Assembly (NCBI GenBank): GCA_950022655.1
Contig: OX465579.1
Location: 73,915,193 to 73,979,192, forward strand
Direction: 5' to 3'
From: Alentia gelatinosa
Taxonomy: Eukaryota; Annelida; Polychaeta; Phyllodocida; Polynoidae
Length of the DNA: 64,000 bases
Part shown: one piece after another, positions 1-64,000 of the stretch
Layout: every line of letters starts with the position of its first letter
Numbering within the stretch: the first letter of the stretch is position 1
Program-made: the position numbers and the translations under genes
Notes under the pieces: generated by a model
Databases searched by the model: none
Told to the model about the DNA's origin: nothing
What the model saw: the letters and a program-made list of their open reading frames with translations, nothing else

Positions 1-118
1 GTCTGACTGAAGATCAGTGACGGCCAATGTAAATGGACTATTATGAGAACTCAAATAATCCACACCGTTTTTGTCGGCCAATGGAAATAACTAGCACGTT
101 TTCTGTTTCCACTTCTGC

Positions 119-123
119 CTCTG

Positions 124-222
<99 letters not shown>

Positions 223-250
223 GTCTGTCTGTCTCACTCTCTCTCTTTCT
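119..250. repeat. CT microsatellite
   Basis: A nearly pure CT dinucleotide run of about 90 bases, followed by interrupted CT and TG steps. The serine/leucine-rich reading frame through it is a by-product of the repeat and not a gene. Confidence 0.95.
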
Positions 251-1869
251 GTGCGTGTGTGTGTTTAAGATTCTGTTTCAGTCTTACTGTCTTTCTCTGT
301 TCCTTTCTCCTTGCTGTCAATTCAAGGGGCTTTTTTGTCAGTACTACGTGTGGCTAGCTGTAAGCGTTAGCCTTCAACTTCTCGGTACAGAATAATGCGG
401 TTTATATGAAAGCGACGGTGAGCGTGCCAACTGAGTGACAGCTCAGGGGTTGACACTGCGACCATATAGATATATTGTCTATAGGAGTCACGTTTCAATG
501 GGCGTCCAACACATATCTGTGACCACATACAAAGCGTGTAAAGCACCCATGAATGCTCCACACAGGGGACCTGTGTACAACAGACACCCAGCCGCGACAG
601 CTACGTCATCCGATACCACTTCCGGTTGCGTGACATGAAACAGGAGCGCAGATTGGTCGGAGCGTATGACAGAAAACGTTTAAAGATGAGCGAAAACCTG
701 TCTTTCGTTTGATTGTTTCCTTTTTTTGTCGTTCAGTTTCCTGTTCTTTTGGAGACTTGTTGGCTTTGACAAATGGGGTGAGTGTTCCCATTCACAGATC
801 TATTCTTTGCTCAATACAAAATCGCGGTAGCTGACTCGTATACTGCAGGAAACCTGTATTTCTGCATGACTGCCATGGATGTTCATCACGACTTCTCAAC
901 AGAATGGCGTTTGTGATTGATGTTGACGCAGAATGTGACGTTTCGTGAAGTTTCACCATTCCATGACGTAGACACCCTGCGTGGATGTATCCTCTTGGTC
1001 TGCGAGGGTCACGACTTACTTTGTTGATGAGGGGGACAATCCATGACCGTGACCTTGTCATGACATTGGATCCTCCTGTATCAACCCGGGTCATGGCTAA
1101 TCCATCCGATTCACAAAAACTGTCCTTGTGGTGTTCCTTTGTTCTTGTTTCACGGCCTGTACCTTCAACACGCAATATGGGTGAATTCATGCAACACCAA
1201 TGGTGATAGGGTGATTCATTGTGTGAATAGACCATTATAATAAGATCTATACTATGTCTTTTGAGGCTCATATATCCTCCTGAGCCTGTTCCTCTCGCAC
1301 CTTTTTACCATGTTTTATACCAACCTCTGTTTGGTATTGGTACTATTGGGCACCATATCTCACAAATACACATATATATTCTGAACATGCAATCGACGCA
1401 AGGCAGTATAAAGCGCCAAATCCACCGAGGCGATTCATGCGATTCCATGTGCGATCCATGCGACTGTGCGACTGTGCAAGCCATGCAAATGCTGTGCAAA
1501 CACCAGACCCACTACAGCGATTGTTCAGATCCACTAAGGCGAAAGTCATGCGACTGGTTGTTGCGAAGCTCATGCGAATGCCAGATCCATTAAAGCGAAT
1601 GTACATGCGAATGTAATGTGACAGAATGTTCCCTGATATATCTTTATTTCAAAGATTTTCGCTATTAGGCATGCTCATATATAGGACCTTGAGCTTGTAG
1701 CAACTCCATTCAAAATGGCGATGTCTATGGAGCCTCTAATTGCGGTGGTGGCCACTGTTTCTGCTATGGTGTCTGAAGAAGAAGACCTCTCGCCATAGAA
1801 AAGGAAGCCTCGTTGTTAGGTTAGACCGTGGATCAAAGCAAGAGACGATGCAAACTGGAACAGCACTAT
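251..1869. other. Spacer without recognisable gene
   Basis: No coding region can be supported here. Around 1420-1620 the words GCGATTCATGCGA, GCGATCCATGCGAC and similar recur irregularly with the core ATGCGA, suggesting a very decayed tandem repeat. Short open frames on both strands lack recognisable motifs. Confidence 0.5.
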
Positions 1870-2925
1870 CACTGCACGAAAACCACCATTTCACATATGA
1901 ATGCGCCCGGTATAGAGGTATGCTTTTGCGTATTCAAGGTCGTCCTATTCACCGTGTGTATATGCCTCACCTGTAGGCGTATATAAGCGTCCATGTTGCG
2001 GCCATATATATACATCATATATACGCCTGATTCTGTTGTATTTACACTACTATCCAATAGTTTCGATCTGTGACATTTGGGGACACCACTGTTAGCATAT
2101 TTCATTTGCCATTAGTCTTTAAGTCCTTGGTATATGGAAAATCCAATATTATCAATTTTTATCATAAAATTGTTCTAAAACCCTATTTATTATCTCTTAT
2201 TAACTTAGATGGGTTGAATTAACGGTATAGCAAGGTATAATATTGGTACTGGTAACTTATGATATTTGTATGCCTGTACAGTAGGGATGTATAGCTTTGT
2301 GTATAAGTATTTACTTCCCAAATTAGATCACTTATGGCTAGTGTAGACTAGTTTTTAAAAAGTTATTTATTTTGTGATGCTTAAAATCAATTCTTTTAGA
2401 TGTGAGTAAAAGTTTTTTGATATGATAGACATGGTAATATTCATAGCATCTTACTCTTACTTGGTATAGCTTAGGTTCAGTATTAATTCTATTATTATTG
2501 TTAATCTGGTCTTTGTACTCTGAATAAAAAGCACGAAACAGTATTTCAAGTCATAGCATGGTAAAAATATTTTGTGCGTTCCATAAGAAAAATCTACTTT
2601 TACTAAAAACTGAACTGCTTGGTAAAAGTCAATATAATTGGTATCCACATACAGCTGAGATGTTGCTCTAAAAGAAATTAAGGTTTTTAATTGATTATTT
2701 GAAATATTTTTAATCTTGTTTTGTGTTGCCCCAGAAGTCTGAATTGTACATTTTGAGAAAATCTGACCCATATACGCCCAGCGTATATATATCGCACAGA
2801 GGATATTTCCTCTCATATACGCCGGGTGTGAAATACAGCCAAGATGTGTCCGTATTTAGGACGAAACAGTCTTGTATACGCCTCATACGCTGGCGTGAAA
2901 TATGAATGTATATATATGAAAAGTT
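1870..2925 (-). mobile_element. CACTG-ended DNA element, copy 1 (one end lost)
   Basis: The left end begins CACTGCACGAAAACCACC, the same terminal sequence as copies at 18066 and 30991. The interior, including the block around 2040-2200 (TCCAATAGT, ACCAAGGACTT-like words reversed, ATTATCAATTTT), matches copies 2 and 3 in inverted orientation. The block at 2770-2905 matches the other arm of copy 3 (words ATACGCC, GGCGTGAAA, ACAGCCAAG). The expected terminal GTGCAGTG is missing near 2925, so the copy is truncated there. No transposase is encoded, so this is a non-autonomous element. The CACTG ends suggest the CMC/EnSpm (CACTA-like) group, which is inference. Confidence 0.7.
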
Positions 2926-3050
2926 AAGTCTACCCTTCAATAGAACTCTTCAAGACTTTAAATGACCAGACTCTGAAGATAGATAACTAGCTACGCACAA
3001 TATTGATTAGAACTTAATTAGACCCGTACCAATGGTGCAATATTTAGAAG

Positions 3051-3191
3051 GAAACCCACGAGATGAGAATGACTTGGCCCGTACTCCACCGAGTTTGACT
3101 GCGGAGTAATCCACGAAGCGAAGCTGAGTGAATTACGTGGCGGTCAAACGAGGTGGAGTGCAGACCAAGTTATTCTCCTCGAGTGGGTTTC
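3051..3191. repeat. Foldback hairpin element
   Basis: The left arm begins GAAACCCACGAG and the right arm ends CGAGTGGGTTTC. About 64 bases on each side can pair with roughly three-quarters identity around a short centre. The structure resembles a small foldback transposable element. No coding capacity is present. Confidence 0.75.
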
Positions 3192-3199
3192 TGATTTTA

Positions 3200-6060
3200 T
3201 CTCACCCCGCATAACATCATTTATTGCTGGAATAACTCACCAAATTAGCCATTGAGTATTGGGTACAATACTTTTATGGCCGTGGAGTACGACTTCCTAA
3301 CGTTAAGCCTATGGAGAAAAATACCGGGGTGAGATAAAGACTGGAACTTAACAAGTTGGTTTTTTTGTGTTTTTTTTTTTATTTCCGGATTTTAAAGTAC
3401 AACTATGTTTATGAAAGTAGCCAACTACTCTAGGCTTTGGTACCTAAAGGTATCATCAATTGCATAGGAGTTCATAGATATTCCTTTCAGCCTGCTCCTC
3501 TCTTGGATTAGCCTTATCCTGTCAACCAGCTTGGGGATGTCGTCTAGCGCCGATACAATTGTTCTGCTGTGACCACATACCTGCCATTCTGTAGTTCCTC
3601 CTGTATTTGGTTCTGTAACAAATCCCTATTGCCTGGGCTGACCGATGGTTGTTTTGTTTGACCCCCACCATGTTGGTGGTTCTGTTTGCTATCTTAAACC
3701 CATTGGAGGGAGGGAGGGAGAGATACACACGAAGAGGTCGATGCAGCAACTAATTACCTTTGGGGCTAATATGTACTTGGTAGCATTTGTAACCAAAAGT
3801 GTGAGTCAATGGCGCGCGTGTAGATTTTTAAGAAATTAAAATCCAATGAAATGATAACAGCAAATAAAAGCTTCGAATAACAGATTCAGATTGAAAAGAG
3901 GCGGAATGTTTTTGTGGTTTGAGTTGTTATTGTTTGGCCACGGTGGTAAATACAAACATCGTGTCAGGCTGGACTGATTTTAATAATTAACCACCAAAAT
4001 GAAACCTGAAAGGGTAAGCGTTCTGCTGATTACATTTTTATAAAAGGGCAGGCATTGGTGTGGAAGAAAGGGTTGTTTTGGGTAGGATGCTTCGCTGAGT
4101 TTAACAAGTGTACCTGTGGTACAGTACAACTACTGGAAATGTTGTCCTCTTTCAAAGCTAAGATCAGATTTTACTGTGTTGTATCCATATATATACGACA
4201 TAGTGTGATGCCCCTCGGCTACTGCCGGTGCATATGTCTCCACAACTTCTTCAGTTTCCGAAGGAAGTTGCTTTGAACCTCTCAAACAGAAAATAACTGT
4301 AGTATGTCCTTTTGAGAAGTGCTGACAGGGGTTCCTAACCGGGATTTTAACCGGATGTGACCCCACAGGCGTGTTCCCGTCTCATCGAATGGGTAGTGCA
4401 CTGTATGTAATTCCTGCTTTATTTACTTCAAATTGAAAATCCGCAAACCTTTCCTTTTTTCTCTTTGATATGGGATGTATGATACAATAACACGATGATT
4501 ATTCTAACCCTACATTATAGGAGGAATGCCAACAGGACGACCCTGGGACAAATAATAGACACCCTATAGTATCTAAGTACTACGCTTATCTTCGTTAGTT
4601 TTGGAACGGGGTCGGTTTCCATTTATCAAAATTTGAATATATCATCGGAACTTGAGGATATATTGCCATAAGACTAGAATAGTCATTGATCCAGCTGTCG
4701 ATTGCAATTGACATTTGTAAGGCTTCCTGCAGCATCATAACTACTACTCCTTCTTGCCCTCTGTACGACCTCGTACAAATTTAAACTGCTAAGTCCCTAG
4801 GCCTGGCGATTAGTTACCACAATTGCATTTAGAACAGGAACGCTAAGGTGGGATCAGATTTGTACCCGACGATGAATAACTTATTAGGGATGCGCCACCG
4901 GAGAGTCTTTGTCCATGAGTCTCAAGGAGGCACTCTATTCTGCTGGGTCCTCTAGGTCGGCCCTGAGAATCATCCCCAATGAGGCAGAGAAGATTCCCTC
5001 ATACGCTAACGGTGAATGCCTGCTGTGAATGGTAATATAGGTGGGAGAATATTGAATGAGAAGTGAAAGTTTGGGAAAAGCTGATACTTTTAGTGTTAGT
5101 AATTTACATTGGAATTTAGGTCAATAAACCTAATGTGTGATGACGTCCTCTGTTCTTGTGTGGCCATACCAACTAAGTTCAGTTCAGGAAACATAATTTC
5201 TTTAAGGCGAGATCCAAATACTCACGAGGTTGAGTCAAAACTACATCTTCGTATGAATCTTCTAACAGTTCTTATCATATACTCATGCCAGTGCTTATCA
5301 TATACTCATGCCAACCTCTGCTATATAGTGTATAGTTGATACAAATACCACGGTATTTGTATTTACTATACACCACCGTGGTGTGGTGGTATATAAAAAC
5401 GTACTAACATACTTTAAATGTGTGTTGTGATTGGCTGAAAAGATTTAACCGACCAATCAGGTTGGAGAGTGGTCAGTGGTGTACTTCAGGGATGATATTA
5501 ATAACAACCAGCACACTTTGAAACCAGTTTGGACGTCGTAACGTTTTTCCAAGAATTAACCTCATTGGTGCACGGGTTCTTATGTACCTTGGCGGTAGGT
5601 GGTGGGCGAGTACGTACCAATAAGGTTAACACATTTTGCTAAATTACCTTATGGAGCTGGCATATCACAAGCAGATTTTATATATGACATACAAAAAAAA
5701 GCTGGCGAAAATTCGATATTCATTTAATCCTCTGTTTTCCTCTTTTATCCCTATCAATGCACTGCCTTTTGAAGAGTGTAGTCCATAAAATACACAGCTT
5801 AGAGTCAATTTCACCCGCTGTTGCATATCGGCGCTTTTGAAGCGGGCAAATGTGTCGTCATTTCATAGCTACTTTCATTTACCACGGTTTTTAATACATA
5901 ACAGAACTTTTCAGGCATGATATTCTAAAACCATGACCCCACCTGTTGATTTATTAAAGTACTTTCGCTCTCTCCCAAACATCATTGCTGAGAGATACTG
6001 ATTCTAAATTTTTTTTTAAACCAAAAAAACTTTTATTATTTTTTCTTGATGACCTATTGT
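3200..6060. other. Spacer without recognisable gene
   Basis: AT-rich DNA with no gene I can support. A compact palindromic patch lies near 5330-5400, with ACAAATACCACGGTATTTGT followed by a second CCACCGTGG-centred patch. Other short open frames carry no domain signature. Confidence 0.5.
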
Positions 6061-6142
6061 GTTGCGCCTCATTTAATGTCAAAAGCGTGGAGAGTGTAGG
6101 AGAGCGTGGAGAGTGTAAGGAACAAGCTACATCAGAAACAAG

Positions 6143-6244
6143 ATGGCGGCACTTCTGGCCTGCTCACTTCGGAGCCGTCACAGCATACGTTTTCGCCCCG
6201 TACGAAGTATGTGGTCCCTGCTAGATGCCATCAAGTGGAGAGGA
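6143..6244 (+). CDS. Possible first exon of a host gene (mitochondrial-leader-like)
   Basis: The sequence AACAAGATGGCGGC places an ATG in a favourable context overlapping a YY1-type AAGATGGCGGC motif, which is common at housekeeping promoters. Translation begins MAALLACSLRSRH and is rich in Arg, Ser and hydrophobic residues with no acidic residue for the first 25 or so positions, like a mitochondrial targeting leader. After 34 codons there is a GGA|GTGAGA splice-donor-like site at 6245, and reading through reaches a stop at 6251-6253. No second exon was found, because the following DNA is a transposon relic. I do not recognise the protein. It could be a chance ORF or a decayed exon. Confidence 0.25.
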
Positions 6245-6419
6245 GTGAGATAATAGGTTTTCAAAGACCATAGGGAACAGTACTGGCCTGACATGACCGC
6301 GGCCCCTGTTACTGATGACTCGGTCGGGCTGACACATATATATATATACACAAGTTCGGGCGTCTGGTCTCCCTTATAGTGTAGGATGTAAGATCCCTCT
6401 ACCCACCGGTCTTAAACTC

Positions 6420-7440
6420 GAGGCCTGGTGAAATTTCTTTGTGTCCAAGGTGTGGACCCCAAGCTATACGACCTGGTCACTTCTGGGTGCCCCCATAAGA
6501 TATATATATGGGGCCTGTTAGTGACATCTCTGGGACCCCAAACCACTCCAGTGCAGCCGAGTATCCGGACCCCATTGATAGTTTCATCAGCAAGGAAGTG
6601 CAGCTGGGCGGCCTTATTGGCCCTTATGACCACGCCCCTTTCTACCCTTGGTGCCACATAGCTTCCCTTATGTCGAGGCCGAAGCAGGACTCGACCAAGC
6701 GACGTGTCATCTCGGACCTTACCCTCCCGTATGATAAGTCTGTCAATGCATATGTGGTTACAAACTCATTATTTAGCACCATTCATGACCATGGTCTACC
6801 ATCTATAGACTCCATTGTGGACGACCTGGTTGGGATGGGTGATGACCGACTTGAGTCATGCATACAAGAATTTTAAGTCAGACCCCCTTTACTGGCCTCT
6901 CCAGTGCCTCTAGTGGAAAGGAAAATTCTTTTTAGAAGCTAGTATGATTTTCAGGGCCCCTTGCTCAAGTTGCCATATGCAACAGGACGCCGACACTTTA
7001 GTGATGATACAGGGTCATAGAGGTTTGAAGGTCTGGATGTATCTTGACGGTATCATTGTTCTTTCACCATACAGGGAGCACTCGGTCGAACTCCCTGAGG
7101 CACCAACCAAGCGGCAGGGACCAGCTCGGTGTCTCAGGTGGCTCGGTATAAATATCAACTTGGAAACTAGGACGTTATCCATACCTCAAACCTGAGGACA
7201 TCTGTTTCGAGGCCCTTTTGAAGCTCCGGTCCATCTCAAGAAGAGAAATGGAGTCACTGGAGGGTTGTCATGGCTTGTACACGTCTCTAAATGCGTCCAC
7301 CCCACACATCTTTTCATCTCCAGGTTGCTCGAGACTCTCCGAGGTCCAAAAAGGAAATTCATCAACATCAACATCGAGGTCAGGTCAGACTTCGGGTGGT
7401 TTGATTAGTTTTCCAAGGCCTGGAACGGTGTAGCACTGAT
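6420..7440 (+). pseudogene. DIRS/Ngaro-type reverse transcriptase relic
   Basis: Three frames must be combined, so the gene is broken. From about 6508 the peptide includes EVQLGGLIGPYDHAPF and KRRVISDLTLPYDKSVN, the usual start of RT domains of tyrosine-recombinase retrotransposons. KNFKSDPLYWPLQCL-like residues follow near 6865-6905 in another frame. From 6944 the piece contains MYLDGIIVLSP at the position of the catalytic YLDD box (second Asp replaced by Gly) and then LRWLGININLETRTLSIP. From about 7200 come a helical connection region and a terminal WNGVALIP-like motif near 7425. Stops and shifts separate the pieces. The family call rests on remembered motif patterns, not on a search. Confidence 0.6.
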
Positions 7441-7972
7441 TCCTATATACCCATCGTTGAACTAACTATAGTTACATACCTCTGCTGGGGAGCGCATTAA
7501 TTATAAGCTATGTAGCGCGGGTGACGTTTTCGTCCCGGGCTGACGTTTTCGTCCCGCCCTGATCACGTGATATCATCCGACATTTACTCGAGGTCCAGAT
7601 GCAGAAGCTAATCGAAATACACAGATTTTGATGTGCAAATGATCACTATTTATATCCCTATATTTAAAAGAAGTAGAAAAGAAATAAACAAAGCCTAGAA
7701 AAATAAAGAACAACATCGCCGAGGTTCCAGCTGCTGCGATGTCAAAGCCTGAAAAATGTAAACACTATGACGTCATCGTAACGTTACATAGCAACATGCA
7801 TAGCAACGCATAGTTGCTATGACACAAGCAGGGAACGGGCAGGACAAAAAAAATATTGATTGCAGTTCCTCGATAAGGGTGGCCATGGCTTCTTGGAATA
7901 TCGCAGGTAGAGAAATATCCATTTTTATCGATATTTGAAGGTATATAGGAATACGAAACCAATTACCGGTTA

Positions 7973-8078
7973 ACAAAAGTCAAAGTTACTCGGTAAGGCT
8001 CGGAAAAATTACTGCCCGCGGCCAAGGCCCTTGGGCAGTAATTTTTCCGAGCCTTACCGAGTAACTTTGAACTTTTGT
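7973..8078. repeat. Near-perfect hairpin, 45-base arms
   Basis: The left arm (7973-8017) begins ACAAAAGTCAAAGTTACTCG. The right arm (8033-8078) is its reverse complement with one extra base. The 15-base centre is GC-rich. It lies between the RT and RNase H parts of the DIRS-type relic and probably belongs to a small foldback insertion there. Confidence 0.9.
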
Positions 8079-8224
8079 TCACCAGAACATAGTTTTCCTC
8101 TATTCCCGCTGGCAGCCGACCCACTCGATCAGGGTGGACGCGTGCCTCAGTGGAATAGGATGAAATGACTAGAGGTGGGCATGCGCCAGTCAGGTAGCCC
8201 CGGTCAAGGATGGGGCCGCCAACA

Positions 8225-8720
8225 TATCAGAACTTGAGGCTGTGAACGTTGTTATTGCTTTACAGACATTCGTACAAGAATTGGACCAAGGCAGCCACAT
8301 AGCATCTATTGCAACAACCTACCAGCTGTCCACCTATTCCAGAACGGTGTCAAGAACATAACAAGGTTCTGGACTGTGCCCGGGCAGCCTGGATGATCCA
8401 GGCACTTTACAGTGTGAAATATCATTTGTACATGTTCCAGGCATAGAAAATGTGGTCCCTGACAACCTAAGTTGGGCACACCTTAACCAAAAGTATTTTA
8501 AAGATGCCTGTGATGATGTCCGATGCCATGAACTGATACCTGTCGACCCATGCATTGACTTTCTTAATCATGTCCGCCCTCTCATCCAATCCAGTTCGGG
8601 AATCCCTATCACTGCAGGAGTAGGCAGTGGCATAATAGCTGGCCTCCTGCGCCCCTGGAACGATGCATACGTCTTGATTTATCGTCTTGGAATACCTAAG
8701 AAGATAAGATGTTTAATTCT
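8225..8720 (+). pseudogene. DIRS/Ngaro-type RNase H relic
   Basis: Around 8240-8270 a frame reads EAVNVVIALQTF, followed in shifted frames by an RNase H tail in which VHVPGIENVVPDNLSWAHLN (about 8424-8480) corresponds to the HIPG..N..AD.LSR signature that ends RNase H domains. From 8452 a frame runs to 8910, but it shows no identifiable tyrosine recombinase motif. The piece is collinear with the RT relic at 6420-7440, separated by about 0.8 kb that includes a hairpin, so both are probably one element. It is non-functional. Confidence 0.5.
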
Positions 8721-8919
8721 ACATGTCATCGCGATAGATGTTTCATTAAATCGCTGTGAAAACAGGAAAGTAACATTTTTTAATGTTTTTCATTTAAACA
8801 ATTCTGATGTTCATTCTATAACAGGAAATTTTATCCATAACACAGGTATATCATGTATATCCCAACAGATAGCCTCAAGTCTCAGCCTTCTAAAAATGTA
8901 TTGCTTATAAAAATTGTCC

Positions 8920-9300
8920 AATTAGTTATGATGTAAGAACGATTTCCATCTTTCAAGTTAGAAAAACACTAGTCTTTTACCACTATTAAGGACAAAGTGG
9001 AGAGGGCTCGTCTCGTTTTCGATTGACTCACATAGGCGGCCATTACAAGATGGCGCCAGTGTGAAGAGGGTCTATACAGACACAGCTCAGGCCATGGGAA
9101 AATCGCTTATATGGGCAATTAGTAAATAACATGCCCAACAAACTTTAAACTCTCTGAATTTGTATAATTTTATTATATTTATATATCTATTCCACCACCA
9201 CTCCCCATCATCTCATTCCATTACTGGCATTCTAGGTATTTTATATATCTTACCAAATATTATACATATTAATATCATCATATTTTACTATAATTTTCAT
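8920..9300. other. Spacer without recognisable gene
   Basis: No gene is visible. A second AAGATGGCGCC (YY1-like) motif lies near 9049-9059, but the frame after it closes immediately. Confidence 0.4.
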
Positions 9301-9323
9301 ATCATTAAATAGAATCTATTTAT

Positions 9324-9525
9324 TAATCATTACTATTGTATTATTACAATCCTACTATCTATATTATCCATTCTTACAAACAATGTATTAATTCACATTG
9401 ATTCATTTTATGTTATCACATTTATAATCATTACTATTGTATTACTACAATCATATTATCCATATTATCAAATCTTACAAACAAATGTATTAATTTTATA
9501 TTAATTCATTTTATGTTATCATTTT
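9324..9525. repeat. Tandem duplication, about 101-bp unit
   Basis: Two adjacent AT-rich units begin TAATCATTACTATTGTATTA, at about 9324 and 9425. They share the words CTTACAAACAA and CATTTTATGTTATCA with small differences. Confidence 0.8.
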
Positions 9526-10009
9526 ATCATCCATTTATCATTTAATAATAATAAATGTTATTTATTCCCAAGTTTGCCTCGTCATATTCTCTGTCCCTAG
9601 CTCAGCAGTGATCTGCATCATTATCGGTCTCTCTGTGTCTCCCTCCCTGTCTTCATGAAAATCGATGATAAAGGGTTTCAGCAAGTCTATGGTCTCAGGT
9701 GCAAGGCTTGATGACAGGGTTGAAGGGAGTAAAACACTGTACAAGGTGGGTCTGAATACAGTGTATTTAGGCTACCAGCAAATGAAGAAAGTTTAGAATG
9801 TTATACAGCTACAGACTGTATAACATTCGGTGTGAATCTGTCTCATTTGGTCTGAAAATAGGGGTCTCGTCCGACCACCCGGGCCGCACCTATCACAGTA
9901 AACCCACGGGTCGAGAGCCGGTTGTTACCCAGACCCAGCCCGATGTGAGTCCCAGGGAAGAACGGCCAGTCTACATAAACATTGGACCTGGTGTAGGCAC
10001 TCACATGTT

Positions 10010-10275
10010 GATTGGTTTGTTGGTTTGATTTAACGTCCAGTTAACCATTGCAGGTTCTCACCTGACTTTCTCAAGGTTCATTTACTCCACAAGGGTGGTG
10101 ATCGAATCTATGTAATGAATTTAGGTAGAAACCTCACTCCTACACATTTACTGAGGTGAGACTTCTTTTACTTCTCACACCACATAGACATGGTATGAGA
10201 AGGATTGGCCTTTGATATAGCAGTAAATCTACCACTGCTCGGGGTGAAGGAGAAAAGTGGCTGCAGTGGAATCAA
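10010..10275 (+). repeat. Dispersed SINE-like repeat, copy 1
   Basis: The unit begins with GTTTGATTTAACGTCC and continues through GGTGATCGAATCTATG, CACATAGACATGGTA and GGGGTGAAGGAGAAA. A second copy of the same series lies at 43680-43875. GATCGAATC resembles a polymerase III B box, which would fit a SINE, but I see no convincing A box. The opening phrase resembles dispersed repeats I associate with mollusc genomes, which is a recollection and not a search result. Confidence 0.65.
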
Positions 10276-10458
10276 CAAAGTCTGACAACCTTGGTATTAT
10301 TACATACCTATGGCCGAATGTCTATGAAATACTACCCGCTGCTAGGAGTACAGTATAAATAATGTTCGGGCGCACTGCGCCCGTAGTAAATATTCGGGCG
10401 CACTGTGACCATTGGGTCAAATGGTACATTTAATAAGTACATAAAATTATTTAGGTAT

Positions 10459-10622
10459 GTAATAAGAGAAAATGTGGTTACTGAGCCCGAAGGGATGCCA
10501 TTCTCGGCCTTTTTATACCATAAATATGTCCCTCCGCCTGTGGCGTCGGGACGTATTTATGGTATAAAAAGACCTCGAACGGCCATCCCTTCGGGCTCAG
10601 TAACCACGTTTTCTCTTATTAC
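10459..10622. repeat. Long hairpin, about 74-base arms
   Basis: The left arm at 10459-10532 begins GTAATAAGAGAAAATGTGGT. The right arm at 10548-10622 is its reverse complement with a few mismatches, including TTACTGAGCCCGAAGGGAT and its mirror. The centre is about 15 bases. It looks like a foldback element and has no coding capacity of its own. Confidence 0.9.
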
Positions 10623-10759
10623 AAGTCCAGTGCTCTTTACCACTAACTCCCCACCCCTGTCGCTTTTGTTATGCTTGCATGCAAGCATATCCAGTCTGTA
10701 TTACATTCTAAACTTTCTTCATTTGCTGGTAGCCTTTGGCTGCATCTGTGGCACCTGAA

Positions 10760-13700
10760 AATAATACATTATTTATCATTATGAATCTGAATTAATATAT
10801 AGAACATATACAAATAAAATTCACATGAAATAAACATAACCATAGGGTATATATACTCAATACTTGTGCCTTCTTATCTTTACATGAAAAAAAGAGAAAT
10901 TCGTTGAAAAAGAAAAATGAGACCAATAGTAGAGAATGAGTAGACTGTATGTGTAATGACCCTAATTCATTGTGCCCATGCCTGCTATGGGAAGTGTAAA
11001 AGACAATACGCTCACTCCCACAACGACTAGGTGTTAAAACAACACTAACTGATAATGTCACGGCCAGCTGTGCCTGTGGCATGCATTTAGACTTGACCTA
11101 TATGATATCTAAGATACAGGTAGGGACTGGAGAAGATCACCGCTAGATATACAGATATTATACAGTACGATACAGGTGTAGATGTAAGGGTGATATTGAT
11201 ACTGCTATCTGAAGTATCCATAGGATTATAAGATAGATACAGGTGAAAGATTAATACTTACTTTCAAATCCAGCTCTCAACTGTCTTGTCTATGTGGTCA
11301 CCTCGACACTCATCAGCATACTGCCGCCAAAAAGAGGCTGGATGGGTGTTGCATATTCATAAGCGTTTAAAACTAAACACTATAGTGTGTAAACCCTAAA
11401 CGGCTAAATACTTGTGGACAAAGTGTTTAGGTGTGTAAGTTCTAAGTGTTTATATATGGGGAAAAGCATTTAGAATATAAAAGTGTTTTGTTATATGTGT
11501 GTAAAACACACGTTTTACAGTGTATAATCAATAGCTAGTGCGCCTCTGTGGTCCCACCGGAACCATCTTGACAGGGTTCAGTTTGCGCATGCGCAGGCTG
11601 AGCTCCTTCCGTCTAAACATACGAGCAAGTGGATTAAAAGGGATTGCCGCCAGAGGCCCCTCGTGTGGGAATAAGCGACCCAATTAAACGCAGCCCCTGC
11701 TGCCTCTACCAGTACCACCCTGCGCTGCAACGGGTCGCCACTGCCTCCCCGTATGACAAATGGAAAACTGCCCCCGCCAGTGGACCATGCCCCTGGCAGA
11801 GGACAGGAGAATGACCGAAACAATTGGATGCCTCACCATAAGAGAAGTTATTTTCCCCTGGGGTACAATCACTGTGTTATATATTGCACTGCAGGGAGAG
11901 GCCGTGTCTGCCGTTAGCTTGTGGAATATGTTCGCCATTTACTCTTATATGAACTGTTATATTTTACGTGTATATTTGAAGGGATTGTCGTTTGAATGAA
12001 TCTGTTAACTACGAAGAGGATATATAAGTTCATATCCAGGATTAAACTTTTGAAAGCTCCAGATGTACCTGTTTTATTTTTTATGTTATCAACAGAGATG
12101 TTATCTCTGAGCGCATATCGAAGGGTGTCTATGACATTCAAACATGTTTAATTGGCGGTGCCTAACCGGGATCATCACAGGGTATTCTCTCATGTATGCA
12201 ATTATTCCCGTATGCCCTGCAAATATAGTGATTTTTTATTAGGTTTAAGTGTTTCAAATCAATATTTTCTTAGTTTGACTTGGATCAGAGCGTATGGTGC
12301 CTGAAAAAATACAAAGTTGTTCTATGTGTCCTGAGAAACATCATCAATGTGATATTTCCTGCATTAGTGTATCATATATCTAAAAATGAAGATAACACCT
12401 CAAGATATGTACTTGTGCCCTGGTAATATCGTGGGTCACCACTCTCCCAGAAGATCCTTCATGGCGCTAGCGCTTACTAATCTCTGCCCCGACCCACTGA
12501 CGTCATACGCTTGTTTTCCAGGGTATCCACTAAAGACAGACAGGGACCAGCTAACATTTCAGATTCAAAGCAAGGCAATTAATTGCCAAATGATATAAAA
12601 GTCAAACACCTTATATACTATGAGTTGGGAAATATGGGCACTGTTTAAGGAGCTTCACAGATAATTCAGCTGGTTATTTTTATGATTTTAATCACCTAAG
12701 AATGTGAATCCACTTTTGATTAAACTGCCCCTTTGAGTGAGCACATGTGTTATTTTGACAGAACCTGCAACACATGAGGTGCTTACCACTGAAGAGAGTA
12801 ATCCCTAAGACTATGTCTGGTTTGAAAGAGATAAAAGTAGATATGTGTGTATATTATTTGCCATAGAAATATGTTCATCCTTATTTACAAGTGGCATACA
12901 AATTACCACCCAAAGTGTTCAAAATTTAGGATATTTGAAAAACTGGCGGATGGGACAGATTTTGTCCCAAACAGGCAGGTCGGTACAGAGATACAAGCGG
13001 CCGCAGGAAGTCGAGCACTAGATCTTTGCTAGGAGAGTGGTGGAGCTTTTATACAAGAGCTGCGATAAATATGATGGACGATATGTTCCCTATGCCGATT
13101 TCCATCATATAAACCCTCTCAGATATGTAAGCCCTAAATAAATTGATATATACTATTATGCCATAAAGAATATCAAATTATTTTCTTCGTTGATGAATGT
13201 CCCCCGATAATGTAAACTCGTTTACGTTTATCCGATCCATCAGATTACATTGCAGACGGGGCATCCAAGTTTTGTTTTGATTTAGTGCTGAAGGTCTGTT
13301 CCTTCGTGAAAATGGTAGCATCATCTTCAAAATTAACATAATGACAAATTACAGTTCGTGTTGGCAGTGTTTGATCCGTTTTGCTTAGTTTTTTGGTTGT
13401 TTTTCGAGGACATCTTTTGACGTTCCTGTTTCGCAAAACATTCGCAAATCAACATTTTTCAAATTCTCTGTTTCTTCCTACAATTAGGGGATCAGAGAGT
13501 TAATTAGTGAGAACACTAACTAAAGTGAGGATACTGCTACTGGGCGATGTGACGAAAATCATCTGAAATCAATATGTTTTTGGAAAGTCTGGTTTTAATC
13601 TGGGTCGCTCGTCTCTCGATCGAGGTCGTGGCAAGGCAGTGGGGGTTTCAGGCTAATTATGCCAGCAAACTGTTTCAGGCAGGTATTCCACTGTGAAATG

Positions 13701-15200
13701 CCATTTTCCGGATTAGCGTGACTAATTAAATTGTGTTTTCACACCGACTTTTGCGAGCCAGCATTTCTTCCCTGTCGTATTTCCTGACGCCATGACAATG
13801 GCACCTGCTGGAGGAAGGTACCGGATTAATCAAGGACACCAACTTAAAATTAGCCCCCACAGGGCAATAGGGCGTATAAATAAAACTGGGTCAGAAACAT
13901 GGATGGTCATTATAGTTTTATTCACAGGTAGGCTCTTTCCGCATGTCATCTACTACACACATAATTAATTGATAATATTTTTAACATGACAGTTTCCGTC
14001 CGACCCCCTATTGGGAGGCCTACATCAACATACACCAAATCATACACATAGTGTATCAATATACCCCAGGGGACATTGCTGATATGGAAATGGCGCCGGA
14101 GGTTTAACATATACATTTGATAGGCACTTCCTTAATTATATGCAGAGCACTCACACTGAATAAAAATGGCTCCAGCCTCTTTTTTTTGACATTGTGAGAA
14201 TAATGTGAAAATCAAAAATTTGCTTCATATGAAAACATACGTACCGTCTTTTTATATCGTTTATTTACCCTGTAGTTGTTCAGCATCCTATGATGCTTAT
14301 TTCAATACATAGACAGTAGTACATTTAATTAAGTTCAGTCTGAGATCATTACAGAGGGAAACAATTGTGGGACAGACTAGATGCTGTAATTCAGCATAGC
14401 GAAACCAAGAAATCATTTTAAAAGGAAGTCAAAAAGATGTATGGTTCTTATGAGCGTTAGGTAATGAATAATAGGAATGTATTTCTCATCTCATTATTAC
14501 CCCATTAATCCTACCACATTTATTTTTTATTTTTCCTACTTAATATTATTTTGCCTCTATATATCGATTGTGAAAATTAAACTAGAGTAAACTAATTAAT
14601 TCATAATTTCTAATAAAATGTGAAAGAGTATCTAGATGTACAATTAATACTGTGACACTGTGCTAACAGTGGAAGATCTTTCGTAAGAAAGAACTGTCTA
14701 TGCTTTATTCAATAAATAAAGATAAAAAATTCTGTAGCAGTAGAATAACAAATAACAAACAGGGTTAAAATATATACATGCATACATACATTACAATTCG
14801 AAAGAAAGGGATATGGAAAAACTTGCACCTTACTACAAAAAGCTGAGGCACCATGAGTCCATGAAAGTCTTATGGTGATATATTTGCTAATTTATGATGA
14901 TTAAGTGTAGGATAACAGTGTCTGTATTTGTTTTTGGCTATGGAATAGATTTTTAAAATATTTTTTTGGTATACAATTCAAAGTATCTATATGTTGGAGT
15001 CATTCTAACTTCTAGGGGGAGACCGTTCCATAGAGATGGTCCATGATATGGCAGTGATGTGGATAAACGTGACGTGGTAAAATGTGTCCTATACCCACAG
15101 AATCGCGACCACGAATATAGAGAACAGGGAAGTGGACGGGGGAAGGTTCCTATGTCCTCATCTGTATACCCTGGCTTTGGCGATTCTGATTGCCTGAGGC
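10760..15200. other. Spacer without recognisable gene
   Basis: AT-rich DNA in which no coding region can be supported. The stretch 11330-11520 repeats AAGTGTTT-like words. At 13580-13870 there is a less AT-rich, non-repetitive stretch with several TAATTA words. I cannot say whether it is conserved. Confidence 0.4.
12439..12505 (+). repeat. Short dispersed repeat (CACTCTCCCAG family)
   Basis: The series CACTCTCCCAG, ATGGCGCT and CTTACTAATCTCTG followed by TGACGTCA is repeated at 54201-54266 with small differences. The opening CACTCTCCCAGCAGA occurs again near 57675. The class is unknown. Confidence 0.55.
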
Positions 15201-15210
15201 GTGTACATAC

Positions 15211-15760
15211 ACAATAATGACTGGTTTTGTGTATGAGTGGCTGTAATCTCCGAGTAGTTGACGCGTAGTAATATCCGAGCGATAAGCAAGGATATTACGT
15301 CGTCAACTATGAGGAGATTACGGTCACTCGTATACAAATCCAGTCGTTATTGTATTTATTACCCACCTTCAAGATTAATAACAAATCTATTGCAATAAAT
15401 ATGTTTCTGCAAGATATTTAGTTCCAAACACAACAGCACTGTCAAGCCTAGCAGTAATTCGGTGTACACTTACACCAATAATATAGTTCGCCATTTCCCC
15501 ATGATTTTAGCGTGAAAAGCATGCTGTGACAGTGATTTCTGATGGTAAATGAGATTATCATGACTGATTTTAAATAATTGATATTGGATGAACATTCCAA
15601 AAACTTTTTTTGAAGTACATGATAATTTGACCTCATTATGGATGGGACTTTTTTCCGGAATCTCCTGCAGGAGATTCTGACATGTCAGAATCTCCAGGTA
15701 GTTGATTCCAGGTGCCCTATACATTTCCTATGGAGACTCCGTATTTGGTGGGTAATAAAT
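15211..15760 (+). mobile_element. Hairpin-bearing repeat, copy A
   Basis: The unit opens with a hairpin (15211-15353; CTGTAATCTCCGAG against its mirror). The segment that follows is bounded by ATTTATTACCCACC and its reverse complement GGTGGGTAATAAAT, ending at 15760. Near its right end lies a perfect 26-base palindrome at 15670-15695 (core GATTCTGACATGTCAGAATC). Copy B at 19526-20177 has the same order of parts: hairpin, inverted boundary, an AATCTCC inverted patch and TATGGAGACTCCGTATT. No ORF is encoded. It is probably a non-autonomous element, class unknown. Confidence 0.7.
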
Positions 15761-15987
15761 AACCCTCAGCCTTTGTTTTATTGGATTGAAGCCATGTTGC
15801 ATTTCATGTTACCCGTCAGACTTAATTGAGAGAAGCCCAATCATGATATGACAGTGAGCACAGTTTAGGATTGTTAAGTTGAATAAATCACCCTGATCTC
15901 TGCAAGTAGGCTGGTCTATCCTTTGCAGTTTTGTACTGTCACCTTTTCCTTTGTACGTATGATTCAGTATATGGCACTCACATCTGT

Positions 15988-16584
15988 TTAGTAAGTATCA
16001 TACCTGGGCTCTTGTGTGCAGCTTAACACGTGGGATAAATATACACCTAAAATCACTCTTAGAGCCTGGTTCTGTAATTTATTAAGCTGCTCACAACAAT
16101 TCTTATTTGAGTAGGCACAGACAACATTGCGATAATCAATCATCGGTAGGATCATACTTTTCGTCAACTGTATTGCTGCCTGTTCAGTTAGATATTTCCT
16201 TATTTTGCATAGAAGATGCAGTTTATAGGTAACTGCTTTGATGGTATTCATATCCTCCTTATAGTTGAGACTTCGATCCAGAACAACACCTAGATAATTA
16301 TATGACTGTACAATTTGCAGTTGCTCATGATTAATGAACAGTTTACATTGATCAGATATCTGGGTATTGGCTCTTTTATTTGATCCATAGACTATTGACT
16401 TTGTCTTTTTAACATTCATGGTGAGTTTGTTTCTATTGCCCCACAATGGTAGGGCTTCCAGATAAATTTGCGATCTCAGGGTTGCCTTTTCAACTGTATC
16501 ATCAGTGAGGTATAGGACAGTGTCATCAGCATAGTGTAAACACTTTGAGTTTTGTATAGATATGTGGAGGTCATTGATATAGAG
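15988..16584 (-). pseudogene. LINE reverse transcriptase, C-terminal relic
   Basis: The frame opens with LYINDLH, a conserved RT phrase, followed by CLHYADDTVLYLTDD with the catalytic YADD (16533-16522). Then LTMNVKKTKSIVYG (primer-grip side) and YNYLGVVLDRSLNYKEDM lead into the thumb-like region found in CR1/Jockey-type elements. The frame closes at 15988. The upstream RT palm and fingers are missing: only about 55 bases separate this piece from the endonuclease relic. It is therefore an internally deleted ORF2 and cannot be functional. Confidence 0.85.
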
Positions 16585-16639
16585 TTAAATCACAGACATC
16601 TTGTTTTAGTTGGGAAGAAAAGGAATAGACATTTCCATT

Positions 16640-16960
16640 TCACGGCCAGCACACGGAGGCAATTAAGATGCCTCGCAGATTTGAGATGCATAATTTGGGC
16701 CATACAATTTCAATGTCCTGGCTGCTTTTGTTATATTGCAGAGTAAAATCTTCATTGATTCCATACTGCTTTTTGTAATGTATACAGACCCCACCACCCT
16801 GTTTGATTTTTTCAGGACCTTCCTCTTTCCTATGTGTATCAGATCCTATAACTTTGTAACCAAGCAGATCGATCAAGCAGGACAGCATTTTGTCTGGCAA
16901 CCAACTTTCTGTAATACAGCATACATCAGTATCAGAGTTTACAAGAGTTTGATGCCTGGT
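16640..16960 (-). pseudogene. LINE AP-endonuclease, N-terminal relic
   Basis: The minus-strand translation contains DTDVCCITESWLPDKML, the family signature with the catalytic Glu in ITES, followed by GYKVIGSDTHRKEEG and GGGVCIHYKKQYGI. This matches the beginning of EEP/AP-type endonucleases of LINE ORF2. The later active-site elements (GDxN and SDH) are absent because the internal deletion removes them. The frame ends at 16640. Confidence 0.75.
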
Positions 16961-17584
16961 ATCAATACTCGACCATAAACTTCAGGTGTAATAATGAATA
17001 ATTTTCAGTCCCCTTTTTTAAATCAATCTCCATCATGTTTGGTCTTTCCAAATGATAACCCACGCCAGCAAAAACAAACAGTTCTTTTCCATTACCATGA
17101 TGAGTAATAACACCATGTGCAAGTTTAACAGGACATTTAACAAGACAATATAAAACTCCCTGCATCAGCAGCAATGGCTGCAGGAGTAAAATTGACAAAA
17201 TGTAAAAAACAAGTACTCAAGTTTATATGTTTTGGCTCCAACTTATGTTTGATATGAGGTGGGTATAAAATTACCATATTCAAATAGGTATAAGGTCAGT
17301 TCAAGTAAAATCATATTATTATGGTTGGTTATCATATGATACAGCTGTAGTTTGGAAAGGTGTGATGCAACATCACTCAAACCCCTTTGGGACAGGCCTG
17401 TGGACCCTCCCCCTCCCCCTGTCACTCCCAATCATGGCATAATAAAAGAATTTGGCACAATATTATTGACGGCATAATGAGCAAGTAAACAGTACATACT
17501 CTGGAATTTCCCATGAAAAAGAAACACATCATTTCATCATGGTCAAGGTATAATCAAGGGGAATATTGACAGGCAGGCAAACAG

Positions 17585-17839
17585 CTAGCAGCTTTGCAAA
17601 TCAGCTCCGGGGTAGTTTTGTATTTTCTCCAAATTTCTCCTTGATTTTACCAGTTGGTGTACTATTCTGCACCTGTTCGCGAATTTGGCGTGGGTAGCGA
17701 CATAGGCTGCTTCAGTCGAATTGAATTTACCCAAGTCAGTTGTGATACCACAATGATATAGGTTTGACAGAAAGGCATGATGACCCCGGAAGGCATAGCC
17801 CTCTGATACCTTTGCTAGTTTTAGGCAATTGTAAATCAC
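17585..17839 (-). pseudogene. NADAR domain relic in LINE ORF1
   Basis: The 84-residue frame contains YAFRGHHAFLSNLYHCGI, then GKFNSTEAAYVATHAKFANR. This is the N-terminal half of the NADAR (YbiA-like) fold: the F-x-G...FLSN-x-Y-x-C strand and the S-x-E-x-AY helix with its conserved glutamate. The C-terminal half (WGxG...GxNxLGxxLMxIR) is not found in any frame downstream, so the domain is truncated. It directly follows ORF1-type sequence (EGNDVKLYTPKQLHHLLP in a shifted frame near 17850-17890). NADAR proteins act on N-glycosidic bonds of NAD/ADP-ribose-related or riboflavin-pathway compounds, and some are reported to remove ADP-ribose from guanine. This copy is inactive. Confidence 0.7.
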
Positions 17840-18065
17840 CTGGGAGGAGGTGGTGTAGCTGTTTCGGAGTATACAGTTTCACATCATTGCCCTCTTCCCT
17901 GCCTTTTGCTACAATGGATCACAGATCACGTCGAAGCCCTGCTTTGTCCAGACGCAAGTCGTCATTTATGTGAGTGGACCAGTATTTATCTTTACCTTAC
18001 AGGTTATTCTTTTTTTAGTACATTTCAGAATTCCGCCCTTGGTATTTTAGGCACAGTAAGACCGC
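17840..18065 (-). pseudogene. LINE ORF1 C-terminal portion, broken
   Basis: Translated on the minus strand in shifting frames this reads GGILKCTKKRITC, then STHINDDLRLDKAGLRRDL, the kind of phrase (INDDL...R..LR) that follows the RRM in L1/CR1-type ORF1 proteins, then REEGNDVKLYTPKQLHHLL. Stops and at least two frameshifts are present. Its upstream partner continues across the inserted CACTG element at 18630. ORF1 proteins bind the element RNA and act as nucleic-acid chaperones. Confidence 0.6.
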
Positions 18066-18629
18066 CACTGCACGAAAACCACCAGTTTATTCCTATATAC
18101 GCAATCGTGGCAGCGCATGTATCGACTGTTTATTGATTTGTTTTCATTTGTATACGCCTCATATCCGTCTATAGTCTCAACTTGTTAAATGCTTATAAAG
18201 GCTTACAACCAGAACTCTAAAGAAGAGTGGTGTTTTGAAAGTACAATCTATATAAAAAATGTCACAAAACCAAAACAAACTGGGTTTGTTATATGTTTTT
18301 AATGAAAAGATAATAAATAAGGTTTTAGAACAATTCTATAATCAAAATTGATAATATAACATTGGATTTTTCATATACCAAGGACTAAATGACTAATGGC
18401 ATATGAAATATGATACAGTAGTGTCTCCAAGTGGCAGAGATCGGAACTATTGGATAGTGGTGTAAATACAACAGAATCAAGCGTATATATGAATCAGGCG
18501 TATATATATGAATCAGGCGCCTACAGATAAGGCGTATATACACGGGGAATGGGACGACCTTGTATACGCAAAAGCATACCTGTATACATCGGGTGCATTC
18601 ATATATAAAGTGGTTAGTTTCGCGCAGTG
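18066..18629 (+). mobile_element. CACTG-ended DNA element, copy 2
   Basis: The element starts CACTGCACGAAAACCACC and ends GCGCAGTG. It is flanked by the 3-base duplication CGC (18063-18065 and 18630-18632). Its interior matches copy 3 in the same orientation: AGAAGAGTGGTGTTTTGAAAG, AATGAAAAGATAATAAATA, ATACCAAGGACT, TATTGGATAGTGG and several ATATACGCC-like words. It carries no transposase. Three-base target duplications and CACTR termini fit the CMC/EnSpm superfamily (inference). It is inserted in ORF1 of the older LINE. Confidence 0.85.
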
Positions 18630-19245
18630 CGCACATGGACAATTGTTTACTTTTGCATCAATCACCTTTGACCCCAGCTTATAGCAAGTGCCAAGGTTGC
18701 TGGATGTGAAAATCACCCCTATTACTTCAAACAGTTCATCAATGTCTTTACTTACATGATTTTCACTCTCAGGCAGGCCACCAATGATCATATTCCCGGT
18801 GACATTTCCGGTTCCCTCTGAATTTTATATTACCAAGTATCCTCAAGTTAAATTTTACTTTGTACAAACAACCAGTGAATTCAGGTTTTGTCATCTTCAA
18901 GTTATTTCATCCTGTCTTGGACCAGATCAATTTGCAATTGGTGACTTGACAGCTCCTCTGTGTGGGTGTCAACATAATGTCAATGACTATCGACTATAAA
19001 TGCTTCTGTTTTAGCTGCCAAGCTGTCAATGTTGCCTTTGATTTCATTCACTGTTTTAATCGTTGTAGTTTTGAGTTCAGCAAGAACCCTTTTGACATAG
19101 ATATGTCCTTTTTGGTTGTTGATACATCTTGTGCTATCTTCTTCAGAAGATGCCAGATTTCTTCCGACGACTTGACAGTTGACTTTTGTTCCAATTCTGG
19201 AGGCATGTTTGAAGTTTTGTGCGAAGTTTTGTACTTATAGTTCAC
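18630..19245 (-). pseudogene. LINE ORF1 N-terminal and RRM-like portion, broken
   Basis: From 19245 the frame begins MNYKYKTSHKTSNMPPELEQ and runs through a Lys/Ser/Leu-rich, probably coiled-coil region (HLLKKIAQDVSTTKKDISM). A later frame (18791 to 18630) carries NMIIGGLPESENHVSKDIDE and LFEVIGVIF...CYKLGSKV, the characteristic RRM-like core of LINE ORF1 proteins (IIxGLPES ... RLGxK). Stops separate the parts. The ORF is cut at 18630 by the CACTG element. Confidence 0.7.
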
Positions 19246-19525
19246 TTTTTTGTTAATCTACGCGTTGTTATGGGTTGTCGAAAGCTACCACTGCGATCAC
19301 CGGGTACTCACATTGCTCAGATACAATATTTGTATGTATGTGGCCAGTTGGTATTCAGGAATTCTTGCGGAGCACACGCAAGAACGGCCAGTCAACTACA
19401 TGCCGATGTAAGACATATTGATGTTTCTATGACTCCAAAAGGTGCCTCCATGCACCACTCTGACTGATAAGGTTAAGTGCGGCTTTCCCGTTTGATGTAA
19501 AGAAATCACGTGTACGTATATATAC

Positions 19526-20177
19526 ACAATATTAACTGGTTTCAGATACAAGCGGCCGTAATCTCCGAGGACAAGACGCGTAGTAATCTCCGAACGATAG
19601 TGAGGTGATAACGAAGAGTCTAGTCCGAGGAGATTACGGCCGGTTTTATCTGAGACCAGTTTATATTTTATTTATTAACCACCGTTCCTTGCTTATAATT
19701 ACGATGCTCTTCAGAAACCTGACCGATGCGCCTCCTATCGTTAATAAAAAATATAGTTCCTAGATAGCCTGTTAGGTGGCAGTTAGTGTGTATCTTTTCG
19801 CCATGTTGGATTCATGCTGTCATCGGAGGATGGATTTTACACAAAAATAGAGGATAAAACAAGGTAAAAACTTATTGAAGACTGTAATCGGACCGATTAT
19901 AGACCGATTATAGAGTTAAGGGGATGCTGTCACAGATGAATTCACCAAACCTCAATTGTAAACACTCTCGATTACGATCTAGTGATCGCAATATTGTCTG
20001 CTGCTGTCGTATTGTAGTGATAGTTCGAGTTTCGCTCGCTAGGGGCCCGATGACGTTTGGGGAACTATTTCCAGTAATCTCCTACAGGAGGTCACGGGCC
20101 TCTGTAATCTCCTGGTAGCAAAATACTCACACCCAATGCTATTCCTATGGAGACTCCGTATTAGGTGGTTGATAAAT
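19526..20177 (+). mobile_element. Hairpin-bearing repeat, copy B
   Basis: The order of parts is the same as in copy A at 15211-15760: opening hairpin (about 19526-19668, GGCCGTAATCTCCGAGG against its mirror), inverted boundary TTTATTAACCACC with GGTGGTTGATAAA near 20163-20176, an AATCTCC inverted patch at 20075-20115, and CCTATGGAGACTCCGTATTA. It is in the same orientation as copy A. No coding capacity was found. Confidence 0.7.
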
Positions 20178-20717
20178 GGCTTGTACCATGTGTCTTCCTA
20201 TTCTGCTTCATCTTATTGCATTTAAACTTTATCTTTATACCATGACAGGATGTGATCTGCTATACTCACAGAGCACGTCAAATGTCGAATCTAGCGTTTC
20301 ACTATACTCTTGTTACATTATAAAGATCATATATTTCTTGAGTGGGGCCGATTCTGGTAGTTCCATTTGGAAGGAGAAAATACACCGTTCCTGACCTAAT
20401 ACATGTTGATTATAAAACACCACACATCCGCCTGTGGGAGGCCTTCAGGTAATTAGCCAGCAGTCTCTGAGAACTGGGTCAATCACAACGGAATCCCATA
20501 TTACCTTAGTGAACCTCCAGAGCTACATGGTCATTTCAGTCCCCAAGTTCGAGGAGAAAAATATCTATCTTTATCTCGCCCCAACCAAGACCTCTACCAC
20601 TACTTATAGTTAGATTTCTGGACATTTCAGGAAAAGCCTGTCTCACAGATTCTTTGAAGTAAGCGGTGGTCTATGAAATGCAATAACAGTTCAAATATAT
20701 CAATAACTCTAAAATAC
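20178..20717. other. Spacer without recognisable gene
   Basis: AT-rich DNA directly upstream of the Gypsy insertion, with no gene visible. The four bases ATAC at 20714-20717 are the target duplication. Confidence 0.5.
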
Positions 20718-20877
20718 TGTGGTGAGCCTTCCGGAGGGGCGCCTCCGGTCCGGAGGCGCCTCCGGAGTTCCGGAGGGTTCGGAGGGGTTCCGGAGTGTTG
20801 CCTCGGTGACACCCCGCGGGCCCACCAGGGGTCGCCCTGGTCCCGGAAGTGACGTCGGGGGACATCCGGCCGACTTA

Positions 20878-20886
20878 TTATATAAG
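20878..20886 (+). promoter_or_regulatory. TATA-like box in 5' LTR
   Basis: TTATATAAG lies at the centre of a small inverted repeat (GACTTA...TAAGTC) in an otherwise GC-rich U3. Transcription would be expected to start some 25-30 bases downstream. A TGACGTCG half-palindrome (CRE-like) occurs just upstream near 20850. The equivalent in the 3' LTR is near 29553. Confidence 0.55.
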
Positions 20887-21115
20887 TCTCCGGATGCCCT
20901 CCGGACGGGAGTCCGTCGTGAGACTGGGCCCGAACCACCTCCGGAAGGCTCCCTGCGAACCTCCTGTCTGGCACCCTCCACGGTTACTTACCTGGTCGGA
21001 GTACCTGAGAGTTCCCCCCTAAGTGGGTGATTACGTTGGTTACATATTACGCTTAACGTGCCGGAGGTACGTACCTGTCAAGCTTGTCTACCAGCCTCCG
21101 TTGAGAGTGCCTGTG

Positions 21116-21121
21116 AATAAA
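21116..21121 (+). promoter_or_regulatory. AATAAA polyadenylation signal in LTR
   Basis: AATAAA lies 44 bases before the LTR end, in TGTGAATAAACTATTG. In the 3' LTR the same signal at 29791-29796 would direct polyadenylation of the genomic RNA. Confidence 0.7.
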
Positions 21122-21166
21122 CTATTGAACTGTACCTGTGCGTGTCCTAGTCGTTCTGTACTACAT

Positions 21167-21183
21167 TGGTGGCAGCGGTGGGA
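21167..21183 (+). other. Primer binding site, tRNA-Leu
   Basis: TGGTGGCAGCGGTGGGA starts one base after the LTR. Its reverse complement, TCCCACCGCTGCCACCA, equals the 3' end including CCA of animal tRNA-Leu (AAG/UAG type) as I remember it, over all 17 bases. Minus-strand DNA synthesis would be primed here. Confidence 0.85.
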
Positions 21184-21202
21184 TTCTTTAATCAGTAAGG
21201 AG

Positions 21203-22630
21203 ATGAACCCAACACAGAATGACTCCGGAGCCGCCTCCCTCCTAAGCGAGGGAGGAGCTGGGACAGGTGAGGGGCCTACCCTGCAGGAGACGCCGGGCAC
21301 GCCTCAAAGTCATCGATCGGAGACCTCCGAAGGACCGGAGGGTCCGGAGAGTCCGGAGAGGCCGGAGGGGCGTCTTTCTTCCCTAGGGACGACCCCGCCT
21401 GCGGGGGAAGGAAAAGGGGGAACGGCTTGGCAGCCTCCTCCGGGCCTGTTCCCGGGGCTGGCCTGGGGACCGCGCGCCGGGATAGCCTCGTGGCCATGGA
21501 TGCTGGCGCCGGAGGCTCGGGTGGCGGAAGCTGCCCCCGGCGTGCCCGAGGCTACCCGGGCGGCGTGGGCCCCGGGATCTAGGTTCACCAGCCCTGGGGG
21601 CCGGGTGAGGGAATGCGTGGATCGTGATATCTCCTGGAGGAGACGGGACTTAGAGAAAACCACGGGCGGAGTACTGGTAGGCGACGGGGTAAAAGCCGAG
21701 CTAGAGGGGGAATCGGGAGAGGCCGGACCGGAGGCCCCCGTTCGGCGCAGGAACCCCTATGTCGCCTCGCCCCCGCCGGAAGTAAAACCGCTACCCACAA
21801 CCTTTTGGGCGCCCACCGTAACGGAAGGTCTAGCGTCGAAGGAAGGGCGCGACCCAGTGAGCGGGGGAGGCGACGGCACAGCGGCCAAGAAGGCCACTAA
21901 GCCCGTGGTAATGCCAGCTAAATTTGACGGGGCGTCCGACTTGGATGAATACCTGGCTCACTTTGACCTGTGCGCCAAGGTCAACGGGTGGCCTGCCCCG
22001 GAGGCCGGAATGTTTCTGGGACTCTCCCTGACCGGAGTGGCCCGACGATTGTTGGCGGGAGTCCGGCCAGATACCGAGGCCGGCTACCTTCGACTCCGGA
22101 GCGCACTCCAACAAAGGTTCGCCCCTCGTAACCAGACGGAAAGTTACAAGGCGGCCCTGCGTGTACGAAGCAGACAGGCCGGGGAGAGCCTACAAAGTCT
22201 GGCAGAGGAGGTCTGGAGGATGATACGGCTCGCCTACCCGGAGGCGGATGGCCAGACCCTAGACTCCATGGGGCGGGACAGGTTCCTCGATGCCATCGGG
22301 GACACGCAATTAAAACACTGGGTTTACCAAAGTAAGCCCCGGACACTGGAGGAGGCAGTCACCACGGCGGTAGAAGCCGAAGCCTACCTGTCAGTAGAGA
22401 GGGAAAACCCGGCACGGATTCGGGCGGCCGGACGGAGCATGGCGGAAGAATTGGAAACTGTTAACCGTAAACTGGCGGAACTAACATCTGCGGTACAACA
22501 ACCACAGATACAGCAGCCCTCAGAACGAAGGTGTTTTCTATGTCACCAGGTAGGGCATTTCAAATGGGATTGTCCTCAACGAGGCCGGAGAGAGAGGAGT
22601 CCCAGGACCCCGGAACCGGCGGAAAACTAG
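21203..22630 (+). CDS. gag: Gag polyprotein (475 aa)
   Basis: Gag forms the particle shell and packages the element RNA. The start is taken at the first in-frame ATG (21203), 38 bases after the LTR; the frame is open further upstream into the LTR but without ATG. The N-terminal 200 residues are Gly/Pro/Glu-rich. Residues about 235-410 form a capsid-like region (KFDGASDLDEYLAHFDLC, FLGLSLTGVARRLLAG, LQQRFAPRNQTESYKAAL), typical of Ty3/Gypsy and Sushi-type gag. Near the C-terminus is one CCHC knuckle, CFLCHQVGHFKWDC (C-x2-C-x4-H-x4-C), for RNA binding. The frame ends with TAG at 22628. Pol lies in the -1 frame and overlaps for up to 166 bases, with no separate start codon of normal type. Confidence 0.93.
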   Translation: MNPTQNDSGAASLLSEGGAGTGEGPTLQETPGTPQSHRSETSEGPEGPESPERPEGRLSSLGTTPPAGEGKGGTAWQPPPGLFPGLAWGPRAGIASWPWMLAPEARVAEAAPGVPEATRAAWAPGSRFTSPGGRVRECVDRDISWRRRDLEKTTGGVLVGDGVKAELEGESGEAGPEAPVRRRNPYVASPPPEVKPLPTTFWAPTVTEGLASKEGRDPVSGGGDGTAAKKATKPVVMPAKFDGASDLDEYLAHFDLCAKVNGWPAPEAGMFLGLSLTGVARRLLAGVRPDTEAGYLRLRSALQQRFAPRNQTESYKAALRVRSRQAGESLQSLAEEVWRMIRLAYPEADGQTLDSMGRDRFLDAIGDTQLKHWVYQSKPRTLEEAVTTAVEAEAYLSVERENPARIRAAGRSMAEELETVNRKLAELTSAVQQPQIQQPSERRCFLCHQVGHFKWDCPQRGRRERSPRTPEPAEN

Positions 22631-25600
22631 AAGCGACCCCGGCTGCCGGTCGGGCAGGGGTCGCTCCGCAGACGGATCAGAGGCCGAAGTCAGGATTGAT
22701 ACGCGGGCAGCAGGAGGCGCAAGGGTCAGGGCTCGTGGTAACCGGGACAATATGGGGACAGACCATACAGCTGCTGGTGGACACTGGGGCTGGAATTAAT
22801 ATCCTATCTCAGAACTGGTGGAGGAAGCACCAGCAACCGGGGGAGGTGACTGCGTCCACGCAGCCCATCTACTGCGCGGACGGAAGGCCATTAGCGCTGG
22901 AAGGGAAGTTGCAAGTTCCGCTCCGACTAGGGGAAAGGGAGGTGACGATTGAAATGGCGTTAGCGGATGTAGACTCGGATGCCATTCTAGGAGCTGGATT
23001 CCTTCGGTCCCACGGGGTCTCCGTGGACCTGCGCCAGGGGCATCTGGAGTGGCCAGAGTCGCGAGAGCGATGTAGGGTAGTCTGCCGCCACACTACTCAG
23101 ATCCGGGGGCAAGGAGAAGTGATAGTAGATGGAGAGGTGATAGGGGCCTGGAGAGACGGAGAGGCCGCTCTACTGGAGCCCCAGGCTACCAGTAACAACC
23201 CTTTTCGAGTAGGGAGGGCGGTATTCTTTCCTGAGGATGGACAGGTACCCATCAGGGTCTTGAACCCCGGGGCTGACACGCTGTCGGTATATCAAGGAAC
23301 CACGTTGGGGCATGTGGAGGCCTTGGCCCCCGAAAGGGGCCCACCAGAGGCGGGTCAACAGTGCCGCCGACTCACCACGCTACCACCCGAGGTACTGGCG
23401 GAGCTGTTGACCGGAGTGGCCCTAGAAGATCAGGCCCCACTGACCACGGTCTTACAACGCCATGTGAATGCGTTCCAGCGAGACGGACAGGACATGGGAC
23501 GAACGGACTTAGTGCAGCACTCTATCCCCACGGGGGAAGCCAGGCCGGTCAAGCAGCCGCCTCGGCGGTTAGCTCCCCATCGAAGGGACGTAGTGACCCA
23601 GCAGGTCCAGGACATGCTACGACAAGGCGTGATTGAGCCGGCCGAGAGCCCCTGGGCCTCCCCGGTCGTGCTGGTACGGAAGAAAGACGGTACCGCTAGG
23701 TTCTGTGTGGACTATCGTCGGGTGAACGCATGCACGGTCAAAGATGCATACCCCCTTCCCCGAATCGATGACTCCCTGGATTCAATGGCGGGGGCCCAAT
23801 GGTTCAGCACCCTGGACCTGGCCTCTGGATATTGGCAGGTGGAGGTAGCGGCCGATGATCGAGCCAAGACCGCGTTCACAACACATCATGGGCTGTATCA
23901 GTTCCGCGTGATGCCTTTCGGATTGTGTAACGCACCAGGGACCTTCGAGAGATTGATGGAACTGGCTCTGAGGGGCCTGCAGTGGCAAACATGCCTGGTG
24001 TATTTGGACGACGTGATCGTGTTCGCACCGACAAGGGAGGAACACCTTGGCCGCCTGGACGAGGTCCTTCGGCGCCTGGAGGACGCCGGACTAAAATTGA
24101 AGGCTAAGAAGTGTCACCTGTTGCGTAGACAGGTGGAATTCTTGGGCCATGTCGTGTCGGGGGCCGGTATTGCCACCGACCCACAGAAAGTAGCCGCTGT
24201 GCGGGACTGGCCCGAGCCAGGGGATGTGCACGAAGTTCGCAGTTTCCTCGGGTTGGCCGGTTATTACAGGTCGTTCGTACCCAACTTCGCGACAGTGGCC
24301 AAGCCCCTAACTGCACTATCTGAGAAGGCGAAGGGCCCGTTTAAGTTCTCATCCGAGTGCCGAGAGGCGTTTCGAGCTCTCCGGGCGGCCCTCATCGACG
24401 CCCCAGTGCTGGCCTATCCTCAGGAGGACGGGGACCTGATCTTGGACACGGACGCTAGCGATGTCGGGTTGGGCGCGGTACTGTCCCAGCACTCGGAGGG
24501 GCGCGAACGGGTATTAGCGTATGCTAGCCGTACCCTAAACCGGGCCGAGCGGAACTATTGTGTCACCCGGAGGGAGTTCCTCGCCGTTATCTTTGGCCTT
24601 AAAAGATTCCGTCACTACTTAGTGGGCCGGCCTATCCGTATCAGGACAGACCATGCCGCCTTAAAGTGGGTCACCCAGTTTAAGGAACCGGAGGGGCAAG
24701 TAGCCCGATGGGTACAGGTTTTGGACACGTACGATTTTAAGATCGAGCACCGGCCGGGCAAGCAACACGGAAATGCGGACGGGTTGTCTAGGCGACCCTG
24801 TGGCCAGTGCGGTTGGGAGGCAGGGGGTTTCTGTCGACGCATTACCACCAGGCGACGGGCGGTAGTGGCTGGCGGCCCCCAGGGCCGCCCTCGGCCGGAG
24901 CAGCCACGAGGGCGGGGCTGGGGCCCGGCTCAGCAAGAAGACCCCGTCTTGCAGCAATTGATTGAGGGGATAAGGGCCGGTCGCCCCCCCCCCTTGGTGG
25001 AGGCGGACTCCCGCGAGGTCCGGGCCTGGAAGTCCCAGTTCGATCGCCTTCAACTGTGCGAGGGAGTTTTGGGCCGGCCCTGGGTGGAACCAGGGGGCGA
25101 TACCCAGTTCCAGGTAGCGGTGCCTGTTGGGGACCGGCGGATGGTCCTCCATGAGCTTCACGGGTCCCACCTGTCGGGGCACTTCGGGACCGCGCGGACA
25201 CTACGACGCTGTCAGGCTGCATATTATTGGCCTGGTTATAGGGCTGACGTGATAGACTGGTGTGCCTCGTGCCCCGCGTGTCTCCGGAGTAAGGACCCTC
25301 CACGGAAGCGCCGAGCCCCGATGGGACACGTTGGGGCCGGAGCCCCATTGGAGAGGGTGGCCCTGGACGTGATGGGCCCCCTGCCGGTCACGGAACGGGG
25401 CAACCGGTATATAGTGGTGATCGCGGATTATTTTACGCGGTGGTCGGAGGCGTTCGCGGTCCCCACTCAGGAGGCGGTAGTTATCGCCCGGGTGCTAGTA
25501 TCGGAGTTTATTTGTCGGTATGGCTACCCGTTGGTGATTCACTCCGATCAGGGGCGGAATTTTGAGAGTAAGGTGTTTCAGGAGACCCTCCGCATACTGG

Positions 25601-28600
25601 GTATCACCAAGACCCGGACCTGCCCGTTTAACCCCCGGAGTGATGGGCTGGTGGAACGGATGAATCGGACCATCAAGGCCCTCCTGACCACGGTGGTGGA
25701 CGAATCACAGGGGGACTGGGACCTCCATCTACCTCTGGTGATGGCAGCTTATCGGAGTTCGGTCCAGCGGTCCACGGACCAGACTCCGAATGCCCTGATG
25801 CTGGGTAGGGAGGTGGCCGGCCCCCTCGCAGTCTTATACCCGGAGTCTGACCCTCTCTCGGAGGATGAATATGTGGCCAGGCTACAGCGGCGGCTGGCAC
25901 GGAGTCACGAATACGCGCGAGCCCATTCACTCGGATGCGTGCGGAGGCAGGCTCGTAGCTACGACGCCCGGGTAGCGGGTTCTCAGTTTGCCGAGGGGAG
26001 TGAAGTATATTTCTTTCACCCCCTCCGTAAACCAGGGCGGTGCCCGAAGATTCAGCAGTTCTGGACGGGCCCCTGGACAGTGATCACGCGCATCGGAGGG
26101 GTAGTATATCAGATTCGACAGGGGCGAAAAACGAGGATTGTGCATGGGGATCTGCTGAAGCCTGGCCCACGTCGGCCTCCGGACACCGTCGCCCCTGAAT
26201 CTGCTCCCCCCGTAGGGGATCGCGTACGACGGCTGGCCCTGGGAGGGGGGCCAGGGGGGCTTCCCCCCCGCCCTTACGTGGGGCCGGCCGTCGGGGAGGC
26301 CGGTGTTCCACCGGCCACGGAGGGGGGAAGTGACTGCCGGCCCCCTCCCGGGGTCGATCTGGGGAGGGGGCGCCGCTCGGTCGGCCCCCAGGACTGTCCG
26401 CGCCCCTTAACGGGAGAGCAAGGCCTGCGGAGGCGGACAACACGGTGCCGTGCGATGCTACTGGGGGGGGCCTCCGGTGGCGGGAACAGCCGTGCTCTGC
26501 TCGGCTCTGGGGCCCAGGCAGCCGTTATTGGTCGTAGGGGGGCCGCTACTTGCCGGCGGCCATTACTGAAGACCGGCGGAGGGCTGAGGGGAGTGCCATT
26601 AACGCGTATCGGAGGCTGGAGAGGGCACAAGCGACTTAACAGAGCTTCTGCTCTCCACGCGACGCATCCGTCACAGGCCAGGGGGAGTAAGGGGGAACAG
26701 CCGGTCCGGAGCCTGTTCCCGGCACGACGCGCGCTGATTTGGTCAGGCGGGGGGGCCTCCGTAGAGCAGAACAGCCGCCACTTTCGTTCGAATCAAGGTG
26801 GTCGTCTGCACCAGGGAGAGCCTTGTGGCTTGCGAACCACGGTGTTACCCCCTGGGGATCAACGAGACGAAGTGCGGAGGCCTATCGGAGAGGTTAACCA
26901 CCGTCACACGGAGAGGTTCGGCCGTAGGCACTCAGGGAAGGGTGGTCATGTTCGAGGAGGGAGGAGGCGGGAACAGCAGCGCTGCAGCTGGTTCCCGACG
27001 ATTGGGCGCGTCACGGACCGGAGAGGGGTGGGCACCAGCGAATGTTTACATTCTGCTGGCAGTCCATCCACGATGCGGAGTGAGATAGCTAGGGTGATAC
27101 GAGAGAGTGGAGGGGATGAGGGCCACGCCCTCGAAAGGGCCAAGTCAGCCAGGAGGGAGATGCTGGAGACCACCAGGGTAAGTGGGCGGTCGGATGCTGC
27201 TAAAAAGATTCGCAATCGGAGGCGTAACGAGAGGCGCTGGAGAGGGGGGGACCGGTGGGGGGGCTCTCGCCCTCGCTTCGGGGCAGCCCGTAGGGAAGCC
27301 ACTGAGCGAGAGCGAGGTTACCCTCGTCATCGCGCTGCATTGCGCACGTCACCCCGGAGGAAGCCAGTCTCTCCAGGCACGCGTAACAGAGACGAGCTAT
27401 CCAGGCAGCTATTTGGTACGCCATCGTCACCCTCCGACTGCGAGATGGGGAAGGATAGTAAAAGTTACACCTGTGCTCAATGTGAGATGACATTTTCGCG
27501 ACGTGATAACATGCGGAGGCACCAGCGTTGCCACTCCGCCCGCACTACTCCAGGGTGGTCGTGTCCTGCGGAGGGATGTCGCCAAGTGTATGCGAAAGAT
27601 AGAAAGCACGACCTGCAGATCCATCTGAGGGGGAAGCACCCAGAGCACCGGTGGCATACCCACCCGGCGGACATCCCCTCGCCACGGATGGTTACCCTGG
27701 AGGCCGGTGGTAGGGTGAAGAGCAAGGACCCCCCGGCGAGGAGCAAGGACCCCCCTTCATCGGTGGAGTCATCTCTAGGGACCCCCGGAGTGGTGCTGGG
27801 TGAGGACGAGGAACTGGTGGAAGCCGCGAGGAACCTAGAGGCGCTGTGCACCGAGGAGCCCCAGGCAGGGACGAGTGTCCGGCGTTCCCCCCGGGTCGCC
27901 GCACGCTCCGGAGAGTCCAGCCGCGCCAGGTCAGACCTCCCCCGACCCAAGATGAAGAAAGCCAGGACTGAGCGCCACCCGGCCAGCCCCACCCGGATCG
28001 TCCAGGCCAAAGACCTACCGGGGACGGAGGAGGACCCCCTCCAGGGCCCCTCCTGGGCAGGAGGTGACGGGCCGGAGGAAGTGGGCCCCCTCCTCCCCGA
28101 GCTTGCTGTTGTTACGGCCTTGAACTTTGATAAATCTGTGGTGATGCCGCCAGGAACCCCGGTGCCCCTGTTGGGCACACTCCGGGAGGATGGGGAGCTG
28201 TTCCTCCAGGCGTCCCCGGAGGGCCCCCAGGCCTTCCAGCGGGCGGGCCTCCGACAAGCCAACGTGGACCGGCCCCCGAGTCGGGCCAGCTCGCCGCCGG
28301 CAGCCAGCCGCACGGGTCAGGCGACCCAGCCGGGCAGCCGACCGGAGCCGCCTGCGGAGACAGCTCCCCTACGGAAGGGTAAGGGCAAGAGCAAGGGGAA
28401 GAAGTCAGCCGCCACTCCCCCTTCAACGCCGCCGCCACCACCGCCGCCGCCTGGCCCGGAGGCCGCGAGGGGGCCGACGCAGCCGCCACCCCCGCCTGGT
28501 CCGGAGCCGACACAGCCGCCCCCCCCGCCTGGCCCGGAGGCCGCGAGGGGGCCAACCCAGCCAGCCACCCACCGCTGTGATGGGTACCCGGAAGGACCGG

Positions 28601-28824
28601 TGTGGGTGCCGTGGGCCCCGGGCCCCAATCCTGACCGCCTGGGCCGCTGGTCCACGTACCTCCAGGCCCCCGAGTTGGGCGCGGGCTACACCGCAGTCGG
28701 AGGCCACCGCGATTCCAGAGTAGAAATCGTGGGCGACGGCCTCTACAGGATGGTCACTACGACGGCGACGATCTACCGGAAGATGCCTCCTCCGGTGAGT
28801 ACACACATTTTCCCTGATAGTTGA
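22531..28824 (+). CDS. pol: Pol polyprotein with long C-terminal extension
   Basis: The -1 frame relative to gag is open from 22465. The coordinate used is the first GTG in that frame, but expression is probably by frameshift. Residues are numbered from 22531. Aspartic protease: LVDTGAG (Asp 84). Reverse transcriptase: FCVDYRRVN (391-399) and YLDD (491-494). RNase H: LDTDASD (Asp 639). Integrase: HHCC zinc site from H874/H877 or nearby to C914 and C917, catalytic D946, D1006 and E1042 (D,D-35-E), then a GPY/F-type module GPWTVITRIGGVVYQI to HGDLLKPG ending near residue 1212. All catalytic residues are present. The frame then continues for about 885 more residues, which is unusual; most Gypsy pol proteins end near here. 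It stops at TGA 28822. Confidence 0.93.
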   Translation: MFSMSPGRAFQMGLSSTRPEREESQDPGTGGKLEATPAAGRAGVAPQTDQRPKSGLIRGQQEAQGSGLVVTGTIWGQTIQLLVDTGAGINILSQNWWRKHQQPGEVTASTQPIYCADGRPLALEGKLQVPLRLGEREVTIEMALADVDSDAILGAGFLRSHGVSVDLRQGHLEWPESRERCRVVCRHTTQIRGQGEVIVDGEVIGAWRDGEAALLEPQATSNNPFRVGRAVFFPEDGQVPIRVLNPGADTLSVYQGTTLGHVEALAPERGPPEAGQQCRRLTTLPPEVLAELLTGVALEDQAPLTTVLQRHVNAFQRDGQDMGRTDLVQHSIPTGEARPVKQPPRRLAPHRRDVVTQQVQDMLRQGVIEPAESPWASPVVLVRKKDGTARFCVDYRRVNACTVKDAYPLPRIDDSLDSMAGAQWFSTLDLASGYWQVEVAADDRAKTAFTTHHGLYQFRVMPFGLCNAPGTFERLMELALRGLQWQTCLVYLDDVIVFAPTREEHLGRLDEVLRRLEDAGLKLKAKKCHLLRRQVEFLGHVVSGAGIATDPQKVAAVRDWPEPGDVHEVRSFLGLAGYYRSFVPNFATVAKPLTALSEKAKGPFKFSSECREAFRALRAALIDAPVLAYPQEDGDLILDTDASDVGLGAVLSQHSEGRERVLAYASRTLNRAERNYCVTRREFLAVIFGLKRFRHYLVGRPIRIRTDHAALKWVTQFKEPEGQVARWVQVLDTYDFKIEHRPGKQHGNADGLSRRPCGQCGWEAGGFCRRITTRRRAVVAGGPQGRPRPEQPRGRGWGPAQQEDPVLQQLIEGIRAGRPPPLVEADSREVRAWKSQFDRLQLCEGVLGRPWVEPGGDTQFQVAVPVGDRRMVLHELHGSHLSGHFGTARTLRRCQAAYYWPGYRADVIDWCASCPACLRSKDPPRKRRAPMGHVGAGAPLERVALDVMGPLPVTERGNRYIVVIADYFTRWSEAFAVPTQEAVVIARVLVSEFICRYGYPLVIHSDQGRNFESKVFQETLRILGITKTRTCPFNPRSDGLVERMNRTIKALLTTVVDESQGDWDLHLPLVMAAYRSSVQRSTDQTPNALMLGREVAGPLAVLYPESDPLSEDEYVARLQRRLARSHEYARAHSLGCVRRQARSYDARVAGSQFAEGSEVYFFHPLRKPGRCPKIQQFWTGPWTVITRIGGVVYQIRQGRKTRIVHGDLLKPGPRRPPDTVAPESAPPVGDRVRRLALGGGPGGLPPRPYVGPAVGEAGVPPATEGGSDCRPPPGVDLGRGRRSVGPQDCPRPLTGEQGLRRRTTRCRAMLLGGASGGGNSRALLGSGAQAAVIGRRGAATCRRPLLKTGGGLRGVPLTRIGGWRGHKRLNRASALHATHPSQARGSKGEQPVRSLFPARRALIWSGGGASVEQNSRHFRSNQGGRLHQGEPCGLRTTVLPPGDQRDEVRRPIGEVNHRHTERFGRRHSGKGGHVRGGRRREQQRCSWFPTIGRVTDRRGVGTSECLHSAGSPSTMRSEIARVIRESGGDEGHALERAKSARREMLETTRVSGRSDAAKKIRNRRRNERRWRGGDRWGGSRPRFGAARREATERERGYPRHRAALRTSPRRKPVSPGTRNRDELSRQLFGTPSSPSDCEMGKDSKSYTCAQCEMTFSRRDNMRRHQRCHSARTTPGWSCPAEGCRQVYAKDRKHDLQIHLRGKHPEHRWHTHPADIPSPRMVTLEAGGRVKSKDPPARSKDPPSSVESSLGTPGVVLGEDEELVEAARNLEALCTEEPQAGTSVRRSPRVAARSGESSRARSDLPRPKMKKARTERHPASPTRIVQAKDLPGTEEDPLQGPSWAGGDGPEEVGPLLPELAVVTALNFDKSVVMPPGTPVPLLGTLREDGELFLQASPEGPQAFQRAGLRQANVDRPPSRASSPPAASRTGQATQPGSRPEPPAETAPLRKGKGKSKGKKSAATPPSTPPPPPPPPGPEAARGPTQPPPPPGPEPTQPPPPPGPEAARGPTQPATHRCDGYPEGPVWVPWAPGPNPDRLGRWSTYLQAPELGAGYTAVGGHRDSRVEIVGDGLYRMVTTTATIYRKMPPPVSTHIFPDS
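26167..28824 (+). other. Pol C-terminal extension with C2H2 zinc fingers
   Basis: This in-frame part of the pol ORF lies beyond integrase. Residues about 1213-1630 are Arg/Gly/Pro-rich and look disordered. After an internal ATG at 27445 comes a C2H2 finger (C-x2-C-x12-H-x3-H, C1648 first) and a second, less regular finger (C-x4-C-x14-H-x4-H). A basic and acidic low-complexity stretch follows, then Pro-rich repeats of the form PPPPPGPEAARGPTQ (about residues 1965-2015) and a final folded-looking segment rich in Gly and Tyr. Zinc fingers suggest nucleic-acid binding. Whether it is translated as part of pol, from 27445, or from a spliced RNA cannot be told from sequence. In GC-rich DNA long frames also arise by chance, but the finger spacing argues for real coding at least from 27445. 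Confidence 0.6.
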
Positions 28825-28833
28825 CAGTTAGCC

Positions 28834-29400
28834 ATGAACGCAGTCGATTTGCCTCTCGCAATTATGTGTTGGTTGATCTGTTGTGTCACTCGAGTAATCG
28901 GAGGGTGTTGGTTTCTCCTAGGCGACGGGAGGGCAGTGACGGGGGACTGGGCCGGACCAGAGGCGGAACTCCCGGAGGGCGGTGGGCCAGGCCGCCGGGT
29001 TAGTCGCAGAGGCCGGTGGACAGACGGGGACCGGAGTCAGGCGCTGCCGTTGCAGTACCAGGCGGTACCAGAGGACCGGGAGAGTCAAGCTCGTGACGGC
29101 GCGGGGAGGACGACGTCGCCAGGGAACCCCCCTAACAGCGAGAGAATAGCCGACCCAGCGCGACGAGCGGAGGATAGGGTCTCTCCGGACCCAGGGACCG
29201 CTGGGACACCGTTGTGTTACGTTGAACTTTTGGGCCTGAGGCCAGCGAGTGTTGTTATTAGTATACAGGTTAATCACGTGGACGTTGATGTTTGGGGGGG
29301 GGTTGTTTACCAAAGGGGTAGGTTTCGAGTCAACTTTTTCGAGTCAATTTTTCTGGTTTCAGAGCGGATGGGTGTCAGTCGGGGGGGGAGAGTGTGGTGA
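28834..29400 (+). CDS. Third ORF before the 3' LTR (188 aa, unrecognised)
   Basis: The frame is the same as pol and begins 9 bases after the pol TGA, so only one stop separates the two. Residues about 6-29 are hydrophobic (PLAIMCWLICCVTRVIGGCW), like a signal or membrane segment, followed by a Gly/Arg/Pro-rich body. The frame ends at TGA within the first bases of the 3' LTR. Its position is that of an env-like gene, but no envelope motif is visible and the length is short. It could be expressed by readthrough, reinitiation or splicing, or be non-coding. Confidence 0.35.
   Translation: MNAVDLPLAIMCWLICCVTRVIGGCWFLLGDGRAVTGDWAGPEAELPEGGGPGRRVSRRGRWTDGDRSQALPLQYQAVPEDRESQARDGAGRTTSPGNPPNSERIADPARRAEDRVSPDPGTAGTPLCYVELLGLRPASVVISIQVNHVDVDVWGGVVYQRGRFRVNFFESIFLVSERMGVSRGGRVW
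29381..29392 (+). other. Polypurine tract
   Basis: GGGGGGGGAGAG lies directly before the TG of the 3' LTR. It is the expected plus-strand primer site for second-strand DNA synthesis. Confidence 0.9.
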
Positions 29401-29840
29401 GCCTTCCGGAGGGGCGCCTCCGGTCCGGAGGCGCCTCCGGAGTTCCGGAGGGTTCGGAGGGGTTCCGGAGTGTTGCCTCGGTGACACCCCGCGGGCCCAC
29501 CAGGGGTCGCCCTGGTCCCGGAAGTGACGTCGGGGGACATCCGGCCGACTTATTATATAAGTCTCCGGATGCCCTCCGGACGGGAGTCCGTCGTGAGACT
29601 GGGCCCGAACCACCTCCGGAAGGCTCCCTGCGAACCTCCTGTCTGGCACCCTCCACGGTTACTTACCTGGTCGGAGTACCTGAGAGTTCCCCCCTAAGTG
29701 GGTGATTACGTTGGTTACATATTACGCTTAACGTGCCGGAGGTACGTACCTGTCAAGCTTGTCTACCAGCCTCCGTTGAGAGTGCCTGTGAATAAACTAT
29801 TGAACTGTACCTGTGCGTGTCCTAGTCGTTCTGTACTACA
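29393..29840 (+). repeat. 3' LTR
   Basis: 448 bases from TGTGGTGAG to CTGTACTACA, matching the 5' LTR throughout as read. Followed by ATAC (29841-29844), which repeats the ATAC before the 5' LTR. Confidence 0.95.
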
Positions 29841-29844
29841 ATAC

Positions 29845-30990
29845 TTAGAAATTGTGTGTGTGTTATTTTCAAACAGGATATAGATAGTAGTGTATATGTA
29901 GCTGAGAACCAGATATATAGCGAAGTATCAAAATTGGTAAGCTATAATGTGCACTGACCTCAACAATATATCATTGAAAAGGGTCATACGAATAATGTCA
30001 TAGTCCAGCAAGCGGGAAGAATATTTGAGCGGTCTAAAGGTCTAGATTCTTGAACGCATTAAAAACTAACATGGACTAAATTAGGAAGACAAACTGGTCG
30101 CAATACAACTGTCTGCAGTCTTGCCTTGGGCCAGGCTCCCCCAAAGCGTTTTTGTTGGCTCTTGTCATTAAACTCTTGACGAATTGTACACGATTAAAAG
30201 TCCCACCAGAGCAATATCAATCAGTGCGGGTTAGCGAGCGAATTAGTCACGCTAGACAAGATTATTCCAGCTATCAGCGTTTACACTATAGACGACTAAA
30301 ACGTGTAGATTGTAGATCGTCAAGCCAATAGTCGTCAGGTGGTTCTCGATTACCTAATATCGGCCGTAATAGTCATCAACCCAAGAATTTCCTCAAGCGT
30401 TTATACTTTTCATATGTACTGATGTCTAGCCATTGACTGCTGGAAGTCGTCAGGTGGTGCAAGATTCAGGAATCCCCGCTTATAATCGCCTTTTTTTTTC
30501 TTGAACATAAATTTATCTCCTTAAGTTGTCATGGAACACAGTACAACCATAAGGCAGCCAAGTCGATTTTGTAGGCATTTTAGTACGAACGATCTTTCGG
30601 GCGGTTTTGCCCTTTATCAAGGTTGACAATTCTTCTTATTTATTATAGTTAGCCATTTATTACGAGGTCTCCCTTGGAAACGTATAGGGCGCCTAAAATT
30701 CACTAACCGGAGATTCTGACATATCAGAATCTCTGCAACTAAAATTGAACTCAACAACAATGTCTGGAATGTTATTTTGATGTTGATTAACTAAAATTGG
30801 CAATAAGTATCTCATTTATTGTCGTGAATCAAAGGAATTATATTGGTTTGCATGTTTACGACACAAAGTAATTGTGAACTATATGTATACTTGTGTATAT
30901 TTATACACCAAATTACTGCCATAGTTGGTCTTCAAGGTGGGATGTGTAGTAGGTGTGTTGTGAGTTTACTTTAGTGGTCGCTGGTGGCAA
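29845..30990. other. Spacer without recognisable gene
   Basis: No gene is visible. At 30711-30732 there is a palindrome AGATTCTGACATATCAGAATCT, almost the same as the palindrome in the hairpin-bearing repeat at 15670-15695, so this is probably a fragment of that family. Confidence 0.5.
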
Positions 30991-31926
30991 CACTGCACGA
31001 AAACCACCATTTTACATATATATACGCCATCGCGATAACGCACGTATCGGCTTGTTTATACTTGTATACACCTCTTATACGCGTCTGCGTTTTGGGCGTC
31101 TACGAAACAGTTTCCATATGTAGACGTGCGCGACTTGGCTGTCTTTCACGCCTGGCGTATTTAAGATAAAACATCCTCTGCTTGACATATATACGCCGGG
31201 CGTATATGTATAGCGATAGAAAATAAAAAAGGAAGTCCTCCACCCCCAGCACCCGCTGCTGCTGTGGATTAACAGTGTGTTGTTTTAGCACTTTAGGCGG
31301 GAGCTCTCTGTGAGGCTCTGTTCCCCTATTGTCTCTGGGCAGGCGGGCGCATGGCTGTGTGCAGACGGGTGTCAAAGCAGCGGGTGTCAAAGCGGCAGGT
31401 GTCAAAGCGGCGTCGGCAGCAGATGTGTGGAGGCACTTGGGGTGGTAGGTTGATAACTGACCAGACCTTGTGTTATATATACAGTACCCAAGGTATGACT
31501 TCAGAAGAGTGGTGTTTTGAAAGACCTTAAAAACGTAAAAAAACCATTTTAAAAAACAAAAAAAACGCTTTGTTTATTACATGTATTTAATGAGAAGATA
31601 ATAAATAGGATTTTAGAACAATTTTATAATCAAAATTGATAATATAACATTGTATTTTCCATATACCAAGGACTTAATGACTAATGGCAAATGAAATATG
31701 CTACCACTGATGTCCCCAAGTGGCAGAGGTCGGAATTATTGGATAGTGGCGTAAATAAACAGAATCAGGCGTATATATGACGTATATAAGACCGCACCAT
31801 GGACACGTATATACGCTACTAGATAAGGCGTCTACGAGACGTCTAATAGGTCGAACTTCTAGACGCAAAATCCTACTGTTAGACACGTTTCGTAAACATA
31901 TGTAAAATAGTGGTTTTTGTGCAGTG
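30991..31926 (+). mobile_element. CACTG-ended DNA element, copy 3 (both ends intact)
   Basis: The terminal inverted repeats of about 30 bases read CACTGCACGAAAACCACC at the left and the mirror GGTTTTTGTGCAGTG at the right. The 3-base duplication CAA flanks the element (30988-30990 and 31927-31929). The interior has two AT-rich arms with many ATATACGCC-like words and a non-coding centre. Copies 1 and 2 share this interior. Without a transposase it must be moved by another element's enzyme. CACTR ends plus a 3-base duplication fit the CMC/EnSpm superfamily (inference). Confidence 0.87.
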
Positions 31927-31929
31927 CAA

Positions 31930-33330
31930 TGAGCAGCCCTGATACATATCTGCCATGACTTACCCATTAGTATATATACACGAGCCCCCAGTGAAATAAA
32001 GAGAGTGAGTGAGGTCCGGGTAAACACAATTTATTATAGACATTTTGATAAACTGTATATCGACGTAGACTGGAAGGAAAGCATCGGCTCGGTTGGAGTA
32101 CTTGTTGGTGATTCGACCAGCATCTGGTTAAAAGGCGGCCACTGGGCAAAGCATGGATTCGTTAACCCTGCTACTGTTAGATCATTGGTGACCCATGGCC
32201 TTTGGTCAGGGGTGGTCATTGCCCCCCCTGGTGACACATTTCACCACCAGCGCACTCCTCGCGCCACCTGTCGCTATCCCCATGCACCGCGAGCCGACCT
32301 GCGTGAGCGGTGCACTCACCTCAGCCTCACAATTCGCTCAGCTCTCCTACCGTACTGACGTACATTTTTCTACACACCCACCCTCACCTTTTCTCTCCTA
32401 CTCACTTCACTCGCAGGGCTATATTTTTATTATTATCTTATTACTCTTATGTAATAACACATAATAACTATACTTCATATGTTATTATCATTATAATTGA
32501 CATACAACATATCTTTGTCAATTATCAATATTCAATATTATTATTAATATTCATACGTACATTGAAGTACACTTATTCATATTAATAAGACTTCATAAAA
32601 TTAATAAAACTTTATTTAGCCCACTACGGCTTTCCTCTTCGTTCATCAGGGATAGGGGTAATGGAACTGGTAATGTCCTCGTAAGTTGTTTGCCCATTTT
32701 ACGATGTGGAGCTCGCCTCTTGTGAGGTGCTTGGTACTTCTGAACTGTCTTGCCAACAAGGCCAATGCCTCTGACTTTTTGAGGACAGCTGTATACATCA
32801 GAAGTGCCAGCTTCTCGTACTGTTCTCTTCAACATGATCTGTTGTTGAGATCCAGTTGGATCAGTGACTGTGGGCATATCAGCTTTGTCATTTTATAGTA
32901 ATATCTCCCACTAATAATTCAGCATCTCAGAAGCATTAATCTGGTTAAATAATGTATACACGCCGTTTTGTGTTGGTGATTCCGAAAATCGCTGCTTTGG
33001 TGTGCTCCCAGAATCTTCTGGAGTGAAGAAGTGAGGAAGGGGTTGAGTTTCAAGGCAATATTTGCCGGCGCCGGTGAGGGGAGGGGTGCTCCACATTTTG
33101 CAGATAGCAGAATTCTGACCCAAGGTCGAAATCGTTGCTCCAGATTCTTTGCTGATTCAATTAAAAATCCAATTTACATCAACCTACATCACTGAAAATG
33201 GTGTTGTAAAAAGTAGCGATACAATGTGAAAATGATAATACCACGCGACATGATCTGATATATTACTGGAGCAATGCTTTCCCCACATTGCTAGCAGCAA
33301 TGAACCCCAGGTGCGCTATATTAGCAGCGC
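31930..33330. other. Spacer with unrecognised open frames
   Basis: A plus-strand frame at 32005-32358 and a minus-strand frame at 32593-32877 are the longest. Neither shows a motif I recognise. The region 32400-32600 is very AT-rich. Nothing else can be supported. Confidence 0.4.
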
Positions 33331-33339
33331 TCTGCTCTA

Positions 33340-34140
33340 GAGGGCGAACTTGGCCGCTGTACGCCGATGTTTCATCCGATCCCTTGATACCAGTCAATCA
33401 TGCATTAACAGATATGTGCCTGGTGATGTTAGAACTACTAGCAAGGAAGCTTATATAGTTCCGCCCTTCAATGAATTCCATGAATCATCGCAATTCCTTA
33501 TCTATGTCTATAGTGACATTGATGTATATTTGCCTTTCATGAACCAGGGAGCATCTAAAAGGCGTGCCATAATTAATCTACCTGGACGGATGCAGTTGTA
33601 GGCATGCCAAGGCTGCTCCTGGGTGTTTTTACATTTTATTACGTTAGACATAATAATCGAGTCTATGTTTCAACTCCTTGACCTTCGCTGGTGGTCAACA
33701 ACAATCTGTACCCCAAGCCAGGTGGGTGCAACTTTTCTTCGGCTTTGGGCTGCCGCAGGCTTTTGAGGAGTCCACATACAAAGTTGTAGTGTTTCCACAA
33801 ACAACATCGATCGCCTGGAATGATGAGGAGAGCATCTAAGTACATCTTAGCTGAGCATCCCCTCATGAGCAAGGATGGCAACGATTGCGTTTGCAACTGT
33901 CTGCATTTGGTTGGCAGATGTGTGACTGCCAAATTGAACGAGTAGGATCACAATAAAAATTGCCAACATTGTGCACAGAAGAGTCCAGTCCTAGGGGGTC
34001 GCTGTTGAAATTTGTATATACGCGGGAGATACCAATTCTCGGCATGAAAGATCACTCATAATTGACTGGAGTTCATCAGTTACCTCCTCCACTGTTTGCA
34101 GGGTGTGTTGCCCGACCATCTTCGTATCCCAGCTTTATAA
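33340..34140 (-). pseudogene. Second DIRS/Ngaro-type reverse transcriptase relic
   Basis: On the minus strand a frame near 33990-33880 reads FGSHTSANQMQTVANAIVAI, followed after a frameshift by MYLDALLIIPGD (the catalytic YLDD box with the second Asp replaced by Ala), then LLKSLRQPKAEEKLHPP. A further shift gives WLGVQIVV, the usual WLG/FLG phrase. Near 33600-33430 broken frames give LACLQLHPSR and a terminal helical part matching the RT-RNase H connection of tyrosine-recombinase retrotransposons. The gene is inactive. It differs from the relic at 6420-7440, so it is another element of the same class. Confidence 0.55.
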
Positions 34141-34675
34141 CATTGCGCGAATCGGCTAGTCACACGAGGTGGTACGCACTGTTAGAATTGAGTGAAGGTT
34201 ATTGGAATCGTCTGTGGTTGATTTATTAAGATCTAGGACCCGGCCTCATAAACATACGGGGAATCCAAAGGACCGTCGAAAAAAGTTGCCAAAGGAGAAG
34301 CAGAAAAAATCCACTTCAGTTGCTGAGGATTCCGATGTCACCGCAAAGAAGATGATAAGAGATAAGAAGGAAATCATTCTACTGTCAATATACAACAATA
34401 CATCAATCGAGAACTGGACTGACTGACTGAAGGTATGTGATGCGAAGACTAGGAGCAAAAACTATGTTCATCATTGATGAAAGACCATGTAATTGTAAAT
34501 AAAAAATAATTAAAAGGTGTTGCTTACATTCAGTCTATGGATAGTCTTCTGTAACCCAGTCACTTGCCATTTCTGCAACTGCCTGACACTAGAATCCAAA
34601 TATACCAAACACCAGTGAGTCTTGAGGTATTTCAGTCATGAGTGACTGGTCATGGTCAGCTGCCTCTACGACCCT
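34141..34675. other. Spacer without recognisable gene
   Basis: A Lys-rich frame at 34202-34426 has no known motif. Nothing else is visible. Confidence 0.4.
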
Positions 34676-35059
34676 GGGGTCTGTTTAATATCGGACGAGC
34701 GAGACTTTGAAAGCTCGTACGGAGGTCGTCCAGCCAGTCTCGTTCAAGAAGCATGTCGCTCGTCCAGGGACGAGCCCCGTACGATACGAGAGAGCTGCCA
34801 TGAGAAAGTCTCGTTCAACAAGAAACTCGTCCAACGGAGAAATCTCGTCCACACTCTCCTACATCGTCTCAAGGTCTCGCATACGGACGACACCCCAAAG
34901 GGGTGTCGTAGCTGAAGCTGAAGCATGTGATAGTGGACCTCCAAAAGGACTGTGATACCCTCTGACACACTCTGACACCCCAACATGGCCCGACAGGCTT
35001 CCGACATGCTTCACAATAACGTTCCGGTATAAGGGCAAGGTTGGTTATACCCCCTCCTC

Positions 35060-35785
35060 CTCTCACCAGTCCTGACTCACCAGTCCTGACTCACCAGTCC
35101 ACACTCACCAGTCCACACTCACCAGTCCACACTCAACAGTCTACACCCACCAGTCCACACTTACCAGTCCACACTTACCAGTCCTCACTCACCAGTCCAC
35201 ACTCAACCGTCCACACTCACCAGTCCACACTCACCAGTCCACACTCAACAGTCCACACTCACCAGTCCACACTCAACAGTTCACACTCAACAGTCCACAC
35301 TTACCAGTCCACACTCACCAGTCCTCACTCACCAGTCCACACTCAACAGTCCACACTCACCAGTCCACACTCACCAGTCCACACTCAACAGTCCACACTC
35401 ACCAGTCCACACTCACCAGTCCACAATCAACAGTCCACACTTACCAGTCCACACTCACCAGTCCTCACTCACCAGTCCACACTCAACAGTCCACACTCAA
35501 CAGTCCACACTCACCAGTCCACACTCAACAGTCCACACTCAACAGTCCACACTCACCAGTCCACACTCACCAGTCCACACTCACCAGTCCACACTCACCA
35601 GTCCACACTCACCAGTCCACACTCAACAGTCCACACTCAACAGTCCACACTCACCAGTCCACACTCACCAGTCCACACTCACCAGTCCACACTCACCAGT
35701 CCACACTCACCGGTCCTCACTCACCAGTCCACACTCACCATTCCACACTCAACAGTCCACACTCACCAGTCCACACTGGCAACAG
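35060..35785. repeat. Minisatellite, 14-bp unit
   Basis: About 50 copies of CAGTCCACACTCAC with variants (CAACAGTCC, CACTTACCAG, CAGTCCTCACT). Because three units make 42 bases, an artificial 251-residue frame runs through it. Confidence 0.97.
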
Positions 35786-35819
35786 TAACGCAGTGATGCC
35801 GTAAAATAGTTTAAAAAGT

Positions 35820-36340
35820 AGTGTGGTTAGAATTGTAACATAATAGTAGGGTTGAAATAATAATGCGGTAATGGTATCACGGTAATGGTAGCGAGGTAAC
35901 GGTGTAAGAATGGTAACATAGTAACAGCATTAAGATGTTGGCATGTAATACTAACGTGGTTAGGGTGTAACATGATTAGAATGGTAACAGAGTGATACAG
36001 TAACGGGGTCAGAATGGTAACGCTGAAACGGGGTTCGAATGGTAACGTAGTAACGCAGTTAGAAATGGTAACGCAGTTAGAATGGTAACGCAGTAACAAG
36101 GTTAAGGATGGGGGTAACGCGGTTAGAACCGTAACATGGTAATGGGGTTAGAATGGTAACGCAGTAAGAAATGGTTATTCGGTAACAGGGTTAGAATGAT
36201 AACGTGGATATGGCAACATTGCAAAGGCGTTTAAATAGTCAAGGTTATACAGTGTAGAGGGTAACATGGAAACCTGGTTATATTGCAAATTAGGTAATGG
36301 TGTTAGAATGGTAATGCAGTTACAATGGTAATGTGTTTGC
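35820..36340. repeat. Degenerate tandem repeat GGTTAGAATGGTAACG
   Basis: Words GTTAGAATGGTAACG, GTAACGCAGT and GTAATGG recur irregularly over about 500 bases. The unit is probably around 16-25 bases and much decayed. Confidence 0.8.
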
Positions 36341-36834
36341 AGAGCGAATGCGATAATTTTACCGATAGTGTGTATGGCGCCATACCAGCACAGTATGGTG
36401 GTACACCTCAACTACCACTTGCATAGCATAGGTTGGTATTTGGAGTAATTTTAGGCATAGGTGTATAGTACTATGGTAATGGTAACGGTTTTCAGATTTA
36501 TCTTTGCCTTTCTCTAACCTACAAATCGACATAAGGCACTTGTAAATCGGACTAGGGGATAGGTAGCATCGCTATTCAAACGGCCTGCTCAGAATCGGGA
36601 ACAGTTGGTGAAGTGCGTACAGCGACACGATTAAGGTCGGGCAGAGTCGGTCATTACCCCAAGGCAAGTAATGCCCGTCCCGATTAAAATCGGGTCTGTG
36701 AAGTGCATATGGCACAGTCACACCGGGAAACGGAAGAGTTATGGACGTGTTGAGCGCTAAAAAGTTCCATCCGTTGGCATCCGTAGGCGAAAGTTGAAGG
36801 GATGGACTACCCCGGTGCAACGCACTGGAAGAGA

Positions 36835-37025
36835 AAAGGTTTAGTTGCGGAAGTTTTGGGGAAAACAAACAGAAGAGTTGCGGAAGAGTTACGGACAATT
36901 ACGGAAGAGTTATAGACGCCAACTGATGTCTACGGAAGTGTTGCGGAGGTGTAACGTATAATTGCGGAAGAGTTACGGAAGACGGGCGGGTAACGGAAAG
37001 GTTGCGGAAACGTTACGAAAGCCGT
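36835..37025. repeat. Degenerate tandem repeat TGCGGAAGAGTTACGG
   Basis: The words TTGCGGAAGAGTTACGGA and close variants recur about eight times over 190 bases. Confidence 0.75.
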
Positions 37026-37027
37026 GA

Positions 37028-38238
37028 GCATATATCCTACATCCCTACATCCCACATCCTACATCCTACATCCTACATCCTACATCCCTACATCCTACAT
37101 CCCCACATCCTACATCCCTACATCCTACATCACTACATCCTACATCCTACATCCTACATCCCTACATCCTACATCCCCACATCCTACATCCTACATCCTA
37201 CATCCTACATCCTACATCCCTACATCCTACATCCCTACATCCTACATCACTACATCACTACATCCTACATCCCTATATGACTACATCCTACATCCTACAT
37301 CCCTACATCCCTACATCCCTATATGACTACATCCTACATCCTACATCCCTACATCCCTACATCCCACATCCTACATCCTACATCCTACATCCTACATCCC
37401 TACATCCTACATCCCTACATCCCTACATCACTACACCACTACATCCTACATCACTACATTACTACATCACTACATCACTACATCCTACATCACTACATTC
37501 TACATCACTACATTCTACATCACTACATCCTATATCCCTACATCCCCACATCCCCACATCCCTACATCATACATCACTACATCCTACATCACTACATTAC
37601 TACATCCCCACATCACTACATCCTACATCACTACATCCTACATCACTACATCACTACACCACTACATCCTACATCACTACATCACTACATCACTACATCC
37701 TACATCACTACATTCTACATCATTACATTCTACATCACTACATCACTACATCCTACATCACTACATCCTACATCCCTACATCACTACACCACTACATCCT
37801 ACATCACTACATCACTACATCACTACATCCTACATCACTACATTCTACATCATTACATTCTACATCACTACATCACTACATCCTACATCACTACATCCCT
37901 ACATCATACATCACTACATCACTACATCTCCACATCACTACATGCTACATCACTACATCACTACATCACTACATCCTACATCCCTATATGACTACATCCT
38001 ACATCCCTACATCCCTACATCCTACATCACTACATCACTACATCTTACATCCCTACATCCCCACATCCCCACATCCCTACATCCTACATCACTACATCAC
38101 TACATCCTACATCACTACATTCTACATCACTGCACCCTACATCACTACATCCTACATCACTATATCCTACATTCCCACATCCTACATCACTTCATTCTAC
38201 ATCACTACATCCCTACATCCCCACATCCCTACATCCTA
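37028..38238. repeat. Minisatellite of TACATCC/TACATCAC units
   Basis: About 1.2 kb of mixed 7- and 8-base units (CTACATC, CCTACATC, ACTACATC) arranged in higher-order blocks. For example, the stretch around 37640-37740 recurs around 37770-37880. Tyr/Ile/Leu/His-rich frames through it are by-products. Confidence 0.97.
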
Positions 38239-38564
38239 TTGAGTGAAGACTATTGCGGGCATTTGGGGGAGTCTGTTTTGCAGTCTGTTTTGCCTTTCGA
38301 AACAGTCCCGGAAGTTGATATTTGGTGCGGGATGCGTCCACTCACTGGTCTCCTGCCTGCCATGGCACCCTCCAGCGGACGACCTGTCGTCTGGACTCAT
38401 ATGGGTCAAACGTAAGAGATTCTGTACGAGCGATAGACCCTGCCCTGGACGACATGCCTTATTAAACCACATTGGACGACAATCGCCCAGAAGGTCGTCC
38501 CTCGCCCTGTATCTCGTATCGTCCAGGTGCAGTCTCGCTCGTCCGATGTTAAACAGACCCCTGA

Positions 38565-40185
38565 GACATTGGCATCCTGCTCCTTGCCCAATATTACAGT
38601 GAATAGCACGCAGTTAGTGAAGGGAACGATTTTTCAGCACATTGTTCTATAGGCAACGTATGTAGAAGGTGCGAGGACGCTCTAAGTAGCCTGGTAGTAG
38701 AATTCATGATCTTGGTGAAAGGATGTTTATTACCGAAGACAAATAAGGAAACTTGGAAAGTACACTCCAAGACGTAATGGCGGAATGGGATGAACTTGAA
38801 ATGGAAAATTCACGTCTGACAGGCTTTTCGAGGATTTAGGTGCACTATCAAAAAATGATCAATCACCATAATGTCCATGTTTAGAATTAGAGTCAAACGA
38901 CTGAACGACACTAAAGCCAGGAATAGTTTCAAAGGAATTCTGTACACGAATATTTCGAAGCTAAAGGATGATCCTAAGTGTTTCATACTGATGACCTGTC
39001 TCGGGAAAAGCAGACGGAAAGGAAATAGCTCAGATGCATTGCCGCATTCACCAAACATCAATACCGAATATCAGTATAAGGACATTGCTAAACTACCGAA
39101 CAACGTAACAATACCGTCAGCAAAGACAGTACATGTAGAAGATGCCCTTGCATTTCAGAGTCATCAATCCTATCTACCGAATATGTTTACATGTAAAATC
39201 AAAGGAGATGTGTGTGTATGGCACTCAAGCGAGCAACTATACTCGTACAGGCTGGCAATCGAGAATGAGGATCTGTGACCGGCAAGGAAAATCAAATTAG
39301 TAGATAACACATATGAAACAAAAAGGCTTGCATGGAACAACATGAAGCGAGAAGTCATGAAATGGACTAATAGTAAAGAACAAAGACTTTGTTCTTTTCA
39401 GAAATCATCACTTTTTTCTTTTTACAAAAACACTATTTATTGCTTAAGTTTTTATTGTTCAGTAATAGTAGTTTATAGTATTGGTGTACCAAAATAATGT
39501 GAGGGATAGCTGACGTCTTTGCGTATAGATAAGGTAACAATAAGGTGTGATACTTCGTTGAGGTGTTTATACCTGACGACTGGTACATTCTATGAACACC
39601 AACGGAGTACATGTACTTCTTTAAATTTGCATTCCATTATAGAATAATTCATCCAGTTTGATTTCGTCAGTGGCTCAAACATCAGTCTGTGGGCTAGGAT
39701 CACTGGTGTTTACACTTACCGATATGGGGAACATGCAATAATCCATCAGCGGTGCCGCATTCTATTAATTGGGGTTAAAATCGATAGGTGTAAACTGGGT
39801 CTATGTTTAGTTTGCTACAATGGAAACAGAAACGGGTCTTGAAGTATATGGTTGTCTTCGCTGCGTCATTCCTCTGAATGTTACCCTGAGCTATGACTCT
39901 GATTCTATTTACAGTAGATGCTGTGCATTGCCTGTGGTGGTGATAGTAAAAATAATGTAGCCACGTTGTAATTCTATTCCCAAGACAACCACTGGAGGAA
40001 ATGAATCTGAATTTCTGAGTATTATCTGTCATAAGCCATTAGCTCAAACCAGGCTAAATCGAAGTCCAATGAATGTACGTAGTAATGGGTTGCCAACGAG
40101 CAGAGTTAGATCGTAATAGGCTGATTTCATTCAGGAATTGCTACCTCTCAGAAGTCGTACTGATCCAGTATGTTGCTTGAATAAG

Positions 40186-40186
<1 letters not shown>
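38565..40186. other. Spacer with one unrecognised plus-strand frame
   Basis: A frame at 38871-39278 (135 residues) starts at an ATG. Its composition looks protein-like (Lys/Ser/Asn, few low-complexity stretches), and the same frame continues after its TGA for another 54 residues or so. I do not recognise a domain. It could be a relic of a transposon gene. The remainder holds nothing I can support. Confidence 0.3.
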
Positions 40187-40216
<30 letters not shown>

Positions 40217-40235
40217 ACACCACACACACACACAC

Positions 40236-40280
<45 letters not shown>
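40187..40280. repeat. Poly-C tract and CA microsatellite
   Basis: A run of about 15 C is followed by about 75 bases of CA repeats with two interruptions. Confidence 0.95.
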
Positions 40281-40285
<5 letters not shown>

Positions 40286-40852
40286 CTTACATCTTTATAT
40301 TATTCCGATTAGGGACTGAGATAACATGACATAACAGTTATTGTAACACTCATCACTGACTCGTTCGTGGAAACGTAGCAAATAAAGATTACAAATAAGA
40401 ACCACCGTACAAATTTAATTCATCCTCCACCCTTTTTTCTGATTTTTCTTTGGTAAAATCCAATTCCTCCATGAAACATAAATACATTTGGCTTCCACCG
40501 TCGTTATGGTCATTTTCTTGTAATTTATCCAGCAATTTAAAGCACCGAGCGACGCGATTGCAAGCAGTAAAGTTTTGATTAGTTTTGGCCCGATTGAATT
40601 CTTTGACTTACAGGGTCGTACACAATCTTTCTCCAATTATCATGATCATATTATACAATGATATAAGACTTAGATAATTTTATTTTTAGAAACATGGATA
40701 AGATCACCTAAATATCATCATGTCAGTGAATAGAAGTTAAGCCTATAACAAGTTTATAGACCTGTTATGTTCATTAAGGATAACTGGAGGTTTGCGGTAA
40801 AGCGTGACAGAAGAGGATCCAGTATCCAGGATACCGGTCACATGGCCGCACA

Positions 40853-40881
40853 GGTCACGTGACGTCACCGGTCACGTGCGG
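40853..40881. promoter_or_regulatory. CRE and E-box palindrome cluster
   Basis: The stretch holds CACGTG (40856-40861), TGACGTCA (40860-40867), ACCGGT and a second CACGTG (40873-40878) within 29 bases. It is followed by TTTAAA and a short GC-rich stretch with TCTCTCCCGGACC. This could be a promoter or the regulatory end of an unidentified repeat element. No ORF clearly follows. Confidence 0.35.
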
Positions 40882-40889
40882 ACGCTGAT

Positions 40890-43075
40890 TTAAACCGGCC
40901 TCCCTACCCTCGGCCATTCTCTCCCGGACCGCAAGCCGACCATCCAACCTACAAGAACCTTCACTTCATGTACTCTCTATATCGGGCTATTAGAATAGCT
41001 CGTGACAAGTATATATCATTCATAATTACTACTATATTCATATCGTTATTTTCTACAGCGAAAGGTAAACTCAACGAATTTATGCAAAGTCAACTCTTCT
41101 GTGTTAGTCATTATGCTTAAAAAATGACTAACGCAAAGAGCGTGGATAAATATTTGAGGTTTATTGAAAATATTGTAGAAATAGATTACGATTGAAGTAG
41201 GTGAAAGGAGTAATTACGCCCTACGAGTGAGTGTAAGGAAAGAGTGAGTAAATATTGTTCTTGTAGGGTGGGTGAGTGGAAAGGTTTTATCCCGTCCGGG
41301 AGTTTGTTGGAAGTGGATGAGGAGTAATGGTCACGTGGCATCTTGAATGTGCGATCCGGAAAGGTGGTTGGATATTGGGACCCTTTCCCGCACACATACA
41401 GCCATCAAGTTGGCCACAGTGTCATTTTCCCATAGTGAATCTTAAGTTACGAGTTGAGGAATAATTCCGAATAAGAGAGTACGTATTTTGATATGCTTTC
41501 TCGGGTTATTATCAAGTACTTTGTCAAAGACACCGGATAATGAAAATATAAAGTATAGCACTATAGTTATAGCATAGCGTAATCTGAATTAGCGTTCTCT
41601 AGAAAAGGGGATTGGAGCACTAGTATAGTTTCAGTGGCTGCCGCTGTGTGAGCTCTGCATCATCTTCTGTCATGCTCTGAGATGTCTACCAGTTAGGTTT
41701 TAGAAAATTCAGTATAAAGAAGACTGTCCTTCTATACATTTCCTCTATCAACGGTTGCCTTGCATGGAAGTAATATTAAAATCCCAACAACTTTCATCAA
41801 AGATAGTTAGATGTAGCACTAATAAGATACACAAGTGCCAGTAATGATAGCACACAGCATGACCCGTAGTGGAGCCTGCGTGTCTAATGATAACAGATAA
41901 CACAGCCACAACACCTCTAGACAGGCATTGTATGATGCAAACCAATGATAGAAACAAGACTCCTAGTTTGTATTTTTGTTATTATCTCCCAGGCGTTATA
42001 ATAGCAAAACACACGCATGCTAGTGAGATTAGTTTGTATTTGCTAATGCGTTTGCAATAAAGTGACCAAGTGATTGAGTAAAAATAGACGTGTGGAGGTG
42101 GGGATAATATAATGGAGAGCAAGAAGTGGATTGTTGATAGGTGTCATTATTGGCTGACGTTTTTCTTTCTGGTCCGCGCTGCAGCAAGGATAATCAAGGA
42201 TGTGCAGCACTTTGTAATGAGAGATTCTCTCCTTATATCATACTGGAATATTCTAGTATAATATACAGGACTGAGTTACTATTACAAAGTGCCGCAAACT
42301 TTGATTGGTAGAGTTACAGAAAATGAGGAATTACACGTGCTTCAATTAGAATAAGAACTGCCTTCCCCTCCAAAGCCTATTCGGTATTAGAACAAATTCG
42401 TTTTTCAGATTTTATTGAGATTAATGGACGAGAATTGATTGTAAATGGCTTCATAATTCCTCTTATTAAAATGATTTACGACATCTTAAGGTACTTGTCT
42501 GAAATGTAGTGTTGCCTCCATCCGCACTTTTCTAAAGAAAGAATATCACTTATACCACTGGAAAATAAATGAAAATAGTCCCCACCTTGAGATGTTGACC
42601 GAAAAGGCAATACCCTCCTCGCCCCCATAAAACTGGTATGCCACGCTGGCTGCCATAAAAGGGATAAGGATATATTAACGGGTGCCTTGGAATTCCCAAC
42701 GGGCTTTCATAAAAGCATCGGGGTGTTTCACAAATTAGCACAAGCCCTGATTCCCCATCCAAACAGGAACGTAAAGTAATCCCTCACTAGTCACCCGCCG
42801 ACGTGAGCGTCACCTTACGTCAAGCCAACACTACGTCATGAACAACGTCAGGCGTGACGTTAGGCGCGACGTATGCGTTCCGCATGGCATGGGAGGTCAT
42901 TGCCTGCTGTATGAAGCATCACATATTCAGTATCAAAATGAACCACCTTGATGGGGTTTGGATTATTGACACAAACAATCTTCCAAGCATAAGTTATAGA
43001 ACCTAACAGTTTTGTTCCCGTATTACTATGACATAGATAACACGCTCACTGTAAAAGGTTTCCCGTAATAAACTG
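40890..43075. other. Spacer without recognisable gene
   Basis: AT-rich DNA with no supported feature. ACGTCA-type words cluster at 42800-42880. Confidence 0.4.
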
Positions 43076-43081
43076 CAACAA

Positions 43082-43190
43082 ACCGTATTTTGATAATGCT
43101 CCAAACCCGTAATATATTTCTGATTAAACTCTCCACTCTAATAGACCGTATTTCGATAACGGTTCAAATCCATAATATGAGAATACTAAG
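43082..43190. repeat. Short tandem duplication, about 63-bp unit
   Basis: The series ACCGTATTT, GATAA and CAAA(C/T)CC(A/G)TAATAT occurs at 43082 and again at 43145. The second copy includes GGTTCAAATCC, which resembles a tRNA B box, but no further tRNA-like structure is seen. Confidence 0.6.
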
Positions 43191-43679
43191 CTGTATGAAT
43201 ATCCTATACAAATAGCCTATTAATGTTAAAATAACAGATACCATGTTGCTGAAGATTCTCCAGAATTGTTTTATGAAGTGAATATCTGATATCAGGATGC
43301 AATAGTTATTCCTAATTTTCACTACCATTGTAAGTAGCATGTTGGCTAATCTATATCATTGATCCTTATGATCAATGATAACATTTTCATTCAACTATGG
43401 TGTTCTGCGTGTAAACATTTACACATGAGAACCCATAGAAATTTGTCATCAAAAGGTGGCATTTGATAAAGTCAATTCTATTTCTGTGTTAGAAGATGTC
43501 TACTTAGTGGTGTTTATTCATTTCAATGGTAATGATGTCACCATATCTACAACTTATATAATCTAAATGCCAGGACATTTACAGAAGATGAATAACTACC
43601 TATTACAGATTTCAATTTAATTCATTTCTGTTCGCTATTTCAATTTGATGACCATGTTGGTTCAGCTTTTCTCACTTGT

Positions 43680-43875
43680 TTTACATAACATAGATGGTGA
43701 TCGAATCTATGGGATGAATTTTGGTGGAAATCTTACCTTATATTTACAGTGTTTTTCACTTACCACACGACATAGACATGGTACCAGAAGGACTGGCCCT
43801 TTACATAACAGGGAATCTGATTGCTGCTGGGGGTGAAAGGGGAAAGACGGTTGCTGCGGGAGTAGGGCCCACCGC
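43680..43875 (+). repeat. Dispersed SINE-like repeat, copy 2
   Basis: Matches 10080-10270: GGTGATCGAATCTATG, GACATAGACATGGTA, CAGAAGGACTGGCCCTTTA and GGGGTGAAAGGGGAAAG. The opening part seen in copy 1 (TTTAACGTCC) is missing. Confidence 0.65.
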
Positions 43876-44214
43876 CTTGAGATAAATAATACAGTGTTTC
43901 AACCTCCGAGATAACTGCCCACCAGCTTATATTGAAATTTCTCAACCAGGCCATCAGTGATAGATGTCAAAAGTGGCAGTTATTTGAATCTAAAAGGTAT
44001 TACCATGCGCATGCTTTCACTCGCGAACGAAATCCCGATGGAAAGAATTAATGTGTGCTTCTCATATCATAATCACGCTCCGACCAACATTCCCAACTCT
44101 TCCAAACACAATTCCCTTGCTTTCGAACTGCGTCACTGTAGGTCTGAGCACAACAAGCACTCAATATTGTTGCGCCAATACAATCACATCCTATCAGGAC
44201 GGCTACGATTACAA

Positions 44215-45080
44215 TAAAAAGAACCGCGACCACCACCAATAACCAACAACACCACCGCCCCCACCTTTAGCGACCACGTCAACCTGCCTCCGCCGCCTAG
44301 CAGCTTGTACTGGTGCCTTCCGCTGGCGGCGCTGGCGTCCTGCCCAAAGCGCGTCTGACGCCGATCGTAGCGCCACCTGGGCTACAAGAGCGCACGGCGA
44401 GGTGTGGTTGACGCCAGACGACGCGAGCCTGGCGTGTGCCAAGGCCCCCTACACGGTCTGCCGTCAGCATCCAGGCGCCCCACAGACACCCCTGCCCCCT
44501 ACCGAGAGGGCGTCGTCTCCAGCTGCGAACGGGCGCCACCTTAGGGCTGATGTGCACGGCCCGTGCCCTCCCACAGCGCCAAGCCAGGAAGAAAGGGTTA
44601 CGAGCAGGTCGCGCAGGCCGCTCACTAGTCACCCTCTACCGTCAACTGCTCACTTTGCATTTTGATCATCGTCGACATCCTCTGAGGATTAACTAAGCAA
44701 GGAGTCCTCCCTGCTACAAAGTCTACCTTGAACTGGAATCTTTGAATGGACATTTTTTTATTTTCAACCTGTGGTACTGTGGTCCCCCCCCCCCCCCCCC
44801 ATTTTTGGGGCTAAATGGTAACGTCAGAAGAAATCGGCAAAGACGCATGGGAAATTACCAGGGGATCTCTGCCCCAGGAGCGACCTCATCGTGAAAAGGG
44901 TTTAATCCTGGCCCACGGGCTCGCCTCTAGCTCCTCCCAGCTAGCTGCTGGTAAGAAAAGCACAGTCGCGCCACCTGGAGGCCCTTGCAGTCAGCGCCTG
45001 GTGTTGGTGAGCAGCTCCCATGTACAGGCCCTCGTTAGGGAGCATCAGACTGATCAGAAACTCCACACCGAGCAGCACAC
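44215..45080. other. GC-rich island with unrecognised frames
   Basis: This stretch is much richer in G and C than its surroundings and has open frames on both strands (for example 44297-44632 minus and 44436-44696 plus). None shows a motif I recognise. The end holds a run of 17 C (44784-44800). It may be a fragment of a GC-rich element or an exon-bearing island. There is no evidence to choose. Confidence 0.35.
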
Positions 45081-45255
45081 TCCAGCCTGAGAAGTGGGTA
45101 AGGGTGGGCTGCCTCTGACACCGTCTGGGGTGCCCACTTCTATGCTGATCACAGATTGTCCATCCATGGTCCGAGCCTTTGATGGTGTACCTCTGGTCTG
45201 TTAATCAAATGCTGGATGACAAGTACTGGTGCCTCATATGCGGACTGGTCCTGTG

Positions 45256-45281
45256 ATATATAAATATATATATATATATAT
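45256..45281. repeat. TA microsatellite
   Basis: A short TA dinucleotide run. Confidence 0.85.
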
Positions 45282-45289
45282 CCCATCTA

Positions 45290-48200
45290 CTTGCTGCTGT
45301 GACCTGTTACTTTGAATACTTATGAGCGACTCCTAAGGCTTCCTCCTCCTTTGAACTGCACGTTAGATCTGTCTACAAAAGTTGGCCGTGGGAACTGCTC
45401 CTCTGGTCTGCTCGTTAAAACCACCCTCACGGACGCCTCCAATTGCTCACCTGCCACAGTCCTTTGCACGCCATCCAGCCGGGCAGCAGGGGAGAGCGAC
45501 GTTGGTGGCGGACACCGGTAGAGGAGACAGACAATAAGCCGCCAGTCGGGGTTCCTCTCCTGCCTCGGGAGAGCAGTTGGCAGCTGGCCGCGGGCTGTGC
45601 GTGGTGACATCGGGAAAGACGCCCTACCCCTGCCCGTCAGCTCAACCCCGTGCCCCCACACGTGACTCTTATTAGCCTGGAGCCGGACATGCTGGTCATT
45701 CTCATCGCTAGAGGTGCTCCCTGACCATGTGGAGCCCGACAGAAGGGGAGAAGTGACTGGTACGCCATAGTAGAACATGACAGGTAGGTTGATGTCTTAC
45801 CCTTTGAACATACATCAACGTATATCACATCCGTTTGGATCTCATGATCAAACGCCCATGAGACATACTTTGCGTCAGAATTTAGGGTGGTATATGATAT
45901 GAATATTTTCTTACTTCTATGTTTTTTCCATTTTTATTTGTTGTAAAGCAAATCTGCTATCGTATAGCTATCCAGAAATCTCCTCCATTATAACACCGCA
46001 GTACTATGTCCTGGTATGGTATATCCGCTTACATTTCCTATTATTCAACATCTATCTGAAATTCTCAGAATGTTACTTTTGGATATGGCGGTCTGACGGC
46101 ATCGGATGCGTCTTTAAATTAGAAGCCATGCTTCAATGTACCATTGTATCAATGTGTCCCATTTGTTAAATTTACATTGTAATTCCATCCTGCCAAACTT
46201 ACATGGCACTTTGATTTTACGTATTCATGTGAATTATCAAAGGTATGTCATATCATTATGTCCCTGTGCTTGACGTATAAGCAATGTTCGGGTCCGCTGT
46301 CAGGCTGTGAATCGATGACACCGCAAGTTTATGAAATGACATTTTCTCTTGATGTTCTGGTATGTAATGATAAGGAAATTTGAGTACTGACCCTATAATT
46401 GTGCTGTTCTCAGTCTTTCAAACTGTAACTTTAGCCCGTTACCTATGGGATTTGACTATAGCACACGAAAGACTAAAAACGGCCATCAGTATTGGCTCAG
46501 TGACTCAATTTCTTCAGAGTGCAGCGTATACGGGATAGAATAGCAAATCAGTTCAATTCGTGCTCATCGTTGTACAACAGACTTCCATGATGATAATCCA
46601 ATGGTTGAATTTCAGAATGACCTTATGATTCTCGCTGCTGCAATAAACATTTTAGCATTAAATTGATGTCCAGAATGGAGGACTATACATAAGTTTCAAA
46701 TTTACCTGAATGAATGGTCCAGAACTCTATTGTTTGTCCAAGGTATTTCTTCATCATATATCATTGTGTCCTAGTATCTACTCTAGCAGTGTCATTTTGA
46801 TGTAGGGAAATATAGAACTCCGAAGTTGAGTTAGAATCCCAATCATTATGTCACCTCTCAACGCCACTCTTTGATTGAACGTGACATTCTTGAATTCAAA
46901 TTGTTTCCTTGTAGTGTGGACTGTGTCTTATTCCATATTAACATAATCATGATAGTGACATTGAGTAGATAACAAAGGTTGGCATTTCACTTCCAATATG
47001 AATACATAAATAATGGCGCAGTCAACTTCGTTGATTGAATCCATAGAGCTCCTGTCAAATTGAGTCTGTCTGTGATGGTTTATCCGTTATTGAGTGCACA
47101 AGGGCAAGATTCATAATCTTGACAAGATCATCTTCAAGTTTAGATTTAGGTACACGTGGAGGCTAATCAAGACAAAGTTTTCCAAGTGCACTGTCAATAA
47201 AGGGGTAAGATATCAACCGTGAACGGGGTGTCTATCAGACCTGAACCCTAATCCGAACAATGTCCAGGAGCGTATTATACTTTGTATAGCGTTATAAGTT
47301 CATCAGTTAATTTCTAAAGGATAATACACCTTTTGTAACTGACTGAAATTCATTATAGAATGGAAGACTCAAAAAGTTTGATTTAGTGTGTCGTCTATGG
47401 GCTGGCTATGATAAGCATATGGCAATGCTTGACAGTATTCTCTTGACAGTACGTTTCTGTACCAGTATCTTATTTTTGGTGGTTTGTTTTTATAACATCC
47501 ATCATATAATTATGAGTATTTCAGTTATATTTTACAACATTGCTTTGCGATAATTCATATATTTTGCAAGATATAATATAGAGATAGAGTAGGAGGTTTA
47601 AGGTTTTGGTAATGATAATGATGAAATGTTTTATCAGTCACAGTTCTTTATACAACAACGTCTTGAATGTAATTAATGAGTCACACATATGCAATTTCTT
47701 GGTGATTCCATTCCTTTCTCCCTGGTTATATGGGCTGTTCATCACAGAAGTTGCATGAGTTAGAGCTGTCCTAAAGATAATGTTCTCACACAATCCTGTT
47801 GTTCTAACTTCTAACCATGTTTTACTGAGAGATTTTTTATTGATAAACTACAAGATAGCCACGGCGTTATCGGAGGAGCTCATGTAACTCGGCGATATCG
47901 ACCAGTGTGCACAAACACATACAACACAAAGACCCAGAGTTCGATTTCAGCTTAGACATGAAACAAAGGTTGTTTAGGTTACAGATCAAGACAGCGTGCC
48001 ATGGGGTGGCATGTTTCTAAAGCGAATTTCACATTTTCCTGGTCGATAAACACACTAGACAAAGGATGAGATACTCCCTGCGTTGGCTCTCTACTTTTCT
48101 CTTATGGCAGCGTCAAGGAGTTTTCACAATACTAACAAAAAAACCTTGGTTCGTATCATATTTCATATTACAGAAAGGAACTAATAGGCTCACCAAAGCA

Positions 48201-48700
48201 TTGTTGTGATAGAGACGTTCGTTTTGAGGACTTAGGTTTTGCATTGTCACCAATTCCCACTCCTTTTATTTAACCATTTTTACAGTTGTGTCCTGCCATG
48301 GAAAGAAATCCATACAGGAAGCCTGAAAACCCGGCACCAGGGAACACGATACCCATCTCCCTTACTTCGTCTCACATATCTAAGAGAAAAGTCCTTCTAG
48401 TAAATCGCCCTTTAAAGAATAATTCTCTATCAAGGTATACATGTGAAACAACATTCACCAGGTCTATACAATATATGGTGCCTCATTAAGCTTTTACATT
48501 TTTACTAGTTTTACTTGTGGTCTGGAATTTCAAATACCTATGCACCATCTTTGTTGTGTTTTCGGTCTTTTGGGGTTATTTTATAGTGTTCATTTCAAAT
48601 ACTGTCTAGAGACAGTTCTTCCATTCGTTTTTTTAGAAAGCAACTGCAAGGTGCTACGACACCTGTCTACATCCTTCAAACATTCTGTCATGGAAACATT
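45290..48700. other. Spacer without recognisable gene
   Basis: The first 500 bases are moderately GC-rich, with a minus-strand frame at 45320-45778 lacking any motif. From 45800 on the DNA is AT-rich and stop-rich on both strands. I see no gene, repeat or relic. Confidence 0.45.
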
Positions 48701-48762
48701 TGGCATTAGTTAGACAACCTCTCGGTTTGTGTAGCCAGTTTCCACATTACAACTCTCTTAAA

Positions 48763-49500
48763 TTAACCAATTCTATCCAAACTTTGAACATTTAGATCGA
48801 GCTTATTCCAAAGATGTACTCCTCTGAAACATTTCACTTTCTTGCTGGATTTGAGGTTCGTTGTCTTAAAATTCACTATTCCATCGGTCCGAGAAGTATG
48901 TGGTCTAAGATCCAAATGTTCAGGATATCTTGATAAGCTAACCATCTTCTCTCTAAAATTGTCTGATATTTTTGGTTTCCAAAGTTTCAACCCTATTAAG
49001 CTCCATTTAATTTCCCTTCAGACTTTTGCACCTGACTACACCCTTTCCCTACACGTAATGCACTTTATAATATCAATATGTCATATGAAGTTGCCCTATC
49101 AATCACAAAATCACAATATTCTGAACTTGGACACAAGACCTAGATAACCATATTGGTTTGCTTTTGGGTACCAATTTCGCTGCATTACAAATTGACGCAA
49201 ACTTGTATAAGTAGGTATTTCTTGCTCGTGATGGAGCTGCAAACTACATAGATGTAATAAATAATAACGGTCTGAACACTTACCCCTGAGGGACACCAGT
49301 CTTAATGCTTGCGACAAGTGATAAAACATTGTAGACTTGTACCTTTTGTTTCCCCTCGAAAAAGTAATCAGTAAGCAAAACTAAAATGTTTTGAGGATAA
49401 ATGCAAGGTACTCAAGCTTTCCTAATTGTATACTATGTGGAACTTAGTCGAATGCCTTTCATATATCCACAAAACAAGCTGATGTGGCTTTACAAAACAA
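48763..49500 (-). pseudogene. Third LINE reverse transcriptase relic
   Basis: On the minus strand, broken frames give CFVDI-KAFD (about 49475-49445, the RT aspartate motif), then TGVPQG (49297-49283), the conserved RT phrase, interrupted by a stop. The C-terminal end follows at 48990-48763: TNLKSSKKVKCFRGVHLWNK, the typical final segment of CR1/Jockey-type ORF2. The YADD region is not found and is presumably deleted. The gene is inactive. Whether it belongs to the NADAR-bearing lineage cannot be told. Confidence 0.6.
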
Positions 49501-49509
49501 GCTGATCTC

Positions 49510-52170
49510 TGGCTTCGTAATGATACACCGCATCTTCTATTCTTGAAAGTGAACACATGATCTAAATTGTGAACATATGAAGAATCTGATCCCATATTAC
49601 CATTTATAAGGTTTGGTGTCCACCTCCTCCTTTAGGAAAGGGAATAATCGTATCTATTTCTGTTGTTTAGGTATTACCCTATTTTGAACCATAATTTATG
49701 GACATTTGTAAACTCTCCAACTAATATGATTAAAGTATATTTTAGAATTGTACACTTATAGCATAGATAGATTAAAAATTCTCTTCTCGTCTGTTTAGAC
49801 GTGAAGACTTCCGTACCTGCTTTATTGAGCATGACACTTGAACCAACCAGCGGCAATTATCCATTGCGTGGTTGGCATCGTATGTTGGTCTGACCACTGG
49901 CCACGATCTGACAAAAAGTAGTTAATAGGATTCCTCCCTTTTTACTGTCAGAAGCCATTATGTCTGGTTCGTTGTTTACGAAAATTGTCCATGCCTGAGG
50001 CCTAGGAATCTGAGGTGATTATATGATGATTGATGTATCAGATACTGTATTTGATATTGATATCTGCTTTACAAGGAGGAACCAAATCTGGACTTGCTGA
50101 TTGAAAACGATGCTGATATGATTCATTATATATTATATAGTCCCAAAGATGCTAGACACAGACTACGAAAATTCCATGGAGAATGACAATTAAACATAAT
50201 GGAAATTCCATAGTGAATGAAATTACAGATATTACTTCTTATTACTGAAACCACTCGCAGATCTTTCAGCTTGGCATGTGAGAAACTACACACAATGATT
50301 TTTGAAGCTTGAAGGATTATGACGTAAATGACGTCATTGCATTGCCACTGGTAATCTGCGAGGAAAAAATATCGCGTGGGGCCCATGGAAGCTGGTAGCA
50401 GCGCCTCATATCTCGATAATGACAGGAAATTGGGACATAATGGCAATTAACCTACAAGGCAGCGTTGCTCGCGCGGCTATGATGGTTCTCATTACGCACA
50501 GTTTATCACTCAGAAGAAGCTCATTCTGCCGTGACAAGCAGTTTACTGTTTTTTCATTATAATACCCTTCGCCCTGCGACTTGCCGAAATCAGAAATAAT
50601 TCATAAGAACTCTGGGTGACAGCAAAGGCTTTCAAGCAATATTCCTATTGTACATGGAATTGTTGTGTACAAGTGGTGTCATCAGGAAAGCTGTCCTAAT
50701 TTCTCTGAATCCGTCTCTGCTGATTGTAAGGCATAGTGTTGGTAGTGTATTGGTCGTCATTGGCGTGGGCTAGCCTGATAACAACACATAGTCATTATGA
50801 ATACCAAGCTCTAATCATTATTCCTATCGGGAATACTGATGCAATACGTACTCAGGAATTAGATAAAATTGTTAATAGTTGTTAAATTGTTCATTAATGC
50901 CGAGGCAACCAGCAGAATATGTTTATGAGGCAAGCATGCTGTGGTTGCTACATAACCGGCCCCGCACCTACAAGCGTCACCAGTCTTCAAGCTTCAAGCT
51001 GGCCACGCAGCACGAGTTTTATCCACCCACCATCCCTATTACATACAGACTTTATTCTTTATTCTTTGATAATGTTTATCTTCTTTATTCATCCTTGTTC
51101 AATGATACACGCGGTATTTTTTTAAAGGTTGTCTGAAATAAGAAAGATTCCTTTTACCTGGAGTTTCTGTTGTTGTCTAATAATTGTAGAACTGCATTGA
51201 AACTTTACTCTGACACCTGATACCAAACCAATACCTTTGCTGACTAGGAAACTAGTAATTGACAATAGATGTCATTCAGGGAGAATCGTCACAAATAAAA
51301 CTAAGGCCTTAAAAGAACATGGTTTAACATGTCGAAATGACTGGACAAACTCTCCACTTTGGAGGCTGTTTTTATTCTCAGAAAGCCACGCTCCTCCTCT
51401 ATTGCTATGCTACAATCCGTACGGAACCAGCAAGTGATTGTTGTGGGATATAGTGGGCTGTCTTTTCTGAGCTTTTGAAAAGTGGCTTATGATGTTCTGG
51501 GGGGAGGTGGTACAATTGCTTTAAACATTATACTTCGCCCCCTGTCTGAGGTGTCTCCGACCAGTTGTTATTACTTTTATTAATTTTGTTCATGTTTTGT
51601 GACATACATCTGTTCTTCGATAACGGATAGTGTAAGCAGAGATTGGCAGACGGAAATGTGGTAACTTCAACATTACCATTTTTGACATTGACAGTGGTAT
51701 ATAGTCATTTACTCTTCCCCAAATAAAAACCGCCATAGACTTACCATAGGCAAATTTTATGATACAGAATACTAGGAGTGATTCATGAAACCACCCCTAC
51801 CTCAAAAAGTCATTATGACATCAACAATAAATACGCACTTAAGGAAATCGAGTTATAACCGCATTCTTAGTCAGTTGGACATCTTGTTGACATCGGCCAA
51901 ATGATAAATCTTGCAGGTGGCGCCATCTTGAAATTTACTGTCAAAGTTCACCTGACACAGCATGGTTTTAAACTAAAATCAGCCTGTTAATAAAACTTGC
52001 CCTATAACCTTAAACGTCATCAGTATATTAGAAAATGTATACCCACAGACTTGAATGGACACAGCTTGGTCGCACTCAGAAGCCTTGTCCTAGATCTAGT
52101 TCAACGAGACAGGCAGTTACCACAGTTCTCCTCAATGAGTGTAGTGTCCGAGAGGGCTGACTGTTCAAAT
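49510..52170. other. Spacer without recognisable gene
   Basis: Up to about 49860 some further decayed LINE sequence may continue. Beyond that nothing can be supported. Confidence 0.4.
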
Positions 52171-52172
52171 TC

Positions 52173-52232
52173 GACCAGGGAGCTGTTTCAAAACCATAGA
52201 CTTAACCCACGTTTTGAAACAGCTCCCTGGTC
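52173..52232. repeat. Perfect inverted repeat, 22-base arms
   Basis: The left arm 52173-52194 starts GACCAGGGAGCTGTTTC. The right arm 52211-52232 is its exact reverse complement, with 16 bases between them. It could form a strong stem. Confidence 0.92.
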
Positions 52233-52234
52233 TT

Positions 52235-53670
52235 TGGTATTAATGTCAATCTGAATAGTCCACACAGATCAGTGCGTTATTCTCGTTCCAGTCACAGGAA
52301 GGTCAGATCGGTGTAGCAGTGTAGCGGTTTAAAATTGAATAATCCAGGATGCGTAGCTCCTGTGGCGAGCCCATCTATATCGTAACGTTGGCGAGGATGA
52401 CGCTATAGATTCGTGGCCGACTAATGAGTTTCCAATGTTAAATAGGATGTTGACCGGTTTTAGCGACGTCGGAACAGGGTTTCAACAGCGCAGTAAATGA
52501 CTGTTTCGCCTTTTATACGTTGGTAAGAATCGAATTGAGCTATTCGCACAACTGCAGTGAAATATTGTGAACTATATCCTCCCCTAGGGCCGACTGAACA
52601 CCTGCCCTTATAAGGCAAGAGATTTGCTCCGTAGTATCAGTGCGTGAACTGCGGCTCGTTCTGTCAATAACAAGTAGCAAACAGAATAGCTTGATATCGC
52701 TGAGTGTATATATTTCTTAACATTCTAAAGTCATGGAGAAGAGGTAGGATAAACACTCAACTGAACTCGAGTTAGAAGTGCTAGTGTTTATACCACTCCA
52801 GTCAGGTATATGCCTCACTATGCTCGGCTAACAACTTGCGTAGTAATGCAACATCGAATGACGTGCTAGAACGTCAGAGTCTTGAACACTACCCTGTAAG
52901 GATTGACGTGTCGTTGTGAACATATATTTTGGAGAAAGGAAAGAGACATCAACGATTTCAATTTACTTAATGGCTGTCCTTACTAGATCCTCGAATGGCC
53001 CCCGATGCGATAACAAGGTTGGAATTTGTTGTGCACAGCCCTGGCTGGAATAACCAACACAAGATGTTGGAGTATGATTAAATTTAGAGTGCGCAGGAAG
53101 AGCTCTAGGAGAGAAGACTGCTTGCTGAGAGATGCTATTATGGCGTAGCTGCCTAGACAGATTCAATCTCTCCAATCATGGAAGAGATTTAAAATTTTAC
53201 CATTCCTTATTCAGTGCATTGTATTGTATTGACAAATTTAAATGTTTTCATTTTCTTGGATAATATTGTAGATAATATTGTTCGTATTAGAGATGACAAT
53301 TTATGGTTTTATTCTCTATCACATAAAATTCGTTTTGTTCAGTTTGATAATTAGATAAAACATTTTTTGTTTGTTACAACAATTGACATGAAGGTTGTCT
53401 TATTGATAGAAATTATTTGCAAGATTTCTTAGCCCTATAAAAAGAAACTTTTTAGAGCAAAATTAATGATGAAAGTGATGATTTGGATGGCGGGCGGTAG
53501 AAACGATCCAGTCGCCAGTGTCCGTGGAGATGAGTAAGGACCTGGCTTGTGGGGTGTGGGTATCTACAGTTAAGGTGCCGCTGATGGTACACGGACGTCT
53601 CGGCCCCTTCGGCATCTCAGACCCCTTTTTGCGCGGTCATCTCTGGCCCTCGCGGCCGCGTTTCGCACTC
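52235..53670. other. Spacer without recognisable gene
   Basis: No gene is visible. Open frames such as 52963-53175 (minus) carry no motif. Confidence 0.4.
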
Positions 53671-53680
53671 CCGCTTTCAC

Positions 53681-53840
53681 GGGTTAGGGATAAGGTTAAT
53701 GTTAGGGAAAGTGTTAGGGTTAGGGATAGGGTTAGGGTTAGCATTAAGGTTTGGGATAGGGTTAGGGATAGGGTTAGGGTTACGGATAGGGTTAAGGTTT
53801 GGGATAGGGTTAGAGTTACGGTTACGGTTACGGTTTGGGA
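53681..53840 (+). repeat. Interstitial telomere-like array
   Basis: About 160 bases of GGGTTA hexamers with many single-base variants (GGGATA, GGTTAA, GGTTAC, GGTTTG). TTAGGG is the metazoan telomere repeat. The degeneracy points to an old array. Confidence 0.85.
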
Positions 53841-53910
53841 TAAGTTTATCACACATGTTTTGTAAGATATGCTTTTGTTTTGTAAGATTCTTAATTGTGG
53901 ATATTATATA

Positions 53911-54026
53911 GAAACAGGATTCCTGTGTTGTAAGTTTCCAAATTACGAACTCGTTTCGCCGGAGGTTTAAACCTCCGGAGAAATGAGTGAGTAATCGGAA
54001 ACTTACAGACACAGGCATACTGTTTC
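53911..54026. repeat. Hairpin, about 50-base arms
   Basis: GAAACAG ... CTGTGTTGTAAGTTTCC is mirrored by GGAAACTTACAGACACAG ... CTGTTTC. The centre is the perfect palindrome CCGGAGGTTTAAACCTCCGG. Confidence 0.85.
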
Positions 54027-54200
54027 TTTATTACTATATACCTCAAAACAATACGATATTTACCGTATTTAAGCCATGGCAGTCATTTGTAAACTGATTT
54101 GGGCACACAACGCTCCTAGCATAACGTGGATTACACCCTCACCTTCAAATAGCTTGTAGAACAGTCATTTCTCACCATATGGCGTTTTTATGCTTCAAAG

Positions 54201-54266
54201 CACTCTCCCAGCAGAATTTATGTGGCGCTTGTGCCTACTAATCTCTGTTCCAACTCAATGACGTAG
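54201..54266 (+). repeat. Short dispersed repeat (CACTCTCCCAG family)
   Basis: Second copy of the series at 12439: CACTCTCCCAGCAGA, GTGGCGCTTGTGCCTACTAA, TCTCTG, then ATGACGTAG. Confidence 0.55.
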
Positions 54267-54573
54267 TGGAAGTCGGCCACACTAACCCAGGTCTCGATAG
54301 AGGCGTTACTATGATCACTTCTCTTCATTAGTTATAGATAGCGACTATGTTTGATTGATATAACAATGGCATTTCGGGTTGGAACAAAAACCATGTTGCT
54401 GCAGAGATATAAGCAGGCCAGGAAAAAAGCTCAGAATCTATGTTTGGAGAGTACCTTCAAAGTCTGACGTCATCATTGCCAACGTCGCAATTTAGATGTC
54501 GCAAATCACGGTGGCTAGGATATCAACACGCACGCATTACGTTCAGATTCATATATTAAGAATAACAACGTGT

Positions 54574-54636
54574 AACTCAATACACTGATCACTCAAAACA
54601 CTGATCCCTCAAAACACTGATCACTCAATACACTGG
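54574..54636. repeat. Short tandem repeat, 16-bp unit
   Basis: About four copies of CTCAAAACACTGATCA with small changes. Confidence 0.85.
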
Positions 54637-54639
54637 AAG

Positions 54640-55690
54640 GAATACAACATCGAATAGATTTGAAATGCAAGTCAACATGGGGGGATTTCAGTATCTAAAA
54701 AAGCTGTCACTGTGTCAGTGTCAACGTCAACAAGATTAAAAGCTGGAAGTCTGTGAGTACATTTATTGATTGCTGATGATATTTAGGCTATTTCTTTTAT
54801 ATCTCCATGTATTTGATTAGGATTATATGTATTCATCTGTGTATATCTACTGTATTATGATATATATCGCGGTGCCGATTGGCGAATCGACGTGCCGATT
54901 TTTTCCGGCCGCCATTATCCATCCGCTAAGACCTTAGGCGTAACGTGCATTACTCCTCGGCAGTGCCGAAACCGTAGTTACCGTATACATGTATATAGCA
55001 ACGGTTAGTAATTACGTTAGTTACGACAGTAGGTATACAGTAATAGACAAATACTATAATACAGTGAAAGTTGTGAATGCGGGGGGCCGAGGTGCCGAAG
55101 GGTCCGAGGTGTCGTAGGGGGTCCGAAATGCCAAAGGGGCCGAGACATCCTGGAATACGGTTGGTAGCTAGCGAGTTTTTGCCGCTGGTGTTTTGTGTGT
55201 AGCCGCTGGTGTTTTTCGAATCCCGTCGGCCACCCCGCAGTGAATACTAAAATACAAGTGATTTGAGATTAATACAATGGTGAGAATATTTGAAACGTGT
55301 CTGGATAGATTACAAATAATTTGCAATTATTGTCCAATGACTAACACAGATGAGTTTTAATATGGATACATTATTAGGAGAATTTTATTGGAGTAATTAG
55401 GAGATAATTGAGTAAGTAATTAGTCACAAGCTACTGAAATAGCCCTACAGAGTAGAGTATAACATAGTGAGTTCAGGGTTTCATGTATGGTGGGAGGATG
55501 TTATCCGAAATCGCTGGCGGTCCAGGAGAGAGTGGCTGAGTGTAGGGAGACTGGTTTGAATTTTGAGTCCCCCACTTGACCGGTGCGGCTCAAGTGACCG
55601 GGGCATCCATAGTAACTGACCACTCTTCTGTTTTCCCTCACCACCAACCTCCCTGGCTAGCCCTTATGGTAAATTACCAAATCTATCTGG
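54640..55690. other. Spacer without recognisable gene
   Basis: A short GC-rich patch at 55080-55150 repeats GGGGGTCCGAGGTGCCGAA-like words. No gene is visible. Confidence 0.4.
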
Positions 55691-55699
55691 CGAATCTGA

Positions 55700-55815
55700 T
55701 CCACATGGAAAAGAACACATGGTGTACATAATCTCAAACAGAGTCACAGTGAACACTCACCCTGGGATTCAAGTACCCTTGAGGTGAGGGGTGTTACAAA
55801 TATATAATCATGCAA
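55700..55815. repeat. Dispersed repeat, copy 1 of a local pair
   Basis: The series CACATGGAA, GTACATAATCTCA, CACTCACCCTGGGA and TTCAAGTACCCTTGAGGTGA is repeated about 630 bases downstream (56330-56440). TACCCTTGAGG is part of a small palindromic patch. Confidence 0.75.
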
Positions 55816-56329
55816 GAAAAACTTGATGAATGATGTCAGTGATGGCTTGATGATTAATGGAAAAAAAGGAAAATGCATCATGAACGATATTTACAGTGAC
55901 TGACGCGGGCATTTTCTCATATGGCTATTATGGCAAATAAATTGCCTCCGGTTATTGACACAGATGGAAAGCTAGTAGGTTGGGTCAGTGTAAAAAAAAT
56001 TCTCGTTTTTCTGTGCACCATGGTACGGAGCATTATACCTATAATGTGTGTGTATAAGTTTTCTTTTAGTTCTATTCAATAGTACCCACATGATCGGATG
56101 TCATTAACATTTGTTATTAGCAGATGACCTCTGAATGAAACAATAATTGATATCCCTTTGCCTTCCTAAGAGACCTAAAGTGGGATTCACTATATACCTA
56201 ATAGACTAATATACCTGAGATAGGTGTATGTCACCCCTTTCCCCTAGTCTGTGGCTATTCTCCTTTAGTACACAATTCTCATGGCAATGCGTTTTTACCA
56301 GTCTCAAGGGAAAATGGCGAGTTTAATTC

Positions 56330-56440
56330 ACATGGAAGGCCACACAAGGTACATAATCTCAGATATAGTCTCAGTGAACACTCACCCTGGGACTCAAGTA
56401 CCCTTGAGGTGAGGGGGTGTTACAAACATGTAATCATGCT
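56330..56440. repeat. Dispersed repeat, copy 2 of a local pair
   Basis: Same series as at 55700-55815, in the same orientation, with scattered substitutions. Confidence 0.75.
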
Positions 56441-56512
56441 AGCTGACCTCCTATTGACAAGGGCAGGTACTTAGTCGGTGACTCCGTAGCAGGGTCTGAC
56501 CAAAATGACCCT

Positions 56513-56905
56513 AAACGTTTTTTAAATCAGAATCTTATGGGATTCTGTACCTTGTTAAGGGTAATTGTCGCTGACAATTGCAGGGGAGAAAAGTTGCCTC
56601 AGGGAAATGGAACCCTAGTATTTGGCCACAGAGATGGTGTTCCAGAACAGAATCTCATCAGGATTTGTCCCAGACAAACACCCTGTGAGGTACATGACTC
56701 TCATGTTGTGAATGCCACTTTAAACGTGTTTTAGATCAGAATCTCAGGCGAATAGATGCCTTTTTATGGGTAATTGTAGCCAATAATTGCGGGAGAAAAA
56801 ACGAAGAGATTGTCTTCCATTAAAGAATCTCATCAGGATTTGTCTTACACAAACAAACTGTGAAGTACATGAATCCCTCTGTGTGAAATGCAATTTATTG
56901 AGATA
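56513..56905. repeat. Tandem duplication, about 207-bp unit
   Basis: The first unit (from 56513) and second unit (from 56720) share AAACGT..TTTTA.ATCAGAATCT, GGGTAATTGT, AATCTCATCAGGATTTGTC and GTACATGA. Confidence 0.8.
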
Positions 56906-57325
56906 GATTCCTACAGGAGCTGATCACTAAGCGTGCAACACCATCAGATGTAAACTTCAACGACCTTACCAGACACGTAGAGGTTCTTTAGCTCCATGAA
57001 GGTCGAGCGGGTGTGGACTGGTGAGAAGGGGGTCGTGGTCATTAGTGCGCACTAATTACCGAACACAGGTAAGACCACAATGCACGCCGGGAGACGTTCT
57101 GTAAGTCAACTAGGTTCACGCAGGTTACCATGCACACTTGGAACACTGATTCCAACTAATTAAAATGTGTTTCCATTGGCCGACGAAAACGGCACCGAAC
57201 AATTTAGTTCCACTATAGATATCTCTCATTACTGTTAAGAACAACAGATGTCCCCTCTCTGATTACGTATGATTCATAGGTAATAGTGATGTACTACTAA
57301 TGACAATATTTAGAGAATACTGGCT

Positions 57326-57447
57326 TAGGCTTCGAGGACGTTGTTTTGTACGTGGTCCTTGGCCTGATTTTACGGCCTGAGCTCTTTGAGCTCAGGCCGT
57401 AAAAACAGGCCAAGGACCAAGTACAAAACAACGTCAATCGAAGCCTA
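57326..57447. repeat. Near-perfect hairpin, about 55-base arms
   Basis: TAGGCTTCGAGGACGTTGTT ... GGCCTGAGCTC is mirrored by GAGCTCAGGCC ... CGAAGCCTA with few mismatches and only a few central bases. This is the tightest palindrome in the window. Confidence 0.92.
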
Positions 57448-57449
57448 GA

Positions 57450-57980
57450 CTGTATTCTTTTTATTATATCCCCTCAAATCGTTAGAATTAGTTAGATATT
57501 TACCTAAACACCATTGTTGAAGTCGTTGGGCACAGCATCGTGTACTCGAATCGTGGTTTTCACGACAACGTCGCTATCGATATGATAGCGAGGCTTAAGC
57601 CTGTGTCGTCATCAACCTCTCACTCTCCCGCCACATTCTTTGTCTTAGGTTTGTTAATAGTGTATGACTGTAAGGCACTCTCCCAGCAGATCTTTCGCGG
57701 CACCAACACGACGTTCACTCACCATGCTGATATGGCGTTAATCAAATTGACCAAGAATCTGTTTGGAGCTGTCCATAACCAGCGCTATCACTCGCCTTGA
57801 CGACGTTGTGACGTCAAAGTTTTGTTTTCAATTGGCGAGCTGACTCTGTGGCTGACTGTGTCGAAGTGTCTGGTGCTATGGCAAGCCAATCTTATTTATA
57901 TTTTTAACCTCATATTTCACTGTTTTTTATCTATTAATGTATTTATGTACCACATTCACGAGTTTTACTTGTGTATGTTC
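57450..57980. other. Spacer without recognisable gene
   Basis: No gene is visible. It contains a third partial CACTCTCCCAGCAGA repeat near 57675-57692. Confidence 0.4.
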
Positions 57981-58000
57981 ATTTTTTTTTTTTTTTTTTT

Positions 58001-58379
58001 GTAAGTTTTTATTTCGCATTCAATCGTTACAATTGTTCTTCCAAGCGAAACATTTTCCGTGTGAAGACTCAACGAATGTACAATCATGGTGAATAGATAT
58101 CTGATCCTATAGCTTTACAATGTTTCAAATTACTATAGATCTATTTTGCTACAACACTTATACACCTTTTTACATAGATAACAAGATTCAGGAGAATCTT
58201 TTTAGATTACTGTTTTCGACATCGCAATATATCTTCCTATTACATATTGATCAAACATCTTACTAAATACTTATAACATATATAGTGGAATGAAGGTGCT
58301 GTATGCAAGGGTTTTTCTAAATATCACATTACGATAGTCAGTTTCTGAGCTTCAAGTGAGTTCATTGTACATATAATCG
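58001..58379 (-). other. LINE 3' untranslated region
   Basis: AT-rich, non-coding sequence between the ORF2 stop and the poly(A) tail. Reverse transcription is expected to start in this part of the RNA. No stem repeat or tandem tail unit is evident. Confidence 0.7.
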
Positions 58380-61274
58380 TTATACTGCCTCGTTCTCAGA
58401 TAAAGAAGCATATACGCCCCTTTTAAACATTTCCTTTGATTCAGTTTTTTGTATACCAACAGGTAGGTCTTTCCAGATTTTCAGACCGATGTACATAGGT
58501 GATCGTCTAAATTTTTCTTTCTTAGGGAAAGGAATTTTCAACATGTCTTTGCCCATATTTCTGGTCACCCTTCGGTTGTTGTCTCCAGTATACTCTTTCT
58601 CCAACTCTAGTAGTTGGTTTAAACAACGAATGATTCCCATTAATAGAACTGTTCTTCGAGTGTTCGGGTGATTTATTTTACATTTATTTAAAAGCTCCTC
58701 GGTGCTGATGGGTCTCTCTTCTCTGTAGGATTCCTTGCCTATTACAGTACGTAATACTCTGTAAATACAGCGATTCAGGTTGCTTTTTATTTTATCAGTA
58801 CAGCTAGTCACCAAGAAAGAACAATGATCGGCTATCGGTATTATACATGATTTGTTCACTACGATTGCAGTCTGCTGAGACAAATTTCTCCTAATTTTCT
58901 TTAGTAGATACCATTTATCGCTTACCGATTTTATCAGCTTATTGCAGTGTTTTTCAAAGTCTAAGTTACTGTCTATAATCGCTCCCAGATAGTTCATTTC
59001 TTCGCTTATAATTATTTCTTCATTTCCCAAAAATATCTTGCCCCTATTTTCCCGTTTAATTTTTCTTCTACATCCATGATATACTAGTCTAGTTTTCTTT
59101 ACATTTATCGTTAGCCTGTTCGATTTGTACCAGGTATGTATTATATTACAGTTTTCTTGTGTTTTTAACTCAGCATCATTAATAGTTTTTGCACTAGTCA
59201 CCATCACAAGATCATCGGCATACATTAAAAGATTCCCGCTCTCGGTACATGCAGCTAAATCATTAATGAATATGAGGAATAACAGAGGGCCCAGTATGGA
59301 ACCCTGCGGTACCCCATACTTGACATGTCTTGTATTGGAGCATACTTCATTATATTTGGTGAAACAAGACCTACCCTCTAAATACGATCTGAACCATTTT
59401 AATAAACGCTCGCCCACACCTGCCTCCGCCAATCTAAATATCAGAAGCCCATGGTCTACGCAATCGAACGCTTTTTTTACGTCGATGTATAGTGCAATGG
59501 CTACTTCATTCCGATTATTTATCTGATGTAGTTGATCTGTAAGTTTTAAAACCGCTCCCCCAGTACTTCGTTTCTTTCTGAATCCGAACTGTTTATTACT
59601 GAAAAATTTTGACTCTTCTAAAAAATCATATAATTGTTTTTGCACCACTCTTTCCAAAATTTTGCCCGTGACCGGAAGTACGCACACTGGTCTCCAATTT
59701 CCTACTTGAGAAAGATCTCCCTGTTCAGGTAGCGGGGCAATCCTTCCCGATTTCCAGGTAGGTGGGAATATCCCACTTGATATCGATTGACGGAGGATTT
59801 CAGTAAACAGGTCTATACAACGTAACAACATGTCTCTCAGCAAAGAGCACTTCAATCCTTCAAAACCAGATGATTTTTCTATATCGATTTGTTTTACCAG
59901 CTTCGATATTTCGACTACTGTAATATTGTCCATGTATATTTCAAAACCGTTGTTATTAACCCTTTGTACGTAGTTTAGCATATGTGAGCTACCCAGTTCT
60001 GTGTTCAGATTTCTACCTATGGTACAAAAATATTCATTTACATGTTCAGCGCCCTTATTTAACGGAATTTCTTCACCATTTTTATCGCAAAAGAGGATCT
60101 GTTCGCTTTTCTTTTTAGTTGGATTAATTACCCCATTTATTACCTTCCAATATTTCTTTGGTTCGAGTTTATATTTCTCCAGATTACTCTCTATAAACGT
60201 CCTTTTAGCTTCCCTCATCAGTCTAACCGTCTCCTTTTTTATTTTTTTCATTTCATCCAGGGCATTGATCCTCTCGATATCGTCTGCACTTCGTTTATTC
60301 TTAATGAATTTTCTGCATAGGTACCTATTTCTATTTAACTTTTTCTTGATTTTAGGTGTTACCCAGGATATTTTTTCGAATCTATCTATCCTTTTCCCAA
60401 ATGGTGCATTCTTATTTAGATAATCTTCTAAAGTATCTTGAAATATCTTCCACAGTTCTACTGGTCTTGGCTGCTGGTTGTTCGTATTCATAGCCAGTCT
60501 GATCTCGCTCTCGAGATCGTCCTCTTTCATGTTTATATAATTTCTGCAGTAATATTCTGTAGACTTAAAATTTTCTTTCCCTTTCTTCTTTTCTGCATAT
60601 ATAATAAGATGATCACTCTGAAAGATATCTAAGGTACCTGATCTAATTATGAATCGTGCATTTGTTAATATTGCGTCGATGCTGCTGCTATTACCTATAC
60701 CTGGCCTAGTCACTGTATTTATTATTCTCTTCAGGTCGTAGTTTCGGGCTGTATCTACTAGTTCCTTATTTCTGGGATCTCTTCTTTTACGCGCGTCGAG
60801 GTTGATGTCTCCAATTATCCAAATTTCGGTATTGCGAATCCTATTATCACTGCATGTCAGATTTATGTATTCTAGTAAGGGCTTTATGTTGTAACCTGGG
60901 GTTCGGTATATGTTGATTATACTAATACTTTTATGCCCTGGCTTACTAATATTTAATACTAGGGATTCTATATTGTCTGTCATATAACATAAATCGGTAA
61001 TCATTGTTGTGTGACTAGTCCACCTTGTATTAACATAGACACCAACTCCCCCTCCAATCCCAATTACCCTGTCATTCCGGTAGAAATGGAAATCCGGGAT
61101 ATCCACAAATTTGTCTGGTAATCTTTGTTTCAGTAGAGTTTCTGACAGACCTATGACATCAAAATTTGTTAAGTTCTTTGTGATATGAACTTGTTTTGAG
61201 AATAGGCTATGTATATTCCAATGACAGATCTTAAAGCTCTTCCCTCTGTTAATTTCAATACATTTGTCAGTCAT
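58380..61274 (-). CDS. LINE ORF2: AP-endonuclease and reverse transcriptase (964 aa)
   Basis: The protein nicks target DNA and copies the element RNA there. The frame starts at ATG 61274 and is uninterrupted. Endonuclease (residues about 1-230): CHWNIHSLFS, IGLSETLL (Glu), GGGVGVYVN, NIYRTPGY, IIGDINLDA (Asp, Asn) and FQSDHLII (Asp-His), all active-site elements being present. A Lys-rich linker follows. Reverse transcriptase (about 510-800): WRPVCVLPVTGKILE, FGFRKKRSTGGA, YIDVKKAFDCVDH (Asp), YGVPQGSILGPLLF, FINDLAA, LMYADDLVMV (catalytic YADD), LTINVKKTRLVYHG and MNYLGAIIDSNLDFEKH. The C-terminus contains LKIWKDLPVGIQ. No RNase H domain is seen. It is likely active or very young. Confidence 0.95.
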   Translation of the reverse strand: MTDKCIEINRGKSFKICHWNIHSLFSKQVHITKNLTNFDVIGLSETLLKQRLPDKFVDIPDFHFYRNDRVIGIGGGVGVYVNTRWTSHTTMITDLCYMTDNIESLVLNISKPGHKSISIINIYRTPGYNIKPLLEYINLTCSDNRIRNTEIWIIGDINLDARKRRDPRNKELVDTARNYDLKRIINTVTRPGIGNSSSIDAILTNARFIIRSGTLDIFQSDHLIIYAEKKKGKENFKSTEYYCRNYINMKEDDLESEIRLAMNTNNQQPRPVELWKIFQDTLEDYLNKNAPFGKRIDRFEKISWVTPKIKKKLNRNRYLCRKFIKNKRSADDIERINALDEMKKIKKETVRLMREAKRTFIESNLEKYKLEPKKYWKVINGVINPTKKKSEQILFCDKNGEEIPLNKGAEHVNEYFCTIGRNLNTELGSSHMLNYVQRVNNNGFEIYMDNITVVEISKLVKQIDIEKSSGFEGLKCSLLRDMLLRCIDLFTEILRQSISSGIFPPTWKSGRIAPLPEQGDLSQVGNWRPVCVLPVTGKILERVVQKQLYDFLEESKFFSNKQFGFRKKRSTGGAVLKLTDQLHQINNRNEVAIALYIDVKKAFDCVDHGLLIFRLAEAGVGERLLKWFRSYLEGRSCFTKYNEVCSNTRHVKYGVPQGSILGPLLFLIFINDLAACTESGNLLMYADDLVMVTSAKTINDAELKTQENCNIIHTWYKSNRLTINVKKTRLVYHGCRRKIKRENRGKIFLGNEEIIISEEMNYLGAIIDSNLDFEKHCNKLIKSVSDKWYLLKKIRRNLSQQTAIVVNKSCIIPIADHCSFLVTSCTDKIKSNLNRCIYRVLRTVIGKESYREERPISTEELLNKCKINHPNTRRTVLLMGIIRCLNQLLELEKEYTGDNNRRVTRNMGKDMLKIPFPKKEKFRRSPMYIGLKIWKDLPVGIQKTESKEMFKRGVYASLSENEAV

Positions 61275-62468
61275 TTAAATATTGATTCTAACGATATGTT
61301 TATTTCGAAATAGAACTCCCATACAGCGTAATGATGGATCTGAACAATTGGTGCTATCAACAATAACAAACGTGCATGCTTATATAACAATGTTGGGTGT
61401 CCGCGGGCCTTGTGGCTGGGGGACACAGAAGATAGTCCATGTAATACATATTCGACTATCCTAGTCATATCTTAATGCAACCTACAAAGTCTGGTCTTAA
61501 TGGTTTAAATAATTTTTGAGTCTATCCGCAGACTCCACAGCATATGATGTCCGTTTATGTCCTGTTAATATGAGTATAAATATGTTGTCCCGAATTTTAA
61601 AGTCTCCCAATTTTGACAAGTTTACTGTATATACTGATTACTATTTTATATGATAATAGTGCGGAATTATTAGATTATTGTATTGCCAGTCCTGTATGGA
61701 ACTGTCTTACTTACATGGTATAATGCTATCATATACCGGTGGCCACTATACTGTTAGCCTTATTATCATACAAAGTCCGTTCTGTCGATCAAGTACAGCA
61801 TTATTATAATCCATGTAGTTCATAACTCCACTGTATAGAGTTAGAATATGGGTTTTACGCAGCTTCGTCAATGTCCAGTATGGAATATGGATTATACATT
61901 TAAAGTATTAATACCATTCATAACACAATCCATTGAGCGGGTCTTTGAGCATGTAGTAACATACCAGTATGGATATGTAACTAGATGCGCACTGGTTACA
62001 TAGTTGTTATAATGTTATTCTGATAGCTACTGAATCTCCATCAAGTCCAGTATGGAACTCGAATTGTACATCGGTTAACACCCACCTTTATGCGGTATGT
62101 GACGCCTTTTGTAACATACCGGTATGGATATGTAATAGACTAACATCGATCTTATGGTTGTTTGATATCCACATTTAAAAGACAGTCTGTATATATCTTA
62201 TATCTTATATCGCCTGAGTCCAGTATGGAACTCATTTTATATATCAACGACATAGTCCCGTGGGTCATAATTTCGAACACGTCTTAACACACCGGTATGG
62301 ATATGTAGATCATTGATATTCGGATGGATAGATATGCATCTACGTATGGTTAACGATACTCGTACATAATATAGGCGCGTAATTTCTCACAATTATTGTT
62401 TTCCTAAAGACCGGAGAACAGGAAAAAACTATGGGAACAAGGCCTCCAGTATGGAAAGTCTTATTAGT
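61275..62468 (-). other. Inter-ORF spacer of the LINE
   Basis: About 1.2 kb between the SGNH ORF stop and the ORF2 ATG. No ORF is supported. Most of it is taken up by degenerate repeats of about 175 bp (61691-62460). The function is unknown; candidates are an internal promoter, a translation-restart region or a chance expansion. Confidence 0.6.
61691..62460. repeat. Degenerate tandem repeats of about 175 bp with palindromic cores
   Basis: GTCCAGTATGGAACT-like words occur at about 61691 (TCCTGTATGGAACT), 61871, 62047, 62217 and 62446. Between them ACATACCGGTATGGATATGT-like words occur at about 61963, 62117 and 62287, giving two alternating motifs per unit. CATACCGGTATG is a perfect 12-base palindrome. 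Sequence between motifs is poorly conserved, so only the motifs seem to be kept. Confidence 0.75.
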
Positions 62469-63116
62469 CTATTTATGCGCTCCATTTTCACGGTTCTTTA
62501 TGTAGGCTTTCTCTATCTCGGCGGCTATCTTGATTTGTGATGACCATGTAGGATGCACACCGTCCTTCAGCATGTAGATTCTTGGTGGTTTCGTTCCGCC
62601 TCGATTTTTTGGTTGCACCACATGATCACTACGTGGGGTGATAAGATTTCCTGACTTGTTTAATGAGTCAATTTCCTTGTTTATTGTGGCTTGGTATATC
62701 TTTTCCTGGTCCGCAGTCATCTCTGGGTAGGGGATACCGTTATTTGCCAAGATCAGGGACATGGTATATACACTGCAAAAAACTATTTTACAGCCTGGTG
62801 CGATTTCTTCCATCTTTGATATCATATATTGAAACTCAGACAATACTTCCGCTACTACTCGTCTTTCTCTTGTTGACTTGGACGCCGTGATGCGACCGTT
62901 GCTCGTATTTTTCTGTGTGATGTTATTTATCCCACCGATGATATATATTGTGTCAATATCACCGTCCTTTTCAAGGATGTCGTATAGGTTTTTTCGGATT
63001 TCCTCGATATCAGCACCCGGGATACAAGAACAGACTTTAAATTCTTGTACAGTTTCTCCGACTAGTTCTTCTAGGCCACGGCATCTCGAATCTCCTATGA
63101 TTATAAAACTTCCCAT
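62469..63116 (-). CDS. SGNH/GDSL-type hydrolase ORF of the LINE (215 aa)
   Basis: The first ATG is at 63116; an upstream GTG in the same frame exists at 63155. The protein begins MGSFIIIGDSRCRGLEELVG, with the block I GDS motif carrying the nucleophile Ser. IYIIGGINNIT provides the block III Gly/Asn oxyanion-hole residues, and LKDGVHPTW the block V Asp-x-x-His. This is the catalytic set of SGNH hydrolases (esterases). Esterase domains of this kind are known in ORF1 proteins of CR1/L2-type LINEs, where the role is unclear. Here it is a separate ORF starting 62 bases after the NADAR stop. The frame is uninterrupted, which suggests that it is kept. Confidence 0.85.
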   Translation of the reverse strand: MGSFIIIGDSRCRGLEELVGETVQEFKVCSCIPGADIEEIRKNLYDILEKDGDIDTIYIIGGINNITQKNTSNGRITASKSTRERRVVAEVLSEFQYMISKMEEIAPGCKIVFCSVYTMSLILANNGIPYPEMTADQEKIYQATINKEIDSLNKSGNLITPRSDHVVQPKNRGGTKPPRIYMLKDGVHPTWSSQIKIAAEIEKAYIKNRENGAHK

Positions 63117-63177
63117 ATTTGTTTGTAATCTGTAGAGTGAAACGGAATGGAACACCAGTATGGATGTGCATACGACT

Positions 63178-63790
63178 CTACTGATCTCTGATAGACATGA
63201 GAATGTGGCCCATTATATTTTCACCCTTGAACTCGTTCGATTCGTACAGGCGGCTGCCGCGACTGGCTCCGCCGCCCCAACACAGATTTTCTGTGGATTC
63301 GACTAGTTTAGAGCCTGTGGTTTTTGCCAGAATGCGTTTCAGCCCACTATTTTGGTCAAATTTCTCGGCTACTAACCCCCGCATGATATTGATCTTGTCT
63401 AAGCTCCAGCTGTCTATCTTATCTCTCTTATCCACCTTTTTCCCCAACTTCATAACGCTCATAGGATTATCGATGGATAAGAGTGCTGCGGCTAATGTAT
63501 CTTCGTTATGGTATAGGCATTTAGCGTGGACGTATGCTTTTTCCACCTATTTGAAGTCGTATGGAACACCGTTTACCTCTTTTTCCAGTTTGCATCGGAA
63601 TAAGTTGGAGAGTGGACACTTTTCCCCGTTAAAGAGAATCCCAGAGTTTGACATTTCTGCACCCGTCGGAACTTCTATTTCCTTTTCTAGTTTCCCCTCG
63701 ATTACTGGTGCCTGGTTATTCGCGATATGTTGTAGCCTTTCTTCTATCGTGGGTTTCCCGCCTTTTATCCCCTCATCCTGTGTCCCATTC
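63178..63790 (-). pseudogene. NADAR domain of LINE ORF1 (one stop)
   Basis: The minus-strand frame reads ILFNGEKCPLSNLFRCKL, then a TAG (63549-63547), then VEKAYVHAKCLYHNEDT (conserved Glu of the E-x-AY helix), PMSVMKLGKKV, SWSLDKINIMRGLVAEKFDQ, LAKTTGSKLVEST, LCWGGGASRG and KGENIMGHILMSIRDQ. This is a complete NADAR (YbiA-like) domain in the right order, including the F-x-G..SN strand, the LGKKV and IM...KF-x-QN helices, WGGG and the final G-x-N-x-MG..LM-x-IR. The family cleaves N-glycosidic bonds in NAD/ADP-ribose-related or riboflavin-pathway molecules; some members are reported to remove ADP-ribose from guanine. Upstream it joins ORF1 through a one-base frameshift near 63775. The stop may be a decay mutation or an assembly error. 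Function within the element is unknown. Confidence 0.85.
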
Positions 63791-64000
63791 TTTTCCTTTT
63801 TCGATATTCACGTTTTTTTCCCGGGACGGGTCTTTGGCAACTCTCTTCTCTTCAGGTAGCAGTTCCTCGTTAAGTAGGTGCACCTCGCTTGTCCTATAGA
63901 ATTTCCCCTTGATCATTGCCCCTTCACTAGTAATGCGCGCAGTATGACCTAGTTTCTTGGCCTTCCGTACAGCCACCCTCAATTTGTACCTAGCTTCTCG
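63773..64000 (-). CDS. LINE ORF1, C-terminal part (cut by window edge)
   Basis: The frame is open from the window edge. It reads REARYKLRVAVRKAKKLGHT and then ITSEGAMIKGKFYRTSEVHL, the end of a LINE ORF1 nucleic-acid-binding protein (compare EGNDVKLYTPKQLHHLL in the older copy). It then runs into a charged Glu/Lys linker and stops at 63773. A one-base shift there would continue it into the NADAR frame (DEGIKGGKPTIEERL). The N-terminal part lies outside the window. Confidence 0.7.
   Translation of the reverse strand, partial: REARYKLRVAVRKAKKLGHTARITSEGAMIKGKFYRTSEVHLLNEELLPEEKRVAKDPSREKNVNIEKGKEWDTG

Follow-up and report, generated by a model that had tools for sequence, protein, structure and literature searches.

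The window, that is, the whole 64,000-nucleotide stretch of Alentia gelatinosa DNA analysed here, ends in a LINE copy that lies on the minus strand and extends from 58.4 to beyond 64.0 kb. The element consists of three ORFs, all read from the minus strand: ORF1, which combines an L1-type module with a NADAR domain, the SGNH-like ORF2, and ORF3, coding for an endonuclease-reverse transcriptase (RT). ORF1 is represented by the end of its L1-type module (CTD part; 63773..64000), an open frame with a tblastn match to ORF1 of related copies (group A, see below) that continues past the window edge (locus L009), and by the NADAR domain in the C-terminal part of the ORF (63181..63624). ORF2 (62469..63116) carries the SGNH/GDSL-hydrolase-like blocks GDS, GGINN, and DGVHP and aligns with ORF2 of other copies; its Lipase_GDSL_2 match (E 0.0014) stays below the Pfam cut-off. 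ORF2 and ORF3 are separated by about 1.2 kb of non-coding sequence (the linker, 61275..62468), in which pairing tests and a covariance model point to eight bulged-U hairpins. ORF3 (58380..61274) is open over 964 codons and unites an APE-type endonuclease (Exo_endo_phos_2, E 4.8e-7) with the RT (RVT_1, E 2.2e-36) in a single ORF, which is also open in several other copies. Elsewhere, the window contains two long tandem arrays at 35062-35777 and 37036-38236, built from a 14-nt unit (51 copies) and from 8/15/23-nt units, respectively.

The window copy is decayed. The ORF1 piece at 63773-64000 and the NADAR frame at 63178-63807 are in different reading frames, and an in-frame TAG (63547..63549, minus strand) interrupts the NADAR domain, while relatives are open. 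The closest copy detected elsewhere in the genome, at C9:55781380-55782000, is 98% identical over the NADAR domain, lacks the stop there, and remains open for 460 codons. An earlier note on this DNA had described a complete NADAR domain between the end of ORF1 and the downstream LINE ORFs. Completeness holds for the set of landmark motifs, all six of which are present (LSN, VEKAY, LGKKV, KFDQN, WGGG, and GENIMG), but this copy's reading frame is interrupted. In addition, the SGNH-like ORF2 intervenes between NADAR and RT.

Profile PF08719, with a curated cut-off of 35.1 bits, matched the translation of 63178-63546 alone with an E-value of 1.5e-20. With the TAG read as X, the window domain reached 82.1 bits (E 7.2e-23) over profile positions 9-161 of 163, which excludes a chance motif match as the source of the NADAR call. 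An AlphaFold model, computed with the internal stop read as Q and an alignment including 37 database NADAR homologs, had a pLDDT of 91.7 and a pTM of 0.87. Only two PDB entries matched the predicted fold significantly: the best was 8bau (E 5.4e-8, TM 0.80), the Phytophthora nicotianae NADAR in complex with ADP-ribose, and the second was 2b3w, E. coli YbiA (TM 0.71). The equivalents of the P. nicotianae NADAR residues E43, K50, E125, and W133 are all present in the window copy. The YbiA/NADAR fold is thus a confident prediction, and by profile score, predicted fold, and catalytic residues the domain is assigned to the YbiA subfamily of the NADAR superfamily.

The host also has a cellular NADAR gene (locus L010, 180 bits), whose product is, among the proteins compared, 62% identical to a NADAR of the gastropod Batillaria and 47% identical to that of the pearl oyster Pinctada. 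A gene of this kind lying beside a LINE by chance could produce the association as an artefact. A first look at the 1.23-Gb genome yielded 3136 NADAR candidates. The best 150 were scored, and every one of these exceeded the Pfam cut-off; the longest open frame among them, of 1040 codons, surrounds the match at C5:15169851-15170321 (L061). All match counts given here come from such best-scored subsets and are therefore lower bounds that are biased towards conserved copies. Twenty loci were fetched, namely the window's own and 19 from the best-scoring NADAR matches. Nineteen of them proved to be LINE copies, and the remaining one, L010, is the cellular gene and showed no LINE matches. An RT match followed the NADAR domain downstream in 18 of the 19 LINE loci, and the last (L025) had an SGNH match only.

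With the window RT as the query, no fewer than 31 of the best 47 scored places had a same-strand NADAR domain 1.5-3.0 kb upstream, and none had one downstream or on the opposite strand (NADAR set: 79 of the 150 Pfam-scored matches plus the 150 of a second scored set, which also served for the SGNH linkage). Slices taken 1.3-2.9 kb upstream of the other 16 places gave no ORF1 match in 15 cases, while the remaining one matched the N-terminal part of ORF1; an SGNH match was present in three of the 16. These NADAR-less relatives are likely products of 5' truncation, with telltale remnants in few. With the window SGNH sequence as the query, a match lay directly downstream of NADAR in at least 118 of the best 150 scored NADAR matches, never upstream or on the opposite strand, and the gap between the two had a median of 32 nt. 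By its fixed order and spacing in more than 100 linked copies, the NADAR domain is a standing part of a LINE family. These counts, together with a LINE NADAR clade that stands apart from L010 (support 98/95, see below), exclude an accidental host neighbour, a reading to which we give a negligible probability. The earlier note had placed a NADAR domain in a LINE ORF1 and had named two outcomes that would refute this, namely the lack of a significant NADAR profile match and the lack of further copies joining NADAR to the same RT. Neither occurred: the PF08719 match is strong, and many copies link the domain to the same RT and the same SGNH ORF. The structure prediction that the note had also proposed gave a confident model, which resembles an ADP-ribose-bound NADAR best.

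Four groups can be distinguished among the 19 LINE loci: A (six loci, including the window), B (eight), C (L017 only), and D (L014, L018, L020, and L026). In a tree with 42 database RTs (out of the best 120 of 355), calculated by a quick method without bootstrap, the RTs of groups A, B, and C formed one clade (SH-aLRT 99), which also holds the neighbouring RT of L022. The group D RT (L014) lay far away on a long branch, a placement that the program calls unsure. The L014 RT matched human L1 ORF2p with E-values of 2e-110 to 2.9e-109 and contains a zf-RVT domain. For group A, the RT of L027, which is 49% identical to that of the window, had its best matches with 8c8j (3.9e-14) and L1 ORF2p (2.1e-13); for group B, the RT of L012 matched R2 best (5.9e-15) and retrieved no entry named L1 at E-values up to 0.001. 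Scans of the window, L027, L012, and L017 RTs detected no zf-RVT. Given the weak L1 ORF2p match of its relative L027 and the lack of zf-RVT, the window element is by its RT not L1/Tx1-like, whereas group D is L1/Tx1-like by the same comparison. The database RTs nearest to that of the window, in a comparison made without reference clade elements, are unnamed, and some carry PF00628 (PHD finger).

The L1/Tx1-like group D elements are linked to NADAR as well. Their RT as the query had a NADAR domain 2.2-3.3 kb upstream at 14 or more of the best 36 scored places (37 match rows, two adjoining ones joined) and at none downstream or on the opposite strand, based on 149 distinct NADAR matches of the 150 scored. 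Slices from ten of the other 22 places revealed five full NADAR domains (hmmsearch E 4e-52 or lower), three ORF1 matches reaching the slice border where NADAR would begin, and two places without an ORF1 match.

In the NADAR tree, which included 51 database proteins (out of the best 120 of 386), the 18 LINE NADARs of groups A-D formed one clade (UFBoot/aLRT 98/95) that excludes all 51 database NADARs and the host gene L010; the branching order of the four groups within it is not settled. Their best-scoring database relative is P0003, a metagenome protein of 239 aa from a contig of 1460 bases. Its N-terminal part resembles the ORF1 module (CTD) by eye, with a profile test that was not significant, and a protein search with an ORF1-length query gave no match among 862 candidates. 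The ORF1 modules are homologous according to hhalign (A-D 98.4%, E 7e-15; A-B 97.3%; B-D 93.4%), and the 115 residues upstream of NADAR in group C matched none of A, B, or D. An SGNH-like ORF occupies the same place in two of the four group D copies, L020 and L026 (A-D 96.6%, B-D 97.9%), with that of L020 broken near its start; a motif scan of L014 and L018 detected no SGNH-like ORF. By these sequence comparisons, NADARs of a single clade are used by two distant kinds of LINE, the non-L1 lineage of the window and the L1/Tx1-like group D. Because the NADAR clade and the gene order are both shared, the pattern is best read as the transfer of a common 5' cassette across LINE lineages, a conclusion for which the homology of the ORF1 modules alone would be insufficient. 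An exchange of ORF1 has been proposed before for the CR1 and L2 lineages (available text of PMC4120745).

In fetched copies with a single open ORF1 frame, this frame spans 565-839 codons from stop to stop. Its N-terminal part shows weak coiled-coil matches and is followed by a conserved module of about 150 residues, with NADAR occupying the C-terminal part. A profile of 12 modules from groups A, B, and D matched the LINE-1 ORF1p structures 2ykp (E 7e-5) and 2yko (E 9e-5); a longer profile including the N-terminal part gave weak coiled-coil matches only, and the module had no match in Pfam. On the strength of the 2ykp and 2yko matches, we class this ORF1 as L1-type (coiled coil, RRM, CTD) and extended by NADAR, the profile basis being groups A, B, and D. 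The SGNH blocks GDS, GGIN, and DG-HP recur in ORF2 of groups A and B. In group C (L017), the N block was not seen; in L020, the first block is missing from the frame. A single-sequence fold model of the SGNH ORF (pLDDT 44.6) was useless as structural evidence.

Group B shows recent LINE-type movement. Copies are 99.7% identical over 7.26 kb and 6.3 kb, L019, L021, L022, and L023 carry an A-tail after AATAAA, and L023 is 5'-truncated. The search for target-site duplications in this group was unconvincing, with one candidate in repetitive flanks for L019, a 7-nt match only for L021, and none for L023. Directly behind the first element of L022, in the same orientation, lies a second LINE RT of the group B type (L022:7794-9932).

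The combination of NADAR and LINE is not without precedent. The earlier note knew of no well-known description of the domain in a retrotransposon, a statement overtaken by a report from 2025 (PMC12477816, available text) of NADAR in ORF1 of several Crassostrea gigas Tx1 LINE families and also in brown-alga Gypsy elements. The oyster elements share the YbiA-type NADAR inside a LINE ORF1 with the window element, whose RT, however, is not L1/Tx1-like and is encoded by an ORF of 964 codons, with SGNH-like sequence in an ORF of its own. Group D is probably of the same kind as the oyster elements, judging from the L1-like RT and zf-RVT of L014. A confinement of NADAR to Tx1-type elements is ruled out by the RTs of groups A-C with their weak L1 matches, lack of zf-RVT, and clade of their own. 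The Ectocarpus Gypsy case likewise represents a NADAR captured by a retroelement, but this is an LTR element with NADAR at the N-terminus of Pol. It is probably a separate capture, since its blastp matches were reported to be almost exclusively bacterial (PMC12477816, available text). Our literature search, with preprints and most subscription journals outside its scope, gave no further report of NADAR in a LINE among the papers listed. The claim to novelty is thus weakened, NADAR in a LINE being already in print for Tx1. The available text of PMC12477816 presents no analysis of linkage, selection, or the active site for the oyster elements; the present analysis adds a three-ORF lineage outside L1, the cassette common to both lineages, the evidence on selection and the active site, and the covarying RNA hairpin array.

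Esterase-bearing LINEs of the CR1, L2, and RTEX clades are a second point of reference, as they encode an SGNH hydrolase upstream of the endonuclease-RT, where the window element has its SGNH-like ORF (PMC3905857, PMC5408684; available parts). There, the esterase resides in ORF1, and such ORF1 proteins are described as devoid of structural RNA-binding domains. In the window element, by contrast, the SGNH-like sequence forms a separate ORF2 behind an L1-type, NADAR-bearing ORF1. The SGNH-like protein would do a separate job here, by analogy with the esterase LINEs, for which a role in lipid or membrane handling has been proposed (PMC3905857, available part).

The ORF2-ORF3 linkers of group A contain 3-11 copies per element of a small predicted RNA hairpin with a 5-bp stem, a bulged U, a CC paired with GG, and the loop AUACN. 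The motif CCATACNGG occurs at 32 linker sites in the six group A copies, namely the window, L011, L015, L016, L027, and L028. The eight window hairpins lie on the minus strand at 61683-61707, 61867-61891, 61956-61980, 62039-62063, 62111-62135, 62212-62236, 62284-62308, and 62438-62462. A first pairing test without the bulge was negative. The bulged-U register was picked by eye after inspection of the sequences and then tested: across 31 distinct sites, 110 of 155 stem positions pair, compared to 74.6 with shuffled partners (0/5000). An alignment of 21 of the 32 linker hairpins, which omits the 11 of L027, many of them pairing poorly in this register, gave 85.0% pairing cells versus 64.7% in shuffles, 32 cells changed on both sides versus 10.7, and a covariation score of 0.554 versus 0.174 (each 0/500 shuffles); slid registers failed. 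Two coarser measures did not go beyond the shuffles, namely the number of pairs in which both sides had changed (5 versus 4.6; 321/500) and the number of further pair types (16 versus 12.5; 29/500).

A covariance model built from these 21 hairpins recovered a held-out hairpin inside the RT ORF in five of the six group A copies (28.6-30.4 bits). In the window, it lies at 59283..59307 (minus strand, 28.6 bits), where the codons specify QGSILGP. The seven codons CAG GGT TCC ATA CTG GGC CCT are identical in the same number of copies, three of the five being close relatives, although dS is saturated in the group A RT pairs computed. A weak match (18.3 bits, E 0.025; 63147..63171, minus strand) precedes the ATG of ORF2 by about 30 nt, and two weak window matches fall outside the element (E 0.14 and 0.72). 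At E-values up to 1, the model matched none of the group B, C, or D loci nor L010, and Rfam gave no match to the hairpin; the fold of the whole linker RNA was not unusual (z -1.1). The architecture recalls phage coat-protein operator hairpins. The bulged-U hairpins are a candidate protein-binding or packaging signal; that they bind the element's own ORF1 protein is a guess.

According to the available text of PMC11543638, the mechanistic residues of the P. nicotianae NADAR are E43, K50, and E125, the last of which defines the YbiA subfamily. Chain numbering in 8bau equals that of PMC11543638 plus 2, as derived from E45, K52, E127, D132, and W135 in our alignments. The LINE equivalents of E43, K50, E125, and W133 are E42, K49, E123, and W130 in alignment A1. 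They are invariant in all 18 rows, which omit the stop-bearing, damaged, or near-identical LINE copies L009, L021, L023, L025, L026, L031, and L032. A residue in the LM-x-R last strand was also considered as the YbiA glutamate and rejected, as it varies and E125 of 8bau aligns with the glutamate in LVE-(S/A)-T, which does not. A set of 59 NADARs comprised the 18 of A1, the host protein L010, and 40 slices from best-scoring matches that were picked by NADAR score, not by LINE context. Here, E43 was conserved in 59/59, K50 in 57/59 (two R), and both E125 and W133 in 58/59.

Nei-Gojobori counts gave low dN/dS values. For NADAR, the ratio was 0.05 between L012 and L025 (dS 0.95; L025 is partly decayed). 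The pair L013-L019 (NADAR dS 1.7) yielded 0.05 for NADAR, 0.06 for SGNH, 0.07 for the RT, and 0.15 for the rest of ORF1 (99 codons). Within the window family, NADAR ratios were 0.08-0.12 (window and L029 versus L030 and L031; dS 1.4-1.7), and two very close pairs gave 0.27 and 0.30 at a dS of about 0.04. Pairs with dS 2.6-2.8 ranged from 0.07 to 0.20. Since dS is saturated in most other pairs, the values are approximate, yet they are still far below 1. NADAR dN was lower than that of the rest of ORF1 in 28/28 pairs having both and lower than that of the RT in 12/16; the four exceptions were L013-L022, L019-L022, L021-L022, and the near-identical L019-L021. We conclude that the NADAR domain is under purifying selection, with near-invariant catalytic residues. 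A passive binder of ADP-ribose or nucleic acid, or a non-catalytic structural part of ORF1, would agree with the many variable NADAR residues outside the active site. It would not lead one to expect the near-invariance of the catalytic E, K, and E in 58 copies from four divergent groups, nor a slower evolution of NADAR than of the remaining ORF1 in all 28 pairs, and we judge it quite improbable.

What the domain does for the element can be approached from characterised NADARs, by analogy with which it would act as an ADP-ribosyl hydrolase. The tested NADAR and YbiA proteins hydrolyse guanosine ADP-ribose, not thymidine ADP-ribose, and the roles of eukaryotic NADARs, those of animals included, are called unclear (PMC11125620, available text). 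In the DarT1-NADAR toxin-antitoxin system, a NADAR of the same fold and active site reverses guanine ADP-ribosylation (PMC11543638, available text). That protein, however, is a bacterial antitoxin with a catalytic aspartate, whereas the glutamate of the YbiA type is present in the LINE domain. DarT (PF14487) was not found in this genome, with a positive control match in Deinobacterium. A search for Scabin-like proteins gave no match in any sequence searched and is hence uninformative. Guanine-N2 ADP-ribosylation activity on DNA has been described for six edible clams, from which the protein CARP-1 was cloned (PMC11209040, available text).

Our preferred reading of the locus, which we hold tentatively and put slightly short of an even chance, is a decayed three-ORF LINE whose NADAR domain, carried on a likely RNA-binding ORF1 protein, likely strips host-derived ADP-ribose from guanines of the element's RNA or cDNA. 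Given its L1-ORF1p-like module, the ORF1 protein would bring NADAR to the element RNA within an RNA-protein particle, the substrate would be ADP-ribosylated guanine in this RNA or in new cDNA, and the purpose would be counter-defence against ADP-ribose attached by the host. Such removal is plausible in view of the conserved catalytic residues and the purifying selection. Several points make the explanation less firm. CARP-1 is known from clams, whereas the host NADAR has its closest counterpart, among the proteins compared, in a gastropod, and a guanine ADP-ribosyltransferase acting here is hypothetical. DarT was not found, 16 of the 47 window-RT relatives lacked NADAR in the slices, most pairs have a saturated dS, and in four of 16 pairs NADAR dN exceeded RT dN. 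Exchanges in the E. coli C7 NADAR also count against it: E88A (the E43 equivalent) had a minor effect in vitro, E-to-Q being the inactivating exchange, and K95R still hydrolyses in vitro without rescuing from DarT1 (PMC11543638, available text).

The chief rival has NADAR acting on small NAD-derived molecules such as ADP-ribose derivatives or cyclic signals, by which the LINE would dampen NAD-based alarm signalling. The active site is a general ADP-ribose site, and for phage NADARs mostly small ADP-ribose derivatives have been proposed as substrates, which counts against our explanation; the same paper assigns macromolecular ADP-ribose to the NADARs of eukaryotic RNA viruses (PMC9503650). Like these animal viruses, whose polyproteins contain NADAR or Macro domains, the LINE is an RNA-based selfish element with an ADP-ribose-processing domain, but the viruses join theirs to an RNA-dependent RNA polymerase and do without reverse transcription (PMC9503650). 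The fusion of NADAR to an L1-ORF1p-like protein in groups A, B, and D also favours a substrate in the particle, and we regard small-molecule substrates as rather unlikely. Help in processing or repairing the element's RNA intermediate, the hypothesis put forward for the oyster and Ectocarpus elements (PMC12477816, available text), agrees with the co-occurrence of NADARs and RNA repair systems (PMC9503650). Pfam scans of the element ORFs examined nevertheless revealed no RNA ligase, KptA, or 2H domain, and this explanation appears unlikely to us.

LINE integration nicks DNA, and PARPs mark nicked sites. In another reading, NADAR would act where the element integrates, stripping proteins or DNA ends of ADP-ribose and so countering a PARP response to the nick of target-primed reverse transcription. 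Characterised NADARs, however, reverse guanine and not thymidine ADP-ribosylation, and the available text of PMC11125620 records no NADAR activity on PARP products; we consider this role improbable.

Returning to guanine de-ADP-ribosylation as the preferred function, a wider version of it is conceivable, though doubtful in our estimation: an RNA-binding ADP-ribose eraser and an esterase would form a two-gene survival cassette that is shared between LINE superfamilies and clears their RNA or cDNA of guanine ADP-ribosylation imposed by the host. That selfish elements of several divergent families, from two LINE lineages, have retained a NADAR under purifying selection and with its active site intact suggests that there is a host mark worth erasing. 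For the guanine ADP-ribosylation of DNA in clams, the available text of PMC11209040 draws no link to selfish elements. The element described here poses directly the question of whether retrotransposon RNA or cDNA is ADP-ribosylated by the host and whether the ORF1 protein reverses this. If so, ADP-ribosylation of nucleic acids would be an animal defence against retrotransposons.
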